This document shows positions 1-64,000 of a DNA stretch of 64,000 bases, in pieces. The translations under genes were made by a program, and so were the position numbers. Location of the stretch: contig JACCQO010000001.1 in the NCBI GenBank assembly GCA_015709205.1, forward strand, positions 124,001 to 188,000, in the 5' to 3' direction. The first letter of the stretch is position 1, and the number at the start of each line of letters is the position of its first letter. Under the pieces are notes generated by a model. That model had not been told where the DNA came from. It saw nothing but the letters and a program-made list of their open reading frames with translations, and did no database searches. The stretch is from Desulfovibrionaceae bacterium (lineage in GTDB: Bacteria; Desulfobacterota; Desulfovibrionia; Desulfovibrionales; Desulfovibrionaceae).

Positions 1-1178
1 GCGCTGCCCGTGAGCAGGAAGGTGCCCAGGGTGGCGGCCCCGCCCACGCGCACCAGGGTGGCCGCGAGGCGGTCGGCCACACCCTCGATGGGCGCGCGGC
101 TCTCCAGGGAATCCTGGACCTTGCGCATGATCCGCGCCAGGTAGGTGCAGTCGCCCACGCGGTCCGCGCGCACGTAGACCACGCCCTGGCGCACGAAGGT
201 TCCGGCGAAGACCTCCTGGCCGGGCCCCTTGTGCGCCAGCTCGGCGCGGCCCGTGATCGGGGCCTCGTCGAACAGGGCCTCGCCCTCCTCGATGATCCCG
301 TCCACGCAGACCTTCTCGCCCGTGTGCAGCACGACCATGTCGCCGGGCACGAGATCGTCCACGGCGCGCTCCACCTCCACCCCGCCCGCGAGCACGAAGG
401 TATGGTGCGAGGTGATCTCCAGCATCTCGGCCACGCTGCGCCGCGAGCGCTCGCCGATCCAGCTCGTGAGCAGTTCAGCGCCCGAATTGATCCACAGGAT
501 CTCGAAGGCCGTGAGCGCCTCGCCCGCGGCCACGGCGGCCACGGCCCCGGCCCCGAGAAAGATGTCCTGGCTGAAACGCTTCTCCTTCAGGTTGCGCACG
601 CCCTTGCCGAGCAGCGGCAGGCCGAAGGCCAGGGCCGCCAGTCCCAACGGGCTGAGCGGCCCCTGGGCCAGGGCCGCGCCCGTGACCGCGCGCCGCGCCA
701 GCGCCGCCGCCGCGACGGCGGAAATGGCCACGAAACGGCGCAGGGCCGAGCGCACCGCCTTGCCGTCGTCGGCCGGGCACGGGCAGGCCCTGGGGCCCGG
801 GCAGGCTCCCTTGCCCGCGGGCCGCGCGGCGAGCACGGCGCCCTGGTTCCCGCCGGTCCCGAAAAGCCGCAGGACCTCGGCCTCCACCTCGGCGCGGTCC
901 AGCGCGTGGGGGTCGTAGCGCACCACCATGGAAGCGCACCGGGCGTTGACGCGCACGAAGACGACGCCGCGCAGGTTGCGCAGGCGGTCCAGGGCCACGC
1001 CGGTCCTTGCGCCGCGCGCGCCCCGCTTGAGCGCGGCGAGGCGAAAACGGATGCGGCCCGGAATGGCGTGCCGGACGCCGACGCCGCTCGACCCGCCCGG
1101 CGCAAGGCCGGGCGCGGGAGCGGGAACGGGCGCGGAAGAGGATGCGGCAGCGGACACGGCGACGGAAGATGCGGACAT
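1..1178 (-). CDS. Heavy-metal-translocating P-type ATPase, N-terminal part (runs off left edge)
   Basis: The minus-strand frame is open from an ATG at 1178 to the window edge, giving about 392 residues. The N-terminal 35 residues are Ala/Pro/Ser-rich. A ferredoxin-like HMA-type domain follows (residues ~36-105), but it has no CxxC metal-binding pair. Hydrophobic segments come next (~135-215). The actuator domain is recognisable: DDLVPGDMVV, then a TGE-loop equivalent that reads DEAPITGRAEL. The phosphorylation motif DKTGT would lie beyond position 1 and is not seen. P1B ATPases export or import transition metals across the inner membrane. The lack of a CxxC and the neighbouring feo genes would fit a Ctp-like Mn/Fe/Zn exporter, but that is inference. 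The start is supported by AGAGAG about 8 nt upstream. Confidence 0.85.
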   Translation of the reverse strand, partial: MSASSVAVSAAASSSAPVPAPAPGLAPGGSSGVGVRHAIPGRIRFRLAALKRGARGARTGVALDRLRNLRGVVFVRVNARCASMVVRYDPHALDRAEVEAEVLRLFGTGGNQGAVLAARPAGKGACPGPRACPCPADDGKAVRSALRRFVAISAVAAAALARRAVTGAALAQGPLSPLGLAALAFGLPLLGKGVRNLKEKRFSQDIFLGAGAVAAVAAGEALTAFEILWINSGAELLTSWIGERSRRSVAEMLEITSHHTFVLAGGVEVERAVDDLVPGDMVVLHTGEKVCVDGIIEEGEALFDEAPITGRAELAHKGPGQEVFAGTFVRQGVVYVRADRVGDCTYLARIMRKVQDSLESRAPIEGVADRLAATLVRVGGAATLGTFLLTGS

Positions 1179-1228
1179 GGACGACTCTCTGAGCGTGGTG
1201 TGCGACGGAAAAGGCGGGGCGGACGACC

Positions 1229-1510
1229 TCAGCTCCGGCCCGTTGCGGAGCGGACGGACGCGGGGGCCGCTTCCCCGGTCTGCGGGGACAGGGCGGACGC
1301 GGCTTCGCGCGGCGAGCCGATGGAACCGTGCGCCCCGATCCCGCCGGTGTCCTTGCCGCCCGTGGCGATGAACCGGGCCAGGAAGCGGCGCTGCTCCCGG
1401 CGGGCGCGCTCGGCGGCCTGCTCGACGTCCTGGGCCGCCGCGGGGGTGCCGGAGCGGGGTGCTGCGGAGGACCCGGCCGTACGGTCGGGACGATCGGTGC
1501 TCTGGGACAT
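1229..1510 (-). CDS. Small hypothetical protein upstream of P-type ATPase
   Basis: This 93-residue frame starts at ATG 1510, behind a good ribosome site (CAGGAGAGAGCA before the ATG). An upstream in-frame ATG at 1585 has no such site. The protein is hydrophilic and rich in Ala, Arg, Ser and Gly. It has a short charged helix-prone part (EQAAERARREQRRFLARF, residues ~35-52), no signal peptide and no membrane segment. It ends 50 nt before the P-type ATPase start on the same strand, so co-transcription is likely. I do not recognise a family, and the compositional bias leaves some doubt that it is expressed. Confidence 0.5.
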   Translation of the reverse strand: MSQSTDRPDRTAGSSAAPRSGTPAAAQDVEQAAERARREQRRFLARFIATGGKDTGGIGAHGSIGSPREAASALSPQTGEAAPASVRSATGRS

Positions 1511-1655
1511 TGCTCTCTCCTGGCTGAAGCGTTTGGCGCTGCAGGTCGGGCCGGGCGCTTTCCGCCCGCCCCTCCTCGCGCGCATGCCGGACCGCCGCGC
1601 GGCGGCGCGGACGTGGAGCGGCCCGGCCTCCTTGCAGGCCCGAAGGCCTGGAGGC

Positions 1656-1683
1656 GGCCCGGCCCGGAGGACCGGGCCGGGCC
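1656..1683 (-). terminator. GC-rich hairpin downstream of the DUF4198 gene
   Basis: Arms GGCCCGGCCCGG and its exact complement enclose a short loop, 19 nt after the stop codon of the DUF4198 gene. No run of T follows on the minus strand, so it may be only a weak or factor-assisted terminator or an mRNA-stabilising hairpin. Confidence 0.4.
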
Positions 1684-1701
1684 TAACGCAATTAAGACGG
1701 A

Positions 1702-2496
1702 CTACTGCATATCAACTGCCTGGACCCAAATGACGGCGTCCTGGGAGTTGTCTTTGCCCTTGTAGGTCTTGAGCGGACCCACACCCAGGGCGGCGAAGCC
1801 CCACCAACCGGCCTTGGGAATGCCGAAGACGAACTCGCCGTCGGCGTCGGCCTTGATGGTCAGGGTCACGAAGGCGTCCTGCGGCGCCGTGGCCAGGGCC
1901 GCCTTCTGGAATTCGTTCTTGCCGGGCACGGGCGGGTGATTGAGGAATTCCACCTCGATCTCCGCGCCGGGCACGGGCTTGCCCTCGGAGAGCACCACGC
2001 CGCGGAACACGTTGCCGGTCCACAGGGCGTAGGGCTTGTCCAGGGGCTCGATCTCGGCGGGCAGGCCCACCGGGGCGTCCCAATCCGTGGGCATGCCCCC
2101 GTTGTTCAGGATCACCTTGGTGATCTGCTGGATATAGCCGTCCTCGTTGGCCTCGAAATAGGGCTCGGGCACCAGGCAGAGCACGTAGTCCCCCATGGAG
2201 CGGGCCTTGACCTTGGCCTCGTAGGCGTCGCCGGAGTTGGTCAGGCTCGTCCAGGTGATTTTCTTCAAGGTGTCCTTGAGGTCGGTCTTCTCGCCCTTGT
2301 GGACCATGAAGAACTCCTGGGGCGCGCCCATGTTCATGGTGTGTCCGGCCTCGAAGGGATGCGTGAAGACCAGCTTGAGGTCGAGGGTGCCGCCCTTCTC
2401 CATGGCCATCTGCGGGGTGTAGAGCATCTGGAAGTGGGCCTGGGCGGGGGTGCCGATGCTCAGCACGAGCAGTGCGGCCAGCAGGGTTCGCTTCAT
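1702..2496 (-). CDS. DUF4198-family periplasmic protein of the iron cluster
   Basis: 264 residues with a clear signal peptide (MKRTLLAALLVLSIG, cleavage probably after AQA at ~20). The mature part is beta-rich and matches the DUF4198 family layout: an N-terminal HFQMLYTP segment, a GxAHT-like FEAGHTMNMG stretch at ~50, a central module, and a C-terminal Ig-like 'GKPVPGAEIEVEF' carboxypeptidase-regulatory-type fold (~170-260). DUF4198 proteins are secreted, often beside metal transporters. Their exact role is not settled; metal handling in the periplasm is inferred from position. The start at 2496 follows AGGAGGCAACG. A perfect Fur box lies 122-136 nt upstream, so iron repression is likely. 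A longer open frame reaching 4782 is only an extension into the FeoB shadow. Confidence 0.8.
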   Translation of the reverse strand: MKRTLLAALLVLSIGTPAQAHFQMLYTPQMAMEKGGTLDLKLVFTHPFEAGHTMNMGAPQEFFMVHKGEKTDLKDTLKKITWTSLTNSGDAYEAKVKARSMGDYVLCLVPEPYFEANEDGYIQQITKVILNNGGMPTDWDAPVGLPAEIEPLDKPYALWTGNVFRGVVLSEGKPVPGAEIEVEFLNHPPVPGKNEFQKAALATAPQDAFVTLTIKADADGEFVFGIPKAGWWGFAALGVGPLKTYKGKDNSQDAVIWVQAVDMQ

Positions 2497-2617
2497 CGTT
2501 GCCTCCTGGTTGTCAGGCGTTTGTTGTGGGTTGCGGGGCGTCCCGGCCCCGTCCGCCCGCGCGGCCGCCGTGGCCCCGGCATGATGGGCGCGGCCGCGCG
2601 AACGAAACGAACGAATT

Positions 2618-2632
2618 TGAAAATCATTTTCA
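2618..2632 (-). promoter_or_regulatory. Fur box upstream of the DUF4198 gene
   Basis: TGAAAATCATTTTCA is a 15-bp perfect palindrome around a central base, in an AT-rich island within GC-rich DNA. It matches the TGAAAAT-N-ATTTTCA form of Fur operator known from Desulfovibrio. It sits between the small periplasmic gene and the DUF4198 gene, reading into the latter. Confidence 0.8.
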
Positions 2633-2654
2633 GCTATCCGGCTCAAAAAAAAGC

Positions 2655-2972
2655 CTACTCCACGATGTCCGACCCGGCGATCTTGATGCGGTGCCCCTCG
2701 CCCGCGTCGAACTGCACGCTGTAGGCGCCGTCGGGCTTCTTGATGGTCACCTCGCTGTAGTCGTTGAGCTTGTGCTCGGCCAGCACCTTGCCGTCGGCGC
2801 CGAGCAGATGGACGGCAACGCCCGCGGCCGAGGAGCCGTCGGAGAAACCGCCCTCGCAGGAGATGGTGGAATCGCCGTTGTCGAAGCAGGAAAAGAGCGG
2901 CGTGTGGGCCATGGCCGCCGAGGCGGCCCCGAGGACGCCCGCCAGGGCGAGCGTGGCGATGAACAGACGCAT
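2655..2972 (-). CDS. Small periplasmic protein downstream of feoB
   Basis: 105 residues with a signal peptide (MRLFIATLALAGVLGAASAAMA, cut near residue 22). The mature protein of about 83 residues has two cysteines (FSCFDNGDSTISCEGGFSDG) that could form a disulfide. It resembles a small beta-sandwich: GVAVHLLGADGKVLAEHKL, then a C-terminal GEGHRIKIAG strand. It starts 12 nt after the feoB stop codon, so it is almost certainly translated from the feoB message. No named family is recognised. A periplasmic accessory in iron uptake is inferred from the operon only. Confidence 0.7.
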   Translation of the reverse strand: MRLFIATLALAGVLGAASAAMAHTPLFSCFDNGDSTISCEGGFSDGSSAAGVAVHLLGADGKVLAEHKLNDYSEVTIKKPDGAYSVQFDAGEGHRIKIAGSDIVE

Positions 2973-2984
2973 GATGTCCTCCCG

Positions 2985-5618
2985 TCAGGAATCGGTGGGT
3001 TGGGGTTTGATCAGCCCCGCGACAATGGTCGCGGTGACCACGAGTCCGTAGAACCAGGCCATGGCCTCCACGCCGGTGAGGCCGAGCGTGCGCCCGCCCG
3101 TGAAGACCAGGGTGGCGACCACGGCACCCAGGCCGGTCATGTAGGCCAGGGAAAAAAACATCCACTTCCAGGAGCCCGACTGCACCTTGACCACCATGGT
3201 CGTGGCCATGCACGGCGGATAGAGGGCCATGAAGAGCATCAGGGCCAGGGCGTGCAGGGGGGTGAATCCCGTCTCCTGCTCGGCCATGCGCTGCTCCAGG
3301 GCCTTGGCCCCGCCCTGCACCGGCGCTTCGGTCCTGCCCTGGGCGTTCTTCACCGCGCTCTGCTCGGGCCCGGCGCCGTCCGCCGCCGCACCGCCCTCTT
3401 CCGGCGCGTCCGCCTGAGCCGCCGCGTCGTCCATAGCGGCGGATTCCGTGGGCTGGTAGAGCGCGCCCAGGGTGGCGACCACGTTCTCCTTGGCCGCCAG
3501 GGCCGAGAGCAGGGCCACGTTGACCCGCCAGTTGAAGCCCGCCCACTGGGTCACGGGTTCGAGCAGGCGGCCCATGGAGCCGAGGAAGCTGCGGTTGATG
3601 ACCTCCTCGCGCACCTCGGCGCGCAGCCGCAGCCGCTCGCCGCGCAGCTTCTTGAAGGCGCGGCCCACGGCCTTGGCCTCCTTGTCGCCCTTGGGCTTGA
3701 GGATGGTGAAGAACGGCTCGTTCTCGGCGATGAAGCGCTCGTCCACGGCCTGGGCCGCGGCCTTGTCCGTGATGCCCGTGCGTGCGGACTTGTAGCGGTC
3801 CTGGTAGGCGAAGAGGTCGTCGATCTTCTCGGGCGTGTCCACGGCCGGGCCGTAGGACGTCCTGGACGCGGCCTTGAAGAAGGCGGCCTGGGCCGCGTGC
3901 ACCTGCGCGTCGATCTCGGCGTGACGCTCGGAGGAGACGCCCGGGAATTGCATGAGCACGAAGAGAATGACCGAGACCGCGGCGACCACGGTGGTGATCT
4001 TGCGCACGTAGAGCCAGACCCGCTCCAGGCCGCTGCGCACGATGTTGCCCACGGTGGGCGCGTGGTAGGGCGGCATCTCCATGATGAAGGGCGCGGTCTC
4101 CTTGTCCTTGAGCACGCTCAGGTTCAGGAGCTTGGCCGTGACCAGGGCCATGAGGATGGTCACCGTGGCGATGAAGAACAGGGCCTGGGCCTTGTAGGCC
4201 GTGAAGTACACGCCGATGAGCAGCACGTAGAGCGGGACCTTGGCCAGGCAGTTCATCATCGGCACCACCAGGATGGTCGCCAGGCGGGCGCGCTCGTCGG
4301 ACACGGCGCGGCTGGCCATGACCCCGGGCACGGCGCAGCCGCCCACGTAGACCCCGCCGAGCACCAGCGGCAGTGTGGACTGGCCGTGCAGGCCGAAGCG
4401 CCGGAAGAAGGCGTCCAGCAGGAAGGCCATGCGCGGCATGTAGCCGAGGTCCTCCAGAAAGGCGATGTAGCTGAAGAGCAGCAGAAAGATGGGGATGTAG
4501 TTGAGCAGCGCGTTGACGCTGTCCACGAGCCAGAGCACCAGGGCGCGGAGCATGGGATCCGAGGCGAAGCCCTCCATGGGCAGGATGTTGGCCACGATCT
4601 CGCGGAACTTGGCCAACACGGGCCAGGAGTAGTTGGTCAGCTCGTAGCCCAGCTCGATGGAGAGATAGTACATCAGGTAGAGCACGCCGAAGAGGATGGG
4701 GTAGCCCAGCACGCGGTGGCAGACGATGCGGTCCACCTTGTCCGAGAGGGTCGCCTGCCCGGCGCGGGGCGCGTGCACGCACTCCCCGGCGATGGCCGAG
4801 GCCTGGGCGTAGCGCCGCTCCTCGATGTAGCTGTCCGCGGACCGCGCGGCCTCGCGGCGGAAGTCGCGGCGCAGTCCGGCGGCGGCCTCCAGCAGGGCCG
4901 AGGCGTTCTCCATGCGCTCCATCGCGAGCCTCCGCGCGCCCTCGTCGCCTTCCAGCAGCTTGACCGCCAGCCAGCGCGCGGGCAGGCCGAGGGAGGATTC
5001 ACCGTCGAGCATGGCCTCCAGACGCGCGATGGCGGGCTCCAGATCGCCGTAGTCCACCCGGAAGTCCGGGCGGAACGGCGCGCCGGGCTGCGCGTCAGCC
5101 GCGCGGTCCGCCGTGTCCGGGGCCCCGCCGTGGCGCGCCAGGGCGCGGCGCAGTTCGTCCGCGCCCAGGCCCTTGCGGCCCACGGTGGGTACCACGGGCA
5201 CGCCCAGCAGCCGCTCCAGCCGCTCCACGTCGATCTCCTGGCCGCGGCCCCTGGCCACGTCCATCATGTTCAGGCTGATGACCACCGCCGCGCCCATCTC
5301 CAAAAGCTGAAACGTCAGGAAGAGGTGGCGCTGGATGTTCGAGGCGTCGACCACATTGACGATCACCGCGGGCCTGTCGCGGATCACGAAGTCGCGGGCC
5401 ACGCGCTCTTCCAGGGAATAGGAGGTCAGGCTATAGGTTCCGGGCAGGTCGACCATCTCCACGGCTGAACCGTTGAAGCTGAACCGCCCCACCTTCTTCT
5501 CCACGGTGACGCCGGGGTAGTTGGCCACGTGCTGGCGGGCCCCGGTGAGCATGTTGAAGACCGTCGATTTGCCGGAATTGGGCTGTCCGGCAAGCGCCAC
5601 GAGCAACTGATCAGCCAT
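2985..5618 (-). CDS. feoB: Ferrous iron transport protein B
   Basis: 877 residues. The N-terminal G-domain shows G1 GQPNSGKST (~11-19), switch I with NYPGVTVE (~33-40), G3 DLPGTYSL (~58), and G4-type LNMMD (~116). A helical GDI region follows, then the polytopic membrane part from ~295 with paired Gate domains (GCAVPGVMASRAV and similar). FeoB drives GTP-linked Fe(II) uptake across the inner membrane. It is longer than the usual ~770 residues: a charged coiled insert lies at ~560-660, and an Ala/Glu/Gly-rich linker at ~725-775. It lies downstream of feoA with its own Fur box in the 68-nt gap. The start at 5618 is the only one that keeps the complete G1 region. Confidence 0.97.
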   Translation of the reverse strand: MADQLLVALAGQPNSGKSTVFNMLTGARQHVANYPGVTVEKKVGRFSFNGSAVEMVDLPGTYSLTSYSLEERVARDFVIRDRPAVIVNVVDASNIQRHLFLTFQLLEMGAAVVISLNMMDVARGRGQEIDVERLERLLGVPVVPTVGRKGLGADELRRALARHGGAPDTADRAADAQPGAPFRPDFRVDYGDLEPAIARLEAMLDGESSLGLPARWLAVKLLEGDEGARRLAMERMENASALLEAAAGLRRDFRREAARSADSYIEERRYAQASAIAGECVHAPRAGQATLSDKVDRIVCHRVLGYPILFGVLYLMYYLSIELGYELTNYSWPVLAKFREIVANILPMEGFASDPMLRALVLWLVDSVNALLNYIPIFLLLFSYIAFLEDLGYMPRMAFLLDAFFRRFGLHGQSTLPLVLGGVYVGGCAVPGVMASRAVSDERARLATILVVPMMNCLAKVPLYVLLIGVYFTAYKAQALFFIATVTILMALVTAKLLNLSVLKDKETAPFIMEMPPYHAPTVGNIVRSGLERVWLYVRKITTVVAAVSVILFVLMQFPGVSSERHAEIDAQVHAAQAAFFKAASRTSYGPAVDTPEKIDDLFAYQDRYKSARTGITDKAAAQAVDERFIAENEPFFTILKPKGDKEAKAVGRAFKKLRGERLRLRAEVREEVINRSFLGSMGRLLEPVTQWAGFNWRVNVALLSALAAKENVVATLGALYQPTESAAMDDAAAQADAPEEGGAAADGAGPEQSAVKNAQGRTEAPVQGGAKALEQRMAEQETGFTPLHALALMLFMALYPPCMATTMVVKVQSGSWKWMFFSLAYMTGLGAVVATLVFTGGRTLGLTGVEAMAWFYGLVVTATIVAGLIKPQPTDS

Positions 5619-5654
5619 GCATCCCCCGCGCGTCCCACGGGCGCAATTCGAGTT

Positions 5655-5669
5655 TGAAAATCATTTTTA
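5655..5669 (-). promoter_or_regulatory. Fur box between feoA and feoB
   Basis: TGAAAATCATTTTTA, one mismatch from the perfect palindrome at 2618-2632, lies 37 nt upstream of the feoB start in a very AT-rich patch. It suggests feoB has an iron-repressed promoter of its own. Confidence 0.7.
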
Positions 5670-5686
5670 TTATTTGAAGAAAAAAA

Positions 5687-5959
5687 TTATTCCGGACGGT
5701 GGATGCGCACCTTGTTGGCCACGTTGCGTTCGACCATCACGCGGCTTTCGCCCACGCGGAGCAACAGCGGTCCGCGGCCGGCGTTGGCCACGACCTGAAA
5801 GCTGCAGCCCGGCACGAGCCCGAGCGAAGCCAGGCGGCAGCGGGCCTTGCAGCCCGCAAGCACCTCGGCCACGGCCCCGCGGTCGCCGGGGCGCAGCCGC
5901 GTCAAGCAGTCGTGCATCTCTTCCGCATCGCCGAAAGGCCAGGAACGTCGCATAAGCAT
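5687..5959 (-). CDS. feoA: Ferrous iron transport protein A
   Basis: 90 residues with an SH3-like FeoA domain: LTRLRPGDRGAVAEVL, then CRLASLGLVPGCSFQVV, and the C-terminal pattern GPLLLRVGESRVMVERNVA. FeoA is a small cytosolic partner that modulates FeoB. The start at 5959 follows GGGAGGACACC; an internal ATG at 5953 is possible. The N-terminal ~20 residues (including two cysteines further in, around CKARC) are slightly longer than in minimal FeoA proteins. It precedes feoB by 68 nt. Confidence 0.92.
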   Translation of the reverse strand: MLMRRSWPFGDAEEMHDCLTRLRPGDRGAVAEVLAGCKARCRLASLGLVPGCSFQVVANAGRGPLLLRVGESRVMVERNVANKVRIHRPE

Positions 5960-6025
5960 GGTGTCCTCCCGCGGCCGTCGCGCCGCCTGCGGTCCGGCGG
6001 CGGCATCCGCGTCGCAACCGGATAT

Positions 6026-6040
6026 TGAAATTCAATTTCA
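6026..6040 (-). promoter_or_regulatory. Fur box upstream of feoA
   Basis: TGAAATTCAATTTCA, a perfect 15-bp palindrome, lies 67 nt upstream of the feoA start. It is closely related to the other boxes in this window and probably controls the whole feo block. Confidence 0.7.
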
Positions 6041-6566
6041 GATGAGAAGGACTATCATTCGGCTCCCGCAAACGCAAGGGTTTTCCGCGCAAAAGAAAAG
6101 TCCTTCCGATTTCCCGCGCGGAGAGCCGCCAGGGCCAGGCGCCATCCGCCCCCGGCCGCCCCGAGGCCCCGACCGCGCCCCGCACGCGCCACGCACGCGC
6201 AGGATGCGCCGGGAGCCGTCGGGACAGGCTTGCGCCCGGCTCCAGAGGGGCGTGCGGCGCACGCCCCTCCCGGCCCGCCCGCCGGGGCGGCGACCGGCCG
6301 ATCAGCCGGGCTGGCCGGGAGCCCTGGGACGGGGCACTGCCGGACGAATCGCCCCGCCTCGAGTGGGCGCAAAACGATGCCCCATGACCGCCCGGACGGG
6401 CCTTCCCACAGTTCGGTCCACGGTCCGGGCCCGGCCGGCCATGGCCGGCGCAGCCCACGCCCTTCCCGCGCGCCATCCCGGAGCGGCCCCAGCCCGTAAC
6501 GCCCCCGCCCTACCCGGCCGGGCCCGGTCGCCCGAATCCGCCGGGCCGACTCGCTGCCGGGTCCGG
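6041..6566. other. Non-coding GC-rich spacer
   Basis: About 525 nt between the feoA operator and the end of the siaD-like gene. Open frames here overlap on both strands without ribosome sites or recognisable domains and look like GC-driven noise. No clear terminator or RNA gene is visible. Confidence 0.5.
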
Positions 6567-7748
6567 TTAGGCCGTGCCCGGCTCCTGCGCCCCCCGGCCC
6601 CGGCTCGGCGGAGAGGCCGCGTCGACCTCCAGCGCCGCCCCCGGTTCGGCCGCCGCAGCGCCGCAGTGCGCGCAGACCGCGTTGCGGCCGCCCGCCTTGG
6701 CGCGGTACAGGGCCGCGTCCGCACGGCGCAGCATGGCCAGGAGGCAATCCGCGCGGCCGCCCAGTTCCGCCAGGCCGAAGCTCGCGGTGCAGCGCACCTC
6801 GCCGCCGCAGGTGGCCACCGGGCACCCGGCGAAGGCCGCGCGCAGCTTTTCCGCCAGGCAGCAGGCCCCGGCCCGGTCCGTGTCCGGCAGGAGCACGGCG
6901 AACTCCTCGCCGCCCAGGCGGCCGACGATGTCCAGGTCGCGCACCGAGGCCCGCGCCAGGGCGGCCAAGGTCCGCAACACCTCGTCCCCGGCCTCGTGGC
7001 CCAACCGATCGTTGACGGCCTTGAAGTGGTCCACGTCGAAGTAGACCAGACTCGCGGGCCGCCCCTCGCGCCGGGCGCGGGCCACCTCGCGGTGGCTCAA
7101 TTCCATGAAATAGCGGCGGTTATAGAGCCCGGTGAGCACGTCCACCCGGGCCTGCTCGCGCAGCGTCTCCAGGGCGGCGCGCTGCTCGGTCACGTCCGAG
7201 ACCAGGGCCTCCACCTGGACCAGCCGCGCGCCGTTGAAATGCGCCCGGGCGAAGAGCTCGACCCACAGGGCCCGGCCGTCGCGCCGGTTCATGCGCAGGG
7301 CGTGCCCGCTCACTCCGCCCTCGACCAGCAGGGCCTCCAGCAGCGCGCGCCAGTCCTCCTCGTCGGAAAGGAACGCGAGCAGCCCGGGGCCGGCCATGAG
7401 TTCGCCCGGGCCGTCGCAGCCCAGCAGCCTGGCCATGGCCACGTTGGCGTCGTTGACGCGGCCCGAGGGCGCGGCCAGAAAGATGCCCTGGACCACGTTC
7501 TCAAAAATGTCGCGGTACTTCTTCTCGCTGGCGGCCAACTGCTCGTTGAGCCCGTTGAGCTGGCGCTGCATGCGGTCGCCCAGGGTCACCAGCCGGGTGC
7601 ACTGGCGGTAGAGCTTGCGGTATTCGCGCAGCAGCCGCGCGCCCTCCGCAGCGGAAAGGGGCTCGGTGCGGCCCGGGCCGAGGGCCTCCTCGGCCCAGGC
7701 GATGACGCCCTCCTCGGCCCCGAAGAGCGAGACCCGGTCATGCGCCAT
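6567..7748 (-). CDS. siaD: Diguanylate cyclase with PAS domain (SiaD-like)
   Basis: 393 residues: an N-terminal helical part with a coiled coil (RLLREYRKLYRQCTRLVTL, ~43-61), a PAS domain (~75-190; EKKYRDIFENVVQGIFL), then a GGDEF domain (~205-365). The active site reads GGEEF. An RxxD inhibitory site (RDLD) sits five residues before it, so product inhibition is expected. DVLTGLYNRRYF and YRAKAGGRN are typical. It makes c-di-GMP from two GTP. The ATG overlaps the 3' end of the siaC gene by 11 nt, implying translational coupling. In Pseudomonas aeruginosa SiaD is activated by unphosphorylated SiaC; the same logic is inferred here, although the PAS domain is an addition. The C-terminal ~25 residues are disordered. 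Confidence 0.9.
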   Translation of the reverse strand: MAHDRVSLFGAEEGVIAWAEEALGPGRTEPLSAAEGARLLREYRKLYRQCTRLVTLGDRMQRQLNGLNEQLAASEKKYRDIFENVVQGIFLAAPSGRVNDANVAMARLLGCDGPGELMAGPGLLAFLSDEEDWRALLEALLVEGGVSGHALRMNRRDGRALWVELFARAHFNGARLVQVEALVSDVTEQRAALETLREQARVDVLTGLYNRRYFMELSHREVARARREGRPASLVYFDVDHFKAVNDRLGHEAGDEVLRTLAALARASVRDLDIVGRLGGEEFAVLLPDTDRAGACCLAEKLRAAFAGCPVATCGGEVRCTASFGLAELGGRADCLLAMLRRADAALYRAKAGGRNAVCAHCGAAAAEPGAALEVDAASPPSRGRGAQEPGTA

Positions 7749-8142
7749 TGGCCCCTCCGTCGCCGTAGGGGGCCATCTCGAAGCACACGGCCTCCATGTC
7801 CTCGGCGAACTCCTCGCCGCATTCGCGGGCGATCTCGTTCTCTTCGTGGTAACGCCAGACCACGGTCACGGGCGCGCCCCCGCGCGCGGCCTCGTCGAGC
7901 ATGTCGAAGAAGTTCATGAGCGCCTTGGAGCTGGAGGAGTTGAAATAGACGATGTCCAGGTCCGCGCGCAGGGGCCGGTCCGGCCCGGCCGCGGCCAGGA
8001 ACTCCTCCAACCAGGTCAGCACGGGCTGGAAGAACTTCAGGGAATTCTCGGGATAGGACTCCCCGTGCATGCGCAGGACGCCCTGCGGATCGAAATCCAC
8101 GGCCAGCGTGGAACGAGTGCGCTCGATGGTCAGTCTCTGCAT
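7738..8142 (-). CDS. siaC: SiaC-type regulatory protein (DUF1987)
   Basis: 134 residues with the DUF1987/SiaC layout: a beta strand with TLAVDFDPQGVLRMHGESYP (~12-31), then WLEEFLAA, then IVYFNSSSSKALMNFFDML (~65-83). The Ser/Thr cluster in YFN-S/T-SS is where SiaC of Pseudomonas is phosphorylated; here the cluster is all serine. The unphosphorylated form binds and activates the cyclase, and the kinase and phosphatase upstream set the balance. The start at 8142 lies 4 nt after the SiaB stop. A longer open frame to 8478 has no support because it overlaps the SiaB gene. Confidence 0.85.
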   Translation of the reverse strand: MQRLTIERTRSTLAVDFDPQGVLRMHGESYPENSLKFFQPVLTWLEEFLAAAGPDRPLRADLDIVYFNSSSSKALMNFFDMLDEAARGGAPVTVVWRYHEENEIARECGEEFAEDMEAVCFEMAPYGDGGANGA

Positions 8143-8146
8143 GGCC

Positions 8147-8737
8147 CTACCCCACCGCCCGGATGGAGACGAAGGCCGTCTCGGAGCCCAGGGGCTTGAC
8201 GTGGCACTGCAGGGGCTCGCTGGACTGGCGGGCCATCTCGATGAGCCCGAGCCCCGCGCCCCTGCTCTCGGGGCTGCGTGTCTCGCGGCGCATGCGCTTG
8301 TAGTGCGCCTTGAGCTCCTCCGGGGCCATGGCCCCGAGCATGGCGATGGCGTCGCGGATGCCCAGGCAGCGGTCCAGGGGGCCGACGTTGCCGCAGAGCA
8401 CGAAGTAGCGCGCGTCCGAACGGCCGACCACGACCACGCCGGAACGGCAGTCCTCGCCCGGAATGTTCGCCGGACCATCGGCCGGTCCGGCGTCGAACGG
8501 TTCCGCCGAGCCGCATTCGGCCCGCTCGGCCGAATAGCGGATGATGTTCTGCATCAGCTCCACGAAGAGCGAAAAGACGCGCTGCGTGGCCGTCAGGCCC
8601 GCGGCCTCCAGCTCCAGCTTGCGCTTGAGGGCCTCGCCGATGCTTTCCAGCACGCCCTGGGTGGCCGGGCCGCTGAAGCAGAAGACGACCCCGTCCTCCG
8701 CCAAATTTTCGTAGAAATCATGCAACTTGTCGATCAT
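8147..8737 (-). CDS. siaB: SiaB-type protein kinase (DUF6272, GHKL fold)
   Basis: 196 residues. An N-box-like helix ELMQNIIRYS (~61-70) and a late GAGLGLIEMARQS (G2 box, ~162) mark the histidine-kinase-like ATPase fold used by SiaB to phosphorylate SiaC on Ser/Thr. A short Gly/Ala/Pro linker (~75-95) interrupts the ATP-binding region, as in many family members. The start at 8737 overlaps the upstream phosphatase gene by 20 nt, so the genes are translationally coupled. Cytosolic, with no membrane segments. Confidence 0.85.
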   Translation of the reverse strand: MIDKLHDFYENLAEDGVVFCFSGPATQGVLESIGEALKRKLELEAAGLTATQRVFSLFVELMQNIIRYSAERAECGSAEPFDAGPADGPANIPGEDCRSGVVVVGRSDARYFVLCGNVGPLDRCLGIRDAIAMLGAMAPEELKAHYKRMRRETRSPESRGAGLGLIEMARQSSEPLQCHVKPLGSETAFVSIRAVG

Positions 8738-9968
8738 CTGCTGCCTCCGCGGCGAATCCGAGAACGGTCGCGTCGTCGCGCTGGGGCTCGCGGCCCCGGT
8801 AGGTTTCGAAGATCCGGCGCAGGCGCTCCTCCTGCTCCGGCAGCGGCGTTCCGGCCAGCTCCCGCAGGCATTCGCGCAGCCTGCGGCGACCGAAGGGCAG
8901 CCGCTTGCCGCCGCCGATCTGGTCCGTGAATCCGTCGGTGGACAGGTACACGGTCTCGCCGCCGTTCAGGGACACGGCGCGGTTGGCGAAGCTCTGGTCC
9001 TCGGGCACGCGCACGAAACCCACGCCGGTGCGGTCGCCCCGGAACTCGCGCACGCCGTCTGGACCGGCCACGAAAACGAAACCGCGCGCCCCGGCCAGGT
9101 GCAGGGTCCGGGTCCTGTGGTTGACGAAGCACACCGCGCCCTCGATCCCGTCGTCGGAGCGGGCCCGGCCGCCGGTGGACAGGGTCCGGCCGTGCTGGGA
9201 AAGGGCCGTCTTGATGGCCCGGTTCATCTTGGAGAGCAGTCGGCCGGGGTCGTCGCGGCAGGCGTCGTCCAGCTCGCGCTCGAACAGGGAGTTGACGATC
9301 AGGGTCATGAACGCGCCGGGCACGCCGTGGCCCGTGCAGTCCACCACGGCCACGAACACGCCGCCGTCCGTGCGGCGCACCCAGTAGGTGTCGCCGCCGA
9401 CCTCGTCGCGCGGGATCCAAAGGAGCATGTGGCCGCCCAGGGCCTCGCCCATGCGCGCGCGCCCGGGCAGGAAGGAGCGCTGGATGAGCCCGGCGTATTC
9501 GATGGACTCCAGCACTTGGCGCTGGGCCTCGGCCAGGCGCGCCAGGGTGTCGCGGACCTCGTGCTCGCGCCGCCGCAGGCCGTCCACCATCCAGAAGATG
9601 TTGCGCTTGAGGCGCAGGAAGTCGTGCTCCTCGCCGCGCTCCTCGGGCAGGTCGAAATCCACGGTCCGGCAGCCGCCCTTGACGCCGTCCACGAACTCGT
9701 TGATGCGCCGCGTCTGGCGCAGGACCACGAGTTCCTCCAGCAGGCGCGAGAGCGGGTAGAACAGGAGCACGAAGGCGGCCACGTAGAGGGCCAGGGCGCT
9801 GCGCACGGGCGCGGGCCCGGCCTGGTGCAGGGCGAGCAGCCCGGCCAGGGCCGGGACCAGCCCCACGGTCAGGAGCAGCAGGCGCATCTTCAGTCCCACG
9901 CCCGCGTCGGCCAAGGCGTCCATGAACCTGCCTCCCAGACCTTCGCCATCCCGTCGCGTCGCCGCCAT
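8718..9968 (-). CDS. siaA: SiaA-type membrane PP2C phosphatase
   Basis: 416 residues. Two adjacent membrane helices (~28-45 and ~52-72) are followed by a HAMP-like linker and a coiled coil (~110-160), then a SpoIIE/PP2C phosphatase domain: RDEVGGDTYW (~195), VVDCTGHGVPGAFMT (~215), LSTDGFTDQ (~345) and RDDATVLGFA near the end, all carrying the metal-binding Asp residues. It should dephosphorylate SiaC. Compared with Pseudomonas SiaA it lacks the large periplasmic sensor domain; only a few residues lie between the helices. The start at 9968 has GGGGGG about 5 nt upstream. Frames reaching 10205 have no ribosome site. A Fur-type palindrome lies about 117 nt upstream. Confidence 0.88.
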   Translation of the reverse strand: MAATRRDGEGLGGRFMDALADAGVGLKMRLLLLTVGLVPALAGLLALHQAGPAPVRSALALYVAAFVLLFYPLSRLLEELVVLRQTRRINEFVDGVKGGCRTVDFDLPEERGEEHDFLRLKRNIFWMVDGLRRREHEVRDTLARLAEAQRQVLESIEYAGLIQRSFLPGRARMGEALGGHMLLWIPRDEVGGDTYWVRRTDGGVFVAVVDCTGHGVPGAFMTLIVNSLFERELDDACRDDPGRLLSKMNRAIKTALSQHGRTLSTGGRARSDDGIEGAVCFVNHRTRTLHLAGARGFVFVAGPDGVREFRGDRTGVGFVRVPEDQSFANRAVSLNGGETVYLSTDGFTDQIGGGKRLPFGRRRLRECLRELAGTPLPEQEERLRRIFETYRGREPQRDDATVLGFAAEAADDRQVA

Positions 9969-10084
9969 GCATCCCCCCCTTTGCTCGCATTCGCCGCGGG
10001 TGCGCCCCCGTGCAGGGCCGTCCCACGGGTGCACCCGGCATCGGGCGCTCCCGCCGCCCAGCCTGGCGGCTGCAGCGGCGTAGT

Positions 10085-10099
10085 TGAAAATCATTATCA
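10085..10099 (-). promoter_or_regulatory. Fur-box-like palindrome upstream of siaABCD
   Basis: TGAAAATCATTATCA matches the feo boxes at 13 of 15 positions and lies in a sudden AT-rich island (10080-10170) that must hold the siaA promoter. The minus strand also carries GATAAT within the box, which could be a -10 element covered by the operator. Confidence 0.6.
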
Positions 10100-10171
10100 A
10101 CAGATGCAGGTAATAACGTCTGCAAAAGCAAATTGCAACAGTTCTTTTGGAGAGCAAACTGACAATAACTT

Positions 10172-10526
10172 TCAAATTGCGGGTAGCCGGAGACCTGCGG
10201 CGCACGCCGCCACGGGACGCTGCGCGCCCGGGTCTACCCGCTCACGAGGGGCGGCGGGACACCGACGGACAGGAGGGACGGGAACGGCGAAGAGCAGGCG
10301 GGACGCGGCCACCCGCAAACCCCGCGCCGGGACGCGCCGGGACGCGGCGGCTACGCGCGGTTGGACGAACGCGCCGGATGCGCGGGCCACGGAGCGGTCG
10401 GACGCACCAGCCGAAGACGAGAAAGAGGCGATCCGGGAGCCGGAGGGACGAGGGGGCCGACCGCCGGACGCGGCCCTGTCCAAATGCGGCGCGCCGGGCC
10501 GGATGCAGCGCGCCGGGCCCACGCCC
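10172..10526. other. Non-coding GC-rich spacer
   Basis: About 350 nt between the siaA promoter island and the umuC stop codon. Several overlapping frames occur on both strands, but none has a ribosome site or domain signature. I see no RNA gene or clear terminator. Confidence 0.45.
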
Positions 10527-11825
10527 TCAGCGGGCCACGGGCAACTCGTCCCAGGAGGTGGTGAAGCGCGGGGAGCGATACGCCTGGCGCATGTGCCAGG
10601 GCCGCTTGCCCAGCCCCGAGGCCGCCAGGCGCAGCGTGCCCCGGCCGTAGGCCGCGTTGACCCCGTCGAGCACACGCATGAGCGCCTCGCGCGCCCGACG
10701 GGTCTCGCCGTCCGGCTCGTCCAGGCAAAGCTGGCGGCGCCCCTCGGGGGTCAGGTCCAGGGCCAGGATGCCGACCTTCTGGTACAGGAATCCGGGCCGG
10801 TAGACCGAGCGCAGGATGCGCAGGGCCCGGGCGTGGATGTCCGGCGTGTGCGCGGTGGGCGCGTCCAGGGCCAGGCAGCCGGAGCCGGAGTGCTGCGGGT
10901 CGGGCTGGTGGGGGTTGGTCTGGATGAAGACCTGCACCGCGCCCGCCACGAGCCGCCGCGAGCGCAGCTTCTCGGCCACGCGCTGGGCGTGGAAGGACAC
11001 GGCCTCCTCCAGGCTGGGCAGGTCGCGCACGCGCGTGCCGAAGGAGCGCGAGCTGACCAGGCTTTTGGCCGGGGGCGGCGCGGCCTCGAAGGAGATGCAC
11101 GGAATGCGCCCGAGTTCCAGCACGGTGTGCAGGCCGGTGACGGTCAGGGTGCGCCGGGTCAGTTCCCGGGGCAGGCGCGCGAGCTTCAGGGCCGTGTCCA
11201 CGCCCATGGCGCGCAGCCGCGCCGCGTTGCGACGCCCCACGCCCCAGACGTCGCCCACGTCGAAACGCGCGAGCTGCGCCTCCACGTCGGCCGGGTCGTC
11301 CAGCAGCCGCACGCCGCCGCAGTCCGGATTCCTCTTGGCCAGCCGGTTGGCGACCTTGGCCAGGGTCTTGGTGCGCGCCAGCCCCACGCAGACCGGGATG
11401 CCCGTCCAGCGGCGCACCGTGCGCCGGATCCCGGCGGCCAGGGCCAGGAGGCGCTCCGGGGTCGCCAGGCGCGAGCCGCGCAGGAGCAGGAAGCACTCGT
11501 CGATGGAATAGCGCTCCACGTCCGGACAGAAGGACTCCAGGACCTGGGCGACCCGGGCGGACATGTCGCCGTAGAGCGCGTAGTTGGAGGAGCGCACGTG
11601 CACGCCGTGGCGGGCGAAGAAGGTTTCGCGCCTGAAGGCGGGCTCGCCCATGGCGATGCCCAGCGCCTTGGCCTCCTCGGACCGGGCGATGACGCAGCCG
11701 TCGTTGTTGGAGAGCACGACCACGGGGCGGCCTTCCAGCGCGGGATCGAAGACGCGCTCGCAGGAGGCGTAGAAGTTGTTGCAGTCCACCATGGCGTAGA
11801 GGTCGGGACCGGGCGCGGCGCGCAT
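10527..11825 (-). CDS. umuC: Y-family DNA polymerase V catalytic subunit
   Basis: 432 residues. It has the Y-family palm motifs [15 protein letters not shown] (~12-26) and SIDECFLLL (~105; the catalytic Asp-Glu pair), followed by thumb/helix-hairpin-helix [17 protein letters not shown] (~195) and the little-finger domain. The C-terminal DUF4113 DNA-polymerase V region ends in [17 protein letters not shown], typical of UmuC. It performs translesion synthesis with UmuD' after DNA damage. The start at 11825 is right behind the umuD stop (1-nt gap), so the pair is one operon. SOS control is expected, but I could not identify the LexA box with confidence. Confidence 0.95.
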
Positions 11826-11826
11826 C

Positions 11827-12330
11827 TCAGAACCTCCGCACCACGCCGGTGACCACGCCCCAGACGTTGAGTTCCTGGCCCTCGTTCACGCGGATGGGCG
11901 CGTAGGCCGGGTTTTCCGGCACGAGCATCCACTCGCCGTTCTTCCGGTGCAGCCGCTTCACGGTCAGCTCGCCGTCGAGCACCGCGACCACGATGCGCCC
12001 GTGCGCGGGCTCCTCGGAGCGGTCCACCACGAGCACGTCGCCATCGTGGATGCCCGCACCGGTCATGGAGTCGCCGCCGACGCGGACCATGAAGGTGGCG
12101 GCCGGATTGCGCACCAGGAACTCGTTCAGGTCCAGGGCGGCTTCGATGTAGTCGTCCGCGGGCGAGGGAAAGCCCGCGGAGATGCGCGAGCCATAGAGCG
12201 GCACGGCGCGCGGCGCGGGCCCGTCGGCCACGGCGCGGCCGACGATTTCCGTGCGCCCGGCGTTCGGACGCCCGGCGCGGCCGGCTCGGTCGGCGGCGCG
12301 GCTGGAATGGTCGGGGATTCTGGCGGTCAC
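11827..12330 (-). CDS. umuD: UmuD, self-cleaving S24 peptidase subunit of DNA polymerase V
   Basis: 167 residues if begun at the GTG at 12330 (CGGAG 5 nt upstream). An open frame to 12438 is possible but has a poor start. The S24 fold has the catalytic Ser in GGDSMTGAG (~92) and Lys in LTVKRLH (~130). The cleavage site reads [13 protein letters not shown], where E. coli UmuD has Cys-Gly-Phe; self-cleavage would therefore be at Ala-Gly as in LexA. The N-terminal arm (~1-45) is longer than the 24 residues of E. coli UmuD and is Arg/Ala-rich. Cleaved UmuD' binds UmuC to form Pol V. RecA-dependent activation is family knowledge. Confidence 0.92.
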
Positions 12331-12600
12331 GATGGCTCCGGTGCGTGGCGGCCGCGTCCGCTGGCTGTGCACGCGGCAGGTTGCAAGGATACCCCGGCCC
12401 CCGCTCCCGGGCAAGCCGCAAGCGAAGATTTGTCGCACGAACCGGCTTTCCGATGGCCGCGCCGGACAGCCGCATCAGCCGGGCGCACGGAACGGCAGCG
12501 CGGAAAGCGCGCGAAAAGCCGCATGGAGCGTCCGCGTGATGCGGCTCGGACGTCGCGCGGCGGCGCCGTGTTACGGCCCCCGTCCGTCTCACCGATCACT
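12331..12600. other. Intergenic region between umuD and the uxaA-type operon (divergent promoters)
   Basis: A GC-rich stretch that should contain the umuDC promoter and its LexA operator. No palindrome stood out clearly enough to call as LexA box, and no gene is supported. Confidence 0.4.
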
Positions 12601-12606
12601 TCAGAT

Positions 12607-12650
12607 TGAAATCATTATTTCAAAATGCCTTGCAAAATGAAATGAATTTC
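12607..12650 (+). promoter_or_regulatory. AT-rich palindromes upstream of the sigma-54 promoter (candidate activator or Fur sites)
   Basis: TGAAATCATTATTTCA (12607-12622) is an inverted repeat with arms TGAAAT and ATTTCA around four bases. GAAATGAATTTC (12639-12650) is a second inverted repeat. CAAAATG occurs twice as a 12-nt-spaced direct repeat between them. At about 90-135 nt before the sigma-54 promoter, the location suits an enhancer-binding-protein site. The arms also resemble the Fur boxes of this genome, but the spacing differs by one base. Confidence 0.45.
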
Positions 12651-12741
12651 TTCCCCTCCCCGCCGCGCCTCGGCGCGGCCAGGGGCGAATGTTACGTTTT
12701 TATTCCTTTAAAAACAAATGATTACAATTTTGTGCCAGCAT

Positions 12742-12756
12742 TGGCAAAGCTCTTGC
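12742..12756 (+). promoter_or_regulatory. Sigma-54 (-24/-12) promoter of the uxaA-type/tct operon
   Basis: TGGCAAAGCTCTTGC, with GG and GC exactly ten bases apart, matches the TGGCAC-N5-TTGC consensus well. Transcription would start near 12768, 27 nt before the first gene, which has an ideal GGAGG site. The operon therefore needs an enhancer-binding protein; the PrpR-N-type regulator at 20268-22151 is the obvious candidate. Confidence 0.85.
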
Positions 12757-12794
12757 TATCGCAGGGGCAATCTACCTTCAGCACGGAGGAAACA

Positions 12795-13091
12795 ATGAAG
12801 GCTATTATTGTCATGAGTTCCAAAGACAATGTTGGCTGCGCTGTCGAAGACATCGTTGCCGGCGATGAAGTCTCCTACACAGTGGACGGTCGGACCGCCA
12901 CCTTCATCGCCAAGGACGCGGTCCCCTTCGGGTTCAAGGCCGCGTTGCAGGACATCCCGGCCGGCGGGGACATCATCAAGTACAAGGAAGTGGTGGGCAA
13001 GGCGGCCATGGCCATCCAAACAGGTGAGTGCGTGCACGTCCACAATGTGGAAGGCAAGCGCGGCCGCGGCGATATACCGGAGGTAAAATAA
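12795..13091 (+). CDS. UxaA/SuyA-type SAF-domain small subunit of a hydro- or sulfo-lyase
   Basis: 98 residues forming one SAF domain, as in the N-terminal part of UxaA (altronate dehydratase), GarD, or the separate small subunit SuyA of sulfolactate sulfo-lyase. Seen: DNVGCAVEDIVAGDEVSY (~11-28), VPFGFKAALQDIPAGGDIIKY (in two steps ~44-64), VGKAAMAIQTGECVHVHNVEG (~67-87). The conserved His pair of VHVHN is present. It begins behind GGAGGAAACA, and its TAA overlaps the ATG of the large subunit gene by one base (TAATG). Separate small and large subunits are usual for SuyAB and for part of the UxaA family, so substrate cannot be read from this alone. Confidence 0.85.
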   Translation: MKAIIVMSSKDNVGCAVEDIVAGDEVSYTVDGRTATFIAKDAVPFGFKAALQDIPAGGDIIKYKEVVGKAAMAIQTGECVHVHNVEGKRGRGDIPEVK

Positions 13092-14290
13092 TGAAGTTCT
13101 TGGGTTATATCCGGGCGGACGGCTCCGTCGGAATCCGTAACTACACGCTGATCATGGCCAATGGACGGGGCGCGGCGAACCTCGCCGCCCTTGTCGCCAA
13201 ACTCGTCCGCGGCACGCGCTGCTTTGTCCAACCCAACGAAAACGGCCGGGACGGCGAGGACCGCAAGACCATTGCCCGGACCATGATCGGCCTGGCCAGG
13301 AACGCCAACGTGGGCGCCGTGCTCATCGTGGGCAACAAGAAGGACGGCGGTTACCCCGAGTTCGCCTACGACGCCTTCGTGGGCGAGATCGCCAAGTGCG
13401 GCAAGCCCATGGAGACCGTGTTCATGGACTCCTGCGGCGGCTTCCAGCAGGCCGTGGGACTGGCCATGCGCAAGGCGCGCCAGCTGGCCCAGAAGGCCAG
13501 CGAATGCTTCCGCCGGGAGGTGGACCTGGGCGCCCTGAACATGGCCGTCAAGTGCGGCTATTCCGACGCCACCTCGGGCATGTCCGGCAACCCCGTGGTC
13601 GGGGAGCTCTTCGACCGCCTCGTGCAGGCCGGCGGCCGGGCCATGTTCGCCGAGACCACCGAGGTCATCGGCGCCGAGCACCTGGTGGTCAAGCGCTTCG
13701 CGGACGAGGCCGAGGGGCGCAAGTTCCTCGAGGCCGTGGCCCGCGTCGAGGAGGAGGCCCGCTCCACCGGCGAGGACATCCGGACCATCAACCCGATCCC
13801 GGCCAACATCCAGGCCGGGCTGACCACCCTGGAGGAAAAGTCCCTGGGCGCCATCGCCAAGTCCGGCACCTCGCCCATCCGGGGCTGCGTGAAGTATGCC
13901 GAGATCCCGGCGGGCCGGGGGCTCTACTACATGGATTCCTGGATGTCCTCCACGGCGCTGTTCCTGGGTTTCGCCGCATCCGGCTCCGTGCTGAACATCT
14001 TCCAGGTGGGCGGCGGCTGGTTCCCGGACGACGCCATGATGCCCACCGCCAACACCGGGCTGGTGACGCCCACCCTGTTCATGACCGGCAGTCCGCGCAC
14101 CTTCGCCAAGGCGCACCAGGAAATGGACTTCAGTTCCGGGACGGTCATCTCCGAGCGCGAACCCATCGCCCACGCCGGGGAACGGCTGCTGGCCGACGTG
14201 CTGCAGTACGCCTCCGGCCGCCTCACCAAGGGCGAAACCATGAACGTCGACGACAATATTGAAGTGTATCTTCGGGGACCTGGCCTGTAA
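13091..14290 (+). CDS. UxaA/GarD/SuyB-family lyase large subunit
   Basis: 399 residues. Family landmarks: GYIRADGSVGIRNYTLIMA at the N terminus; KCGYSDATSGMSGNP (~152-166), AGLTTLEEKSLGAI (~238), GRGLYYMDSWMSS (~273-285) and TGSPRTFAKAH (~333). The members dehydrate altronate or galactarate, or split sulfite from 3-sulfolactate (SuyB). The adjacent TTT transporter matches the slcHFG-suyAB arrangement described for sulfolactate degraders. In a sulfite-respiring organism that would give pyruvate plus a respirable acceptor, but sugar-acid or other hydroxy-acid dehydration is equally compatible. The cofactor is a divalent metal in the family. One operon with the transporter genes (39-nt gap). Confidence 0.85.
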   Translation: MKFLGYIRADGSVGIRNYTLIMANGRGAANLAALVAKLVRGTRCFVQPNENGRDGEDRKTIARTMIGLARNANVGAVLIVGNKKDGGYPEFAYDAFVGEIAKCGKPMETVFMDSCGGFQQAVGLAMRKARQLAQKASECFRREVDLGALNMAVKCGYSDATSGMSGNPVVGELFDRLVQAGGRAMFAETTEVIGAEHLVVKRFADEAEGRKFLEAVARVEEEARSTGEDIRTINPIPANIQAGLTTLEEKSLGAIAKSGTSPIRGCVKYAEIPAGRGLYYMDSWMSSTALFLGFAASGSVLNIFQVGGGWFPDDAMMPTANTGLVTPTLFMTGSPRTFAKAHQEMDFSSGTVISEREPIAHAGERLLADVLQYASGRLTKGETMNVDDNIEVYLRGPGL

Positions 14291-14329
14291 GGCGGGGAAT
14301 GTCATTCACGTACTTCCAAGGAGTGAGTC

Positions 14330-15286
14330 ATGCGCAAAGTCTTTGTTGCCGTGCTTCTGGCGATCCTCACCGCGACCGCGCTGCCCGTGTTCGCGGCCGA
14401 CTATCCCGACAAGGCCATCCAGGTCGTCGTGCCCTGGAAGCCCGGCGGAGGCAGCGACATCTCCGCCCGGATCATCGGCGACCACATGAAGAACCTGCTG
14501 CCCGAACCGTTGGTGGTTTCCAACATCGACGGGGCAGCCGGCCTCAACGGCGCCTATCAGGTCAACCGCGCCCGGGCCGACTGCTACACCGTGCTCTGGG
14601 AGCACCCGGGCAACCTGGCCGTGGCCCCCATGGTCACCAAGGCCAAGTTCAGTTGGGAGGACTTCGAACCCGTGGCCATCACCGCCATGGGCAGCACCGC
14701 GCTCATCGTGCGCGCCGACAGCCCCTACAAGACCGCGGCCGACGCCTTTGCCGACATCAAGGCCCATCCCGGCCAGGTCCGCTGGGCCCTGGCTCTGAAC
14801 GCGGTCTCCCACTTCACCTTCCTGAACATCAGCCATTCCGTGGGCAAACTCAACGTCATGTACATCCCGGCAAACGGCGACAAGGGCCGCATCGTCAGCC
14901 TGCTGGGCGGCAACAGCGACATTTCCACGGTCGGTTTCGCCTCGGTCAAGCCGTATCTGGAATCCGGCGACCTCCGCGTCCTGGCCATGGTCAACAGCGA
15001 GCGCTCCCCGTTTGCTCCGGACATCCCCACCCTGAAGGAACAGGGCGTGGACGCCTCCTATGACTTCCTGTACTCGGTCTTCGCCCCCAAGGGCACTCCC
15101 CAGAAGAACATCGAGGTGCTGACCACGGCCTTCCGGAAGGCCGTGGCCGATCCCTCGACCAGGGAGGCCCTGAAGGAACAAAGCCTCGTCCCCTACTACC
15201 GCACCCCCGAGGAAACCAGGAAGATCTGGGCCAAGGAAGCCGCTCTGTACAAGGAGCTGGCCAAGGAGAACGGCCTGCTGAAGTAG
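14330..15286 (+). CDS. tctC: Tripartite tricarboxylate transporter substrate-binding protein (TctC family)
   Basis: 318 residues with a signal peptide (MRKVFVAVLLAILTATALP, cleaved around residue 23 before ADYPDKAI). The Bug/TctC fold shows IQVVVPWKPGGGSDISAR (~29-46), the ligand-loop hallmark. WEHPGNLAV and GNSDISTVGFASVKPYLE follow. It captures a carboxylate in the periplasm for TctAB. It begins 39 nt after the lyase gene with AAGGAGTGAGTC before the ATG. The substrate is presumably the substrate of the neighbouring lyase; TctC-type proteins commonly bind citrate, sulfolactate or other small acids. Confidence 0.92.
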   Translation: MRKVFVAVLLAILTATALPVFAADYPDKAIQVVVPWKPGGGSDISARIIGDHMKNLLPEPLVVSNIDGAAGLNGAYQVNRARADCYTVLWEHPGNLAVAPMVTKAKFSWEDFEPVAITAMGSTALIVRADSPYKTAADAFADIKAHPGQVRWALALNAVSHFTFLNISHSVGKLNVMYIPANGDKGRIVSLLGGNSDISTVGFASVKPYLESGDLRVLAMVNSERSPFAPDIPTLKEQGVDASYDFLYSVFAPKGTPQKNIEVLTTAFRKAVADPSTREALKEQSLVPYYRTPEETRKIWAKEAALYKELAKENGLLK

Positions 15287-15403
15287 TTTCGCGGCCAACC
15301 GTGGAACCGGGTGGGGCGCCGTCCGTCGGAGACGCCCCGCCCCCCTCCGCCCGGAATCGGGCGGAACCGTGCCCACCGACAAGCAATCAGACGAGAAAGG
15401 ACA

Positions 15404-15865
15404 ATGAGAATCAAAACGGGTGACTTTTCCATGGGCCTGGTGTTGCTGGCCCTGTCAGGGGTGCTCTACCGGCAGAGCGGAGAAATAGACACGACCATGA
15501 TGTACGCGCTCGGGCCCGTGTTCTTTCCCCGGCTGCTCATCGGGGTGCTGGCAGTCCTTTCGATCGTCCTGCTGTGCCAGAGCGTGAAGTTCAAGGCGGC
15601 GCAGGCGCCCGGGGCCGCGAGGACCCCGGTGGACGGCAACGCCATCGTGCTGCGCTGGGCCCTGGTGGGGCTGACCGCCGTCTACCTCTGCCTGCTGCCG
15701 CTGCTCGGCTACCTCTATGCCACCATCCCCTTCCTGTTCGCCGGAATGTCTCTGCTCGGCCCGGTGCGGCGCCGGAACCTGGCGATCTACGCGGTCACCT
15801 CCGTCGCCATCACCCTGGCCCTGCAGTTCATTTTCGCCACACTCCTCAAACTGTTCCTGCCGTAG
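15404..15865 (+). CDS. tctB: TctB-family small membrane subunit of TTT transporter
   Basis: 153 residues with four predicted membrane helices (~12-28, ~43-62, ~85-105, ~125-148). The central LGPVFFPRLLIGVLA segment is typical of TctB. It is the small integral subunit of the TctABC importer. The start at 15404 follows GAAAGGACA. The longer open frame from 15311 lacks a ribosome site and covers a GC-rich hairpin between the genes (GGGGCG and CGCCCC arms near 15313-15338). Nine nucleotides separate it from tctA. Confidence 0.88.
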   Translation: MRIKTGDFSMGLVLLALSGVLYRQSGEIDTTMMYALGPVFFPRLLIGVLAVLSIVLLCQSVKFKAAQAPGAARTPVDGNAIVLRWALVGLTAVYLCLLPLLGYLYATIPFLFAGMSLLGPVRRRNLAIYAVTSVAITLALQFIFATLLKLFLP

Positions 15866-15874
15866 GGGGACGCC

Positions 15875-17395
15875 ATGCTCGACCTCAGCCAGATTTTCGT
15901 CATCGCCACTCCGTTCAATTTTCTGATCATGCTCCTGGGCGTCTTCGGCGGCCTCGTGGTCGGGGCCATGCCCGGGCTCACGAGCACCATGGCCGTGGCG
16001 CTGCTCGTTCCGATCACCTTCGGCATGGACGTCAACCAGGGCCTCGTGATGCTCGTGGCCGTGTACATCGGCTCCATCTCCGGCGGCCTCGTCTCCGCCG
16101 CCCTGCTGAACATCCCGGGCACGCCCTCGTCGGTGGCCACCACCTTCGACGCCTATCCCATGGCCAAGCGGGGCGAGGCGGGCAAGGCCCTGGGCTACGC
16201 GGTCTTCGCCTCCTTCCTCGGCGGGCTGATCTCCTTCTTCGCCCTGGCCCTGCTCGCGCCGATCCTCGGCTCCTTCGCCCTGAAGTTCGGCCCCTTCGAA
16301 TACTTCGCCCTGGTCGTCTTCACCCTGAGCTGCATCATCTCCATCTCGGACAAGTCCCTGACCAAGGGCCTGATCGCCGCCACGGTGGGCATGCTCATGG
16401 CCATGGTCGGCCTGAGCGAGACGGACAGCGTCTCGCGCCTGACCTTCGGCATCTCCGAACTGCAGGCCGGCTTCTCGGTCATGCCCGTGCTCATCGGCAT
16501 GTACGCGGTCTCGCAGATCCTCACGGACGTGGAACAGATCAAGAAGCCCTTCAAGATCATCGACGTGAACTTCACCATGCGCGAGTTCCTCCGCGTGGCC
16601 CGCGAGTTCAGGCATTCGGTGAAGAACGTGCTGCGCTCGGCGCTCATCGGCATCGGCGTGGGCATCCTGCCCGGCATCGGACCCGGCCTGTCGAACATCG
16701 TGGCCTACTCCCAGGCCAAGGCTGCGGCCGACGATCCCGACAGCTTCGGCACGGGCAACCCCGAGGGCATCATCGCCTCGGAAACCGCCAACAACGCGGC
16801 CACGGGCGGCGCGCTGATCCCCCTGCTGACCCTCGGCATCCCGGGCGACGCCACGACCATGATGATGCTCGGCGCGTTCATGATCCACGGCGTGCAGCCC
16901 GGCCCGCTCCTGCTGCGCGACCACAGCGAGCTGCTGCTCGTGATCCTCGGCTCCTACTTCATCAGCAACATCTTCATGATGCTCCTGCAGGTCTACTTCA
17001 TCCGCGTGCTCATCCGGGCGCTGATGATCCCCAGGTACATCCTCTACCCCGTGATCCTCGGGCTGTGCGTCATCGGCTGCTACGCGCTCAACAGCAGCAT
17101 GTCCGACGTCTGGGTCTTCTTCGCCACGGGCCTGCTCGGCTACGTCTTCAAGCGCACGGGCTTCCCCCTGCTGCCCCTGGTCCTCGGGCTGATCCTCGGC
17201 GGCATGGCCGAAAACCACCTGCGCGTGAGCATCGTCATGGGCCACGGGAACCTCTCCGGCTACCTGGACCGGCCCATCGCCCTGGGCTTCTTCGCCGCGG
17301 CCGCGCTTTCCGTGGTCTACGCGCTGTGGTGCAAGCGCAAGGCGGCCCGGGCGGCCAAGCAGTGCGTCCTGGCCCAGCCCGAAGAGGCGCTCTAG
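15875..17395 (+). CDS. tctA: TctA-family large membrane subunit of TTT transporter
   Basis: 506 residues, about 11-12 membrane helices. The conserved repeats are visible: GAMPGLTSTMAVALLVPITF (~28-47), GILPGIGPGLSN (~260), then NPEGIIASETANNAATGGAL (~290) and PLLTLGIPGDATTMMMLGAF (~311-330). It is the main permease of the secondary TctABC system and uses an ion gradient. The start at 15875 comes 9 nt after tctB with GGGGGACGCC upstream. Confidence 0.95.
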   Translation: MLDLSQIFVIATPFNFLIMLLGVFGGLVVGAMPGLTSTMAVALLVPITFGMDVNQGLVMLVAVYIGSISGGLVSAALLNIPGTPSSVATTFDAYPMAKRGEAGKALGYAVFASFLGGLISFFALALLAPILGSFALKFGPFEYFALVVFTLSCIISISDKSLTKGLIAATVGMLMAMVGLSETDSVSRLTFGISELQAGFSVMPVLIGMYAVSQILTDVEQIKKPFKIIDVNFTMREFLRVAREFRHSVKNVLRSALIGIGVGILPGIGPGLSNIVAYSQAKAAADDPDSFGTGNPEGIIASETANNAATGGALIPLLTLGIPGDATTMMMLGAFMIHGVQPGPLLLRDHSELLLVILGSYFISNIFMMLLQVYFIRVLIRALMIPRYILYPVILGLCVIGCYALNSSMSDVWVFFATGLLGYVFKRTGFPLLPLVLGLILGGMAENHLRVSIVMGHGNLSGYLDRPIALGFFAAAALSVVYALWCKRKAARAAKQCVLAQPEEAL

Positions 17396-17428
17396 CCCCG
17401 GCAGACCCGCAACAGGAACGGTAAGAAA

Positions 17429-18742
17429 ATGGCCTACACCTACCCAAGCCCCACGTTTCCGGAACTGCACGTCCCCGGGCTGGCCGACCAACCCCTGCCC
17501 CCTTTCTGGGGAGTGCGCATCAAACAGCCGGAACTGGCGCAACTGGACGACCTGGACGCGGCCCTGGACCGGGCCATCGCCCGGATCGACCTCTCCCGGC
17601 TGCCCGCGGCCCCCGAGATCGCCGTGGCCGTGGGCAGCCGGGGCATCGCCGACCTGCCCGCGGTCGTGCGCGGGGTGATCCGGCGCCTCCAGGCGCTCGG
17701 CGCGCGCCCCTTCATCGTGCCCTCCATGGGCAGCCACGGGGGCGGCACGGCCGAGGGCCAGGTCCAGGTGCTGGCGCACCTCGGCATCACCCCGGAGGCC
17801 ATGGGCGCGCCCGTGCGTTCGAGCATGGAGACCGTGAACCTCGGCGAGGTGGAGCACAACGTGGAGGCGCACATCGACCGCAACGCCTACGAGGCCGATG
17901 GCATCGTGATCATCGCCCGGGTCAAGGCCCACACCAACTTCGAGGCCGAGATCGAAAGCGGCCTGCACAAGATGGTCGCCGTGGGCCTGGGCAAGGCCAT
18001 GGGCGCGCGCAACGTGCACGTCTACGGGCGGCGCGGGCTGACCGAGCTCATGCCGCGCATCGCCGCGCACCTGCTGGCCAGGGCCGACTTCCTCCTGGGC
18101 GTAGCCCTGGTGGAGAACAGCCACCACCAACTGGCCGTGGTCGAGGGCGTGCCCCCCGAGGAGTTCCCCGAGGCCGAGCGCCGGCTCCTGAACCTCTACA
18201 AGTCCCACGCCCCGTGTCTGCCCTTCGACCAGATCGACCTGCTGGTGGTCGAATACCTGGGCAAGAACATCAGCGGCACGGGCATGGACAGCAAGGTCAT
18301 CGGCCGCGAAGGCTTCCGGGGCGACCCCATGCGCCCGCCCTACATCAACTGCACCGTGGCCCTGCGCGTGACCGAACAGTCCGCGGGCAACGGCATCGGC
18401 GTGGGCAATGCGGACTTCATCACCCGGGAGACCGCCAACGACCTGGACCTCATGTCCATGTACATCAACGCCCTGACCTCGGCCTGCATGACCCGGGTGC
18501 GCATCCCGCCCGTGCTGCCCACGGAGCAGCGGGCGATCCAGGCCGCGGTGCGCGTCTGCTGGCAGCCGGAGCCGTCCCTGGTACGCGGCTGCGTGATCCG
18601 CTCCACCTCCGACCTGGACCGCCTGCTCGTGACCGCCCCGCTCCTGGAAGAACTGCGTTCCAAGGGGTTGCTCCTGGACGTCTGGGGCCAGACCCGGCCC
18701 CTGGAATTCTCCGCAGGCGGCAGGCTCGCAAGCGGCCTGTAG
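17429..18742 (+). CDS. LarA-family (DUF2088) protein, possible hydroxy-acid isomerase
   Basis: 437 residues. The N-terminal DUF2088 fold contains VAVGSRGIADLPAVVRGV (~69-86) and SMGSHGGGTAEGQ (~102-114). It continues with VIIARVKAHTNFEAEIESG and LHKMVAVGLGKAMGA (~158-195), which hold the His/Lys pair corresponding to nickel-pincer-cofactor contacts in lactate racemase. The C-terminal half has GKNISGTGMDSKVIGR. LarA homologues epimerise or racemise 2-hydroxy acids using the NPN cofactor made by LarB/C/E; none of those is in this window. Being in the operon of a hydroxy-acid lyase and a transporter, it may interconvert substrate stereoisomers (inference). Thirty-three nt after tctA. Confidence 0.75.
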   Translation: MAYTYPSPTFPELHVPGLADQPLPPFWGVRIKQPELAQLDDLDAALDRAIARIDLSRLPAAPEIAVAVGSRGIADLPAVVRGVIRRLQALGARPFIVPSMGSHGGGTAEGQVQVLAHLGITPEAMGAPVRSSMETVNLGEVEHNVEAHIDRNAYEADGIVIIARVKAHTNFEAEIESGLHKMVAVGLGKAMGARNVHVYGRRGLTELMPRIAAHLLARADFLLGVALVENSHHQLAVVEGVPPEEFPEAERRLLNLYKSHAPCLPFDQIDLLVVEYLGKNISGTGMDSKVIGREGFRGDPMRPPYINCTVALRVTEQSAGNGIGVGNADFITRETANDLDLMSMYINALTSACMTRVRIPPVLPTEQRAIQAAVRVCWQPEPSLVRGCVIRSTSDLDRLLVTAPLLEELRSKGLLLDVWGQTRPLEFSAGGRLASGL

Positions 18743-18760
18743 ACCACCACTTCAGACACC

Positions 18761-18804
18761 GGCGGTCCCTTCCGGCGTCGTCGCCCGACGCCGCAGGGAC
18801 CGCC
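18761..18804 (+). terminator. Long hairpin between the LarA-like and MFS genes
   Basis: Arms GGCGGTCCCT and AGGGACCGCC enclose a second stem CGGCGTCG/CGACGCCG. No U-run follows, so it may attenuate or stabilise the message rather than end it. Confidence 0.45.
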
Positions 18805-18847
18805 TTCACCATCGCAGACTCCCGCCCGCTGCGGACAAGGAAACACC

Positions 18848-20203
18848 ATGCTTCACGACAGACGTACCCGCCAAGGGCTTCTGATCTTTCTCCTGTTGTG
18901 CCTGGCCTATCTCTTCGTCCCCTTCCACCGCGTCAGCCCCGCGGTCATGGCCCTGGACATCATGCGCGACCTGAACCTCGGGGCCCCGGCCATGGGCGTG
19001 CTGGCCTCGGTGTTCTTCTTCACCTACGGGGCCATGCAACTGCCGAGCGGGCTGCTGGCCGATTCCCTGGGCCCGCGCAGGACCCTGCCGCTCTTCTTCG
19101 GCCTGGCCTCGCTCGGGGCCGTGGTCTTCGGCCTGGCGGACTCCTTCGGGGCCCTGGCGGCCAGCCGCGCACTCACGGGGCTGGGCATGTCCGTGGTCTT
19201 CATCTGCGGCATCAAGCTCATCGGCAACTGGTTCGCGCCCCAGGCCTTCGCCCGCCTGAGCGGCGTGTACCTCGGCATGGGCGGCGTGGGCCTGATCCTG
19301 GGCTCCGGGCCCATGGCCGTGCTCTGCTCCATGCTCGGCTGGCGCAACGGGCTGATGCTCAGCGGCGGCGCCGGGCTGGTCGTGGCCCTGGGGTTGTGGA
19401 TCTGGGTGCGCGACACCCCGCAGACGAACGCCGACGCCCCCGGAGAGACACGCAAAACCGCGCCGGACTCCGCGGCCGGGCTCGCCGAGCGGGACGGGAA
19501 CGGCGGAGGAACCGGCTACCGGGAACTCTTCGCAACCGTGCGGGCCATCTGCGCCAACGGCCACTTCTGGCTCCTGGCCACGTGGTTCTTCTGCCAGTTC
19601 AGCATCCACATGAGCTTCGGCGGGCTCTGGGGCGGCCCCTTTCTCATCGACGTGCACGGCCTGACCCGGGGCCAGGCGGGCGGCGTGCTGAACATGATGG
19701 GCATCGGCATGCTCGCCGGAGGCCCGCTGGCCGGGTGGCTTTCCGAGTCGGTCTTCCACGCGCGCAAGCCGGTCATGCTCCTGAACGCCCTGGGGCTGGT
19801 CCTGCTCTTCGCGGTGCTGGCCCAGTGGGGCGCGGAGTTGCCGCTCTGGGCGCTGTACCTGTGGTTCCTCTGCCTGGCGGCCTGCGGCATGGGTTCGCTG
19901 TCCGTGGGCTTCGCCTCGGTGCGCGACATGTTCGGCGACGCGGCCACGGGCACGGGAGGCGGGCTGCTGAACACCCTGCCCTCCTTCGGCGTGGCCCTGT
20001 TCCAGCCCCTCACGGGATGGATCCTGGAACACCACCGCGCCGCGGGCGGCGGCTTCACCATGGAAGGCTATTCCATGTCCTGCCTGTTCTACATGGCCGT
20101 AGCGCTGGTCGGCGTCCTGGCGGCGCTGCTGTTGCGCGAGCCCATGCGGGACCGCGCCGCGACGCCGCAAGGCCGGACTGCGGAGGAAAGCGCACCGGCA
20201 TAG
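18848..20203 (+). CDS. Major facilitator superfamily transporter
   Basis: 451 residues with about 12 membrane helices in two halves, split by a hydrophilic loop at ~195-230. The MFS loop-2/3 signature reads GLLADSLGPRRTLPLFFG (~72-89). FHRVSPAVMALDIMRDLNL near the N terminus is typical of organic-acid/sugar-acid MFS permeases. It begins behind AAGGAAACACC. It is last in the operon after a hairpin, and may export a product or import a related substrate; the direction cannot be deduced. Confidence 0.85.
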   Translation: MLHDRRTRQGLLIFLLLCLAYLFVPFHRVSPAVMALDIMRDLNLGAPAMGVLASVFFFTYGAMQLPSGLLADSLGPRRTLPLFFGLASLGAVVFGLADSFGALAASRALTGLGMSVVFICGIKLIGNWFAPQAFARLSGVYLGMGGVGLILGSGPMAVLCSMLGWRNGLMLSGGAGLVVALGLWIWVRDTPQTNADAPGETRKTAPDSAAGLAERDGNGGGTGYRELFATVRAICANGHFWLLATWFFCQFSIHMSFGGLWGGPFLIDVHGLTRGQAGGVLNMMGIGMLAGGPLAGWLSESVFHARKPVMLLNALGLVLLFAVLAQWGAELPLWALYLWFLCLAACGMGSLSVGFASVRDMFGDAATGTGGGLLNTLPSFGVALFQPLTGWILEHHRAAGGGFTMEGYSMSCLFYMAVALVGVLAALLLREPMRDRAATPQGRTAEESAPA

Positions 20204-20267
20204 CTCCTTCCCCGTTCACTCCCCGTCGGGAAAGGATCCGCGCGGGCGGCCCGGAAGGCCTGACTCG

Positions 20268-22151
20268 TCAGTTCTGCGTGCTGCGCAGACGCCGCCAGAG
20301 GGTGGTGGTGCTGATGCCCAGGCGCCGGGCCGTTTCCGCGCGGTTCCCGTCGCATTCGCGCAGGGTGCGGTGGATCATGTGAATTTCTTCCTGGCGGAGC
20401 AGGGAAAGCTTCTGGGGCGCGCGGCAGCATTCCGCCGCCTCCTCGGGGGCATTCTCCAGGTTGCCCAGGATGTCCCTGCGCGTGACCCTGCGCCCCCGGC
20501 ACTCCACCATGATCCGCTCCAGGATGCTCTTCATCTCGCGCACGTTGCCCGGAAAGGAATAGGCGTGCAGCACATCGAGGGCCTCGGCCTCGAACTCCGG
20601 GGGCGGCCCGCCCAGGTGATGGCCGATGTGTCGGCCGTAGTGCTCGATGAGCGTGTCCAGGCAGCTGCCGCGCTGGCGCAGCGGAGGCAGGTGCAGCCGC
20701 AGGACGTTGATGCGGAAGTACAGGTCCTGGCGGAACCGGCCGTCCTCGACCATCTGCGCCAGGTTGCGGTTGGTGGCGCAGAGCACGCGCACGTCCACCG
20801 AAGTCAGCCGCTCGCTGCCCAGACGCATGATCTGGCGCTCCTCGAGCACGCGCAGGAGCTTGACCTGCATGGTCATGGGCATCTCGCCGATCTCGTCCAA
20901 AAAGATCGTTCCCGAATCCGCCAGCTCGAAGAGCCCGGCCCTGCCGTTCTTGTGGGCCCCGGTGAAGGCCCCCTCGCTGTAGCCGAAGAGCTCGCTCTCC
21001 AGCAGGTTGTCCGGGAGCGAGGAGCAGTTCAGGGCCACGAACGGGCCGTAGCGCCTGCGGCTGGAGTTGTGGATGCTCTGGGCGATGAGCTCCTTGCCCG
21101 TGCCGCATTCGCCGGTGATCAGCACGGTGGAGTCGGCCACGGCGAACTGGCGCGCCTTGGTGATCAGGGCGCGCATGGCCCTGCCGCTGTGGATGATGTC
21201 CTCGAAATGGTGCTGGGCCACCAACCCCTTTTCGGAAATGGAGTGCTGCTGCTTCCGGTTCCTGGCCGGCGTGGACTCCAGCACGAGCACGGCCCCGAAG
21301 TTCATGCCGTCGCGGGACAGGGGATGCATGCGGCACAGGTATTCCCTGTCTTCCTCCCTGGAGCGGACCACGCCGCCCCAAGGCTCCCCGCGCCCCAGGG
21401 CCTCCAGGATCTCCCCGGAGCGCAGTTGGCGGAATGCGCCGTCCCTGGTGAACAGGGAATCCTCCACGCCGGGGTCCAGGGCCAGGAGCTGGTTGGACTG
21501 TTCGAGCCGCCCCTGGCCGTCGAGCACCAGCACCCCTTCCCGCGAGGAGTTCATGACCACCTGCTGGCGCAGTTCCCACTCCTTTTCGCGGCGCACGACC
21601 TCGGCCATCTGCAGGGCTTCGTCCAGCGTGGTCAGCAGGATGGACTTCTGCGAGCCCAGGGGAAAGCCCTTGAGCCCGTAGGATTCGGCCAGGGAGACGG
21701 AATAGGGGTTGCCCATGACCACGGTGTAGCCCTGCCGGGTGATCGATTCCATGACCCGGGGGATCTCGTCGGAGGACTTCAGTTCGAAGATGCCCAGTTG
21801 CACGGTGATGATCGGCGCGGCCACGCGCGCGGCCTTGACGATCTCGCCGAAGCCGATGACCGCGATGCGGTCGCTGTACTGGCGGGCCTGGTCGATGAGC
21901 GGAATGACGTCGTGGACCGTGATGGGGATGTCCACCACCGGGACGTGGACCGCGGTGCGGATGGATTTCGTGGTTTCGCCCCGGCTGATGAGCACCTTGG
22001 CGCCCAGCTCCACCAGTTCCTGGGCCGCAGGGATGGCCGCCTCGAGCAGCCCCATGCGCAGGGTGAAGTCGAGCACGGATTCTTCCCGAATGGTTTCGAA
22101 CATGGCCATGAGGGCGATGTCCGGGGCAATGACGCCGATGTCCGCAGGCAT
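20268..22151 (-). CDS. Sigma-54-dependent activator with PrpR-N sensor domain
   Basis: 627 residues: PrpR N-terminal ligand domain (~1-185; ELGAKVLISRGETTKSIR and DIPITVHDVIPLIDQA), PAS-like region (~195-300), AAA+ sigma-54 interaction domain (~325-560) and Fis-type HTH at the end (ETARRLGISTTTLWRRLR). Walker A is GECGTGKEL, the sigma-54 loop is GAFTGA, Walker B is FLDEIGEM. PrpR-N domains bind small-molecule ligands (2-methylcitrate in PrpR). It faces the MFS gene convergently with a 64-nt gap and the sensor kinase divergently. It probably activates the sigma-54 promoters at 12742 and perhaps 22274 and 26610 (inference). Confidence 0.92.
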   Translation of the reverse strand: MPADIGVIAPDIALMAMFETIREESVLDFTLRMGLLEAAIPAAQELVELGAKVLISRGETTKSIRTAVHVPVVDIPITVHDVIPLIDQARQYSDRIAVIGFGEIVKAARVAAPIITVQLGIFELKSSDEIPRVMESITRQGYTVVMGNPYSVSLAESYGLKGFPLGSQKSILLTTLDEALQMAEVVRREKEWELRQQVVMNSSREGVLVLDGQGRLEQSNQLLALDPGVEDSLFTRDGAFRQLRSGEILEALGRGEPWGGVVRSREEDREYLCRMHPLSRDGMNFGAVLVLESTPARNRKQQHSISEKGLVAQHHFEDIIHSGRAMRALITKARQFAVADSTVLITGECGTGKELIAQSIHNSSRRRYGPFVALNCSSLPDNLLESELFGYSEGAFTGAHKNGRAGLFELADSGTIFLDEIGEMPMTMQVKLLRVLEERQIMRLGSERLTSVDVRVLCATNRNLAQMVEDGRFRQDLYFRINVLRLHLPPLRQRGSCLDTLIEHYGRHIGHHLGGPPPEFEAEALDVLHAYSFPGNVREMKSILERIMVECRGRRVTRRDILGNLENAPEEAAECCRAPQKLSLLRQEEIHMIHRTLRECDGNRAETARRLGISTTTLWRRLRSTQN

Positions 22152-22273
22152 TTCCGTCTATCCGGCTTGTTGAAGAAACCCTTGAATCAGGGGCAAATTG
22201 TAGGTGAAGCGTGTCGCACTGTCCAGCGGCGCGGCGGGCACGGAAGCAGGCGTCCGCGCCCCGGACGACCGGC

Positions 22274-22288
22274 TGGCAGGCAATTTGC
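22274..22288 (+). promoter_or_regulatory. Sigma-54 promoter of the sensor kinase/response regulator operon
   Basis: TGGCAGGCAATTTGC has GG and GC separated by ten bases and is followed by an A/T patch. The expected start site is near 22300, 76 nt before the kinase gene. It places the two-component system itself under an enhancer-binding protein. Confidence 0.75.
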
Positions 22289-22375
22289 TTAAGGACAGGG
22301 TTCGGGGCTACAAGAACCGGGCCCGAAAAGCATGCCGGATGCGGCCACGCCCGCGCCGCATCCCCAGAGGTTACC

Positions 22376-24964
<2,589 letters not shown>

Positions 24965-25002
24965 CACAACATGGTACTGCGCCAGGAAAAAAGGATTGCA
25001 GC

Positions 25003-26412
<1,410 letters not shown>

Positions 26413-26451
26413 TCGCGCCCCGAAAAGCGCTATTCGCTTCCGCATAACCAC

Positions 26452-26488
26452 AAAAGCGGCATGTTCATCATAACCCGCCGCTTTTTAT
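26452..26488 (+). terminator. Rho-independent terminator after the response regulator
   Basis: AAAAGCGGC and GCCGCTTTT arms around a 16-nt loop, followed by TTATTTTCTTT. Confidence 0.8.
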
Positions 26489-26510
26489 TTTCTTTCCCCC
26501 CTCTCAAGAA

Positions 26511-26523
26511 TCGCTCTTAGCGA
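26511..26523 (+). promoter_or_regulatory. Candidate activator palindrome upstream of the lyase operon
   Basis: TCGCTCTTAGCGA, arms of five bases around CTT, lies about 90 nt before the sigma-54 promoter, a usual distance for an enhancer site. Only one copy is seen, so support is modest. Confidence 0.35.
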
Positions 26524-26609
26524 AGATTGCATACCCCTTCCCCTGCTCCGGTCCCCAAAAAACGCGGCGCGAGGCAGGCCCGCGCCCGTTTTTTTCGGCG
26601 TGCGCCCTT

Positions 26610-26624
26610 TGGCCTGGCTCTTGC
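26610..26624 (+). promoter_or_regulatory. Sigma-54 promoter of the lyase/TRAP/LeuCD-like operon
   Basis: TGGCCTGGCTCTTGC with ten bases between GG and GC. The start site would fall near 26636, about 77 nt ahead of the first gene. Confidence 0.8.
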
Positions 26625-26712
26625 TCTTCCCACGTCGCACAACGGCGCGATTTGATGAACGGCTGCGCGCCATTGCAAGCAACAACCGATCATTCAGCCA
26701 GGAGACTCACCC

Positions 26713-27579
26713 GTGAAGAAGACGACTCTGTTGAAGAAGTTGCTCAAGGACCCCAAGCTGCTCGTGGCGCCCGGGGCCTACGACGTGTTCAGCGCCAAGA
26801 TGATTCAGGAACTCGGCTTCGAGGCCGTGTACATGACCGGGTACGGCACCTCGGCCAGCGTCCTCGGCCAACCCGACGTGGGCCTGTTGACCATGACCGA
26901 GATGGCCAGGCGCGCCGCGGACATCGCCGCGGCCGTGGACGTACCCGTGCTCGCCGACGGCGACACCGGCTACGGCAACCCGCTCAACGTCATCCGCACC
27001 GTGCGCGAGTACGAGAAGGCCGGGGTCTGCGCCATCCAGCTGGAGGACCAGGTCTTCCCCAAGAAGTGCGGGCACATGATGGGCCGCAGGATCGTGCCCA
27101 TGGCGGAGATGGTCCAGAAGATCAAGGCCGCGTGCGACGCCCGCGTGGACGACGACTTCGTGATCATCGCCCGCACCGACGCCCGCACCAACCACGGCCT
27201 GGAGGAGGCCCTCCGGCGCGGCAAGGCCTACGAGGAGGCCGGCGCGGACCTGATCTTCATCGAATCCCCGGAGAGCGAGGAGGAGATGCGCGAGCTGAAC
27301 AAGGCCTTCCCGCACACGCCCACCCTGGCCAACATGCTCGAAGGCGGCCGCACGCCCGTGCTGCCCACCGACGTGCTGGAGGGCATGGGCTACGGCATCG
27401 CCATCTACTGCACCGGCCCGCTCTACGCCGCGGCCCAGGGCGTGAAGGACTACCTCTCCGCGCTCAAGAACAAGAAGACCACCGCCGACTACGAACGGTT
27501 GATCGCCTTCAGCGAGTTCAACCAGTTCATCGGCCTGCCGGGCTACATGGAGCTGGAGAAGAAGTACGGCACCGACTAG
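26713..27579 (+). CDS. Isocitrate lyase/PEP mutase superfamily lyase
   Basis: 288 residues, a TIM-barrel lyase. Start is GTG at 26713 behind AGGAGACTCACCC. Substrate-loop YMTGYGTSASVLGQPD (~36-51), metal-binding DGDTGYGN (~78-85), and the catalytic-cysteine loop FPKKCGHMMG (~113-122) are present, as is IARTDAR (~151). Family members cleave 2-methylisocitrate (PrpB), 2,3-dimethylmalate (Dml), oxaloacetate or PEP/phosphonopyruvate. Length and the GYG loop resemble Dml and related carboxyvinyl-type enzymes more than PrpB. The same operon encodes LeuC/LeuD-like subunits, the pairing used by DmdAB and Dml in nicotinate fermentation. Product is therefore likely pyruvate plus a second acid (inference). 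Confidence 0.88.
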   Translation: MKKTTLLKKLLKDPKLLVAPGAYDVFSAKMIQELGFEAVYMTGYGTSASVLGQPDVGLLTMTEMARRAADIAAAVDVPVLADGDTGYGNPLNVIRTVREYEKAGVCAIQLEDQVFPKKCGHMMGRRIVPMAEMVQKIKAACDARVDDDFVIIARTDARTNHGLEEALRRGKAYEEAGADLIFIESPESEEEMRELNKAFPHTPTLANMLEGGRTPVLPTDVLEGMGYGIAIYCTGPLYAAAQGVKDYLSALKNKKTTADYERLIAFSEFNQFIGLPGYMELEKKYGTD

Positions 27580-27712
27580 CCCGGCGCGCCAGGGGAGAAA
27601 TCCGGCCGCGGTCCGCCCGCCGTCGTGGCGGACGGACCGGACCGGCAACGGCCCGGCCCCGGACATCCGATACCGGATACCGGCAACCGGGCCAAAAGAA
27701 AAAGAGGGAGCT

Positions 27713-28720
27713 ATGCGTACGAAACATCTGTGGTGCCTGCTGATCGCCCTGATCGGTTTCGGCCTCGTGGGCTTCGTGCCCGGCAACGCCCAGGCCGAGA
27801 AGACCTTCAAGCTGACCTATTCCACCTACTTCAATCCCAAGTACACCTTCATCGTCGGCCCCATGGAGAACTTCGCCAAAAAGGTGGAGCAGCGCACCAA
27901 CGGCCGCGTGAAGATCGACATCTACCACAGCGCGCAGCTCTACAAGGCCAAGGAAGAGATCGCGGCCTGCGAGCGCGGCGTCATCGACATGACCTCGCCC
28001 CTGGACACCTACACCACCGGCATCATCCCGGCCATGGGCATCGGCGGTCTGCCGTTCCTGTTCAAGGACGCCGCGGCCATGCAGCGCAGCCTGCACGCGG
28101 GCCTGTGGGACTTCGGCGTGACCAAGGCCCTGGACGAGCACAACCTCGTGCTCCTCGGCGTGGCCGCGGCCGGCGGCTATCAGATCTACTCCAAGGAGGA
28201 GGTCGTCTCCCCCGAGCAGTTCAAGGGCAAGATATGGGGCGTTTCCGGCAGCACGGCCAGCAAGATCTGCCAGGACCTGGGCGGCTCGCCCACGACCATG
28301 AGCTCCGGTGAGCTGTACCTGGCCCTGCAGCGCGGCACCATCGACGGCTGCACCCGCCCGCTGATCACCGGCGCCGGCCGCAAGCTCGACGAGGTGGCCA
28401 AGCACCTGACCCTGACCGACATGTACTTCTGCAACTGCTTCCTGGTCATCAACAAGGACGTCTGGAACTCCATGCCCAAGGACATCCAGGAGATCATGAA
28501 GCAGTGCGCCGCCGAGCGCGACGAGGAAGAGCTCGCTGGCCTGCTCGAGTTCGAGAAGGGCGTCGTGGACAAGTACAAGGCCTCCGGCGTGGCCGTGCAC
28601 AAGCTGAGCGACGCGCAGTTCGATGCCTTCGCCAAGGCCGTTGCGCCGGTTTACGACTGGTGGCTCGGCGAGGTCGAGAACGGCCAGAAGTACATCGAGT
28701 TCGCCAAGACCCATCAATAG
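27713..28720 (+). CDS. dctP: TRAP transporter solute-binding protein (DctP family)
   Basis: 335 residues with a signal peptide (~1-27, cut at AQA before EKTFKL). DctP fold with the conserved Arg/Asn region GKIWGVSGSTASKICQDLGG (~167-186) and the ALQRGTIDGC (~202) motif ending in the ligand pocket. It binds an organic acid in the periplasm for the DctQM permease. In TRAP proteins the pocket Arg that pairs with the substrate carboxylate is usually in a 'GxKxR' strand; here the corresponding stretch reads GKIWGVSG with no Arg, so substrate chemistry may differ. It starts behind AGAGGGAGCT. Confidence 0.9.
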   Translation: MRTKHLWCLLIALIGFGLVGFVPGNAQAEKTFKLTYSTYFNPKYTFIVGPMENFAKKVEQRTNGRVKIDIYHSAQLYKAKEEIAACERGVIDMTSPLDTYTTGIIPAMGIGGLPFLFKDAAAMQRSLHAGLWDFGVTKALDEHNLVLLGVAAAGGYQIYSKEEVVSPEQFKGKIWGVSGSTASKICQDLGGSPTTMSSGELYLALQRGTIDGCTRPLITGAGRKLDEVAKHLTLTDMYFCNCFLVINKDVWNSMPKDIQEIMKQCAAERDEEELAGLLEFEKGVVDKYKASGVAVHKLSDAQFDAFAKAVAPVYDWWLGEVENGQKYIEFAKTHQ

Positions 28721-28879
28721 GCCGCGCCGGCGGGAGCGGGCATCTCCCCGGCCCGTGACCGGCGGCGTCCGTACCCTCCGGCCCGGCGCAGCATGCCGGG
28801 CCGGCCAAGGGGCGGCCGCGGCCATCCTCCCCGGGGGCAGGCGACGGCCCCCGGGGAATCCAGACGAAAGGACGTACCA

Positions 28880-29410
28880 ATGAACACAAGAGGCAATCCG
28901 ATCCTGGGCGGCATCGTCAAGCTGTCCCGCTTCGCGGAAGTGCTCACCGAAATCGGGCTCGTGGCGCTCATGCTGATGGTCTTCAAGGAGGTCATCTGCC
29001 GCTACGTGTTCCAGAGCCCGAGCGTCTACACCGTGGAGGTCAGCGAATACATCCTGATCTTCATGACCTTCATGGCCAGCGCCTGGGTGCTGCACACCGA
29101 CCGCCACGTGAGCATGACGGTGGTGACCTGCAAGCTGCCGAAAAAACTGGCGCTCATTCTCGACTGCGTCACCTCTGTGCTGACCATGGGGCTGTGCGCC
29201 GTGGTCATCTGGACCGGCATGCAGACCGTGGTCATGGCCCTCGAGGGCGACTACCGTTCCGCATCCCTGCTGAATTTCCCGCTGTGGATCTCCTATTCCT
29301 TCATCTGCGTGGGATTCGCACTTCTTTTCCTGCAATACATCGTGCGGATAGCCGACAACATCTCGCGCCTGAAAGACGACGAAAAGGGGGCCTGCAGATG
29401 GACCATATGA
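28880..29410 (+). CDS. dctQ: TRAP transporter small membrane subunit (DctQ family)
   Basis: 176 residues with four membrane helices (~20-42, ~57-76, ~95-115, ~138-158). The DctQ pattern RYVFQSPSVYTVEVSEYIL (~44-62) is clear. It is the small permease partner of DctM. The start at 28880 follows GAAAGGACGTACC. Its 3' end overlaps the dctM start by 13 nt. Confidence 0.88.
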   Translation: MNTRGNPILGGIVKLSRFAEVLTEIGLVALMLMVFKEVICRYVFQSPSVYTVEVSEYILIFMTFMASAWVLHTDRHVSMTVVTCKLPKKLALILDCVTSVLTMGLCAVVIWTGMQTVVMALEGDYRSASLLNFPLWISYSFICVGFALLFLQYIVRIADNISRLKDDEKGACRWTI

Positions 29411-30702
29411 TGCTCATCACCCTTGGGATCATGGCGGTGTTCTTCCTGCTGCTGATCATGGGCCAGCCCGTGTTCGCGGCCCTGGGCACCGCCAGCATCG
29501 TCGGCATCCTCGTCCTCCAGGGCCCGCGCGGCCTGGCCGCCGTGCCCGGGGTGCTCTACGACCGGCTCAACAGCTTCACCCTGGTGGCCGTGCCGCTCTT
29601 CATCCTCATGGGCGAGATAATCTTCGTCACGGGCATCGGCTCGGACCTTTACAACGCCGCGAGTTCCTGGCTGAACCGGCTGCGCGGCGGCCTGGCCATG
29701 GCCAGCGTGGTGGCCAGCGCCATCTTCGGCGCGCTGTGCGGCGTGAGCATCGCCGGAGCCGCGACCATCGGCAGCTTCGCCATTCCCGAGATGCTCAAGC
29801 GCGGCTACCACAAGTCCCTGGCCACCGGGCCGGTCACGGCGGCGGGCGCGCTCTCGCTGCTCATCCCGCCGAGCCTGGCCTTCATCCTCTACGGCGAGGT
29901 GGCCGACGAGTCCGTGGGCAAGCTCTTCGTGGGCGGCATCGTGCCCGGCGTGGCCCTGGCGATCATGATGATGATCTACATCTGGGTGATCTGCAAAATC
30001 CGCCCGGAGTACGCGCCCGACGCGGACGAGACCATCACCTGGGCCGACCGCGCCCAGAGCATCAAGCGTGTGATCCCCTCCCTGGGCCTGATCGTCGCGG
30101 TGCTCGGCACCATCTACTTCGGCATCTGCACGCCCACGGAATCCGCGGCCATCGGCTGCGTGGGGAGCCTGCTCATCAACCTGCGCCGCAAGACCCTGAC
30201 CTGGGCCTCCTTCCGGGGCATCCTGCAAAAGACCATGCTCACCTCGGGCATGATCCTGCTGATCTTCTCCTCGGCTCTGCTCTTCGGCTACGTGCTGACC
30301 CGGCTGCGCGCCCCGCAGAACATCATCGGCCTGGTGGAGGCCGCCAACCTGCCGGATTGGGGCGTCCTGACCCTGATCATGGCCATCCTCATCGTCATGG
30401 GCATGTTCATGGACATCGTCTCCGTGATCCTGATCAGCACGCCGCTGCTGCTGCCCATGGTCCAGAACATGGGCTACGACCCGCTCTGGTACGGCATCAT
30501 CGTGGGCATCACCTGCGAAATGGCGGTCATCACCCCGCCCATCGGCCTGAACCTCTACGCCATCAAGGGCATCGCGCCGGACGAGATCAGCCTGCAGGAC
30601 ATCATCAAGGCGGCCTTCCCGTTCGTCTTCGTGGAGCTCGCGGCCCTGGTGATCTTCATCGCCTTCCCCAGCCTGAGCCTGTGGCTGCCCAACAACATGT
30701 AG
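29398..30702 (+). CDS. dctM: TRAP transporter large membrane subunit (DctM family)
   Basis: 434 residues, about 12 membrane helices. DctM hallmarks: VPLFILMGEIIF (~66), GALCGVSIAGAATIGSFAIP (~112-131), SLLIPPSLAFILYGEV (~154) and TPPIGLNLYAIKGI (~379). It moves the DctP-delivered acid with sodium. The ATG at 29398 overlaps dctQ; the longer frame from 29194 has no support. Confidence 0.93.
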   Translation: MDHMMLITLGIMAVFFLLLIMGQPVFAALGTASIVGILVLQGPRGLAAVPGVLYDRLNSFTLVAVPLFILMGEIIFVTGIGSDLYNAASSWLNRLRGGLAMASVVASAIFGALCGVSIAGAATIGSFAIPEMLKRGYHKSLATGPVTAAGALSLLIPPSLAFILYGEVADESVGKLFVGGIVPGVALAIMMMIYIWVICKIRPEYAPDADETITWADRAQSIKRVIPSLGLIVAVLGTIYFGICTPTESAAIGCVGSLLINLRRKTLTWASFRGILQKTMLTSGMILLIFSSALLFGYVLTRLRAPQNIIGLVEAANLPDWGVLTLIMAILIVMGMFMDIVSVILISTPLLLPMVQNMGYDPLWYGIIVGITCEMAVITPPIGLNLYAIKGIAPDEISLQDIIKAAFPFVFVELAALVIFIAFPSLSLWLPNNM

Positions 30703-30715
30703 GAAGGACCCCGCA

Positions 30716-32005
30716 ATGACCGCACCAATGACCATGAGCCAGAAGATCCTGGCCCGGCACGCGGGCCTGGACGAGGCGGCCCCGGGCCAGATCGTCGAGG
30801 CGGCGGTGGACTTCGCCTTCACCAACGACGTGATGATCCCGGTGGTGGCCAAGGCCTTCGAAAAGATCGGGGCGAAGACCGTCTTCGACGCGGAGAAGGT
30901 CGGGCTGTTTCCGGACCACTTCACCCCGAACAAGGACATCAAGTCCGCTGAGAACGCCCGGACCCTCCGGGAGTTCGCCAAGAAGCACAAGATCCGCCAC
31001 TACTACGAGGTGGGCCGCGTGGGCATCGAGCACAGCTTCGTCGTGGAGCAGGGACTGGCCGCGCCGGGCGAGATCGTCATCGGCTCGGACAGCCACACCT
31101 GCACCGCCGGAGCCCTGGGCGCGTTCGCCACGGGCGTGGGCAGCACGGACCTGGCCGCCATCCTGGCCTCCGGAAAGACATGGCTGCGCGTGCCGGAGAC
31201 CACGCGCTTCGTGTACCACGGCAGGCTGCCGCAATGGATCGGCGGCAAGGACCTCATCCTGCTGACCATCGGCCGGATCGGCGTGGACGGGGCCAACTAC
31301 CGGGCCATGGAGTTCGCGGGCGAGGCCGTGGCCGAGCTGCCCATGGCCGGGCGGTTCACCATGTGCAACATGGCCATCGAGGCCGGTGCCAAGACCGGGC
31401 TCATGGAGGTGGACGAGACCGCCCTGGCCCACCTGCGCGGCTGCGTGACGCGGCCCTTCGCGGCCGTGGCGTCCGACCCCGGCGCGCCCTACGCCGAGGT
31501 CCACGAATGGGACGTAAGCGACCTGGAGCCGCTGGTGGCCTGCCCGCATCTGCCCTCCAACGTGCGCCGGGCCTCGGAGCTGGCGGACGTGGCCCTGGAC
31601 CAGGTGGTCATCGGCGGCTGCACCAACGGCTGCATCGACGACCTGCGCCAGGCCGCGGCCCTGCTCAAGGGCCGCAGGGTGGCCGAGGGGATCCGCTGCC
31701 TGGTGATCCCCGGAACGCAGGCCATCCACCGGCAGGCCATGCGCGAGGGCCTGGCCGAGGCCTTCGTGGACGCGGGCGCGTTCTTCAGCGGCCCGACCTG
31801 CGGGCCGTGCCTGGGCGCGCACATGGGCATCCTGGCCGCGCGCGAGCGGGCCCTGGCCACGACCAACCGCAACTTCGTGGGCCGCATGGGCCACCCGGAG
31901 AGCGAGGTCTACCTGGCCGGGCCCGCGGTGGCCGCCGCGTCCGCCGTGCTCGGGCGCATCGCGCATCCCGCGGAAATCGCCGATCCCAAAGGAGGTGCGG
32001 CATGA
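30716..32005 (+). CDS. LeuC-like aconitase-superfamily hydro-lyase, large subunit
   Basis: 429 residues. [4Fe-4S] ligands are in GGCTNGC (~298) and SGPTCGPCLG (~359-368); the substrate-binding region has GSDSHTCTAGALGAFATG (~123-140). LeuC-type proteins hydrate or dehydrate 2-hydroxy-dicarboxylates (isopropylmalate, citramalate, 2,3-dimethylmalate, homoaconitate). No leuA or leuB is nearby, and the operon carries a TRAP importer and a C-C lyase, so a catabolic role is favoured over leucine synthesis. The gap to dctM is 13 nt. Its stop overlaps the LeuD-like start (ATGA). Confidence 0.88.
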   Translation: MTAPMTMSQKILARHAGLDEAAPGQIVEAAVDFAFTNDVMIPVVAKAFEKIGAKTVFDAEKVGLFPDHFTPNKDIKSAENARTLREFAKKHKIRHYYEVGRVGIEHSFVVEQGLAAPGEIVIGSDSHTCTAGALGAFATGVGSTDLAAILASGKTWLRVPETTRFVYHGRLPQWIGGKDLILLTIGRIGVDGANYRAMEFAGEAVAELPMAGRFTMCNMAIEAGAKTGLMEVDETALAHLRGCVTRPFAAVASDPGAPYAEVHEWDVSDLEPLVACPHLPSNVRRASELADVALDQVVIGGCTNGCIDDLRQAAALLKGRRVAEGIRCLVIPGTQAIHRQAMREGLAEAFVDAGAFFSGPTCGPCLGAHMGILAARERALATTNRNFVGRMGHPESEVYLAGPAVAAASAVLGRIAHPAEIADPKGGAA

Positions 32006-32502
32006 GCATGCTCAAGGGAAGGGTCTGGACCTTCGGCGACAACATCGACACGGACGTGATCATCCCGGCGCGGTTCATGAACGACCCGAGCCCGGAGAAC
32101 ATGGGCGCGCACTGCATGGCCGACATCGCGCCGACCTTCGCGGCCGAGGCCCGCGAGGGCGACGTGCTCGTGGCGGGCCGCAACTTCGGCTGCGGCTCGT
32201 CGCGCGAGCACGCGCCCATCGCGCTCATCGCCGCGGGCATCCGCTGCGTGGTGGCCGCGAGCTTCGCGCGCATCTTCTACCGCAACGCCTTCAACATGGG
32301 GCTGCCGATCCTGGAATGCGAACAGGCCCATGCCGCCCTGGCCCAGGGCGACGCGGTGGAGGTCGATCTGGCCACGGGCCGCGTTCTCTGCCCAGCCAAG
32401 GGGCTGACCCTGGAGAGCCGCCCGGTGCCGGAGTTCATGCGCGCCTTGGTGGCCCAGGGCGGGCTGATCCCCTACACCCGGGCCAAACTGAACCTGCGCT
32501 GA
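32002..32502 (+). CDS. LeuD-like aconitase-superfamily hydro-lyase, small subunit
   Basis: 166 residues, the swivel domain. GRVWTFGDNIDTDVIIPARF (~6-25) and GRNFGCGSSREHAP (~59-72) are the diagnostic motifs. It completes the active site of the upstream large subunit. The short ~166-residue size is that of archaeal-type/DmdB-like small subunits rather than the ~200 residues of enterobacterial LeuD. Substrate-specificity loop after DTDVIIPARF reads MNDPSPENMG, unlike canonical LeuD YLK; this supports a non-leucine substrate but does not name it. Confidence 0.88.
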   Translation: MSMLKGRVWTFGDNIDTDVIIPARFMNDPSPENMGAHCMADIAPTFAAEAREGDVLVAGRNFGCGSSREHAPIALIAAGIRCVVAASFARIFYRNAFNMGLPILECEQAHAALAQGDAVEVDLATGRVLCPAKGLTLESRPVPEFMRALVAQGGLIPYTRAKLNLR

Positions 32503-32555
32503 GGATTCGGGCCTCCTCCACCCGGACCAAAGGCGAGGGCCGGACCCGGAAGACG

Positions 32556-32590
32556 AAGGGGCCGCCGTCCGAATCGGACGGCGGCCCCTT
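32556..32590 (+). terminator. Strong terminator between the LeuD-like gene and the CRISPR array
   Basis: A perfect 16-bp stem (AAGGGGCCGCCGTCCG and its complement) with loop AAT, followed by GCGTTCG. The plus-strand tail is short in T. Because the array is transcribed towards it on the minus strand, where the stem is preceded by the complementary sequence, it may serve both transcripts. Confidence 0.75.
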
Positions 32591-32646
32591 GCGTTCGTAC
32601 GGCAGGGAAGGCGCGGGGGCTGGGCATGCCCGCCACGAACTGGGTT

Positions 32647-35600
32647 CGAATCAGCCCCGCGGATGTGGGGAACACGGCACCTGGGCCCACGTCTGCTTGG
32701 TCGCCGTCGGATCATCCCCGCGGGCGCGGGGAACACCTGCTGCGCGAGGCCCGGCTGTACGCCATGGGCGGATCATCCTTGCGGGCGCGGGGAACACAGC
32801 CCCTTGGCCCTGAACCAGGCCAGGGCGTCCGGATCATCCCCGCGGGCGCGGAGAACACTCGTTGGCGAACCGGGTGCGCACCACCTCGGGCGGATCATCC
32901 CCGCGGGCGCGGGGAACACGTGCCGAACCGCCAGTGCTACATGGCCGAGAACGGATCATCCCCGCGGGCGCGGGGAACACTCAAGGAAGAAATGAAGCGG
33001 CTACGCAAGCAGCGGATCATCCCCGCGGGCGCGGGGAACACGTTAGGCGATCGTCAGCACGCGCCAGAGTTTCCGGATCATCCCCGCGGGCACGGGGAAC
33101 ACCCCGAGGAGTCGGTGAAGGACAGGCCCAGGGCCGGATCATCCCCGCGGGCGCGGGGAACACGCCTACAAGGGCCAGATCGGCGGCGTGTCCATCGGAT
33201 CATCCCCGCGGGCGCGGGGAACACATCACCGACGGCACGAACACCGCGCCGTTCCGCGGATCATCCCCGCGGGCGCGGGGAACACGAAGACCATTGCACG
33301 CCGCGCCAGGCGCACTTCGGATCATCCCCGCGGGCGCGGGGAACACCGCACGTCCCGCGCGATGCGCACCAGCCGCGCCGGATCATCCCCGCGGGCGCGG
33401 GGAACACCTGCAGACCTTCCGGTCGGTCTCCGGCGACACCGGATCATCCCCGCGGGCGCGGGGAACACCTGGAGCAGCACGTCGTCCAGCATCAGCCCGG
33501 CGGATCATCCCCGCGGGCGCGGGGAACACCGCGTGAAGCGCACATCCAAGGCAAGCTTGGGCGGATCATCCCCGCGGGCGCGGGGAACACTTTGGGCACC
33601 CCCACCTCTCTTCCTCTCTCTTCGGATCATCCCCGCGGGCGCGGGGAACACTGCCGCGGGTCGATTTTCTTTTGCGACTTGGACGGATCATCCCCGCGGG
33701 CGCGGGGAACACTGGTGCGGGAACTGCAGGCTGACGGTGACGAACGGATCATCCCCGCGGGCGCGGGGAACACCCGCCGCGCTCCAGGATGGCCTCCTGG
33801 GGCGACGGATCATCCCCGCGGGCGCGGGGAACACTCGCTGAGCCACGCAGCGATCTCGGCGGGGTCCGGATCATCCCCGCGGGCGCGGGGAACACGTATC
33901 CGCGCGCACTCGTCAGAGCAAACATCCCGGATCATCCCCGCGGGCGCGGGGAACACGCACCATCATCGAAGACTCGGAGCGGTTTCAACGGATCATCCCC
34001 GCGGGCGCGGGGAACACCATGTCGGCGACGTCCTTGACCTGCCCGCCGTCGGATCATCCCCGCGGGCGCGGGGAACACATCATTCTGCGCGATCCTGCGG
34101 GGACATGGCTCGGATCATCCCCGCGGGCGCGGGGAACACGTCGAGGGGGTGCGGCTGCTGCGGATCAGGAACGGATCATCCCCGCGGGCGCGGGGAACAC
34201 GCCACACCGAGCATAGGCCCGGCGCTCGGCTGAGGATCATCCCCGCGGGCGCGGGGAACACGTAGGGGAGACCTTGTCTGACGACGGCGTGACCGGATCA
34301 TCCCCGCGGGCGCGGGGAACACGTCCGGAGGACGGCGTTGCGCACGGTCGGGTTCGGATCATCCCCGCGGGCGCGGGGAACACTGGTTAGCTATCACTGA
34401 GCGTGGACACGTCCACGGATCATCCCCGCGGGCGCGGGGAACACGCGGCACGGTTAGCCCTGCCGGTACGCTTGACCGGATCATCCCCGCGGGCGCGGGG
34501 AACACCGTCTGCTGGTCCACGGTGCCCGCGTCGTCCGCGGATCATCCCCGCGGGCGCGGGGAACACGACTGGGTTGCATAGGCCATGTCTGTTCTCCTCG
34601 GATCATCCCCGCGGGCGCGGGGAACACGTGCGCGGCTATGTTTCGGCCATCCGTTCTCTCGGATCATCCCCGCGGGCGCGGGGAACACCGCGATCCCGTG
34701 GCGCTCATCTACATGACCGACGGATCATCCCCGCGGGCGCGGGGAACACCCGTCATTTTCGGCATCGGCTGGGTCACATTCCGGATCATCCCCGCGGGCG
34801 CGGGGAACACTATACAATCCCCTCATTCACAGGATAGTTCCACGGATCATCCCCGCGGGCGCGGGGAACACTCGAGACTACCCGAGGCGAAGACGAAATT
34901 CGTCGGATCATCCCCGCGGGCGCGGGGAACACGCCGCCGTCAACACAACGTCCAAAACCCATGCCGGATCATCCCCGCGGGCGCGGGGAACACATACATG
35001 TTTCCGAGTCGGCATACACCGTCCACGGATCATCCCCGCGGGCGCGGGGAACACCCGACACCGGCCAGGAACACCTCGCGCGGCGTCGGATCATCCCCGC
35101 GGGCGCGGGGAACACTCGGTAACGCTGCGGCCCGACCCATCCGGCCCCGGATCATCCCCGCGGGCGCGGGGAACACGCAACTCAATGAGCTTTCCGGCCC
35201 ACTCCCCCGGATCATCCCCGCGGGCGCGGGGAACACGGAGTAGCTGCGCATTATGCTCCCCTCCTCACCGGATCATCCCCGCGGGCGCGGGGAACACGTC
35301 ATGAGACGCGGGCAACTAGAGACTGGCGTCGGATCATCCCCGCGGGCGCGGGGAACACTGGGTATTAAACAAGAAAATGAAAAAGGGGCGCGGATCATCC
35401 CCGCGGGCGCGGGGAACACTAGCAAGCATTTAGCAGGGTTGCCTAGGTTGTCGGATCATCCCCGCGGGCGCGGGGAACACGACATCATGAGCCTGCGGGC
35501 CATGCGCATGGTCGGATCATCCCCGCGGGCGCGGGGAACACGCGTCCGGGATGCCGAGGGCCGCGCGCAACTGCGGATCATCCCCGCGGGCGCGGGGAAC

Positions 35601-36699
35601 ACGGACAGCTCGTCGAATGCCAAAGGCGCGCGAGCGGATCATCCCCGCGGGCGCGGGGAACACTAGTATTTGCCTGCCAGCTCGAACGTGGGCTGCGGAT
35701 CATCCCCGCGGGCGCGGGGAACACGAGATTACCCAATCACTAAAGGGGATAGGGGCCGGATCATCCCCGCGGGCGCGGGGAACACGGGTGATCACGGGTC
35801 CGGACACGGGCCCGCGTCGGATCATCCCCGCGGGCGCGGGGAACACGCCGGCCAGGTCCTCGGGTTCGATGCGCGGATCGGATCATCCCCGCGGGCGCGG
35901 GGAACACCACGCGAACATGAGGAACCCGCCAGGATAGGACGGATCATCCCCGCGGGCGCGGGGAACACGCGAAGAACTTGTCCGCGAAGAGCGCGGAAAC
36001 CGGATCATCCCCGCGGGCGCGGGGAACACCGCCGGAGGACCTGCACAAGAAGGACCTGGGGCGGATCATCCCCGCGGGCGCGGGGAACACAGCTCGGTAA
36101 GCGTGGAGCAGTTGAAGTTGGTCGGATCATCCCCGCGGGCGCGGGGAACACTACGATTGTCATGACAATTACGGCGTCTAGGTCGGATCATCCCCGCGGG
36201 CGCGGGGAACACTAGTAAAAAAACGCATAGTAGCTAGCCATAGGCGGATCATCCCCGCGGGCGCGGGGAACACGCCCCGAAATAGGATTAACGCGGAGCC
36301 CTAAGCGGATCATCCCCGCGGGCGCGGGGAACACGTCTGGCCAAAGCCCGCCAATTCCGCCTCGCGCGGATCATCCCCGCGGGCGCGGGGAACACCTGGG
36401 CTGGAGCCCGAACGGCCGGGCCCGCGACGGATCATCCCCGCGGGCGCGGGGAACACACGCGCAGCAGCTGCACGCCTCCGGGAATGGGCGGATCATCCCC
36501 GCGGGCGCGGGGAACACCGCTTGTGCCAAGGTTTGCGCGACTATCTCGTCGGATCATCCCCGCGGGCGCGGGGAACACGTGGCGATGGAGGATCCCTGCA
36601 TGCTGCTGGCGGATCATCCCCGCGGGCGCGGGGAACACGCATGCTGGTGGGCGGGTGCGCGATGACCAATCGGATCATCCCCGCGGGCGCGGGGAACAC
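32647..36699 (-). CRISPR. Type I-E CRISPR array, 67 repeats and 66 spacers
   Basis: Repeats of 29 nt recur every 61 nt. On the plus strand each starts CGGATCATCCCCGCGG and finishes GCGCGGGGAACAC; in the transcribed minus orientation they start GTGTTCCCCGCGCC. Sixty-four spacers are 32 nt; two are 31 nt (before the repeats at 35208 and 36610). The leftmost repeat (32647-32675) is heavily mutated, and repeats at 32769, 32830 and 33074 each carry internal changes; that at 34233 has A for the first C. Decay on the left and near-identity on the right put the leader at the right, next to cas2. The internal hairpin CCCCGCGGGCGCGGGG is the Cas6e substrate form. Long open frames through the array are artefacts of the repeat. 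Confidence 0.98.
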
Positions 36700-36892
36700 T
36701 CTTGCGGGAACTGCGCGGGCTTGTTCCGGAAAAATCGGCTCCTCAAAACTACCAACTTTTATCGCCAACATTCCGGATAGTTGCAACAACAAAGTCAGCA
36801 CGCTACAACAGCCCGACAGCACTGGGTTTTTATTGCACTCAAAAGCGGTACTGGAAAAACCTATTTGATTGTCAAAGAACCAGCCACGTCAC
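36700..36892 (-). promoter_or_regulatory. CRISPR leader with promoter
   Basis: AT-richer 193 nt between cas2 and the first repeat, read on the minus strand. TTGACA (36870-36875) could be a -35 element. New spacers would be added at its junction with the repeat at 36671-36699. No gene is seen here. Confidence 0.7.
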
Positions 36893-38137
<1,245 letters not shown>

Positions 38138-38150
<13 letters not shown>

Positions 38151-38821
38151 CGCCGCACCAGCAGCAGGCCGCAGCCGAAGGCCTTGGCCTTGCCCACCCC
38201 GTTGAACAACGCCGCGCGCACCCGCTCCGCGTCCGCCACCCGGGCCACGCCCTGGTAGTCCAACGCACTGAAACGGATGGCGCGCTTGCGCGGCACGCTC
38301 GGACCCAGGCGCATGTCGTGCTGCATGTAGCCGTCCGCGCGCAGGGTCTGGGACAAGAACTCCAGCCCCAGCGCCTCGCCGCGCGCCAGCAGCCAGTCGC
38401 AACCGGCCTGCTGCGCCAGCAACGGCCGCTGCGGCAGCCCGTCCTCGGGCACGCCCTGCCGCAGCAACTCGTGACGCGCGTGCATGACCACGTCCACGCG
38501 GCGCTTCACGCCCCGCTCGTCCGTAACCACACGCACCGGATTGGCGCGCAGGCTGAAGCGCAGCAGGTCACCGGCCCTGAGCGCCGGATCATACTCCCGC
38601 GTCCGAACGCCGAACCCGGCCCCGTTCCCCGGCCGCCGGTGCGAAACCACCAGATATTCCAGTCCAGAACCGTCCATGCGGCGGAAGAGGAAGTCGCGCG
38701 GCGCGCCGTCCGCGCCGCCGAACAGCCGCCACAGGGCCTGATGCGCGCCGTAGAACCCCGAACGCGCCAGTGCGCAGGCCGTCACGGTCTCGGTCACCGT
38801 CGCCTTGGTCATGTACATCAT
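38138..38821 (-). CDS. cas6e: Cas6e CRISPR RNA endonuclease
   Basis: 227 residues, two ferredoxin-like domains. YGAHQALWRLFGG (~24-36) holds the catalytic His of Cas6e. The C-terminal glycine-rich loop NGVGKAKAFGCGLLLVR (~207-223) is diagnostic. It cuts pre-crRNA at the repeat hairpin and stays bound in Cascade. The start overlaps cas5 by 4 nt (ATGA). Confidence 0.94.
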
Positions 38822-39564
38822 TCACCTCCCTGCTCCCGCATGCCGGGAGCGGGCGCGCGCAGATGCGCCTCGGCGCGCCGCTTGAATTGCCAGGCCGCCC
38901 GCGACGCCAGCGCGTCGTGCCGGAACACCGTCTCCGGAGCCTCGACCCAGCCGTCCTCCACGTACACGTCGCACGGCACGCCCCGCCCGGGGCACAGCCG
39001 GGACAGCAGTTGCGGGCAGCCGTAGCCGGCCAGGGCCTCGAGCACCGTATCCGCTTCGCGGATCTGCGGCCCCAGGGGCAAGGCCGCGGGGCAGGAACGC
39101 CGCCCAAGGTAGGGAATGAACGCCGGGGCGTTGAGTGCGGCGGCCAGTTCCACCGGGGTCCTTTCCGTCGCGGCGACCACGGGCCAGAGGCAGACCGTAA
39201 ACAGCGCGTCCTGCAGGTAGGTGCGCTGCGAAACGGTGGTCGAGAGCGCGGCGGACTCCGGACGCATGTCCACCAGCTCGTCGCGCCGAGTGCGGCAGCG
39301 CCCGGCCCACTTCCCGGCCGGCGTCTGCACGGTGTGGAAGTCCGTGACCGGCACGCCCGGCGCGTCCACGCGCACGGCAAAGCCCCACTGCGCGTGCAGT
39401 GCGCGGTGCGCGGCCTCGTCGGCGCGGTCGATGCCGAGCGCCCCGGCCACCAGCCCGAGGACGGCCGTCTTCGAAGGGCGGTCCCAGGAATCGCGGATCA
39501 CGTTCACGGCCACCGAGCCCCAGGAGGCCAAGGGCCCGTAGAGTTGGAAGAGCACGTGTTCCAT
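38818..39564 (-). CDS. cas5e: Cas5e Cascade subunit
   Basis: 248 residues: N-terminal VLFQLYGPLASWGSVAVN (~4-21) and RPSKTAVLGLVAGALGI (~29-45) are typical of Cas5 of type I-E. The thumb region and the mid LGRRSCPAALPLGP (~153) loop are present. It binds the 5' handle of the crRNA. Four nt after cas7. Confidence 0.94.
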   Translation of the reverse strand: MEHVLFQLYGPLASWGSVAVNVIRDSWDRPSKTAVLGLVAGALGIDRADEAAHRALHAQWGFAVRVDAPGVPVTDFHTVQTPAGKWAGRCRTRRDELVDMRPESAALSTTVSQRTYLQDALFTVCLWPVVAATERTPVELAAALNAPAFIPYLGRRSCPAALPLGPQIREADTVLEALAGYGCPQLLSRLCPGRGVPCDVYVEDGWVEAPETVFRHDALASRAAWQFKRRAEAHLRAPAPGMREQGGE

Positions 39565-39568
39565 GGCC

Positions 39569-40669
39569 CTACTCCGCGACGAAGTCCCAGACCTCGGCCA
39601 TGGAACCGCCCTCGCCCACCAGGCATTCCCTGGACTCGAAGGCCATGTCGTAGCATCCGTCCATGGTCTTCTTGGCCGTGCGCAGGGCGTCCACGGCCTG
39701 CGCCAGCATGCCCGCGTCCTTGTGCGGCTCGATGGGATCCAGGAAGGCCACGGACAGATTGCGCGGCTGCGCCGGACCGCGTTCGGCCAGCAGGTAGGAG
39801 GCGTAGGCGCGCGAGCCGAAGCTGTTCTGCTTGCCGGAGGGGGCCACGGTGCAGGCGGCCTCGGCCAGGGCGCGCAGGGCCTTGCGGGCCAGATCCTCGT
39901 TGCCGTCCAGGTTCTTCACCAGCAGGCCGCGGTCCACGCAGACGTAGAGGTAGAAAAGCCCGGCCCCGAACTCCTGGATGCCCATGTGCCCGGCCCCGGC
40001 ATCCTCCTCCATGCGGTTGAGGTCGTCCACGGCGGTGAAGAAATCGTCCTCCACGTGCGCCGTGTTCACGGAGATGGGGTGCGCCACCTGCACAGCGGCA
40101 TCGGTGTTGAAGGCGGGCTCGGCCGCGATCATGCGCCCGAACATGGCCACGTCCACCGGACTGGACTTGCGCAGAAGCACGAGTTCCTTCTCGTCGATCT
40201 TGGCGCCGCCCTTGAAGACGTCCAGAAGCTCCTGCACCGCGGCGATCTCGGCCGGGCCGATGTGCACCATCTGCTCGGTCTCCAGCACGGCGAAGGGGTT
40301 CTTGGCGTCCTTGGCCTTGGCCTTGCCGAAGCAGCCGGCGATGGCCCCGGCCAGATCCAGCGCCTTCTTGTCCGGCTTGGCCTCGCGGTCCAGGTCCAGC
40401 GGGGCGGCCAGGGCCTCGGCGTAGGTCGCGCCGCGGGTCAGGGCCAGATAGGCCCGCAGCCCGGCCTCCTTGGTGCGCACGCCCATGTGCCCGGCCAGGG
40501 CGGACTGGAACGCATCGCTCGTGCGCCAGGCGCGCTTGATGCACTGGGAGGAGATGCGCAGCCGCATCCGCCCGCCCACGATGGCGGTCTTGGGGCGGCC
40601 CAGATCGTCGCGATTGAGGTTGGCCGGGGGATAGTTGGTCAGAATGTGCATTTGAATAAAAGTGCTCAT
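39569..40669 (-). CDS. cas7e: Cas7e Cascade backbone subunit
   Basis: 366 residues. N terminus FIQMHILTNYPPANLNRDD (~4-22), then RLRISSQCIKRAWRTS (~36-51), the classical Cse4/CasC motif. Six copies line the crRNA in Cascade. A middle Asp/Lys-rich insertion (~100-150, including KAKAKDAKNPFAV) matches the usual family length. Nine nt downstream of cse2. Confidence 0.95.
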   Translation of the reverse strand: MSTFIQMHILTNYPPANLNRDDLGRPKTAIVGGRMRLRISSQCIKRAWRTSDAFQSALAGHMGVRTKEAGLRAYLALTRGATYAEALAAPLDLDREAKPDKKALDLAGAIAGCFGKAKAKDAKNPFAVLETEQMVHIGPAEIAAVQELLDVFKGGAKIDEKELVLLRKSSPVDVAMFGRMIAAEPAFNTDAAVQVAHPISVNTAHVEDDFFTAVDDLNRMEEDAGAGHMGIQEFGAGLFYLYVCVDRGLLVKNLDGNEDLARKALRALAEAACTVAPSGKQNSFGSRAYASYLLAERGPAQPRNLSVAFLDPIEPHKDAGMLAQAVDALRTAKKTMDGCYDMAFESRECLVGEGGSMAEVWDFVAE

Positions 40670-40678
40670 GGGGCGCTC

Positions 40679-41248
40679 CTATTTGGTTTGGTTCTGTTCG
40701 CGCTGCTTGGACGGCAGGGCGTTGTAGTAGTTCTTGGCCCATTCCACGCGGGTCGCGTCGTCCCACTTGAAGCAGGCCCAGGCCAGGCTCTTGAAATTGG
40801 TGCGCTGGCCGGTCATCTTCACCAGCCGCACGAGCATGGTGTAGAGATCGTCGGGCTCCTGGATGCGCAGGAGCTTGCGGAACCGCGCCGGGGCCACGGC
40901 CGCCGTGCCGCCACCCTCGCGCGCGGGAGCGGCCATCAGACGCGCGAAGGGCGTGCCCTCGACCGGGGTGCGCACATGGGCCCCGATGCCCGCGAGCATG
41001 GCCAGCGGCACAAGCTCCGCCTCGGCAACGCCGATGCCCCGGGCCTCCAGCAGCGGCAGCAGCCCGCCACCGAAGGCCGCGGTCATGCAGACTTCGAGCG
41101 GGCTCTTGGCGCGGCACAGTTCCGCGCGCATTCCACGGTCAGGCGCTTCGCGCTCCTCCTCCTGGTCGGCCGAAGCCTCCCGAAAGCCGGAGACACTCTT
41201 CCACCACTTGCGGAACGTCTTCTGAAACTCCTCACGTTCGTGGATCAT
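40679..41248 (-). CDS. cse2: Cse2 (Cas11) Cascade small subunit
   Basis: 189 residues, all-helical. A charged N terminus (REEFQKTFRKWWKSV) is followed by RGMRAELCRAKSPLEVCM (~40-57) and the FRKLLRIQEPDDLYTMLVRL (~127-146) core motif of Cse2, then KSLAWACFKWDD. Start MIHERE at 41248 overlaps the cse1 stop by 4 nt; the frame from 41356 is an extension inside cse1. Confidence 0.92.
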   Translation of the reverse strand: MIHEREEFQKTFRKWWKSVSGFREASADQEEEREAPDRGMRAELCRAKSPLEVCMTAAFGGGLLPLLEARGIGVAEAELVPLAMLAGIGAHVRTPVEGTPFARLMAAPAREGGGTAAVAPARFRKLLRIQEPDDLYTMLVRLVKMTGQRTNFKSLAWACFKWDDATRVEWAKNYYNALPSKQREQNQTK

Positions 41249-42903
41249 CGATTGGCTCCTTGTTCTTGGGGTGCTGCCTGCTCCGCGAATTCCGGGGATT
41301 CCGGGGGTTCCGGGCGCTCCGGACGCCGCGGCGGCAGGATTCCGAGAATGTCCCAAACGCGGGACTTATCGCCGTGCGTGTAGCCGCGCAGCTTGCCCCA
41401 GGCCGCGCCGATGCGCTCGAACTGCGTGTCGTCCGGCGAGACGGCGAGCACGCTCTCGTTGAAGATGGCCGCGGCCCGGTTCTGCAACGTCTCCAGGAAC
41501 ACCCGGCGCGCGGCCTTGCGGGCGTCCTCGTCGTCCAGACGGGCCAGGCAGCGGTCCACCGCGTCCAGAAACGCGGGCTGCGTGGCGGACCAGAAGCGGA
41601 CGTTGACCGCCTCCAGGAGCGTGGAGCCGTTGGGCGACTTCTGTTTTTCGTCGGCCAGGGCACCGCCCACGGCGGAATAGAGGCAGGAGCGCACGTGGTC
41701 CGCGCAACGCACCAGCCGTTCGACCTCCTCGGCCTGCTGCTTGCGGTCCTCGGAGGTCGCGGCCACGCGCGCAGGCATGGTCTCCTCGGCCCAGGCCAGG
41801 GGCTTCATGTTGTCCATGGCATACCCGCAGAACCGCAGGCGGATTTCGTGCACGTCACGGTACTCGCTGTGCAGCCGTTCGAGATGGCGGAGGACCGCGG
41901 GCGACGGGTGGCGGCGCGTGACCATCTCGTCGCCGACCTTTTCGCGCTCCGCGAACAACAGTCCCCACCAGTCTCGATAGCAGCCCATCAGCGCCGTGCC
42001 CTTGATGGAAAGCGGCCCGGCGTTCTGGTCGATGCGCATGGGCGTGAGCGGATGCCGCCATTCGCCGGAGTATTTTCCGCCATGGTGCACGGCCCGGAAG
42101 GAGGTGACCACCGGCCCGGAAATGCCGCAGACGTCGCACTGCCCCTCCGTGTCTGGAGCAGTGAGGCGGATGCGCCGGGGCATGGACCAGAACACGTGCA
42201 GCGGATGCACGTTCCCGGCGAGGATCGCTTCATCATTGCTGCTGGTGCGGGTCGGCGCAAGCCAGGGGAAGATGCCGCCCGCTCGCGGGGCCTGCGCATC
42301 GGTGCCCTTGTCGTAGTCCTTGCGGAGCACGACGTTGCTCCAGAGCGTCGCCCAGAGCGTGTCGCCGAGCACCAGGCCGCTCACCGGCCCGCCGCCGCGC
42401 AGACTCACACGATGCCCGCGCCCGCCGCTCGGGGCGAATTGCTGCAGCACCTGCAGCGCGGCGGCCGCGCAGCTCGGGCACAGGGCGCGCACGGCTCCGG
42501 ACCGGACGAACATCTCGCTTCCGGCCGCGCTGATCAGCAGGTCGCGAATGTCCCAGTCCTTGTGCAGGTCGCCCGGCGTGAAATCCTGCTGAAAAGCCGG
42601 GCCGTCCTCATTGAACAGCTCGAAGGCGTCCGCTTCCTTTGCAAACGCCACGCGCAACGATTCGGGCTGGGGCGGGGCCGTGAGCAGCCGTTCCCACGCC
42701 TTGTCGTCGGCGGGTTCCAGGGTGGTCTGCAGCAGTCCGACGAGAAATTCGGCCACGCCCGCCTCGAAATCGGGCCGCGGCCAGTCCATGGCCACGACGG
42801 GATTAACGTCCATCCCGTCCGTGATCCCCCACGGCGGAATGGCCTCGCGCTTGCCATCCCGCCGAACAACCGGGATCCAGGCTTCAGAGATCAAGTTGAA
42901 CAT
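41245..42903 (-). CDS. cse1: Cse1 (Cas8e) Cascade large subunit
   Basis: 552 residues. FNLISEAWIPVVRRDG at the N terminus is diagnostic. Zinc-like Cys pairs occur at LCPSCAA (~142) and QCDVCG (~256). GIFPWLAPTRTSSND and FWSMPRRIRL follow the usual order. A proline/glutamate-rich tail (~525-552) is extra. It recognises the PAM and recruits Cas3. First gene of the Cascade-adaptation operon, with a GGGAGGAAAAA ribosome site and a promoter about 260 nt upstream. Confidence 0.95.
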   Translation of the reverse strand: MFNLISEAWIPVVRRDGKREAIPPWGITDGMDVNPVVAMDWPRPDFEAGVAEFLVGLLQTTLEPADDKAWERLLTAPPQPESLRVAFAKEADAFELFNEDGPAFQQDFTPGDLHKDWDIRDLLISAAGSEMFVRSGAVRALCPSCAAAALQVLQQFAPSGGRGHRVSLRGGGPVSGLVLGDTLWATLWSNVVLRKDYDKGTDAQAPRAGGIFPWLAPTRTSSNDEAILAGNVHPLHVFWSMPRRIRLTAPDTEGQCDVCGISGPVVTSFRAVHHGGKYSGEWRHPLTPMRIDQNAGPLSIKGTALMGCYRDWWGLLFAEREKVGDEMVTRRHPSPAVLRHLERLHSEYRDVHEIRLRFCGYAMDNMKPLAWAEETMPARVAATSEDRKQQAEEVERLVRCADHVRSCLYSAVGGALADEKQKSPNGSTLLEAVNVRFWSATQPAFLDAVDRCLARLDDEDARKAARRVFLETLQNRAAAIFNESVLAVSPDDTQFERIGAAWGKLRGYTHGDKSRVWDILGILPPRRPERPEPPESPEFAEQAAPQEQGANR

Positions 42904-43164
42904 TTTTTCCTCCCGATAGAGCTTGCGGCTGGATTACCGCGACAACATGACGTACGATACAGGCGCATATATGATCCGATGATGGCGACCGGATCACGAA
43001 CCGCATCCCCAGTTCCCGGAGTCGCTTCGCGAGAGCGACCGGCCCGAACGCCGATTCCAACCCGTCGGGCCACGGGAAAGGGGTGCGGGGACAGCTTAGG
43101 GTTCGCCAGCTGGGAAATACGCTTCCCAATGGGAAGAATTAGCGTTGTGCCGTGCATGTGAGAA
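42904..43164 (-). other. Long 5' leader of the Cascade operon
   Basis: About 260 nt between the candidate promoter and cse1. Two overlapping open frames of 80-94 codons exist on the minus strand (ending 42884-42891), but neither has a strong ribosome site or a known domain. I see no intact gene. Confidence 0.4.
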
Positions 43165-43194
43165 GGAATACTCACTGCAGCGTTTTTTTGTCAA
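43165..43194 (-). promoter_or_regulatory. Candidate sigma-70 promoter of the Cascade operon
   Basis: Minus-strand TTGACA (43189-43194), 18-bp spacer and TATTCC (43165-43170) in an AT-rich tract. Confidence 0.55.
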
Positions 43195-43264
43195 TTCATC
43201 ATGATAATTAAATACTTTGTTTTTTTGTAAGATTTAATTTTTCCAGTCTGTTAGCAATAGAAAG

Positions 43265-43313
43265 CGGCAGCAATTTATTGCCGCCGCCTCTCCCCCCGCC
43301 GTGCGGGGAACAC
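43265..43313 (-). repeat. Orphan CRISPR-repeat-like hairpin plus inverted repeat after cas3
   Basis: CCCCGCCGTGCGGGGAACAC (43294-43313) keeps the hairpin and 3' GGGGAACAC of the array repeat (about 16 of 21 positions). It stands alone, with no second copy at 61 nt on either side. Directly beside it GCGGCAGCAA-TTTA-TTGCCGC (43265-43285) forms a second inverted repeat followed on the minus strand by TTTCTATT, a possible cas3 terminator. Confidence 0.6.
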
Positions 43314-43421
43314 TCAAATCATCTCAAATTAAATACGGTTCATCACCAAACTATTGGCGAACATTTTTTAAGAATAACTCAACTTTCCACAAAAAGCCAA
43401 TCATCAAAATGTGATATCGTT

Positions 43422-46142
43422 TCAAAAGTATTCGCTCCGAGATACGAACAGTCCCGTTTTATGCTCATATTCGACTTGTACAGACGCTAAACTGCTGCGC
43501 CCCCCCTGTACAACGCCAGAAGCGATCCAACCGTTGGGAATCCTTGCCACCAGCGGCACCACCAGCGTGTCGTCGTGGCCGCGCCAGGTCGCACGCAGAG
43601 TCGCGATCTGCGCCGCGCATTCCGGGGACGGGGCGTCTACCGAATCCAGCAGGGTCCGGCGCACGCGCAGTTCGCTCAGGGACCAGGCCCGCTGCTCCGT
43701 GGCCGCCGCGCACCACGGGGCCAGCCGCGTTCCGTCCCAGCGCGCCAGGCGTAACAGGCGCGTGGGCTCGCCCAGGCGCGTGGGGATGCGCTCCTCGGCG
43801 TCCCAGCGGTCGCCAAAGGCCGTGGCGTAGCCGCGCTCGAATTCCAGGGTGTTGAACGCCGCCATCTGCGCCATGGCCCGCAGTTCGCCTTCCGCCCGGA
43901 TGTCGCGCCTGGCAAGCCCCTCCGGAACCTCCACCGCGTCGTCGCCGTGCACCGCCTCCACCAGGGCGCGCGCGTCCCCGGGCAGGTCCAGGCCGCCCCG
44001 CTCCAGCAGGACGCGCGCCGTGCGCCACAGGACGCCGTGCACCGGATAGACCCAGCGCCCGCGCGAAAAAAACGCGGCGTACCAGTCCGCGCCCGGCGCA
44101 TCCGTATACTCCGGCCCGTGCACGAGCAGCCGCGGCGTACGCCCCAAGCCGCGCCGGTGGCGGCAGAGCCGCCCCACGCGCTGGATCAGCGCCTCCACGG
44201 ACGCGAGGTCCGAAACCATAAAATCGAAATCCACGTCGAGAGAGGCCTCGGCCACCTGCGTGGCCACCACGATGCGCCCGGCGCGGTCCGTGCCGTGCTT
44301 GCCGAACAGGTCCAGGAGCCGCTGCTCCACGTCCAGCCGGTCGCCGGCGGCAAACCGCGCATGAAAGAGCAGCACCCGGTCCGGGTCCACGCCCTCCATG
44401 GCCCGCAGCGCCCCGCAGGCCTCCACGGCATCGTCCACGGCGTTGCGCACCCAGCACGCGCACCCGCCGCCCCGCGCCACGGCGGCCAGGGCCGCGCAGG
44501 CCTCGTCCGAATCGTGCGCCCAGTCCACGGCCACGCGGCGCGGGGCCCACGGGGCCGGTTCGACGGCGCGCTCCGCCACGCCCGTCCCGGCCGAAACGGC
44601 CCCGGCCAGCGGATAGGCCACGGACGCCGGTACGGCGGGCTCGACGCCGAGGCCCTCCTGAAAGGCCGCGGCCAACCGGCGCTTCAGGTTCAGCGGCAGG
44701 GTGGCCGAGAGCAGAACGGCGCTGCCGCCCAGCGCGGCGTGGAAGCGCAGCAGGTTGCAGAGCAGCGCGTTCACGTAGTCGTCGTAGGCGTGCACCTCGT
44801 CGACCACGAGCACGTTGCGCGCCAGCCCGAGCAGCCGCAGGCTCTGGTGGCGCGCGGGCAGCACGCCGAGCAGGGCCTGGTCCACGGTGCCGACCCCGGC
44901 CGGGGCCAGCAGCGCCTTCTTGGCGTTGTCCGCGAGCCACCCCGCGCATTCGGGCCCGGCCTCGTCGCCGTCCACCGTGCCCGCCGCGCCCGGGCCCTGC
45001 GCCGCGATGCCATCCAGCGGGATGGACGCGAGATAGGCGTCCACCAGCCGCCGCCCGCCGTGGGCCAGGGTCAGCGACGGGCGCTCCCCGGCCGCGAACA
45101 GCCGCCGGTAACACCCGGCCAGACGTGCGTACATGGCGTTGGACGTGGCCATGGTCGGCAGGGCGAAATAGAGCCCCTGGGCCAGTCCTTTGTCCATCAG
45201 CCGCGCGGCCAGAATCAGGGCTGCCTCGGTTTTGCCGCTGCCGGTCAGGTCCTCGAGGATGTGCAGCTGCGGGCCGTCGGCCAACTCCGCGTCCCGGGCG
45301 TGGCGCTGCAGCGGCGTGGGCGGGTGACCGATCAGTTCCGGGAAAAGGTCCTCGAAGCGCAGCCCACCGCGCGCCGCCGCGGGGAGCACCCCGGACGCGT
45401 CCAGGGCTTGGCGGGCCGACGGCAAGGCGCACCGGTGATAATAGTCCGCATAGTCCGCGATGTGCGGCGCGGGCGGGAAGAACCGCTCGTCGGACCCGAG
45501 CCAGTCCGCGAGCACGCAGAGCCCGGCCAGCAGCCACGAAAACCGCGCGCACGCCGCGAGCTCGGGCATGGGCCCCGGGCTTGACGGCGGCAGGAAAAGT
45601 CCGACGCACAGTTCGGCGTATTCCAGGACCGCGACGAGGTCGTCCTTGGAAAAGCACTCCTCGCGGTTCACCGCCGGACGGGCCGGGACGGGCACGCCGT
45701 GATGTCCGAACACGGCGGCGGCCAGCGGCGCGAGCGCCAGGTCCACGTCCTCGGGGTCGTGGGCCTCCAGCCCCAGCCGACTGCGCAACAGGGGGAAGAC
45801 ATGGCGCGGCAACAGGGCCGTGGCCAACAGGGTATGGTGGCGCTCCCGGCCATAGGGCACGGAAGGCGCGCGGCCCTGCAGCCGCCGGAGCAAATCGGGC
45901 CGCGAGCCCTGGAACACGTGGGAGAACTTGCCCGCGTCGTGCAGCGCCACGAAAAAAACGGCCGCCCCGGGCCACAGCGCGCCGGGGAACGGGCACAACG
46001 CGCCCAGCCGCGCCCCCAGCCACGCGTCCCGCTCGACCAACGCCTGGGCGCACGCGGCCACGTCCAGGCCGTGGCACGCCAGGGGATGGTACGTCCCGTC
46101 CCCGGCTTCCCGGCCCGCCTTGCCCCAGTATCGTGCGATCAT
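43422..46142 (-). CDS. cas3: Cas3 nuclease-helicase, type I-E
   Basis: 906 residues. HD nuclease domain first (~18-240): HPLACHGLDVAA and FFVALHDAGKFSHVF carry the metal-binding His/Asp. The SF2 helicase has DLTGSGKTEAALILAARL (~298), DEVHAYD in place of DEAH (~440), LLSATLP (~475), VATQVAEASLDVDFDFMVSD and IQRVGRLCRH (motifs V-VI, ~650-680). It degrades the strand displaced by Cascade. It is separated from cse1 by 518 nt, so it has its own promoter upstream of 46142 and is not co-translated with Cascade. Confidence 0.96.
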   Translation of the reverse strand: MIARYWGKAGREAGDGTYHPLACHGLDVAACAQALVERDAWLGARLGALCPFPGALWPGAAVFFVALHDAGKFSHVFQGSRPDLLRRLQGRAPSVPYGRERHHTLLATALLPRHVFPLLRSRLGLEAHDPEDVDLALAPLAAAVFGHHGVPVPARPAVNREECFSKDDLVAVLEYAELCVGLFLPPSSPGPMPELAACARFSWLLAGLCVLADWLGSDERFFPPAPHIADYADYYHRCALPSARQALDASGVLPAAARGGLRFEDLFPELIGHPPTPLQRHARDAELADGPQLHILEDLTGSGKTEAALILAARLMDKGLAQGLYFALPTMATSNAMYARLAGCYRRLFAAGERPSLTLAHGGRRLVDAYLASIPLDGIAAQGPGAAGTVDGDEAGPECAGWLADNAKKALLAPAGVGTVDQALLGVLPARHQSLRLLGLARNVLVVDEVHAYDDYVNALLCNLLRFHAALGGSAVLLSATLPLNLKRRLAAAFQEGLGVEPAVPASVAYPLAGAVSAGTGVAERAVEPAPWAPRRVAVDWAHDSDEACAALAAVARGGGCACWVRNAVDDAVEACGALRAMEGVDPDRVLLFHARFAAGDRLDVEQRLLDLFGKHGTDRAGRIVVATQVAEASLDVDFDFMVSDLASVEALIQRVGRLCRHRRGLGRTPRLLVHGPEYTDAPGADWYAAFFSRGRWVYPVHGVLWRTARVLLERGGLDLPGDARALVEAVHGDDAVEVPEGLARRDIRAEGELRAMAQMAAFNTLEFERGYATAFGDRWDAEERIPTRLGEPTRLLRLARWDGTRLAPWCAAATEQRAWSLSELRVRRTLLDSVDAPSPECAAQIATLRATWRGHDDTLVVPLVARIPNGWIASGVVQGGRSSLASVQVEYEHKTGLFVSRSEYF

Positions 46143-46624
46143 CTCCCGTCCCTCCCGGCGTTTTCAGCGGCCTGCGCCGCGCGGCGCTCCTGTTCCCGGC
46201 GCGTGCTGCACGTCCGCCGTCACCCGACGGAAAGGCGCGTCGACGTTGGCGCCGCGTTCGATCCGCGCGACCGATATCGGCTGCAGGATCTCGAGATAGC
46301 TATGCGCGTTTGCTCCTGCGACGGCAAGTGAGCGCCGATGTCCCCGGCCGGACCTGCACGTCGGCCCTCTCCAGTCTTCGCAATCCTGATGCCGCCGGGC
46401 CGCCGCACGCGCATGCGCCCCCCCAGGGATCAGGCCTCAAAATATGGCGACGGAACCCCGTCTCGGAACGGTCGGGAAGAATGGCTTGAGCGCTTCGTCC
46501 CTCTTCGGCCCGGCTGCGCCTCTCCTTGAACGGGAGTAGACCCCGATCGACTAATATACCATATTAACTACTGTAATATATCCATGCACGTTCATATACG
46601 TGCGTCTGACAAAGGTGGGACGCT
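46143..46624. other. Intergenic region upstream of cas3, divergent from secreted-protein genes
   Basis: The first ~350 nt are GC-rich. A minus-strand frame stays open from about 46400 to a stop at 46164 without a recognisable family or ribosome site. The last ~80 nt (46545-46610) are AT-rich with TAATATACCATATTAAC and a GCACG-N8-CGTGC inverted repeat (46586-46603), a plausible promoter/operator for the plus-strand genes. Confidence 0.4.
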
Positions 46625-47662
46625 TTGTTGCGCAAATCAGCGGCCATTTTTCTCGTTCTGTGCGTCGTGACCATTGTGGCCAATCAGTGTCCGGCCGCAG
46701 ACGTCGTGACCGGACAAGGATGCGCGCCCCTTGCCCTGGGACGGGACCTCGCGTTGGAAATGGCGCGCAAGAACGCCCTTCGCAACGCATCCGAACGCTT
46801 CGGAGTCCGAATTTCCTCCAAGACGCTGGTCGATATGGGCATCCTTCTTGATGACTTCATCCACTCCAAGACCCTGGCCTCTGTCAAATCCCATGACGTG
46901 CTCAAGGAATGGGAACGCGACGGTGAGTTTTGCGCCGAGGTCGAAGCCTGGATCAAGGAAGGCGGCCAAGATGAGGCCGACAGGGAACTGGCCTGCCTGC
47001 GCAGCTTCGCGGTCATCGCCAGAGGGTCGGGCTCGGAGATCATCCGCCGCATCCTTCTCTCGGGCCTCGGCAAGCTCGGCCTTCACGCCTTCAGGCTTCC
47101 CCCCGATGCGACCACGTTCCGGCAGGTCCAGAAGCCCCACCGCCTCCTGGCCGACTACGTCATCCTCGTGGAATCCTCCATGGAGTTCTCCCAGCGCAAC
47201 AGCGGCATCGAATCCTACTCCGCCCTGGCCGAAATAAGCCTCATGCAGTTTTCCAAGGGCCAGGTCGTGCTCCACGAGCCGACCGGCGAATTGGTCTTCG
47301 GCCTCAACGAGGACCGCGCCCTGCACGGCAAGCGGCCGGATCAGTTCAAGGCCCGGGTGGCGGCGCCCCTTGCCGCGTCCTTCTTGACTTCCCTGGGGCA
47401 AGTGACGAGCAGCAACACCAGGGATGTGTCCGTAAAACTGGCCGGGCCGTGCGCCATGGAGGAACTCCGGTCGTTCAAGGACCTCTTGGCCGCGCTTCCA
47501 TGGGTGGAGGCTGTGGGAGATACCCGGCTTTGGGACTCCGGCTGCGAGGTGGTCGTCCGCTACGGCGAAAAATCCGTCTACTTGGCATCCATGATCGAGG
47601 TGCGGGGGCGATACCGGGTACGTTCCCATGGCTGGGATGGCATAGAACTCGTCCCCCGATGA
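46625..47662 (+). CDS. Secreted protein resembling the FlgT N-terminal domain
   Basis: 345 residues if read from TTG 46625 (AGGTGG 6 nt before); the next codon is also TTG. A signal peptide (~1-24, ending PAADV) precedes a domain that looks like FlgT-N: LALEMARKNALRNASERFG (~42-60), VDMGILLDDFIHSKTLA (~67-83) and VKSHDVLKEWERDGEFCAEV. The rest (~120-345) has no domain I can name. FlgT-N-type proteins are periplasmic and often pair with CsgG-like partners, as here (19 nt to the next gene). A flagellar role is not implied by anything else in the window. Confidence 0.6.
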   Translation: MLRKSAAIFLVLCVVTIVANQCPAADVVTGQGCAPLALGRDLALEMARKNALRNASERFGVRISSKTLVDMGILLDDFIHSKTLASVKSHDVLKEWERDGEFCAEVEAWIKEGGQDEADRELACLRSFAVIARGSGSEIIRRILLSGLGKLGLHAFRLPPDATTFRQVQKPHRLLADYVILVESSMEFSQRNSGIESYSALAEISLMQFSKGQVVLHEPTGELVFGLNEDRALHGKRPDQFKARVAAPLAASFLTSLGQVTSSNTRDVSVKLAGPCAMEELRSFKDLLAALPWVEAVGDTRLWDSGCEVVVRYGEKSVYLASMIEVRGRYRVRSHGWDGIELVPR

Positions 47663-47681
47663 CATGAATTCGGAGATTCCC

Positions 47682-48248
47682 ATGAAGTTACGATCCCTTC
47701 TCCTTTCTTTCGTCGTATGCCTGATCCCCTCCACTGCCCTGTGTGAAAAACCCGCGGAATACATGGACACCCAGGCCAGGGCGGCTTTTGGACAGCTCGC
47801 GCCCCAGGCGCATGGGCAGAAGGTGTTTATTGCTCCTTTTATCCAGCATAGCTACGGCGATGAAGAGGAAAAATACACCTACGACTGCTCTGCCAACACC
47901 GACGAACGTTATTTTGAAAGCGCCCTCAGAGAACAGTTCGTCCTGAGCGGGAAATTCAGGGTGGTGGCCCGCTCCAAGCTCGACAAGGCATTGGAGGAAC
48001 TCAAGCTCCAACGCTCGGATCTATTCGATGCAGACAGTGTCAAGGCCATCGGGAAATTTGTGGGCGCGGATACCATCGTGGTCATCGAGGGGGAAATCCG
48101 AGAACAGGGGATGTCGACTTCATCGAGAGCAAGATACTACCATGGCCCTGGTTTCAATGACTTCTTTGACGTCAAGGTCTATTACATCTCCATTGAGACG
48201 GGTGAGATTCAAGGTTTTTGGAAGCGAAGGTCCGGAGACCCGCAATGA
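47682..48248 (+). CDS. CsgG/LpoB-like secreted protein, 3' end apparently replaced
   Basis: 188 residues, signal peptide ~1-21 (ending ALCEKP). CsgG/LpoB-type fold: VFIAPFIQHSYG (~46), FESALREQFVLSGKFRVVA (~77-95), RSKLDKALEELKLQRSDLFD and AIGKFVGADTIVVIEGEI (~122-139). It ends in YISIETGEIQGFWKRRSGDPQ-type strand much earlier than expected for an intact CsgG C terminus, and the following bases encode in another frame the 3' end of an unrelated gene. The GGAG before 47682 favours this start over 47664. It is low enough in homology that function beyond envelope-assembly-like is not claimed. Confidence 0.6.
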   Translation: MKLRSLLLSFVVCLIPSTALCEKPAEYMDTQARAAFGQLAPQAHGQKVFIAPFIQHSYGDEEEKYTYDCSANTDERYFESALREQFVLSGKFRVVARSKLDKALEELKLQRSDLFDADSVKAIGKFVGADTIVVIEGEIREQGMSTSSRARYYHGPGFNDFFDVKVYYISIETGEIQGFWKRRSGDPQ

Positions 48249-48249
48249 A

Positions 48250-48411
48250 ATGGGCTCGGCCCTGGTCGCGCAGCTCGGGCAGTTCACGCTCCAGCTTTTG
48301 CAAAAGAACCTGAACGTCAAACCCACGCTGAAAATTCGGCCCGGCTATCAGTTCAACGTCATTGTGACCAAGGTCATCGTGTTTCAGCAGCCATACAAAG
48401 CGGGGCTGTAG
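48250..48411 (+). pseudogene. TrbI/VirB10-like 3' remnant
   Basis: A 53-codon open stretch (from an ATG at 48250, but open further upstream) reads MGSALVAQLGQFTLQLLQ then NLNVKPTLKIRPGYQFNVIV and ends in a PY motif. The Gln-rich helix, QPTLxIRPGxxFNVxVTK and final hydrophobic PY are the C-terminal signature of VirB10/TrbI from conjugative type IV secretion. Nothing of the remaining ~350 residues is present, so this is a leftover from a mobile element fused onto the CsgG-like gene end. Confidence 0.55.
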
Positions 48412-48420
48412 GAAATGCGG

Positions 48421-48792
48421 TCACGGCGCATTGCTTCCTCTGGGCGAAGCAGTGAGCAGTCTCTCCTTCAACAGCTCGGTGAAGTTGCGCCGTCCATCGG
48501 CCACGACATGAATATATACCTCGTTGGAGGTCTTGTTGACCTGGTAGACGACTCTATACCGAGAGACCTGGATTTCCCGATACGACAGGACGTTGATCCG
48601 CTTCAGTTCAGGAGGGATACGCCCCCGGTCGGGGAGTTCGCGCAAGCTGTCCCGCGCCTCGATAAACGTACCCAGAGTCGTTTCGGCGATGTCCGGCCCA
48701 TCTCTATCGGCAATGAAAGAGAAAATGCCCAAGATGTCTTCTTCCGCACGGCGGGTAAACGCGACTCGCCAAGTCCTTTTATCCCCGCTCAT
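48421..48792 (-). CDS. ParE/RelE-family toxin
   Basis: 123 residues: WRVAFTRRAEEDILGIFSFI (~8-27) and LRELPDRGRIPPELKRI (~53-69), then YREIQVSRYRVVYQV (~74-88), the arrangement of ParE/RelE toxins. The partner antitoxin lies directly upstream with a 14-nt overlap. Targets are ribosomes for RelE types or gyrase for ParE types; which applies is not decidable here. The C-terminal ~15 residues beyond LLKERLL are extra. Overall GC is lower than in the neighbouring core genes, in keeping with acquisition. Confidence 0.85.
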   Translation of the reverse strand: MSGDKRTWRVAFTRRAEEDILGIFSFIADRDGPDIAETTLGTFIEARDSLRELPDRGRIPPELKRINVLSYREIQVSRYRVVYQVNKTSNEVYIHVVADGRRNFTELLKERLLTASPRGSNAP

Positions 48793-49069
48793 TGCGTTTC
48801 TCCGCGATCATCTTGCGGATGTCGGCAAAGACCTCGTCCGAATCGCGGAGATTACCGGCTTCCACATCGGCGGCGCTGTCCGCAAGCATACGCAGAAGCG
48901 CCAAACTTTCCTGCATCTGGTCATATGCCCGGACGTTCATCACCACGGCCTTTGCCTCGCCGTTTTGGGTAATGACCATGGGATTGCCCGTTTCATCAAC
49001 GGTCTCAATGAGTTGCTTGGCGTTGTTTTTGAGCCAGGAGATGGGCTTGATATCCGAATGTAGCTGCAT
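48779..49069 (-). CDS. Phd/YefM-family antitoxin
   Basis: 96 residues. DIKPISWLKNNAKQLIETV (~5-23) and GNPMVITQNGEAKAVVMN (~27-44), then VRAYDQMQESLALLRML, give the Phd/YefM fold: N-terminal DNA-binding part and a C-terminal toxin-neutralising helix. It should repress its own promoter together with the toxin. Start ATG 49069 is preceded by the palindromic-looking CATATGG stretch at 49078-49083 which may belong to the operator. Confidence 0.85.
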   Translation of the reverse strand: MQLHSDIKPISWLKNNAKQLIETVDETGNPMVITQNGEAKAVVMNVRAYDQMQESLALLRMLADSAADVEAGNLRDSDEVFADIRKMIAEKRNERG

Positions 49070-49349
49070 ACGGCCTCCATATGGGAAGAATTATGACTGA
49101 ATTAAGGGTAACCACTACCGCTGAATAAAGCAATCCCTTTTGGCCATTGCTCTCGCAACAACCTCGACTCACAACCAATCCGGGCCAAGCACTAGAGGCC
49201 GCATAGCGGCCTTGAGGAGAATGTCTGGCTGCAACAGCCTGGGAATGGAAAAACCCTACAAGCACGTCCTGGGGCATTCCTTGGTACTCGCCCGGTCGGG
49301 AATCATGGCAGAAGCGGCTCATTCTCGGGTGGCAGGAGGGAAAGGGGGA
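49070..49349. other. Region between antitoxin and tRNA, no gene recognised
   Basis: About 280 nt of lower GC content. Frames of 60-100 codons on both strands have no domain or ribosome site. Its location at the 3' side of a tRNA gene is where integrase genes and att sites are often found, but neither could be identified. Confidence 0.4.
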
Positions 49350-49351
49350 AG

Positions 49352-49390
49352 AAAAGAAAAAGGGATCACGGAATGATCTTCCGTAACCCC
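49352..49390 (-). terminator. Terminator of the tRNA-fMet gene
   Basis: Minus-strand stem GGGGTTACGGAA/TTCCGTGATCCC with loop GATCA, followed by TTTTTCTTTTC. Confidence 0.8.
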
Positions 49391-49399
49391 TTGATTCCT

Positions 49400-49476
<77 letters not shown>

Positions 49477-49493
49477 TCACGTGAGAAAGAGTG

Positions 49494-49521
49494 TTTATAC
49501 CTCCGCCCGCCCGGCTGTCAA
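49494..49521 (-). promoter_or_regulatory. Sigma-70 promoter of tRNA-fMet
   Basis: TTGACA, 16-bp spacer, TATAAA on the minus strand, ending 18 nt before the mature 5' end of the tRNA. Confidence 0.85.
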
Positions 49522-49565
49522 CTCTATTTACAACCTTTTTCAAATCCTCTACACCTGTCCCCGAC

Positions 49566-50288
49566 ATGAGCACCATCTCCTCCATCTCTCTGGTCATTCC
49601 CGTCTACAACGAGGAAGACAACCTGCCCATCCTTTACAGGGAAATCGCAACCGCCCTGGAACGCGTCGAAAAAACAGCCGAGATCCTCCTGGTGGACGAC
49701 GGCAGCAAGGACCGCAGCTTGGACGTCATCAAGGCCCTGGCCGACGGCGACGCGCGCGTCAGGTTTCTCGCCTTCGCCGAAAACCGCGGCCAGTCCGCGG
49801 CCTTCGCCGCCGGCTTCCAGCACGCCGCTGGAGACGTCATCGTGACCATGGACTCGGACCTGCAGAACGACCCCGCCGACATCCCGGCCCTGCTCGCCAC
49901 CTACGAGCAGGGCCACGACATGGTCATCGGCTGGCGCGCCAATCGCAAGGACACCTGGGTCAAGCGCATGACCTCCAAGATCGGCAACGCCATCCGCAAC
50001 CGCATCAGCCGCGAAACCGTCAAGGACACCGGCTGCTCCCTGAAGGTCATGCGCGCGGACATGGCCCGCCGAATCCCCATGTTCAACGGCATGCACCGCT
50101 TCCTGCCCACGCTCATGAAGCTTCAGGGCGCGCGCGTGGCCGAGGTCGCGGTCAACCACCGCCCGCGCGTGCACGGCCGCTCCAAGTACGGCGTGCTGGA
50201 CCGCGCCATGACCACGTGGTACGACCTCATCGCCGTGCGCTGGATGCAGCTGCGCTACATCGATTACCGGATCAAGGAAAAGAACTAG
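49566..50288 (+). CDS. GT2-family glycosyltransferase (polyprenyl-phosphate type)
   Basis: 240 residues, GT-A fold: SLVIPVYNEEDNLPILYREI (~8-27), LLVDDGSKDRS (~41-51), NRGQSAAFAAGFQHA (~72-86) and the DxD as TMDSDLQNDP (~94-103). No C-terminal membrane helices are present, so it is a soluble DPM1-like enzyme acting on undecaprenyl phosphate at the inner face of the membrane. RPRVHGRSKYGV is typical of this subgroup. It starts 90 nt after the tRNA, in the opposite direction, and is followed at 6 nt by a LabN-like gene, suggesting lipid A or O-antigen modification. Confidence 0.9.
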   Translation: MSTISSISLVIPVYNEEDNLPILYREIATALERVEKTAEILLVDDGSKDRSLDVIKALADGDARVRFLAFAENRGQSAAFAAGFQHAAGDVIVTMDSDLQNDPADIPALLATYEQGHDMVIGWRANRKDTWVKRMTSKIGNAIRNRISRETVKDTGCSLKVMRADMARRIPMFNGMHRFLPTLMKLQGARVAEVAVNHRPRVHGRSKYGVLDRAMTTWYDLIAVRWMQLRYIDYRIKEKN

Positions 50289-50294
50289 CCCCGC

Positions 50295-50618
50295 ATGCCC
50301 CTTGTCGCCGAACGGTTGCTGCTCGCCTGCGGAGTCGCGCTCCAGGTCCTGTTCCTGGCGCGACTGGCGGTGTCGCCGCGCCACGGTGCACGGCGCGCGC
50401 CCTTGAACTCCGGCGCGGGCTCCAAAACGGACGCGGGCGCTACGGCTTCCGGGCCCGGCGCAGCGCGCGGCGCGCGGCTGCGGCCCTGGCTCGCGGCGGC
50501 CTTTGCGGGCGGCGTGGCCGTGCTGGCGATGGGGCTCTGGCGCGTGGACCTTGTGCTCGTCGCCGGACAGGCGGCCGCCCTGCTGCTCTACCACCCCCTG
50601 GCCGCGACGCGCGGCTGA
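50295..50618 (+). CDS. Small membrane protein resembling the lipid-A-disaccharide synthase N-terminal (LabN) domain
   Basis: 107 residues with two clear hydrophobic helices at the ends (RLLLACGVALQVLFLARLAV, ~7-26; and WLAAAFAGGVAVLAMGLW, ~65-82). The final WRVDLVLVAGQAAALLLYHP (~82-101) resembles the 'D-x-x-x-x-x-GQ-x-x-x-x-x-Y-x-R-N-L' end of LabN proteins, though RNL is replaced by HPL. The middle (~27-64) is a low-complexity Ala/Gly/Arg insert. It follows the GT2 gene by 6 nt, a pairing common for aminoarabinose- or lipid-A-modifying sets. Function otherwise unknown. Confidence 0.6.
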   Translation: MPLVAERLLLACGVALQVLFLARLAVSPRHGARRAPLNSGAGSKTDAGATASGPGAARGARLRPWLAAAFAGGVAVLAMGLWRVDLVLVAGQAAALLLYHPLAATRG

Positions 50619-50777
50619 GGCCGCGTGGCCCCGGGCATCCAGACGGGCACGCCGCCCCCCGCACCCCGTGGGCGAACCCGAAAGCAGCCAGGACCACCCC
50701 CGGAGCAACAAGCGCCGCACACACGACCAACACCGCCCGGACCGGCCCACCGCCGCGCCCGGCGAGACACGACCCGC

Positions 50778-51446
50778 ATGGACAGAAAACTCCGCTCGAT
50801 CCTCAAGGGGCTGATCCTCATCGCCACCCTGGTCGGCGTGGTCTGGGGCGTGCGCGCCTCGGGCCTGGGCCAGCTCTTCGACACGGACTGGGCCGACCAC
50901 TTCGTCAAGGGCCAGGGGCTGCACGGCAGGCTCCTGTTCCTGGCGCTGGCCGCCGCGTTCACGGGCGTGGGGCTGCCGCGCCAGGTGGTCAGCTTCATCG
51001 GCGGCTACGCCTTCGGCATCCTGCCCGGCACCCTGCTGGCCCTGGCGGGCACCCTGCTCGGCTGCTGCGGCACCTTCTTCTACGCCCGCTGGCTGGGCCA
51101 GGGCACGGTCAATCGCCGCTTCGCCGGGCGCATCGCCAAGATCAACGCCGTGCTCTCGTCCAACCCCTTTCTCATGACCCTGATCATCCGCTTCCTGCCC
51201 GTGGGCTCCAACGTGCTCACCAACCTCGTGGCCGGGGTCAGCCGCATTCCGGCGTCCTGGTTCCTGCTCGGCTCGCTCCTGGGCTTCATCCCCCAGACCT
51301 TCATCTTCGCCCTGCTCGGCAGCGGCGTGCGCGTGGACGCCACCACCCAGACCGTGCTCGCCGTGGTCCTGTTCGTGCTCTCCGTGCTCCTGGGCTGGAA
51401 GCTGTACCGCAAGTACCGCATGGACCGGGCCATGAACGGCGACTAG
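50778..51446 (+). CDS. TVP38/TMEM64-family (VTT domain) membrane protein
   Basis: 222 residues and about five membrane helices. VTT-domain motif: GVGLPRQVVSFIGGYAFGI (~64-82), GCCGTFFYARWLGQG (~95-109) and RFLPVGSNVLTNLVAGVSRI (~136-155; the F/RxxPxxP-like re-entrant part). DedA/VTT proteins are lipid scramblases or carrier recyclers for undecaprenyl or phospholipids. The start at 50778 has no strong Shine-Dalgarno (GAGACACGACCCGC before it); the longer frame from 50625 is unsupported. Confidence 0.85.
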   Translation: MDRKLRSILKGLILIATLVGVVWGVRASGLGQLFDTDWADHFVKGQGLHGRLLFLALAAAFTGVGLPRQVVSFIGGYAFGILPGTLLALAGTLLGCCGTFFYARWLGQGTVNRRFAGRIAKINAVLSSNPFLMTLIIRFLPVGSNVLTNLVAGVSRIPASWFLLGSLLGFIPQTFIFALLGSGVRVDATTQTVLAVVLFVLSVLLGWKLYRKYRMDRAMNGD

Positions 51447-51565
51447 CGCCGCTCCCCCTCCCGGTCCCTGCCACCGACAACCGACACCGCCACCCGAGTT
51501 GGCACGCACCTGCGCCGAAAGTTGCAGCGTGATTTTTTCTCCATAGAATCCAGCGAGTTTTATTC

Positions 51566-51580
51566 TGGCATGGCTCCTGC
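51566..51580 (+). promoter_or_regulatory. Sigma-54 promoter of the first CVNH-like gene pair
   Basis: TGGCATGGCTCCTGC with ten bases between GG and GC. The expected start is near 51592, about 85 nt ahead of the gene at 51677. An AT-rich TTTTTTCTCCATAGAATCC tract lies upstream. A near miss with nine-base spacing occurs at 51500-51513. Confidence 0.75.
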
Positions 51581-51676
51581 TCTTCGTGTATGCAAGGACA
51601 CGGGACGGCCGCACGCATTTTGCCGCGCCGCCACCGTTTCCGAGCAAAGCCACACCATCTTGCCAGGAGTACGCTC

Positions 51677-52021
51677 ATGAGCCTTTTCCCATCGTCACGT
51701 TCCCGCATCATCCCGCCGGCCCCCGCCCTGTTGGCCGTCCTGTTGTTGGCCGCAACCCTGCTGCTCCCGGCCGCCGCGCCCGACGCCCTGGCCGGCGGCA
51801 GTTCCAAGAAGACCTGCGGCACCACGATCCCCAGCGGGTCGTACAAAAAATATTGCAAGAACTGGCGCTGGAGCACCTCGTTCACGGCCGACGACAGCAC
51901 GTTCGTCGCCGAGTGCTCCCACAACGGCAAGGGCTACGACAAAAGGATGCTCAGTTGCGGAGAAGTCAAGCAATGCAACTTCGAGCTCTCGTTCCAGGCG
52001 CACTACCTGCGTTGCGACTAG
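51677..52021 (+). CDS. Small secreted CVNH-like protein, paralogue 1
   Basis: 114 residues. A signal segment with a long hydrophobic core (~17-38) ends DALAGGSS. The mature ~75 residues carry six cysteines in the pattern shared by all four paralogues here: TCGTTIPSGSYKKYCKNW, then TFVAEC, then LSCGEVKQC and a final RCD. This resembles the cyanovirin-N homology (CVNH) repeat: G-S-Y-x-x-x-C, a hydrophobic T-A-x-C strand, and N-x-x-G-x-L at the end. Only half the canonical 2-repeat lectin would be present. It is preceded by CCAGGAGTACGCTC and a sigma-54 promoter, with paralogue 2 following at 66 nt. Confidence 0.8.
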   Translation: MSLFPSSRSRIIPPAPALLAVLLLAATLLLPAAAPDALAGGSSKKTCGTTIPSGSYKKYCKNWRWSTSFTADDSTFVAECSHNGKGYDKRMLSCGEVKQCNFELSFQAHYLRCD

Positions 52022-52087
52022 CCAACCCCACGCGGGCCATTGCCCGGCTCGACATCGAATCATCGACGCATTCAAAGGAGCAACTGC

Positions 52088-52378
52088 ATGTCGAAAAATA
52101 TTTTCCGCACGGCTCTCCTGCTGCTGGCCCTGCTTATGCTCGCCGCGCCCGCCATGGCCGGTGGCGTGTCCAATGAAAAGCAGTGCAGCAAGGACTATCC
52201 CGAGGGGTCCTATCTGGACAAATGCAACAACATCTATTGGGATGCACAGGGCAAGCTGCACATGACCTGCGGCACGGCGCCCGTCAACAGGTGCCGGATC
52301 ACGACCACCTGCTCGTTCGTGAAGAACTGCCACTGGAAGCTCGAAAACCCGTACCTGTGCAAGCTGGTCTGCGAATGA
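52088..52378 (+). CDS. Small secreted CVNH-like protein, paralogue 2
   Basis: 96 residues, signal peptide (~1-25, ending AMAGGVS). The mature part has GSYLDKCNNIYW (~41-52), HMTCG, an inserted Arg/Thr-rich loop (APVNRCRITTTC), VKNCHWKLENPY and a final CKLVCE. It has extra cysteines relative to the other three. It likely shares the promoter at 51566 and is followed by a strong terminator. Probably exported to the periplasm or outside; carbohydrate binding is inferred from the fold only. Confidence 0.75.
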   Translation: MSKNIFRTALLLLALLMLAAPAMAGGVSNEKQCSKDYPEGSYLDKCNNIYWDAQGKLHMTCGTAPVNRCRITTTCSFVKNCHWKLENPYLCKLVCE

Positions 52379-52406
52379 TCCGCTTCGCGACCAGCCAGCC
52401 TCACGC

Positions 52407-52440
52407 AAAACGGCCCGCGGCGAACGCCGCGGGCCGTTTT
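52407..52440 (+). terminator. Bidirectional terminator between CVNH-like and CMD genes
   Basis: AAAACGGCCCGCGGCG, loop AAC, exact complement ending CCGTTTT: T-runs on both strands, so it can end both convergent transcripts. Confidence 0.9.
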
Positions 52441-52462
52441 CCTTGCTCGTCGCGCCGCGCCG

Positions 52463-52804
52463 CTACAGAAGGCCGCGCTCTTCCAGATAGGCCACCACTT
52501 CGCCGGTGCGGGAACCGGCCATGGTGCCGCCCAGCGAAATGGAGACGGAGCAGGCCTCGAGAATCTCCTCCCCGGTCGCCCCGGCCTTGACGGCCATGTC
52601 CGCATTGCCGAGCATGCAGCCCATGCAACCGTGCGTCACGGCAATGGCCACGGCGATCATGCGCTTGGTCTTGGCGTCCAGCTTGCCGTCGCTGAAGGCC
52701 TCCTGCTGCTGCATGTCGTAGATCTCGGACATGCCGGGCCGCAGTTCCCGATAGCGCCCCCAGTTCTTCCTGATGTCCGCGATTTTCTCCACACGCTTGT
52801 CCAT
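52463..52804 (-). CDS. Carboxymuconolactone decarboxylase-family (AhpD-like) protein
   Basis: 113 residues, all-helical CMD fold. The redox-type motif HGCMGCMLGNADMAVKAGAT (~58-77) has the CxxC and following His-like position (N here) seen in AhpD-like proteins; the usual His of C-x-x-C-x-x-x-H is replaced by N (CMGCMLGN), so full AhpD thiol chemistry is doubtful. It starts behind AAGGAGCAGATC and is divergent from a LysR-type regulator over a 98-nt gap containing a palindrome. A thiol or small-molecule detoxification role is possible, but not shown. Confidence 0.88.
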   Translation of the reverse strand: MDKRVEKIADIRKNWGRYRELRPGMSEIYDMQQQEAFSDGKLDAKTKRMIAVAIAVTHGCMGCMLGNADMAVKAGATGEEILEACSVSISLGGTMAGSRTGEVVAYLEERGLL

Positions 52805-52865
52805 GATCTGCTCCTTGTTGAAGGTTGCGTTCTGCCGGTATGCGCAGCATGCACGGGCACAATCC

Positions 52866-52880
52866 ATTCGACAAACGAAT
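52866..52880. promoter_or_regulatory. LysR-type operator between the CMD and LysR genes
   Basis: ATTCGACAAACGAAT, arms ATTCG and CGAAT around ACAAA, contains the T-N11-A pattern of LysR-family sites and is the only perfect palindrome in the divergent region. Confidence 0.65.
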
Positions 52881-52902
52881 TCTTTTGATGCTATCGATGC
52901 GT

Positions 52903-53916
52903 ATGTCTGATGGATATACCGACACCATCACCGGCCCGGCCGAAGCGCACGATTCGCTGCGGCTCGCACGCCTGCCGCAGCTCTCCATGGACGCCCTGCG
53001 CACCTTCGTGGCCGCTGCCGAACACGGCAACTTCACCCGGGCGGGCGAGGTGGTGAACCGCTCCCAGTCCGCCGTCTCCATGCAGATCAAGCGCCTGGAG
53101 CAGGACCTGGAATGCAGGCTTTTCGAGCGCAGCGTCCGCGCCGTGCGCCTGACCAACGACGGCGAGACCCTGCTGGGATACGCGCAGCGCCTCGTGCGTC
53201 TGCACGACGAGGCCGTGGCCTCCATGACCGCGCCCGCGATCACCGGCGAGGTGCGGCTCGGGGTGCCGGACGATTACGCCACCCGCTACCTGCCCGACGT
53301 GCTGCTCCGGTTCGCGCGCCAGTGCCCGGGCGTGCGCGTGGAGGTCCGCTGCGACAACACGGGCGCGCTGCGCCGCAGTCTGGAGGAAGGGGAACTGGAC
53401 GTGTGCCTGGCCACCACCGCCATTCCGAACGGCGCTGAGCCCGCCCCCCGCCATCGCGTGCTCGCGGGCGCAAAGGGCGACATCGGCTGCTGGGACAGCC
53501 TGGTCCTGGCGCGCATGCCCCTGGTGTGGGTCGGGGCGCGGCATCTGGACCTGGACGCCATCTGGAACAAAGGCGCGGGCCCGCTGCCGCTGGCCGTGTT
53601 CCACGAAGGCTGCCTGCACCGCAAGGGCGCGCTGGAAGCGTTGCGCCGGGCCGACATCCCCTTCCGCGTGGCCTTTGCCAGCGTGAGCCTGGCGGGCGTC
53701 ATGGCCGCGGTGCGCACGGGCCTTGCCGTGGCGCCCAGCACGGCAGGCTGCGTGGACGCGGCCTGCCGCGTGCTCGGCCCGGAGAGCGGCCTGCCGCCGT
53801 TGCCCGCCGTGCACGTGACCCTGCACCGCCGCACCGCACCGGCCCATCCCGCCGCGGACCGGCTGGCGCAGTTCGTGGTGGAGTGCTTTCGGGAAACGGG
53901 CATTCCCACTGTCTGA
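52903..53916 (+). CDS. LysR-family transcriptional regulator
   Basis: 337 residues from ATG 52903; 52888 and 52897 are in-frame alternatives, and no start has a good ribosome site. An N-terminal extension of ~26 residues precedes the winged HTH: MDALRTFVAAAEHGNFTRAG (~28-47) and SQSAVSMQIKRLEQDLECRL (~53-72). The effector domain begins near 95 (GEVRLGVPDDYATRYLPDVL). It probably controls the divergent CMD gene through the palindrome at 52866. The N-terminal extension is unusual for the family. The effector domain contains several cysteines. Confidence 0.92.
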   Translation: MSDGYTDTITGPAEAHDSLRLARLPQLSMDALRTFVAAAEHGNFTRAGEVVNRSQSAVSMQIKRLEQDLECRLFERSVRAVRLTNDGETLLGYAQRLVRLHDEAVASMTAPAITGEVRLGVPDDYATRYLPDVLLRFARQCPGVRVEVRCDNTGALRRSLEEGELDVCLATTAIPNGAEPAPRHRVLAGAKGDIGCWDSLVLARMPLVWVGARHLDLDAIWNKGAGPLPLAVFHEGCLHRKGALEALRRADIPFRVAFASVSLAGVMAAVRTGLAVAPSTAGCVDAACRVLGPESGLPPLPAVHVTLHRRTAPAHPAADRLAQFVVECFRETGIPTV

Positions 53917-54089
53917 ACCGGGCGATTCTTCCCGCGGGCCGTTGCCTCGCGGCTGGGGCGCAACGGCGTCCAAGGCCCGTGCGACCGGGACGCGGGCACA
54001 GCCGCCATCCCTGCCAACGATATGGACGCCAGCGGATGTCCTTGCGCTGAATATTCGTATATACACATGCATATCAATATGATAGATTC

Positions 54090-54104
54090 TGGCACGTCTT
54101 GTGC
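54090..54104 (+). promoter_or_regulatory. Sigma-54 promoter of the CVNH-like gene 3
   Basis: TGGCACGTCTTGTGC: a perfect TGGCACG -24 element with ten-base spacing to GC, about 61 nt ahead of the gene at 54165. The upstream 54048-54085 tract is very AT-rich (ATATTCGTATATACACATGC), a likely enhancer/DNA-bending region. Confidence 0.85.
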
Positions 54105-54164
54105 TAACGACCGAAGAGGACCCGGGCGACCCATCGCCCGAAACAACCAACCCCGGAGTCTCCC

Positions 54165-54521
54165 ATGAAGGCCAGACGATTCGCCCTGTTCGCTTCGATC
54201 ACCCTGCTCCTGTGCGTGTGCGCCGCCGGACCTGCGCAGGCATCCGATCCCATGCAGCCCCTGGGCCCGCAGCCCCCGTCGAGCCAGTTCGAGTGCGGCG
54301 TGGACATCCCCTCCGGTTCCTACCTGCACACCTGCGTGGAGGGCAGATGGACCGACGCGCAGACCTTCACTGCCGACTGTGAATCCGCCGGGCGGCCCGG
54401 CATGCCGGGCCCGAAGCTCAGGGCGGCCATCGGTTGCGGCAAGATCATGAAGTGCCAATGGAAGCTGCGCAACACCAACGGCAATCTGGAGTGCGAAGGC
54501 GACGCGGTCGGCGTCTACTGA
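54165..54521 (+). CDS. Small secreted CVNH-like protein, paralogue 3
   Basis: 118 residues with signal peptide (~1-26, ending AQASDP). Mature part: FECGVDIPSGSYLHTCVEG (~43-61), TFTADCESAG, AAIGCGKIMKCQWKLRN (~92-108) and NGNLECEG. The PSGSY, TFTA-C, WKLRN-x-NG-L-C elements align with paralogues 1, 2 and 4, and agree with the CVNH 'GxY..C ... LTA.C ... N.dG.L' pattern. It has a 15-residue Pro/Gln linker after the signal. RBS GGAG lies 8 nt upstream. The gene lies 171 nt ahead of paralogue 4. Confidence 0.8.
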   Translation: MKARRFALFASITLLLCVCAAGPAQASDPMQPLGPQPPSSQFECGVDIPSGSYLHTCVEGRWTDAQTFTADCESAGRPGMPGPKLRAAIGCGKIMKCQWKLRNTNGNLECEGDAVGVY

Positions 54522-54692
54522 CGCCCGTTTCGCCGGACTCGGCCCGCGACCGGGAGGTGGATCGCACATCGCCGTCCTATCCATTCCGACCGAGGTCCCA
54601 CGCCGTCGCGCCCAGGCATGGCGGCGTTTTTCCGAAACCGGACCGGGCGCCGCCACGAGCGGCCCGAGCCAAACCACCCATGAGAAACACCC

Positions 54693-55001
54693 ATGACGCA
54701 CCTGCGCACCTTCCTCTTCCGCCCGGCGACCGGTCTGATCGCGGCCGTCCTGATTTCCGCCCTTTGCGCCGCCCCGGCCCTGGCCGGAGGCTCGCTGTCC
54801 AAGACGTGCGGCTCCACCCTCCCGGAGGGATCGTACAGGTCGAACTGCAACCGGCTGGTATGGCGCACGAGCGACACCTTCACGGCCAACTGCAAGAAGG
54901 ACGGGGGCCTGATGACGGCCGCCAACATCTCGTGCGAGAAGATCAAGGACTGCAACTGGAAGCTGAGAAACGACAACGGCGCGCTGAAGTGCGAGGACTA
55001 G
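54693..55001 (+). CDS. Small secreted CVNH-like protein, paralogue 4
   Basis: 102 residues. Signal peptide (~1-31, ending ALAGG). SKTCGSTLPEGSYRSNCN (~35-52), TFTANCKKDGG, NISCEKIKDCNWKLRN (~76-91) and NGALKCED at the end. This is the most canonical member of the four, and its C-terminal half follows CVNH N-x-x-G-x-L closely. It may be co-transcribed with paralogue 3 (171-nt gap, no terminator seen) and is followed by a strong terminator. Confidence 0.8.
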   Translation: MTHLRTFLFRPATGLIAAVLISALCAAPALAGGSLSKTCGSTLPEGSYRSNCNRLVWRTSDTFTANCKKDGGLMTAANISCEKIKDCNWKLRNDNGALKCED

Positions 55002-55062
55002 CAGGGCGCCCGGCGCACTCCCGCACCCGTCGGCGCATCCGCCGCCCCGGAAGCGCCGACGG

Positions 55063-55101
55063 AAAACGGCCCGCGAACGTGGTTCGCGGGCCGCTTTTTT
55101 T
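55063..55101 (+). terminator. Terminator after CVNH-like paralogue 4
   Basis: AAAACGGCCCGCGAAC, loop GTG, complement, then CTTTTTTT. Confidence 0.9.
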
Positions 55102-55148
55102 GGCGTCATGGACCGCAAGCGCGAAAGGCCACGCGATGCCCCTGCGGC

Positions 55149-56072
55149 TCAGGCCTCGCCCTTGCGCCAGATGCGCGCCAGGCCCACGCCCGTGAGGTTG
55201 TGCCAGAGGCTGAAGAGCGCGCCGGGCAGGGCCGTGGCCACGCCGAAATGCTTCACGGCCAGGGCCACGCCCAGGCCGGAATTCTGCATGCCCACCTCGA
55301 TGGCCATGGTCCGCGCGTCACGCCGCGTGCACCCGGCCAGCCGCGCCCCGGCGTAGCCGCCCGCCAGGCCGATGCCGTTGTGCAGCATCACGGCCAGGGC
55401 CGCCAGCCACGGCCAGGTCAGGATCGTGGCCCGGTTCAACCCCACGATGCAGGCGATGAGCAGCATGATCACGGTGATGGAGAGGGACGGGAACCAATCC
55501 AGGAGCCGGTCCACGCGGCGGCCCAGGAGGTGGCGCGCCACCAGCCCGCCCGCCAGCGGCAGAACCACGATGCGCGTGACCGAAGCGACCATGGCCCAGA
55601 AGTCCACGTGGACCTGCTCGCGCAGGAGCAGGTAGATGATCGCGGGCGTGAGCAGGGGCGCGACCAGGGTGGAGGCCAGGGTCATGGTCACGGAGAGCGG
55701 CACGTTGGCGCGCGCCAGGTAGGCGATGACGTTGGAGGCCGTGCCCCCGGGGCACGCGCCGACCACCACCGTGCCCACGAGGACCTCGCGCGGCACGCCG
55801 ATGAGCGTGCACACGGCGAAGGCGGCCAGGGGCATGACCGTGTACTGCAGGACCACGCCCAGGCCCACGATGCGCCACTTGCGCAGCACGTCGCGGAAAT
55901 CCTCCAGGCGCAGGGTCAACCCCATGCCGAACATGATCACGCCCAGGGACAGGGCGATGTGCGGCTTGAGCCAGATGAACAGGGCGGGTTCGTAGAGCGC
56001 CAGGGCCGAGAGGAGCACGGTGGCGGGGATGAAGCGGCGTTCGATGAAGCGGGGGATGGCGGGGGCGGGCAT
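55149..56072 (-). CDS. Bile acid:sodium symporter (BASS) family transporter
   Basis: 307 residues with about ten membrane helices. FGMGLTLRLEDFRDVLRKWR (~47-66), GACPGGTASNVIAYLARANV (~107-126, the sodium-binding crossover) and the late EVGMQNSGLGVALAVKHFG (~262-280) are the BASS hallmarks. Bacterial members move organic anions such as pantoate or pyruvate with sodium; the substrate here is unknown. Start MPAPAIPRF at 56072 follows GAAGGACAGGTCC; the frame to 56249 is an unsupported extension. Stands alone, downstream of the terminator at 55063 in convergent orientation. Confidence 0.9.
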   Translation of the reverse strand: MPAPAIPRFIERRFIPATVLLSALALYEPALFIWLKPHIALSLGVIMFGMGLTLRLEDFRDVLRKWRIVGLGVVLQYTVMPLAAFAVCTLIGVPREVLVGTVVVGACPGGTASNVIAYLARANVPLSVTMTLASTLVAPLLTPAIIYLLLREQVHVDFWAMVASVTRIVVLPLAGGLVARHLLGRRVDRLLDWFPSLSITVIMLLIACIVGLNRATILTWPWLAALAVMLHNGIGLAGGYAGARLAGCTRRDARTMAIEVGMQNSGLGVALAVKHFGVATALPGALFSLWHNLTGVGLARIWRKGEA

Positions 56073-56234
56073 GGACCTGTCCTTCAAAATTGTTGCTCGG
56101 TGAGCAACGGGATGGGCCAAAGCCGCGCAAATGTCAAATCCGCGCGCGGCGCGGTTCCGGAGCGGCGCCCCTGACCTGCACCCCCGAAAACCGGCCCACA
56201 TCGGATGTTGGCAGTATGGGCCACGGGGCCTGAA

Positions 56235-56796
56235 AGTACTCGGAAACAACTTAAGAAGGGGCGGCTGTGGTTGAAAATGACGACGCCAGTGTTCGGCTAC
56301 CCCTCTGCCGGCCCAGCCATTTCGGGCCTACGACTTCGTCATGGGCCGTACGCATGACGGCAAGGCGTTTCGCAGGCTGACCTACGGACTCACCCGAGAA
56401 TGCTTGGCAATTCCCGTTGCCAGAAGGATGCGAAACGAAAACGTCGTGCATGCACTGGCGGAGTTGTTCGTGAGTCGCGGGCACCCCGATTCCCTCCGAT
56501 CCGACAACGGTTCGGAGTTCACGGCGAAACCGATCAGGCAAGGGCTCGAGGCTGTCGGCATGAACACCGCGTTCATCGACCCCGGCAGCCCGCGGGAGAA
56601 CGGGTACAGCGAAAGCTTCGACGGCAAGCTGCGAAACGAGTTGCCGAACGGCGAAATATTCTGTTCGCTCAGGAGGCCAAGGTGGTGACCGAGAATTGGA
56701 GACGGGAATACAACACGATCAGGCCCCATGGCTCGCTGGTGCACGAGCCTCCCGGGCCGGTCGCCTGTCTCCCCCATGTGGGAGACAGGCGACCGG
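56235..56796 (+). pseudogene. Decayed IS3-family transposase remnant 1
   Basis: Reads as an OrfB (rve integrase) with at least two frameshifts: a first piece LKKGRLWL then frame change, then AYDFVMGRTHDGKAFRRLT (56307-56360), TRECLAIPVARRM, RSDNGSEFTAKPIRQGLE (the second catalytic Asp region), DPGSPRENGYSESFDGKLRN (the D-D-E Glu region), frame change, then EAKVVTENWRREYNTIRPH and a C-terminal part. The N-terminal OrfA and the first ~120 residues are absent. Ends in a perfect 17-bp hairpin (56757-56796). It sits 162 nt from the BASS gene. Confidence 0.85.
56757..56796. repeat. Perfect hairpin at the 3' end of IS remnant 1
   Basis: Arms CCGGTCGCCTGTCTCCC and its exact complement, loop of six bases. 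It falls in-frame in the transposase C terminus after the RPHGSL motif. Confidence 0.8.
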
Positions 56797-56865
56797 CTGA
56801 ACAACCCGAGCACTCGGAGTGCAGACGAACACAAGCCCGGTACATGAACCGGGTGCAGGTCAGGC

Positions 56866-57165
56866 CTACCATCTGCCTTTTGTTTTATAGACAATCTTGA
56901 TGACGGCACCCGGCCCCGGAGTATAATCGACACGTTCCAGCCTGCAGTCTTCGCTCATATAGATTATGTCTGTGCTTTTATCGGGCCCCTCCACACCACA
57001 CGTCTCGTTCACAAAGCACGAGGTGCACATGTACATGGTGGTGGCCTGGCTGGCGGGTGGGAACCCGTCCGTGCCAAGGATATGGGCCATACCGTAGCCG
57101 CAGGCAAATATCGACAGCACAAAAAACACCTTGAAAATACGTTTCCACTTCATTATTCTTAACAT
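56866..57165 (-). CDS. Low-GC orphan secreted/membrane-anchored protein
   Basis: 99 residues from ATG 57165 (AAGGGGTGTGCATA upstream). A hydrophobic signal anchor (KVFFVLSIFACGYGMA, ~12-27) is followed by a mature part with four or five cysteines, among them TMYMCTSCFVNETCGV (~48-63) and SEDCRLERVDYTPGPGAVI (~73-91). GC is far below that of the window, and the gene lies between two IS3 remnants. No family recognised; likely a laterally acquired cargo gene. An ATG at 57246 would add an AT-rich N terminus without ribosome site support. Confidence 0.65.
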   Translation of the reverse strand: MLRIMKWKRIFKVFFVLSIFACGYGMAHILGTDGFPPASQATTMYMCTSCFVNETCGVEGPDKSTDIIYMSEDCRLERVDYTPGPGAVIKIVYKTKGRW

Positions 57166-57249
57166 TATGCACACCCCTTCAGTTTGTGTTATTGACAATA
57201 CTTCACAGATGTAGAGTAAGATGAAAACTTTCTTTTTGTCAAGCAAGGT

Positions 57250-57450
57250 TCATACACTTGTAAAGTCCCCTTCCTCGGCCAGCTACAGGGAGAGACTCGG
57301 CGGGTTTTAATGGGCCGCCCAGGGGGCAGGGGGTAGCCCCTGCCCCCTGGGCGACGAAATCCATCGGCGTCAAACTCCCCAGCGATTCGTGCGGCCGCTC
57401 TTCGTTGCACGCGAGGATGAAATCCTCGGTGACGGCGGGCAGCGGCCCCC
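57250..57450 (-). pseudogene. IS3-family transposase remnant 2 (C-terminal piece)
   Basis: The minus strand encodes DFILACNEERPHESLGSLTP, then FVAQGAG and a proline-rich end: the rve C terminus of an IS3-family OrfB (NEERPHESLG...TP is typical). Everything upstream of ~60 codons is missing and the frame runs back into the metG terminator. It is a different subtype from remnant 1 (RPHESLG versus RPHGSLV) and opposite in direction. The last ~60 nt (57240-57300) hold the usual AT/AG-rich IS right-end sequence. Confidence 0.8.
57318..57351. repeat. Perfect hairpin in IS remnant 2
   Basis: Arms CCCAGGGGGCAGGGG and exact complement, loop GTAG; in-frame near the end of the transposase piece, a position like that of the hairpin in remnant 1. 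Confidence 0.8.
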
Positions 57451-57452
57451 CA

Positions 57453-57484
57453 AAAAAAACCGGCCCTTCGGGGCCGGTTTTCGA
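57453..57484 (-). terminator. Terminator of metG
   Basis: AAAACCGGCCC, loop CGAA, GGGCCGGTTTT then TTTT on the minus strand, 25 nt after the metG stop. Confidence 0.9.
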
Positions 57485-57508
57485 TCGCATCGGTTGGGGC
57501 GCCAACCG

Positions 57509-59518
57509 CTAGGAGACCTTGCGGCCCGGATTCACGGGCTCGGACGGGGTGAGCAACCGCATGGCCTCGCCGTCGCGCACGGCCAGGACCATGCCGTGCG
57601 AGGTCAGGCCGCGCAGCTTGCGCGGCTTGAGGTTGGCCACGACCACCACCTGGCGGCCGATCAGGTCCTCGGGCGCAAAGTGCTCGGCCAGACCGCCGAC
57701 CACCTGGCGCGGGCCGCCCTCCTCGCCGCAGTCGATGTCCATGCGGATGAGCCGGTCGGCCTTGGGGTGCTGCTCGGCGGCCACCACGGTGCCCACGCGC
57801 AGGTCCACCTTGGCGAAATCCTCGTACTCGATTTCGGGCGCGGGCTCGGCCTTGGCGGCCTCCTCGACCGGGGCGGCGGCCTTCGCGTCCTTGCGCCCGT
57901 CTTTGGCAGCGGCCGGGGCCTCGGCCCCGCCGGGCCCGTCGGTCCCGTCGGGCCCGGGCGCGGCCTCCAACTCCACGCGCGGGAAAAGCTGCGAGGTGGC
58001 CGAAAGCGCGGTGCCCGGCGCGAGCACGCCCCAGGTTTCGGCCTCGCCCGCCAGGCGGCCCGAATCCACCGCGCCATGCTCCACGCCCACGCCGAGCTGG
58101 GCGAGCATCTTTTCCGACGACTCCGGCATGACCGGCCAGAGGTGCAGGGCCACCTTGCGCATGCATTCCAGCAGGCAGTACATGACCGTGCCCAGCCGCG
58201 CGGTGTCGCCCTGCTTGAACAGGGTCCAGGGCGCGCTGGCGTCCACGTGCTTGTTCAGGCCGCGCACCAGCTCCCAGAGGGCCTCCAGGCCGTAGGAGAA
58301 GCGCACGCAGCCGAAGAGCTGCTGGAAGTTGGCGCAGCTCGTAAGCGCCAGTTCCTTGAGGTCGCGGTCCAGGTCGGTCCAGTCGGCCTCGTCCTGGGGC
58401 GCGGGCACCACGCCGCCGAAGTACTTGCGCGTCATGGAGAGCACGCGGTTGAAGAGGTTGCCCAGGTCGTTGGCCAGGTCGGCGTTGAGCCGGGCCACCA
58501 GGGCCTCCTCGGAAAAGCTGGCGTCGTTGCCGTAGTGCATCTCGCGCAGCAGGAAGTAGCGGAAGGGGTCCAGGCCGTAGTGTCGGGCCATGTCCAGGGG
58601 TTCGACCACGTTGCCCAGGGACTTGGACATCTTGGTGTCCTTGACCAGCCAGTAGCCGTGCACGTTGAGGTGCCGGTAGGGCTCGAACCCGGCGGCGCGG
58701 AGCATGGTCGGCCAGAACACGGCGTGGGGCTTGAGGATGTCCTTGGCCACCAGGTGCTGGGCCACGGGCCAGAACTTGCCGAAGTTCTCGCCGTCGGGCC
58801 AGTCCAGGGCCGTGACGTAGTTGAGCAGCGCGTCGAACCAGACGTAGGTGACGTAGTCGGTGTCGAAGGGCAGCTCGATGCCCCAGGTCAGCCGCGTCTT
58901 GGGCCGGGAGATGCACAGGTCGTCCAGCGCGCCGGATTCCAGCAGGCTGAGGACCTCGTTGCGGTAGCGCTCGGGGCGCACGAAGTCCGGGTTGGCCTTG
59001 ATGTGCTCGATGAGCCACTGCTGGTGGCGCGACATGCGGAAGAAGTAGTTCTTCTCCTGGATGAATTCGGGCTTGACCTTGTGCTGCGGACAGAGCCCGT
59101 CCTCCAGCTCCTTTTCGGTGTAGAACCGTTCGCAGCCGTAGCAGTAGTGCCCGCCGTACTCGCCGAAATAGATGTCGCCGCTGTCGTAGACCTTCTGGAG
59201 GATGGCCTGGACGACCTTCTTGTGGCGCGGCTCGGTGGTGCGGATGAAGTCGTCGTTGCTGATGTTCAGTTCGGGCCAGAGGTCGCGGAACAGGCCGCTG
59301 ATGCGGTCGGTGTATTCCTGCGGCTGCTCGCCGTTCTTTCCCGCGGCCTGCACGATCTTGTCGCCGTGTTCGTCCGTGCCGGTGAGAAAGCGGGTCTCGA
59401 AGCCCATGGCGCGGTGGAAGCGGGCCAGGGCGTCGGCCACGATGGTGGTATAGGCATGCCCCAGGTGGGGCTTGGCGTTGACGTAGTAGATGGGGGTGGT
59501 GATGTAGAAACGCTGCAC
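57509..59518 (-). CDS. metG: Methionyl-tRNA synthetase
   Basis: 669 residues. HIGH-type motif PHLGHAYTT (~17-25), zinc-knuckle YCYGCERFYTEKELEDGLCP (~123-142, four-cysteine/one-knuckle form), KMSKS loop DTKMSKSLGN (~296-305), anticodon-binding helical domain, then a ~55-residue Ala/Lys/Glu linker (~515-565) and a C-terminal Trbp111-like tRNA-binding domain (DFAKVDLRVGTVVAAEQHP). It charges initiator and elongator tRNA-Met. Housekeeping gene, co-directional with ricT 63 nt upstream. Confidence 0.98.
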   Translation of the reverse strand: MQRFYITTPIYYVNAKPHLGHAYTTIVADALARFHRAMGFETRFLTGTDEHGDKIVQAAGKNGEQPQEYTDRISGLFRDLWPELNISNDDFIRTTEPRHKKVVQAILQKVYDSGDIYFGEYGGHYCYGCERFYTEKELEDGLCPQHKVKPEFIQEKNYFFRMSRHQQWLIEHIKANPDFVRPERYRNEVLSLLESGALDDLCISRPKTRLTWGIELPFDTDYVTYVWFDALLNYVTALDWPDGENFGKFWPVAQHLVAKDILKPHAVFWPTMLRAAGFEPYRHLNVHGYWLVKDTKMSKSLGNVVEPLDMARHYGLDPFRYFLLREMHYGNDASFSEEALVARLNADLANDLGNLFNRVLSMTRKYFGGVVPAPQDEADWTDLDRDLKELALTSCANFQQLFGCVRFSYGLEALWELVRGLNKHVDASAPWTLFKQGDTARLGTVMYCLLECMRKVALHLWPVMPESSEKMLAQLGVGVEHGAVDSGRLAGEAETWGVLAPGTALSATSQLFPRVELEAAPGPDGTDGPGGAEAPAAAKDGRKDAKAAAPVEEAAKAEPAPEIEYEDFAKVDLRVGTVVAAEQHPKADRLIRMDIDCGEEGGPRQVVGGLAEHFAPEDLIGRQVVVVANLKPRKLRGLTSHGMVLAVRDGEAMRLLTPSEPVNPGRKVS

Positions 59519-59581
59519 CGCGTGCTCCTGTAAAATGCGCCGCGCGGGCGGCGCTGGATCGGTTCTCGTCCTCGGTTCTTG

Positions 59582-61639
59582 TCAGTTTTCATCCGAAGGA
59601 TTGGAGGGCGTGCCCTTGCCGCCGCGGCCGCGCGGCCTGCGGCGGCGGCGACGGCGCGGCTTGCCGGGCTCGTCGGCGTCGGAGCCGGACGGCCCGTCGG
59701 ACCGGCCGGAGTCCGCGGCGCGGGGTGCGCCCTGGGCGGAGCCTTGGCCGTCGGAGGAATCCCGGCCGCCCTGGCCGTCTCCGGTGTCCCTGGCGCCCCT
59801 GGAATCCCTGGAGCCACCGGAATCCCTGGAGTCGCCGAACTCCCTGGAGTCACCGGACGGCCGCCGCGACTTGCTGCGCCGCCTGCGCGAGGAGCGGCTC
59901 TTCTTCTCGCCGCCGTCCTCGTTGTCGGAACCGGAGCGGTCGTCGCCGTCGGTGCGGAGGGTGTCGCCGCCGGGGCGCGCGCCCTGCTCCTTGGGCTTGC
60001 GGCCCCGGCCGCGGGGCCGCGAACGCTGGCCCGCGGCCCCCGATTCGCCGCGGTCCCCGGCCGCATCGGCAGCGCCCTTGGCCGCATAAGCCGGGCGCGC
60101 CAGGAAAATGGCCCCGTCGTCGGCTTCGTCCCCGTCCGCGAAATCGTCGTCCTCATAGTCGTCCGCGCCATCGGCATCGGGAAAATCGGCATCGGCGAAA
60201 TCGGCGTCCGTGGAATCGGCGGCCTCGTACTCCACGCCGGGGGCCACCCCCGCGGGCGCTTCGGCGTCCACCACGGCCACGTCGGCCGCGCCTTGCGCGC
60301 CACCGGCGCTCCAGTCCTCCCCGGCCCAGTCGTCGCCGTCAGAGCCGAAGGCCATATCGAACGGCGCGGGTTCGTCGCCGCCCCCCACGGCCCGGGCGGC
60401 CCCGGCCCCCCCGGACGCCATATCCGGCCGGGGGGATTCCGGTGCGGCGCCCTGCCCCCGGTCCGCGCCGCGGCCGCCCTCCCGGCCGGGCTCGCGGCCC
60501 TGGCGGCCCCGATCGCGGCCCCGATCGCGACCCCGGTCGCGGCCCTTGTCGCCGCGGCCGGGCCTGCCGCCGGGAGCGCCGGAGTCCCCGGAACCGGCGG
60601 ATACACCGGCAGCCCCGTTGGCGGCCGCATTGCCGGCCCCACCAGCGGAGGCACCGCCCCCGCCGTCAGCATCCGCCGCGGCATCGCCCGGGCCGCCCGG
60701 TCGCGCACCGCCCTTGCCGCGCGGCGGCCTGGACGGACGCGGGGCGCGGGCACGGGCGCGGCGCTCCTGCTCCTGTTCCTGCTCCTGGCGGAGCACGTCG
60801 GGGGGCAGTTCGTCGGGGCGCTTGGGGTTCATCTCCTGCCATTCGTCCAGGGTCACCTCGCGCTCCTCGGTGCCGTCCACGAGCACGGACAGGGAGTTGC
60901 GGAACAGGTTGGCGCGCAGGACCTTGACCGGGCCGATGGTGGTGTAGAACTTCTTGCCCGTCTTGGGACAGCTGCGGTGGAAATTCTCGTAGTTGGACTG
61001 CTCGTAGCTCAGACAGCACAGCAGCCGCCCGCAGATGCCGGAAATCTTGGTGGGGTTGAGGAACAGGTTCTGTTCCTTGGCCATCTTGATGGTCACGGGG
61101 TCGAACTGGCGCAGGAAGCGACGGCAGCAGCAGACCATGCCGCAGTTGCCCACCGCGCCGACCATCTGGGTCTCGTGGCGCACGCCGATCTGGCGCAGCT
61201 CGATGCGCGTGCGGTAGTTCTTGACCAGGTCCTTGACCAGCTCGCGGAAATCGATGCGCGTGGGCGCGGTGAAATAGAAGATGATCTTGGAGCGGTCGAA
61301 GAAGACCTCCACGTCCACGAGCTTCATGTCCAGCTTGCGCTCGCGCACGCGGTCGCGGCAGAAACGGAAGGCCTCGGCGGCCAGGATCTCGTTTTCCTTG
61401 ATCTTCTCGTGGTCGTCCGGCCCGGCGGCGCGCAGGATGGACTTGATGACCGTGCCGTCCTCCGGGCCCTGGGCAGGCGCGTCCGGCAGGGTGTCGCTCA
61501 GGAGCACGACCTCGCCGTAGCCCTGTCCCTGCTCGGTCTCCACGATGACCTGGTCTCCGGGGCAAACTTCCTGCCCGCCTGCCTCGAAATAGTATACCTG
61601 GCCGTGCGGCCTGAATTTGAGTCCGATGATTTGTGGCAT
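59582..61639 (-). CDS. ricT: PSP1/RicT-family protein with very long low-complexity C terminus
   Basis: 685 residues from ATG 61639 (MPQIIGLKFRP). The first ~270 residues are the PSP1 domain: EILAAEAFRFCRDRVRERKL (~88-107), a Cys cluster GNCGMVCCCRRFLRQF (~165-180) and ISGICGRLLCCLSYEQSNY (~199-217) that binds Fe-S clusters in RicT of Bacillus. The rest (~285-685) is almost entirely Arg, Gly, Asp, Ala, Ser and Pro, with RDRGRDRGRDRGR-type repeats and a basic RKRRRRRR-like end. RicT proteins help RNA maturation via RNase Y; an RNA-binding disordered tail would fit. The frame to 61717 adds a basic stretch without ribosome site. Upstream of metG, as in many deltaproteobacteria. Confidence 0.88.
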   Translation of the reverse strand: MPQIIGLKFRPHGQVYYFEAGGQEVCPGDQVIVETEQGQGYGEVVLLSDTLPDAPAQGPEDGTVIKSILRAAGPDDHEKIKENEILAAEAFRFCRDRVRERKLDMKLVDVEVFFDRSKIIFYFTAPTRIDFRELVKDLVKNYRTRIELRQIGVRHETQMVGAVGNCGMVCCCRRFLRQFDPVTIKMAKEQNLFLNPTKISGICGRLLCCLSYEQSNYENFHRSCPKTGKKFYTTIGPVKVLRANLFRNSLSVLVDGTEEREVTLDEWQEMNPKRPDELPPDVLRQEQEQEQERRARARAPRPSRPPRGKGGARPGGPGDAAADADGGGGASAGGAGNAAANGAAGVSAGSGDSGAPGGRPGRGDKGRDRGRDRGRDRGRQGREPGREGGRGADRGQGAAPESPRPDMASGGAGAARAVGGGDEPAPFDMAFGSDGDDWAGEDWSAGGAQGAADVAVVDAEAPAGVAPGVEYEAADSTDADFADADFPDADGADDYEDDDFADGDEADDGAIFLARPAYAAKGAADAAGDRGESGAAGQRSRPRGRGRKPKEQGARPGGDTLRTDGDDRSGSDNEDGGEKKSRSSRRRRSKSRRPSGDSREFGDSRDSGGSRDSRGARDTGDGQGGRDSSDGQGSAQGAPRAADSGRSDGPSGSDADEPGKPRRRRRRRPRGRGGKGTPSNPSDEN

Positions 61640-61872
61640 CAGTATGTGGTCAGCCGTTTCAGCCGGCTGCACGCTGCTTGGGTATCGGCCCCGCGCGCGA
61701 CGCCCCCGGGGCGGCAAGGCCGTTCAACATTTCATCTTCGACATTTTTGCGCGTCGTGTCAACAAAGCCGCCTTGCGGGCCGCGCCCTCCCCGGCTATCC
61801 TGGCGCCACGGCGCGCCGCACGCCGTTGGCCCGCGCCCGCGCCCACCGCACCATCTCAACCAAGGAGCCGCC

Positions 61873-62430
61873 ATGCTCACCCGCGACGCCGCCCTGCAAC
61901 TGCTCGCCGCCCAGAACCCCGACCCGCACCTGATGCACCACAGCCTGCAGTCCGAAGCCGTGCTGCGCGGCCTGGCCGCCCACCTGAACCAGGACGTGGA
62001 GCTCTGGGGCCTGGCCGGGCTGCTGCACGACGTGGATTTCGCCCACACCAAGCAAACCCCGGAACGCCACGGCCTGATGGCCATGGACATCCTCGGCGAC
62101 GCGCTGCCCGCCGAGGCGCTCACGGCCATCCGCGCGCACAACAGCGAATGCACCGGCGAGGAGCCGACCACTCCTCTGGACTTCGCCCTGCGCGCCGGGG
62201 AATCCGTCACCGGGCTGGTGGCGGCCAACGCCCTGGTGCGGCCCGAGGGCATGGACGGCATGAAGCCCAAGAGCCTGAAGAAGAAGATGAAGGAAAAGGC
62301 CTTTGCCGCCAACGTCAGCCGCGAGCGCATCCGCGAGTACGAAAAGCTGGGGCTGGAGGCCGGAGACTTCTTCCAGATCGCCATCGACGCCATGGCGCCC
62401 ATCGCGGCCGAGACCGGGCTGGCCAAGTAG
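61873..62430 (+). CDS. HD-domain (HDIG) phosphohydrolase-like protein
   Basis: 185 residues. HLMHHSLQSEAVLRGLAAHL (~19-38) supplies the first His and LAGLLHDVDFAHTK (~47-60) the HD pair, matching the HDIG pattern of small metal phosphohydrolases; then RHGLMAMDIL and IRAHNSECTG. A Lys-rich stretch KPKSLKKKMKEKAF (~134-147) follows. The substrate is unknown. The start at 61873 follows AAGGAGCCGCC. Divergent from ricT across 233 nt. Confidence 0.85.
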   Translation: MLTRDAALQLLAAQNPDPHLMHHSLQSEAVLRGLAAHLNQDVELWGLAGLLHDVDFAHTKQTPERHGLMAMDILGDALPAEALTAIRAHNSECTGEEPTTPLDFALRAGESVTGLVAANALVRPEGMDGMKPKSLKKKMKEKAFAANVSRERIREYEKLGLEAGDFFQIAIDAMAPIAAETGLAK

Positions 62431-62620
62431 CGGCGGGCCGGACCTGCTGCCGGGCTTCCGGACCGCCCCGACGCCCACCCGCGGCCAGCGCCTGCGGGCC
62501 GCGTCACGCAACGGACACACGCGGAGCGCAACACCCCTCTGGTCTTGCGCGCCCCGCTGTGCTACCGCTTTCCCTTGGAACCCCGCGCCCGCGCGCGCAT
62601 CAACCCGCCAGGGAGGCCGT

Positions 62621-63967
62621 ATGCCCAGCAAAAGCAAAAAGAACAACTCGATTTCGGCGGCCACGGACATCGCGACCCTCGGCCCGGCCAAGATTCCCTC
62701 CAGGCTGCCCTACTGCCGCTTCGAGCAGGATGCGGAAAAGATCCTCATCCACCTCTCCAAGGACCAGTTCGAAGAGACGCCCAGCGAGAAGGAATACCTC
62801 AAGTTCGAGGTGGCCGGGCCGCGTCGCCACCTGTACTTCGACTCCACCAAGACCAAGTGCGCCATCGTCACCTGCGGCGGGCTGTGCCCGGGCATCAACG
62901 ACGTGATCCGCGCCATCGTCATGGAGGCGCACCACAACTACGGCGTGGCCGCCACCCTGGGCATCCGCTTCGGCCTGGAAGGGTTCATCCCCAACTGCGG
63001 GCACGAAATCGTCGAACTCACGCCCGCCAACGTGGGCGACATCCACCAGTTCGGCGGCACGATCCTGGGCTCCTCGCGCGGGCCCCAGACCGCGGAGGAG
63101 ATCGTGGACGCCCTGGAGCGCATGAACGTGAGCGCGCTGTTCATCATCGGCGGCGACGGGACCATGAAGGCGGCCCTGAAGATCGCCGACGAGGTGGAGC
63201 GGCGGAGGCTGAAGATCTCGGTCATCGGCGTCCCCAAGACCATCGACAACGACATCAACTTCGTGAACAAGTCCTTCGGGTTCGACACGGCCGTGGAAAA
63301 GGCCACCGAGGCCATCAGCTGCGCGCACACCGAGGCCACGGGCGCGGTCAACGGCATCGGCCTGGTCAAGCTCATGGGCCGCGAGTCCGGGTTCATCGCC
63401 GCGCAGGCCACCCTGGCGCTCAAGGAGGTCAACTTCGTGCTCATCCCGGAGGTGGACTTCGCCATCCGGGGCGAGGGCGGGCTGCTGCCCGCCCTGGAGC
63501 AGCGGCTGCTCGCGCGCCGCCACGCGGTCATCGTTTGCGCCGAAGGCGCGGGCCAGCAGCTCCTGGCCACCACGCGCGCCACGGACGCCTCGGGCAACCC
63601 CATCCTGGGCGACATCTGCTCCCTGCTCATCTCGGAGATCAAGGACCACTTCAAGGAGCGCGACATCCCCATCAACCTGAAGTTCATCGACCCCAGCTAC
63701 ATCATCCGCTCGGTCCCGGCCAACGCCAACGACCGCGTGTACTGCGGGTTCCTGGGCCAGCACGCCGTGCACGCGGCCATGAGCGGCAAGACGCGCATGG
63801 TCGTCAGCCGCCTCATGGAGCGCTACGTGCACCTGCCCCTGGAGCTGGTCACCAGCCGCCGCCGCAAGCTGAACATCGCCTCGGACTACTGGCGCGCGGT
63901 GCTGGAATCCACGGGCCAGGGCGGCATGAAGGGCATGTTCCAGGAGTGCCCGGGCGATCAGGACTGA
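62621..63967 (+). CDS. ATP-dependent 6-phosphofructokinase (plant/spirochaete-type group)
   Basis: 448 residues, the PFK fold with an N-terminal ~80-residue extension. VTCGGLCPGINDVIRAIV (~86-103), IIGGDGTMKAALKIADEV (~175-192) and VPKTIDNDINFVNKSFGFDT (~206-225) are the active-site motifs. Gly in GGDGT indicates ATP as phosphoryl donor (PPi enzymes have Asp there), while Lys in PKTIDND differs from the Gly of E. coli PFK and is typical of the plant/Borrelia group. MGRESGFIAAQATLA is the substrate-binding signature. Start ATG 62621 is preceded by GGGAGGCCGT. The gene is complete just before the window ends. Confidence 0.93.
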   Translation: MPSKSKKNNSISAATDIATLGPAKIPSRLPYCRFEQDAEKILIHLSKDQFEETPSEKEYLKFEVAGPRRHLYFDSTKTKCAIVTCGGLCPGINDVIRAIVMEAHHNYGVAATLGIRFGLEGFIPNCGHEIVELTPANVGDIHQFGGTILGSSRGPQTAEEIVDALERMNVSALFIIGGDGTMKAALKIADEVERRRLKISVIGVPKTIDNDINFVNKSFGFDTAVEKATEAISCAHTEATGAVNGIGLVKLMGRESGFIAAQATLALKEVNFVLIPEVDFAIRGEGGLLPALEQRLLARRHAVIVCAEGAGQQLLATTRATDASGNPILGDICSLLISEIKDHFKERDIPINLKFIDPSYIIRSVPANANDRVYCGFLGQHAVHAAMSGKTRMVVSRLMERYVHLPLELVTSRRRKLNIASDYWRAVLESTGQGGMKGMFQECPGDQD

Positions 63968-64000
63968 TCCGCGCGGCCGCGCCCGCGCGGTGCGGAACGC

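Follow-up and report, generated by a model that had tools for sequence, protein, structure and literature searches.

Four paralogous proteins with a single cyanovirin-like half-repeat in a Desulfovibrionaceae genome

The 64,000-nucleotide stretch analysed here (the window; positions 124,001 to 188,000 of contig JACCQO010000001.1, assembly GCA_015709205.1, from a Desulfovibrionaceae bacterium) encodes four small Cys-rich proteins that are related to the CVNH lectins and carry one CVNH half-repeat per chain, in two gene pairs that each lie behind a sigma-54 type site. The four proteins are a half-cyanovirin form that Pfam, the standard family library, does not recognize. We read them, with a probability of roughly 0.6, as exported, disulfide-rich, single-repeat relatives of the CVNH lectins, each forming a self-closed domain, with both pairs driven by sigma-54 and with glycan binding at the cell surface or in the matrix as their putative role.

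Gene arrangement and sequence family

Genes 1 and 2 form one pair and genes 3 and 4 the other; both pairs are preceded by a -24/-12 site of the sigma-54 type and followed by a strong hairpin (Table 1). The original prediction of four paralogous genes at these coordinates was correct on both counts, as judged from an ORF check and an alignment of the mature parts. Leader peptides with Ala-x-Ala type ends can be read from the sequence, and the four proteins are probably exported; the mature Cys-rich domain comprises 71 to 91 residues. Pairwise identity of the mature parts is 27-45%, with 14 invariant columns in the four-protein alignment (S, C, P, G, S, Y, C, W, C, C, C, L, L, and C), six of which are Cys. 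Searched against its own genome, a profile of the four genes returned these four at E ≤ 1e-38 and its next best match at E 0.05 or worse. Gene 4 is nearest to gene 3 (45%) and then to gene 1 (41%); tree support is low (0.28-0.78).

Four motifs had been proposed as common to the whole family, and they are shared unequally: GSY-x3-C occurs in all four proteins, and the remaining three, as written, only in genes 3 and 4. For TFTA-x-C, gene 1 has TFVAEC and gene 2 has KLHMTC; in C-x2-I-x2-C-x-W-K-L-x-N, both carry V for I, and gene 1 additionally has F-E-L-S-F in place of W-K-L-x-N; the terminal NG-x-L-x-C is likewise found in neither. The N-x-[DN]-G turn is missing in genes 1 and 2 and kept as N-T-N-G in gene 3 and N-D-N-G in gene 4.

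Table 1. Features of the two gene pairs and their surroundings (window positions)
Feature	Position	Strand	Description
Sigma-54 -24/-12 type site	51566-51581	+	TGGCATGGCTCCTGCT; ends 95 nt before gene 1 start codon
Gene 1	51677-52021	+	114 aa; leader peptide and one CVNH-like half-repeat; 6 Cys in mature part
Gene 2	52088-52378	+	96 aa; leader peptide and one CVNH-like half-repeat; 8 Cys in mature part
Hairpin after gene 2	52408-52439	+	14 bp stem, -30.1 kcal/mol, short U run
Carboxymuconolactone decarboxylase (CMD) family gene	52463-52804	-	Between pairs; outside the half-repeat family
LysR-type regulator ORF	52825-53916	+	Between pairs
Sigma-54 -24/-12 type site	54090-54105	+	TGGCACGTCTTGTGCT; ends 59 nt before gene 3 start codon
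Gene 3	54165-54521	+	118 aa; leader peptide and one CVNH-like half-repeat; 6 Cys in mature part
Gene 4	54693-55001	+	102 aa; leader peptide and one CVNH-like half-repeat; 6 Cys in mature part
Terminator-like hairpin after gene 4	55067-55100	+	Stem 55067-55093, then U run

The hairpin after gene 2 is the likely terminator of the first pair; it is absent from the plus-strand list of a consensus scan. The CMD and LysR genes do lie between the pairs, where the original prediction has them inserted, a putative event; the CMD ORF extends to 52867, and its start at 52804 is our choice. In a scan of ten ORFs in the neighbourhood, only a ParE/Phd toxin-antitoxin pair could conceivably be tied to defence.

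Kinship with the CVNH lectins

None of the four proteins gave a CVNH (PF08881) match in direct Pfam searches, even at E ≤ 10; none reached the gathering score of 24.5 bits, and a PF08881 search of the bacterium's own genome was likewise negative. Together, Pfam and NCBIfam returned only unrelated weak matches for the four, at E 0.005 or worse and below the cut-offs, with no CVNH among them. The reading of these proteins as CVNH half-modules is nevertheless borne out by sequence profiles and by fold searches on genes 4 and 2. In a search of 297 genomes from the phylum with the family profile (E ≤ 0.01), matches outside its own family fell in two genomes only, and in both the matched proteins pass Pfam CVNH. 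Profile-profile comparison (hhalign) of the family with CVNH repeats gave E values of 1.3e-10 and 6.6e-10, the former with a probability of 97%, and 400 shuffled controls gave at most 6.9%. Cyanovirin-N was also the first match of a joint profile among PDB sequences, a search in which gene 4 alone found nothing. A single repeat per chain, not the two tandem repeats of CVNH, was seen throughout: in all four genes of the window and also in the three g14 relatives.

For gene 4, an AlphaFold model (pLDDT 89.6) was compared with known structures by Foldseek, where CVNH structures fill ranks 1-24 (best E 0.011) and the best matches include PDB chains 1n02, 5k79, and 3hnu. Predicted structures lacking a CVNH-like fold would have spoken against the kinship; the models of genes 4 and 2 (pLDDT 77.4 for the latter) instead show a half-domain CVNH fold. 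Judging from the alignment ranges, the C-terminal hairpin of the model appears to close on the sheet of the same repeat, which would resemble domain A of monomeric cyanovirin-N.

Relatives are rare: among the 348 other genomes of the class, 3 carry a single-copy gene, bringing the family to 4 of 349. The genome searches scored just the 16-19 best first-look candidates of each genome, and weak family members may therefore have been missed. No relatives were found in viral contigs searched with gene 4 and with CVNH half-repeats, in genome contigs searched with profiles A1 and A8, or in plasmid and phage records searched with gene 4 alone of the four. Six weak matches of an order-wide A1 search, in five genomes (G123, G166, G177, G223 twice, and G266; E 0.002-0.009), were set aside; five of the six align to the half of the profile that covers the signal peptide. 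A match in G229 from the family-wide search with the family profile A2 (E 0.008, 44-aa frame) was likewise set aside; none of the overlying ORFs was CVNH-like by eye. A comparison by eye of ORFs about 1.5 kb either side of loci L009, L010, and L011 with the window showed nothing in common.

Sigma-54 type sites and predicted control

The pattern tested was TGGCACG-N4-TTGC upstream of the first gene, with GG and GC 10 nt apart, and it precedes both pairs. By a weighted consensus score whose weights were our own and were fixed after the sites had been seen, the site before gene 3 ranks joint first and that before gene 1 joint third among all 16-mers of the window on both strands, the two scores being 15.3 and 14.5 of 16.1 points. 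Within 300 nt upstream, mononucleotide shuffles produced a site as good as the best one in 0 of 500 cases each for genes 1 and 3, and in 144 and 188 of 500 for genes 2 and 4. Allowing up to three mismatches, the consensus shows no enrichment in the window (85 occurrences versus 111 expected). When a longer pattern was fitted to the two sites, it matched only these two without mismatch; with two mismatches allowed, 23 of 100 shuffles also reach two.

The same pattern stands upstream of the classic sigma-54 genes nifH, flgE, and fliM in this genome. The sites named in the original prediction are present and near consensus, and control of each pair by sigma-54 is predicted from them. The Sigma54_activat model, which also matches all 14 control genomes, has 46 matches in the genome (44 at E < 1e-40), all of them more than 25 kb away from the cluster. 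Upstream of the two putative promoters, a search found no inverted repeat (arms ≥ 6) and no shared enhancer motif; two 9-mers are shared. Both elements and the 10-nt GG-GC spacing agree with the promoters of Desulfovibrio vulgaris, for which the consensus is given as tGGcacg / tTGCt (PMC4641369), the difference being that no enhancer site or adjacent enhancer-binding protein was found for these pairs. Sigma-54 promoters as a feature common to the relatives are not supported: they are not evident in G128 and G225, and G204 has a modest candidate.

Architecture, alternatives, and comparison with known lectins

The two repeats of cyanovirin-N exchange hairpins, each packing its hairpin against the sheet of its partner. 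Here each mature chain is one CVNH half-repeat, a three-stranded sheet followed by a C-terminal hairpin, and its linker, about six residues longer and bearing a short helix and extra Cys residues, most probably allows the hairpin to turn back onto the sheet of the same chain. The outcome would be one self-contained domain, equivalent to domain A of cyanovirin-N. Each pair would be co-transcribed under sigma-54 and some enhancer-binding protein, and the exported, oxidised proteins may bind glycans at the cell surface or in the extracellular matrix, the cell's own polysaccharide being a likelier target than a foreign one; genes 3 and 4, with the N-x-[DN]-G turn intact, would be the likelier sugar binders. 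A more specific version can be offered only tentatively, in which a longer, disulfide-locked linker replaces strand exchange in a self-closed, exported cyanovirin of about 70 residues, expanded to four sigma-54-controlled copies whose sugar-contact turns have diversified, making them readers of differing glycans.

Several alternatives have to be weighed. It is conceivable, and should be taken seriously, that the fold derives from CVNH with sugar binding lost, leaving disulfide-stapled proteins of the envelope or matrix that have a protein partner; the absence of the turn in two of the four genes, the extra Cys, and the strong divergence (27-45%) fit this, yet the turn is kept in genes 3 and 4 and in relatives G128 and G225. 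Pairing between chains, whether in a swapped homodimer or in a heterodimer within each gene pair that rebuilds a two-repeat CVNH domain, is rather unlikely. Cyanovirin-N is described as forming domain-swapped dimers (PMC4926178), and the genes are arranged in pairs; however, the three relatives have one gene each, so that a heterodimer is not needed and an obligate one is not supported, the four genes do not split into an A type and a B type (gene 4 being closest to genes 3 and 1), the monomer model appears closed on itself, and CVNH relatives of genus g105 have an odd number of half-repeats. Small secreted anti-phage or antimicrobial effectors are improbable: small size, probable secretion, richness in Cys, and patchy distribution would suit them, but none of seven family proteins matches PADLOC at E ≤ 0.1, PHROGs gives only weak matches to families of unknown function (E 0.025-0.083), neither phage nor plasmid records contain a match to gene 4, and nothing supports a role in phage defence. 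Finally, Cys patterns can mislead, Pfam finds no CVNH match, and profile A2 alone retrieved no cyanovirin from PDB sequences (PCNA chains only, E 0.46 or worse), but a chance likeness to CVNH is hardly credible with Cys-fixed shuffles reaching at most 4.7% against 97% for the real family and with the fold search in agreement.

With a natural one-repeat form, rare and unmatched by Pfam, the question whether half a CVNH can fold and bind alone becomes open to direct test. CVNH-type proteins are also now found in a taxonomic family in which PF08881, searched over 289 genomes, has no match. In the tentative version above, the single-repeat form may resemble the state before the CVNH duplication, or a reversion after it. 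No paper combining cyanovirin-N with Desulfovibrio or Deltaproteobacteria was found in the open-access literature, and broader searches returned nothing relevant; general accounts of cyanovirin include PMC4926178, PMC9725752, and PMC11112747, the first of which presents cyanovirin-N as two strand-exchanging repeats and its domain swapping as a long-studied folding question.

Compared with cyanovirin-N and the CVNH lectins, the family has one half-repeat per chain, not two, a longer Cys-bearing linker, an extra N-terminal Cys, a leader peptide, and no Pfam match. The half-repeat is homologous, and the strand order of the model is identical. An invariant Cys pair lies at the cyanovirin-N positions (58/73 and 8/22), and the N-x-[DN]-G-x-L turn is present in two of the four. 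The nearest sequence relatives found outside the family are the CVNH proteins L026, L027, and L029 from g105, a genus of the same phylum, which share a leader-like N terminus and the repeat ends P-x-G-[SP]-[WY] and N-x-x-G-x-L-x-C. They differ in having three tandem half-repeats per chain, in passing Pfam CVNH at 59-62 bits, and in a linker that is, in a joint alignment, three residues shorter than that of the family described here.

Four probably exported half-repeat proteins and their likely transcription units

The original prediction placed four paralogous genes here, each encoding a leader peptide and a single half-repeat resembling the cyanovirin-N homology domain (CVNH; Pfam PF08881), and all four were found at their positions on the plus strand. 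Each protein begins with a hydrophobic leader with a putative Ala-x-Ala type end, as read by eye (ALA-GG, AMA-GG, AQA-SD, and ALA-GG for genes 1 to 4), followed by a mature domain of 71–91 residues with eight cysteines in gene 2 and six in genes 1, 3, and 4. The mature parts share 27–45% pairwise identity and 14 invariant alignment columns, and some of the motifs claimed to be common to all four are, as written, present in only two of them. Against its own genome, the four-gene profile recovered genes 1 to 4 at E <= 1e-38 and gave no other match better than E 0.05.

The predicted sigma-54 sites ahead of both pairs were found, each matching the Desulfovibrio vulgaris consensus (tGGcacg / tTGCt; PMC4641369, in part) and ending 95 nt before gene 1 or 59 nt before gene 3. 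The pattern and score were fitted after both sites had been seen, which inflates their rank, and the plain consensus with 3 mismatches is not enriched within the window. Because genes 2 and 4 have no comparable site upstream and are followed by hairpins (the one after gene 4 found by two scans), genes 1 and 2 and genes 3 and 4 likely form two transcription units. The space between the pairs holds genes for a LysR regulator and a CMD family protein; LysR regulators are not sigma-54 activators, and a link of the LysR gene to the four is therefore doubtful. The integrase-core ORF beyond gene 4 is probably part of an insertion element.

Features of the four-gene cluster, its surroundings, and the activator domains of the window
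Feature	Position	Strand	Remark
Sigma54_activat domain	20694-21194		
Sigma-54-like site	22274		close to activator domain
Sigma54_activat domain	25468-25965		
Sigma-54-like site	26610		close to activator domain
ParE / Phd-YefM type toxin-antitoxin pair	48421-49069	minus	few kb upstream of cluster
Sigma-54 site	51566-51581		predicted, ahead of gene 1
Gene 1	51677-52021	plus	
Gene 2	52088-52378	plus	
Sigma-54 site	54090-54105		predicted, ahead of gene 3
Gene 3	54165-54521	plus	
Gene 4	54693-55001	plus	
Integrase-core (rve) ORF	56341-56688		
Small ORF	56866-57246	minus	hydrophobic stretch, several cysteines

Sigma-54 pattern across the genome

The pattern TGGCAYG-N5-TGCT has 23 matches genome-wide versus 10 for its reversed form, so up to ~10 of the 23 may be due to chance. 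Among the 21 loci covered (L046 and L053, not centred, were left out), 20 have within 300 nt an ORF of at least 80 codons that carries a Shine-Dalgarno-like word, an uncontrolled fraction to be read in the light of how common such ORFs are in GC-rich DNA. Since the downstream genes include, by Pfam, NifH, FlgE, FliM, DctQ, a GAF/sigma-54 activator, MCP, and others, the pattern does appear, at the sequence level, to mark real sigma-54 promoters in this genome. All 46 Sigma54_activat matches in the genome lie more than 25 kb from the cluster, two of them inside the window.

Contig C20 of this genome encodes another cysteine-rich protein, of 104 aa and likewise with a leader peptide (L042:1089-1400, minus). 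Its gene has its own sigma-54-like site 100 nt upstream, and its mature part begins AGG, as in the family; it has no Pfam family, and the four-gene profile has no match on this contig. On the same contig, a CesT-type secretion chaperone (L040:988-1440, minus) is encoded downstream of a sigma-54-like site, and an ORF of 99 aa within 1 kb of the L042 site (L041:986-1282, minus) matches LcrG weakly, below cut-off; these are possible sigma-54-linked type III secretion-like genes.

Relatives and possible function

Matches at E <= 0.001 were found in 4 of the 349 genomes of the class searched: four copies in the window's genome, the sole member of its genus in that set, and one each in G128, G225, and G204, all from one other genus; two further searches gave these three genomes as well. 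By eye, the ORFs within ~1.5 kb to either side of these three relatives have none in common with the window. Within the open-access library searched, no paper joins cyanovirin-N with Desulfovibrio or Deltaproteobacteria, a negative that is not proof of novelty, subscription papers being mostly outside its scope. Within a known lectin superfamily, genes 1 to 4 represent a branch that goes unrecognised by the family libraries searched, with a single half-repeat in a probably exported chain and four copies in the genome.

Of the groups of sigma-54 operons in D. vulgaris, the largest, with 37, serves flagella and the outside of the cell, secreted polysaccharide and biofilm among it (PMC4641369, in part). 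The window may come from a Desulfovibrio-like organism. CVNH-type modules that are exported would suit such a cell-exterior programme, and binding of surface or matrix glycans is our best guess for the window proteins, at about even odds. In cyanovirin-N, the N-x-[DN]-G turn starts with Asn42, which belongs to the sugar pocket (PMC9725752, in part). Genes 3 and 4 have this turn, as do the G128 and G225 relatives, and genes 1 and 2 have lost it. Phage defence, also raised originally, drew no support from PADLOC, PHROGs, or searches of phage and plasmid records with gene 4.

Fold and comparison with cyanovirin-N

The window proteins have one repeat per chain, whereas cyanovirin-N has two; its site A combines residues 1-38 and 90-101, and residues 39-89 make up site B (PMC4926178, in part). 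In a fold search with the AlphaFold model of gene 4 (pLDDT 89.6), 16 of the top 21 rows align 47–58 model residues from start to end of the CVNH chain (ending at 101–108, or at 151 and 167 for 5c8o and 2l9y), a range that fits domain A of cyanovirin-N (sheet, 1-38; C-terminal hairpin, 90-101). The remaining five rows (1lom, 4j4c, 3ezm, 3lhc, and 3s3z) align 42-43 residues without the hairpin, spanning model residues 15–58 at most. The title of 4j4c names a swapped dimer, and 3ezm and 1lom we take to be swapped crystals. Constructs in tandem, 3s3z among them, are similar to the swapped form (PMC4926178, in part). Because the range is domain A-like in 16 rows and the hairpin is missing from five, the first and last aligned residues suggest that the hairpin of the gene 4 model folds back on its own sheet.

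In a joint alignment, one cysteine pair is common to all 15 repeats, including both of cyanovirin-N, and coincides with known cyanovirin-N disulfide positions, one of them presumably 8/22. The other is 58/73 (PMC11112747, in part). The disulfide pairs of the window proteins are putative. Three CVNH proteins of genus g105, in the same phylum (L026, L027, and L029), have three half-repeats, an odd number, and two-by-two strand exchange therefore cannot pair all of them within one chain. Compared with cyanovirin-N, the window family has one additional N-terminal cysteine and ~6 extra residues between sheet and hairpin, which hold the helix and two cysteines, and the g105 proteins are intermediate between the two.
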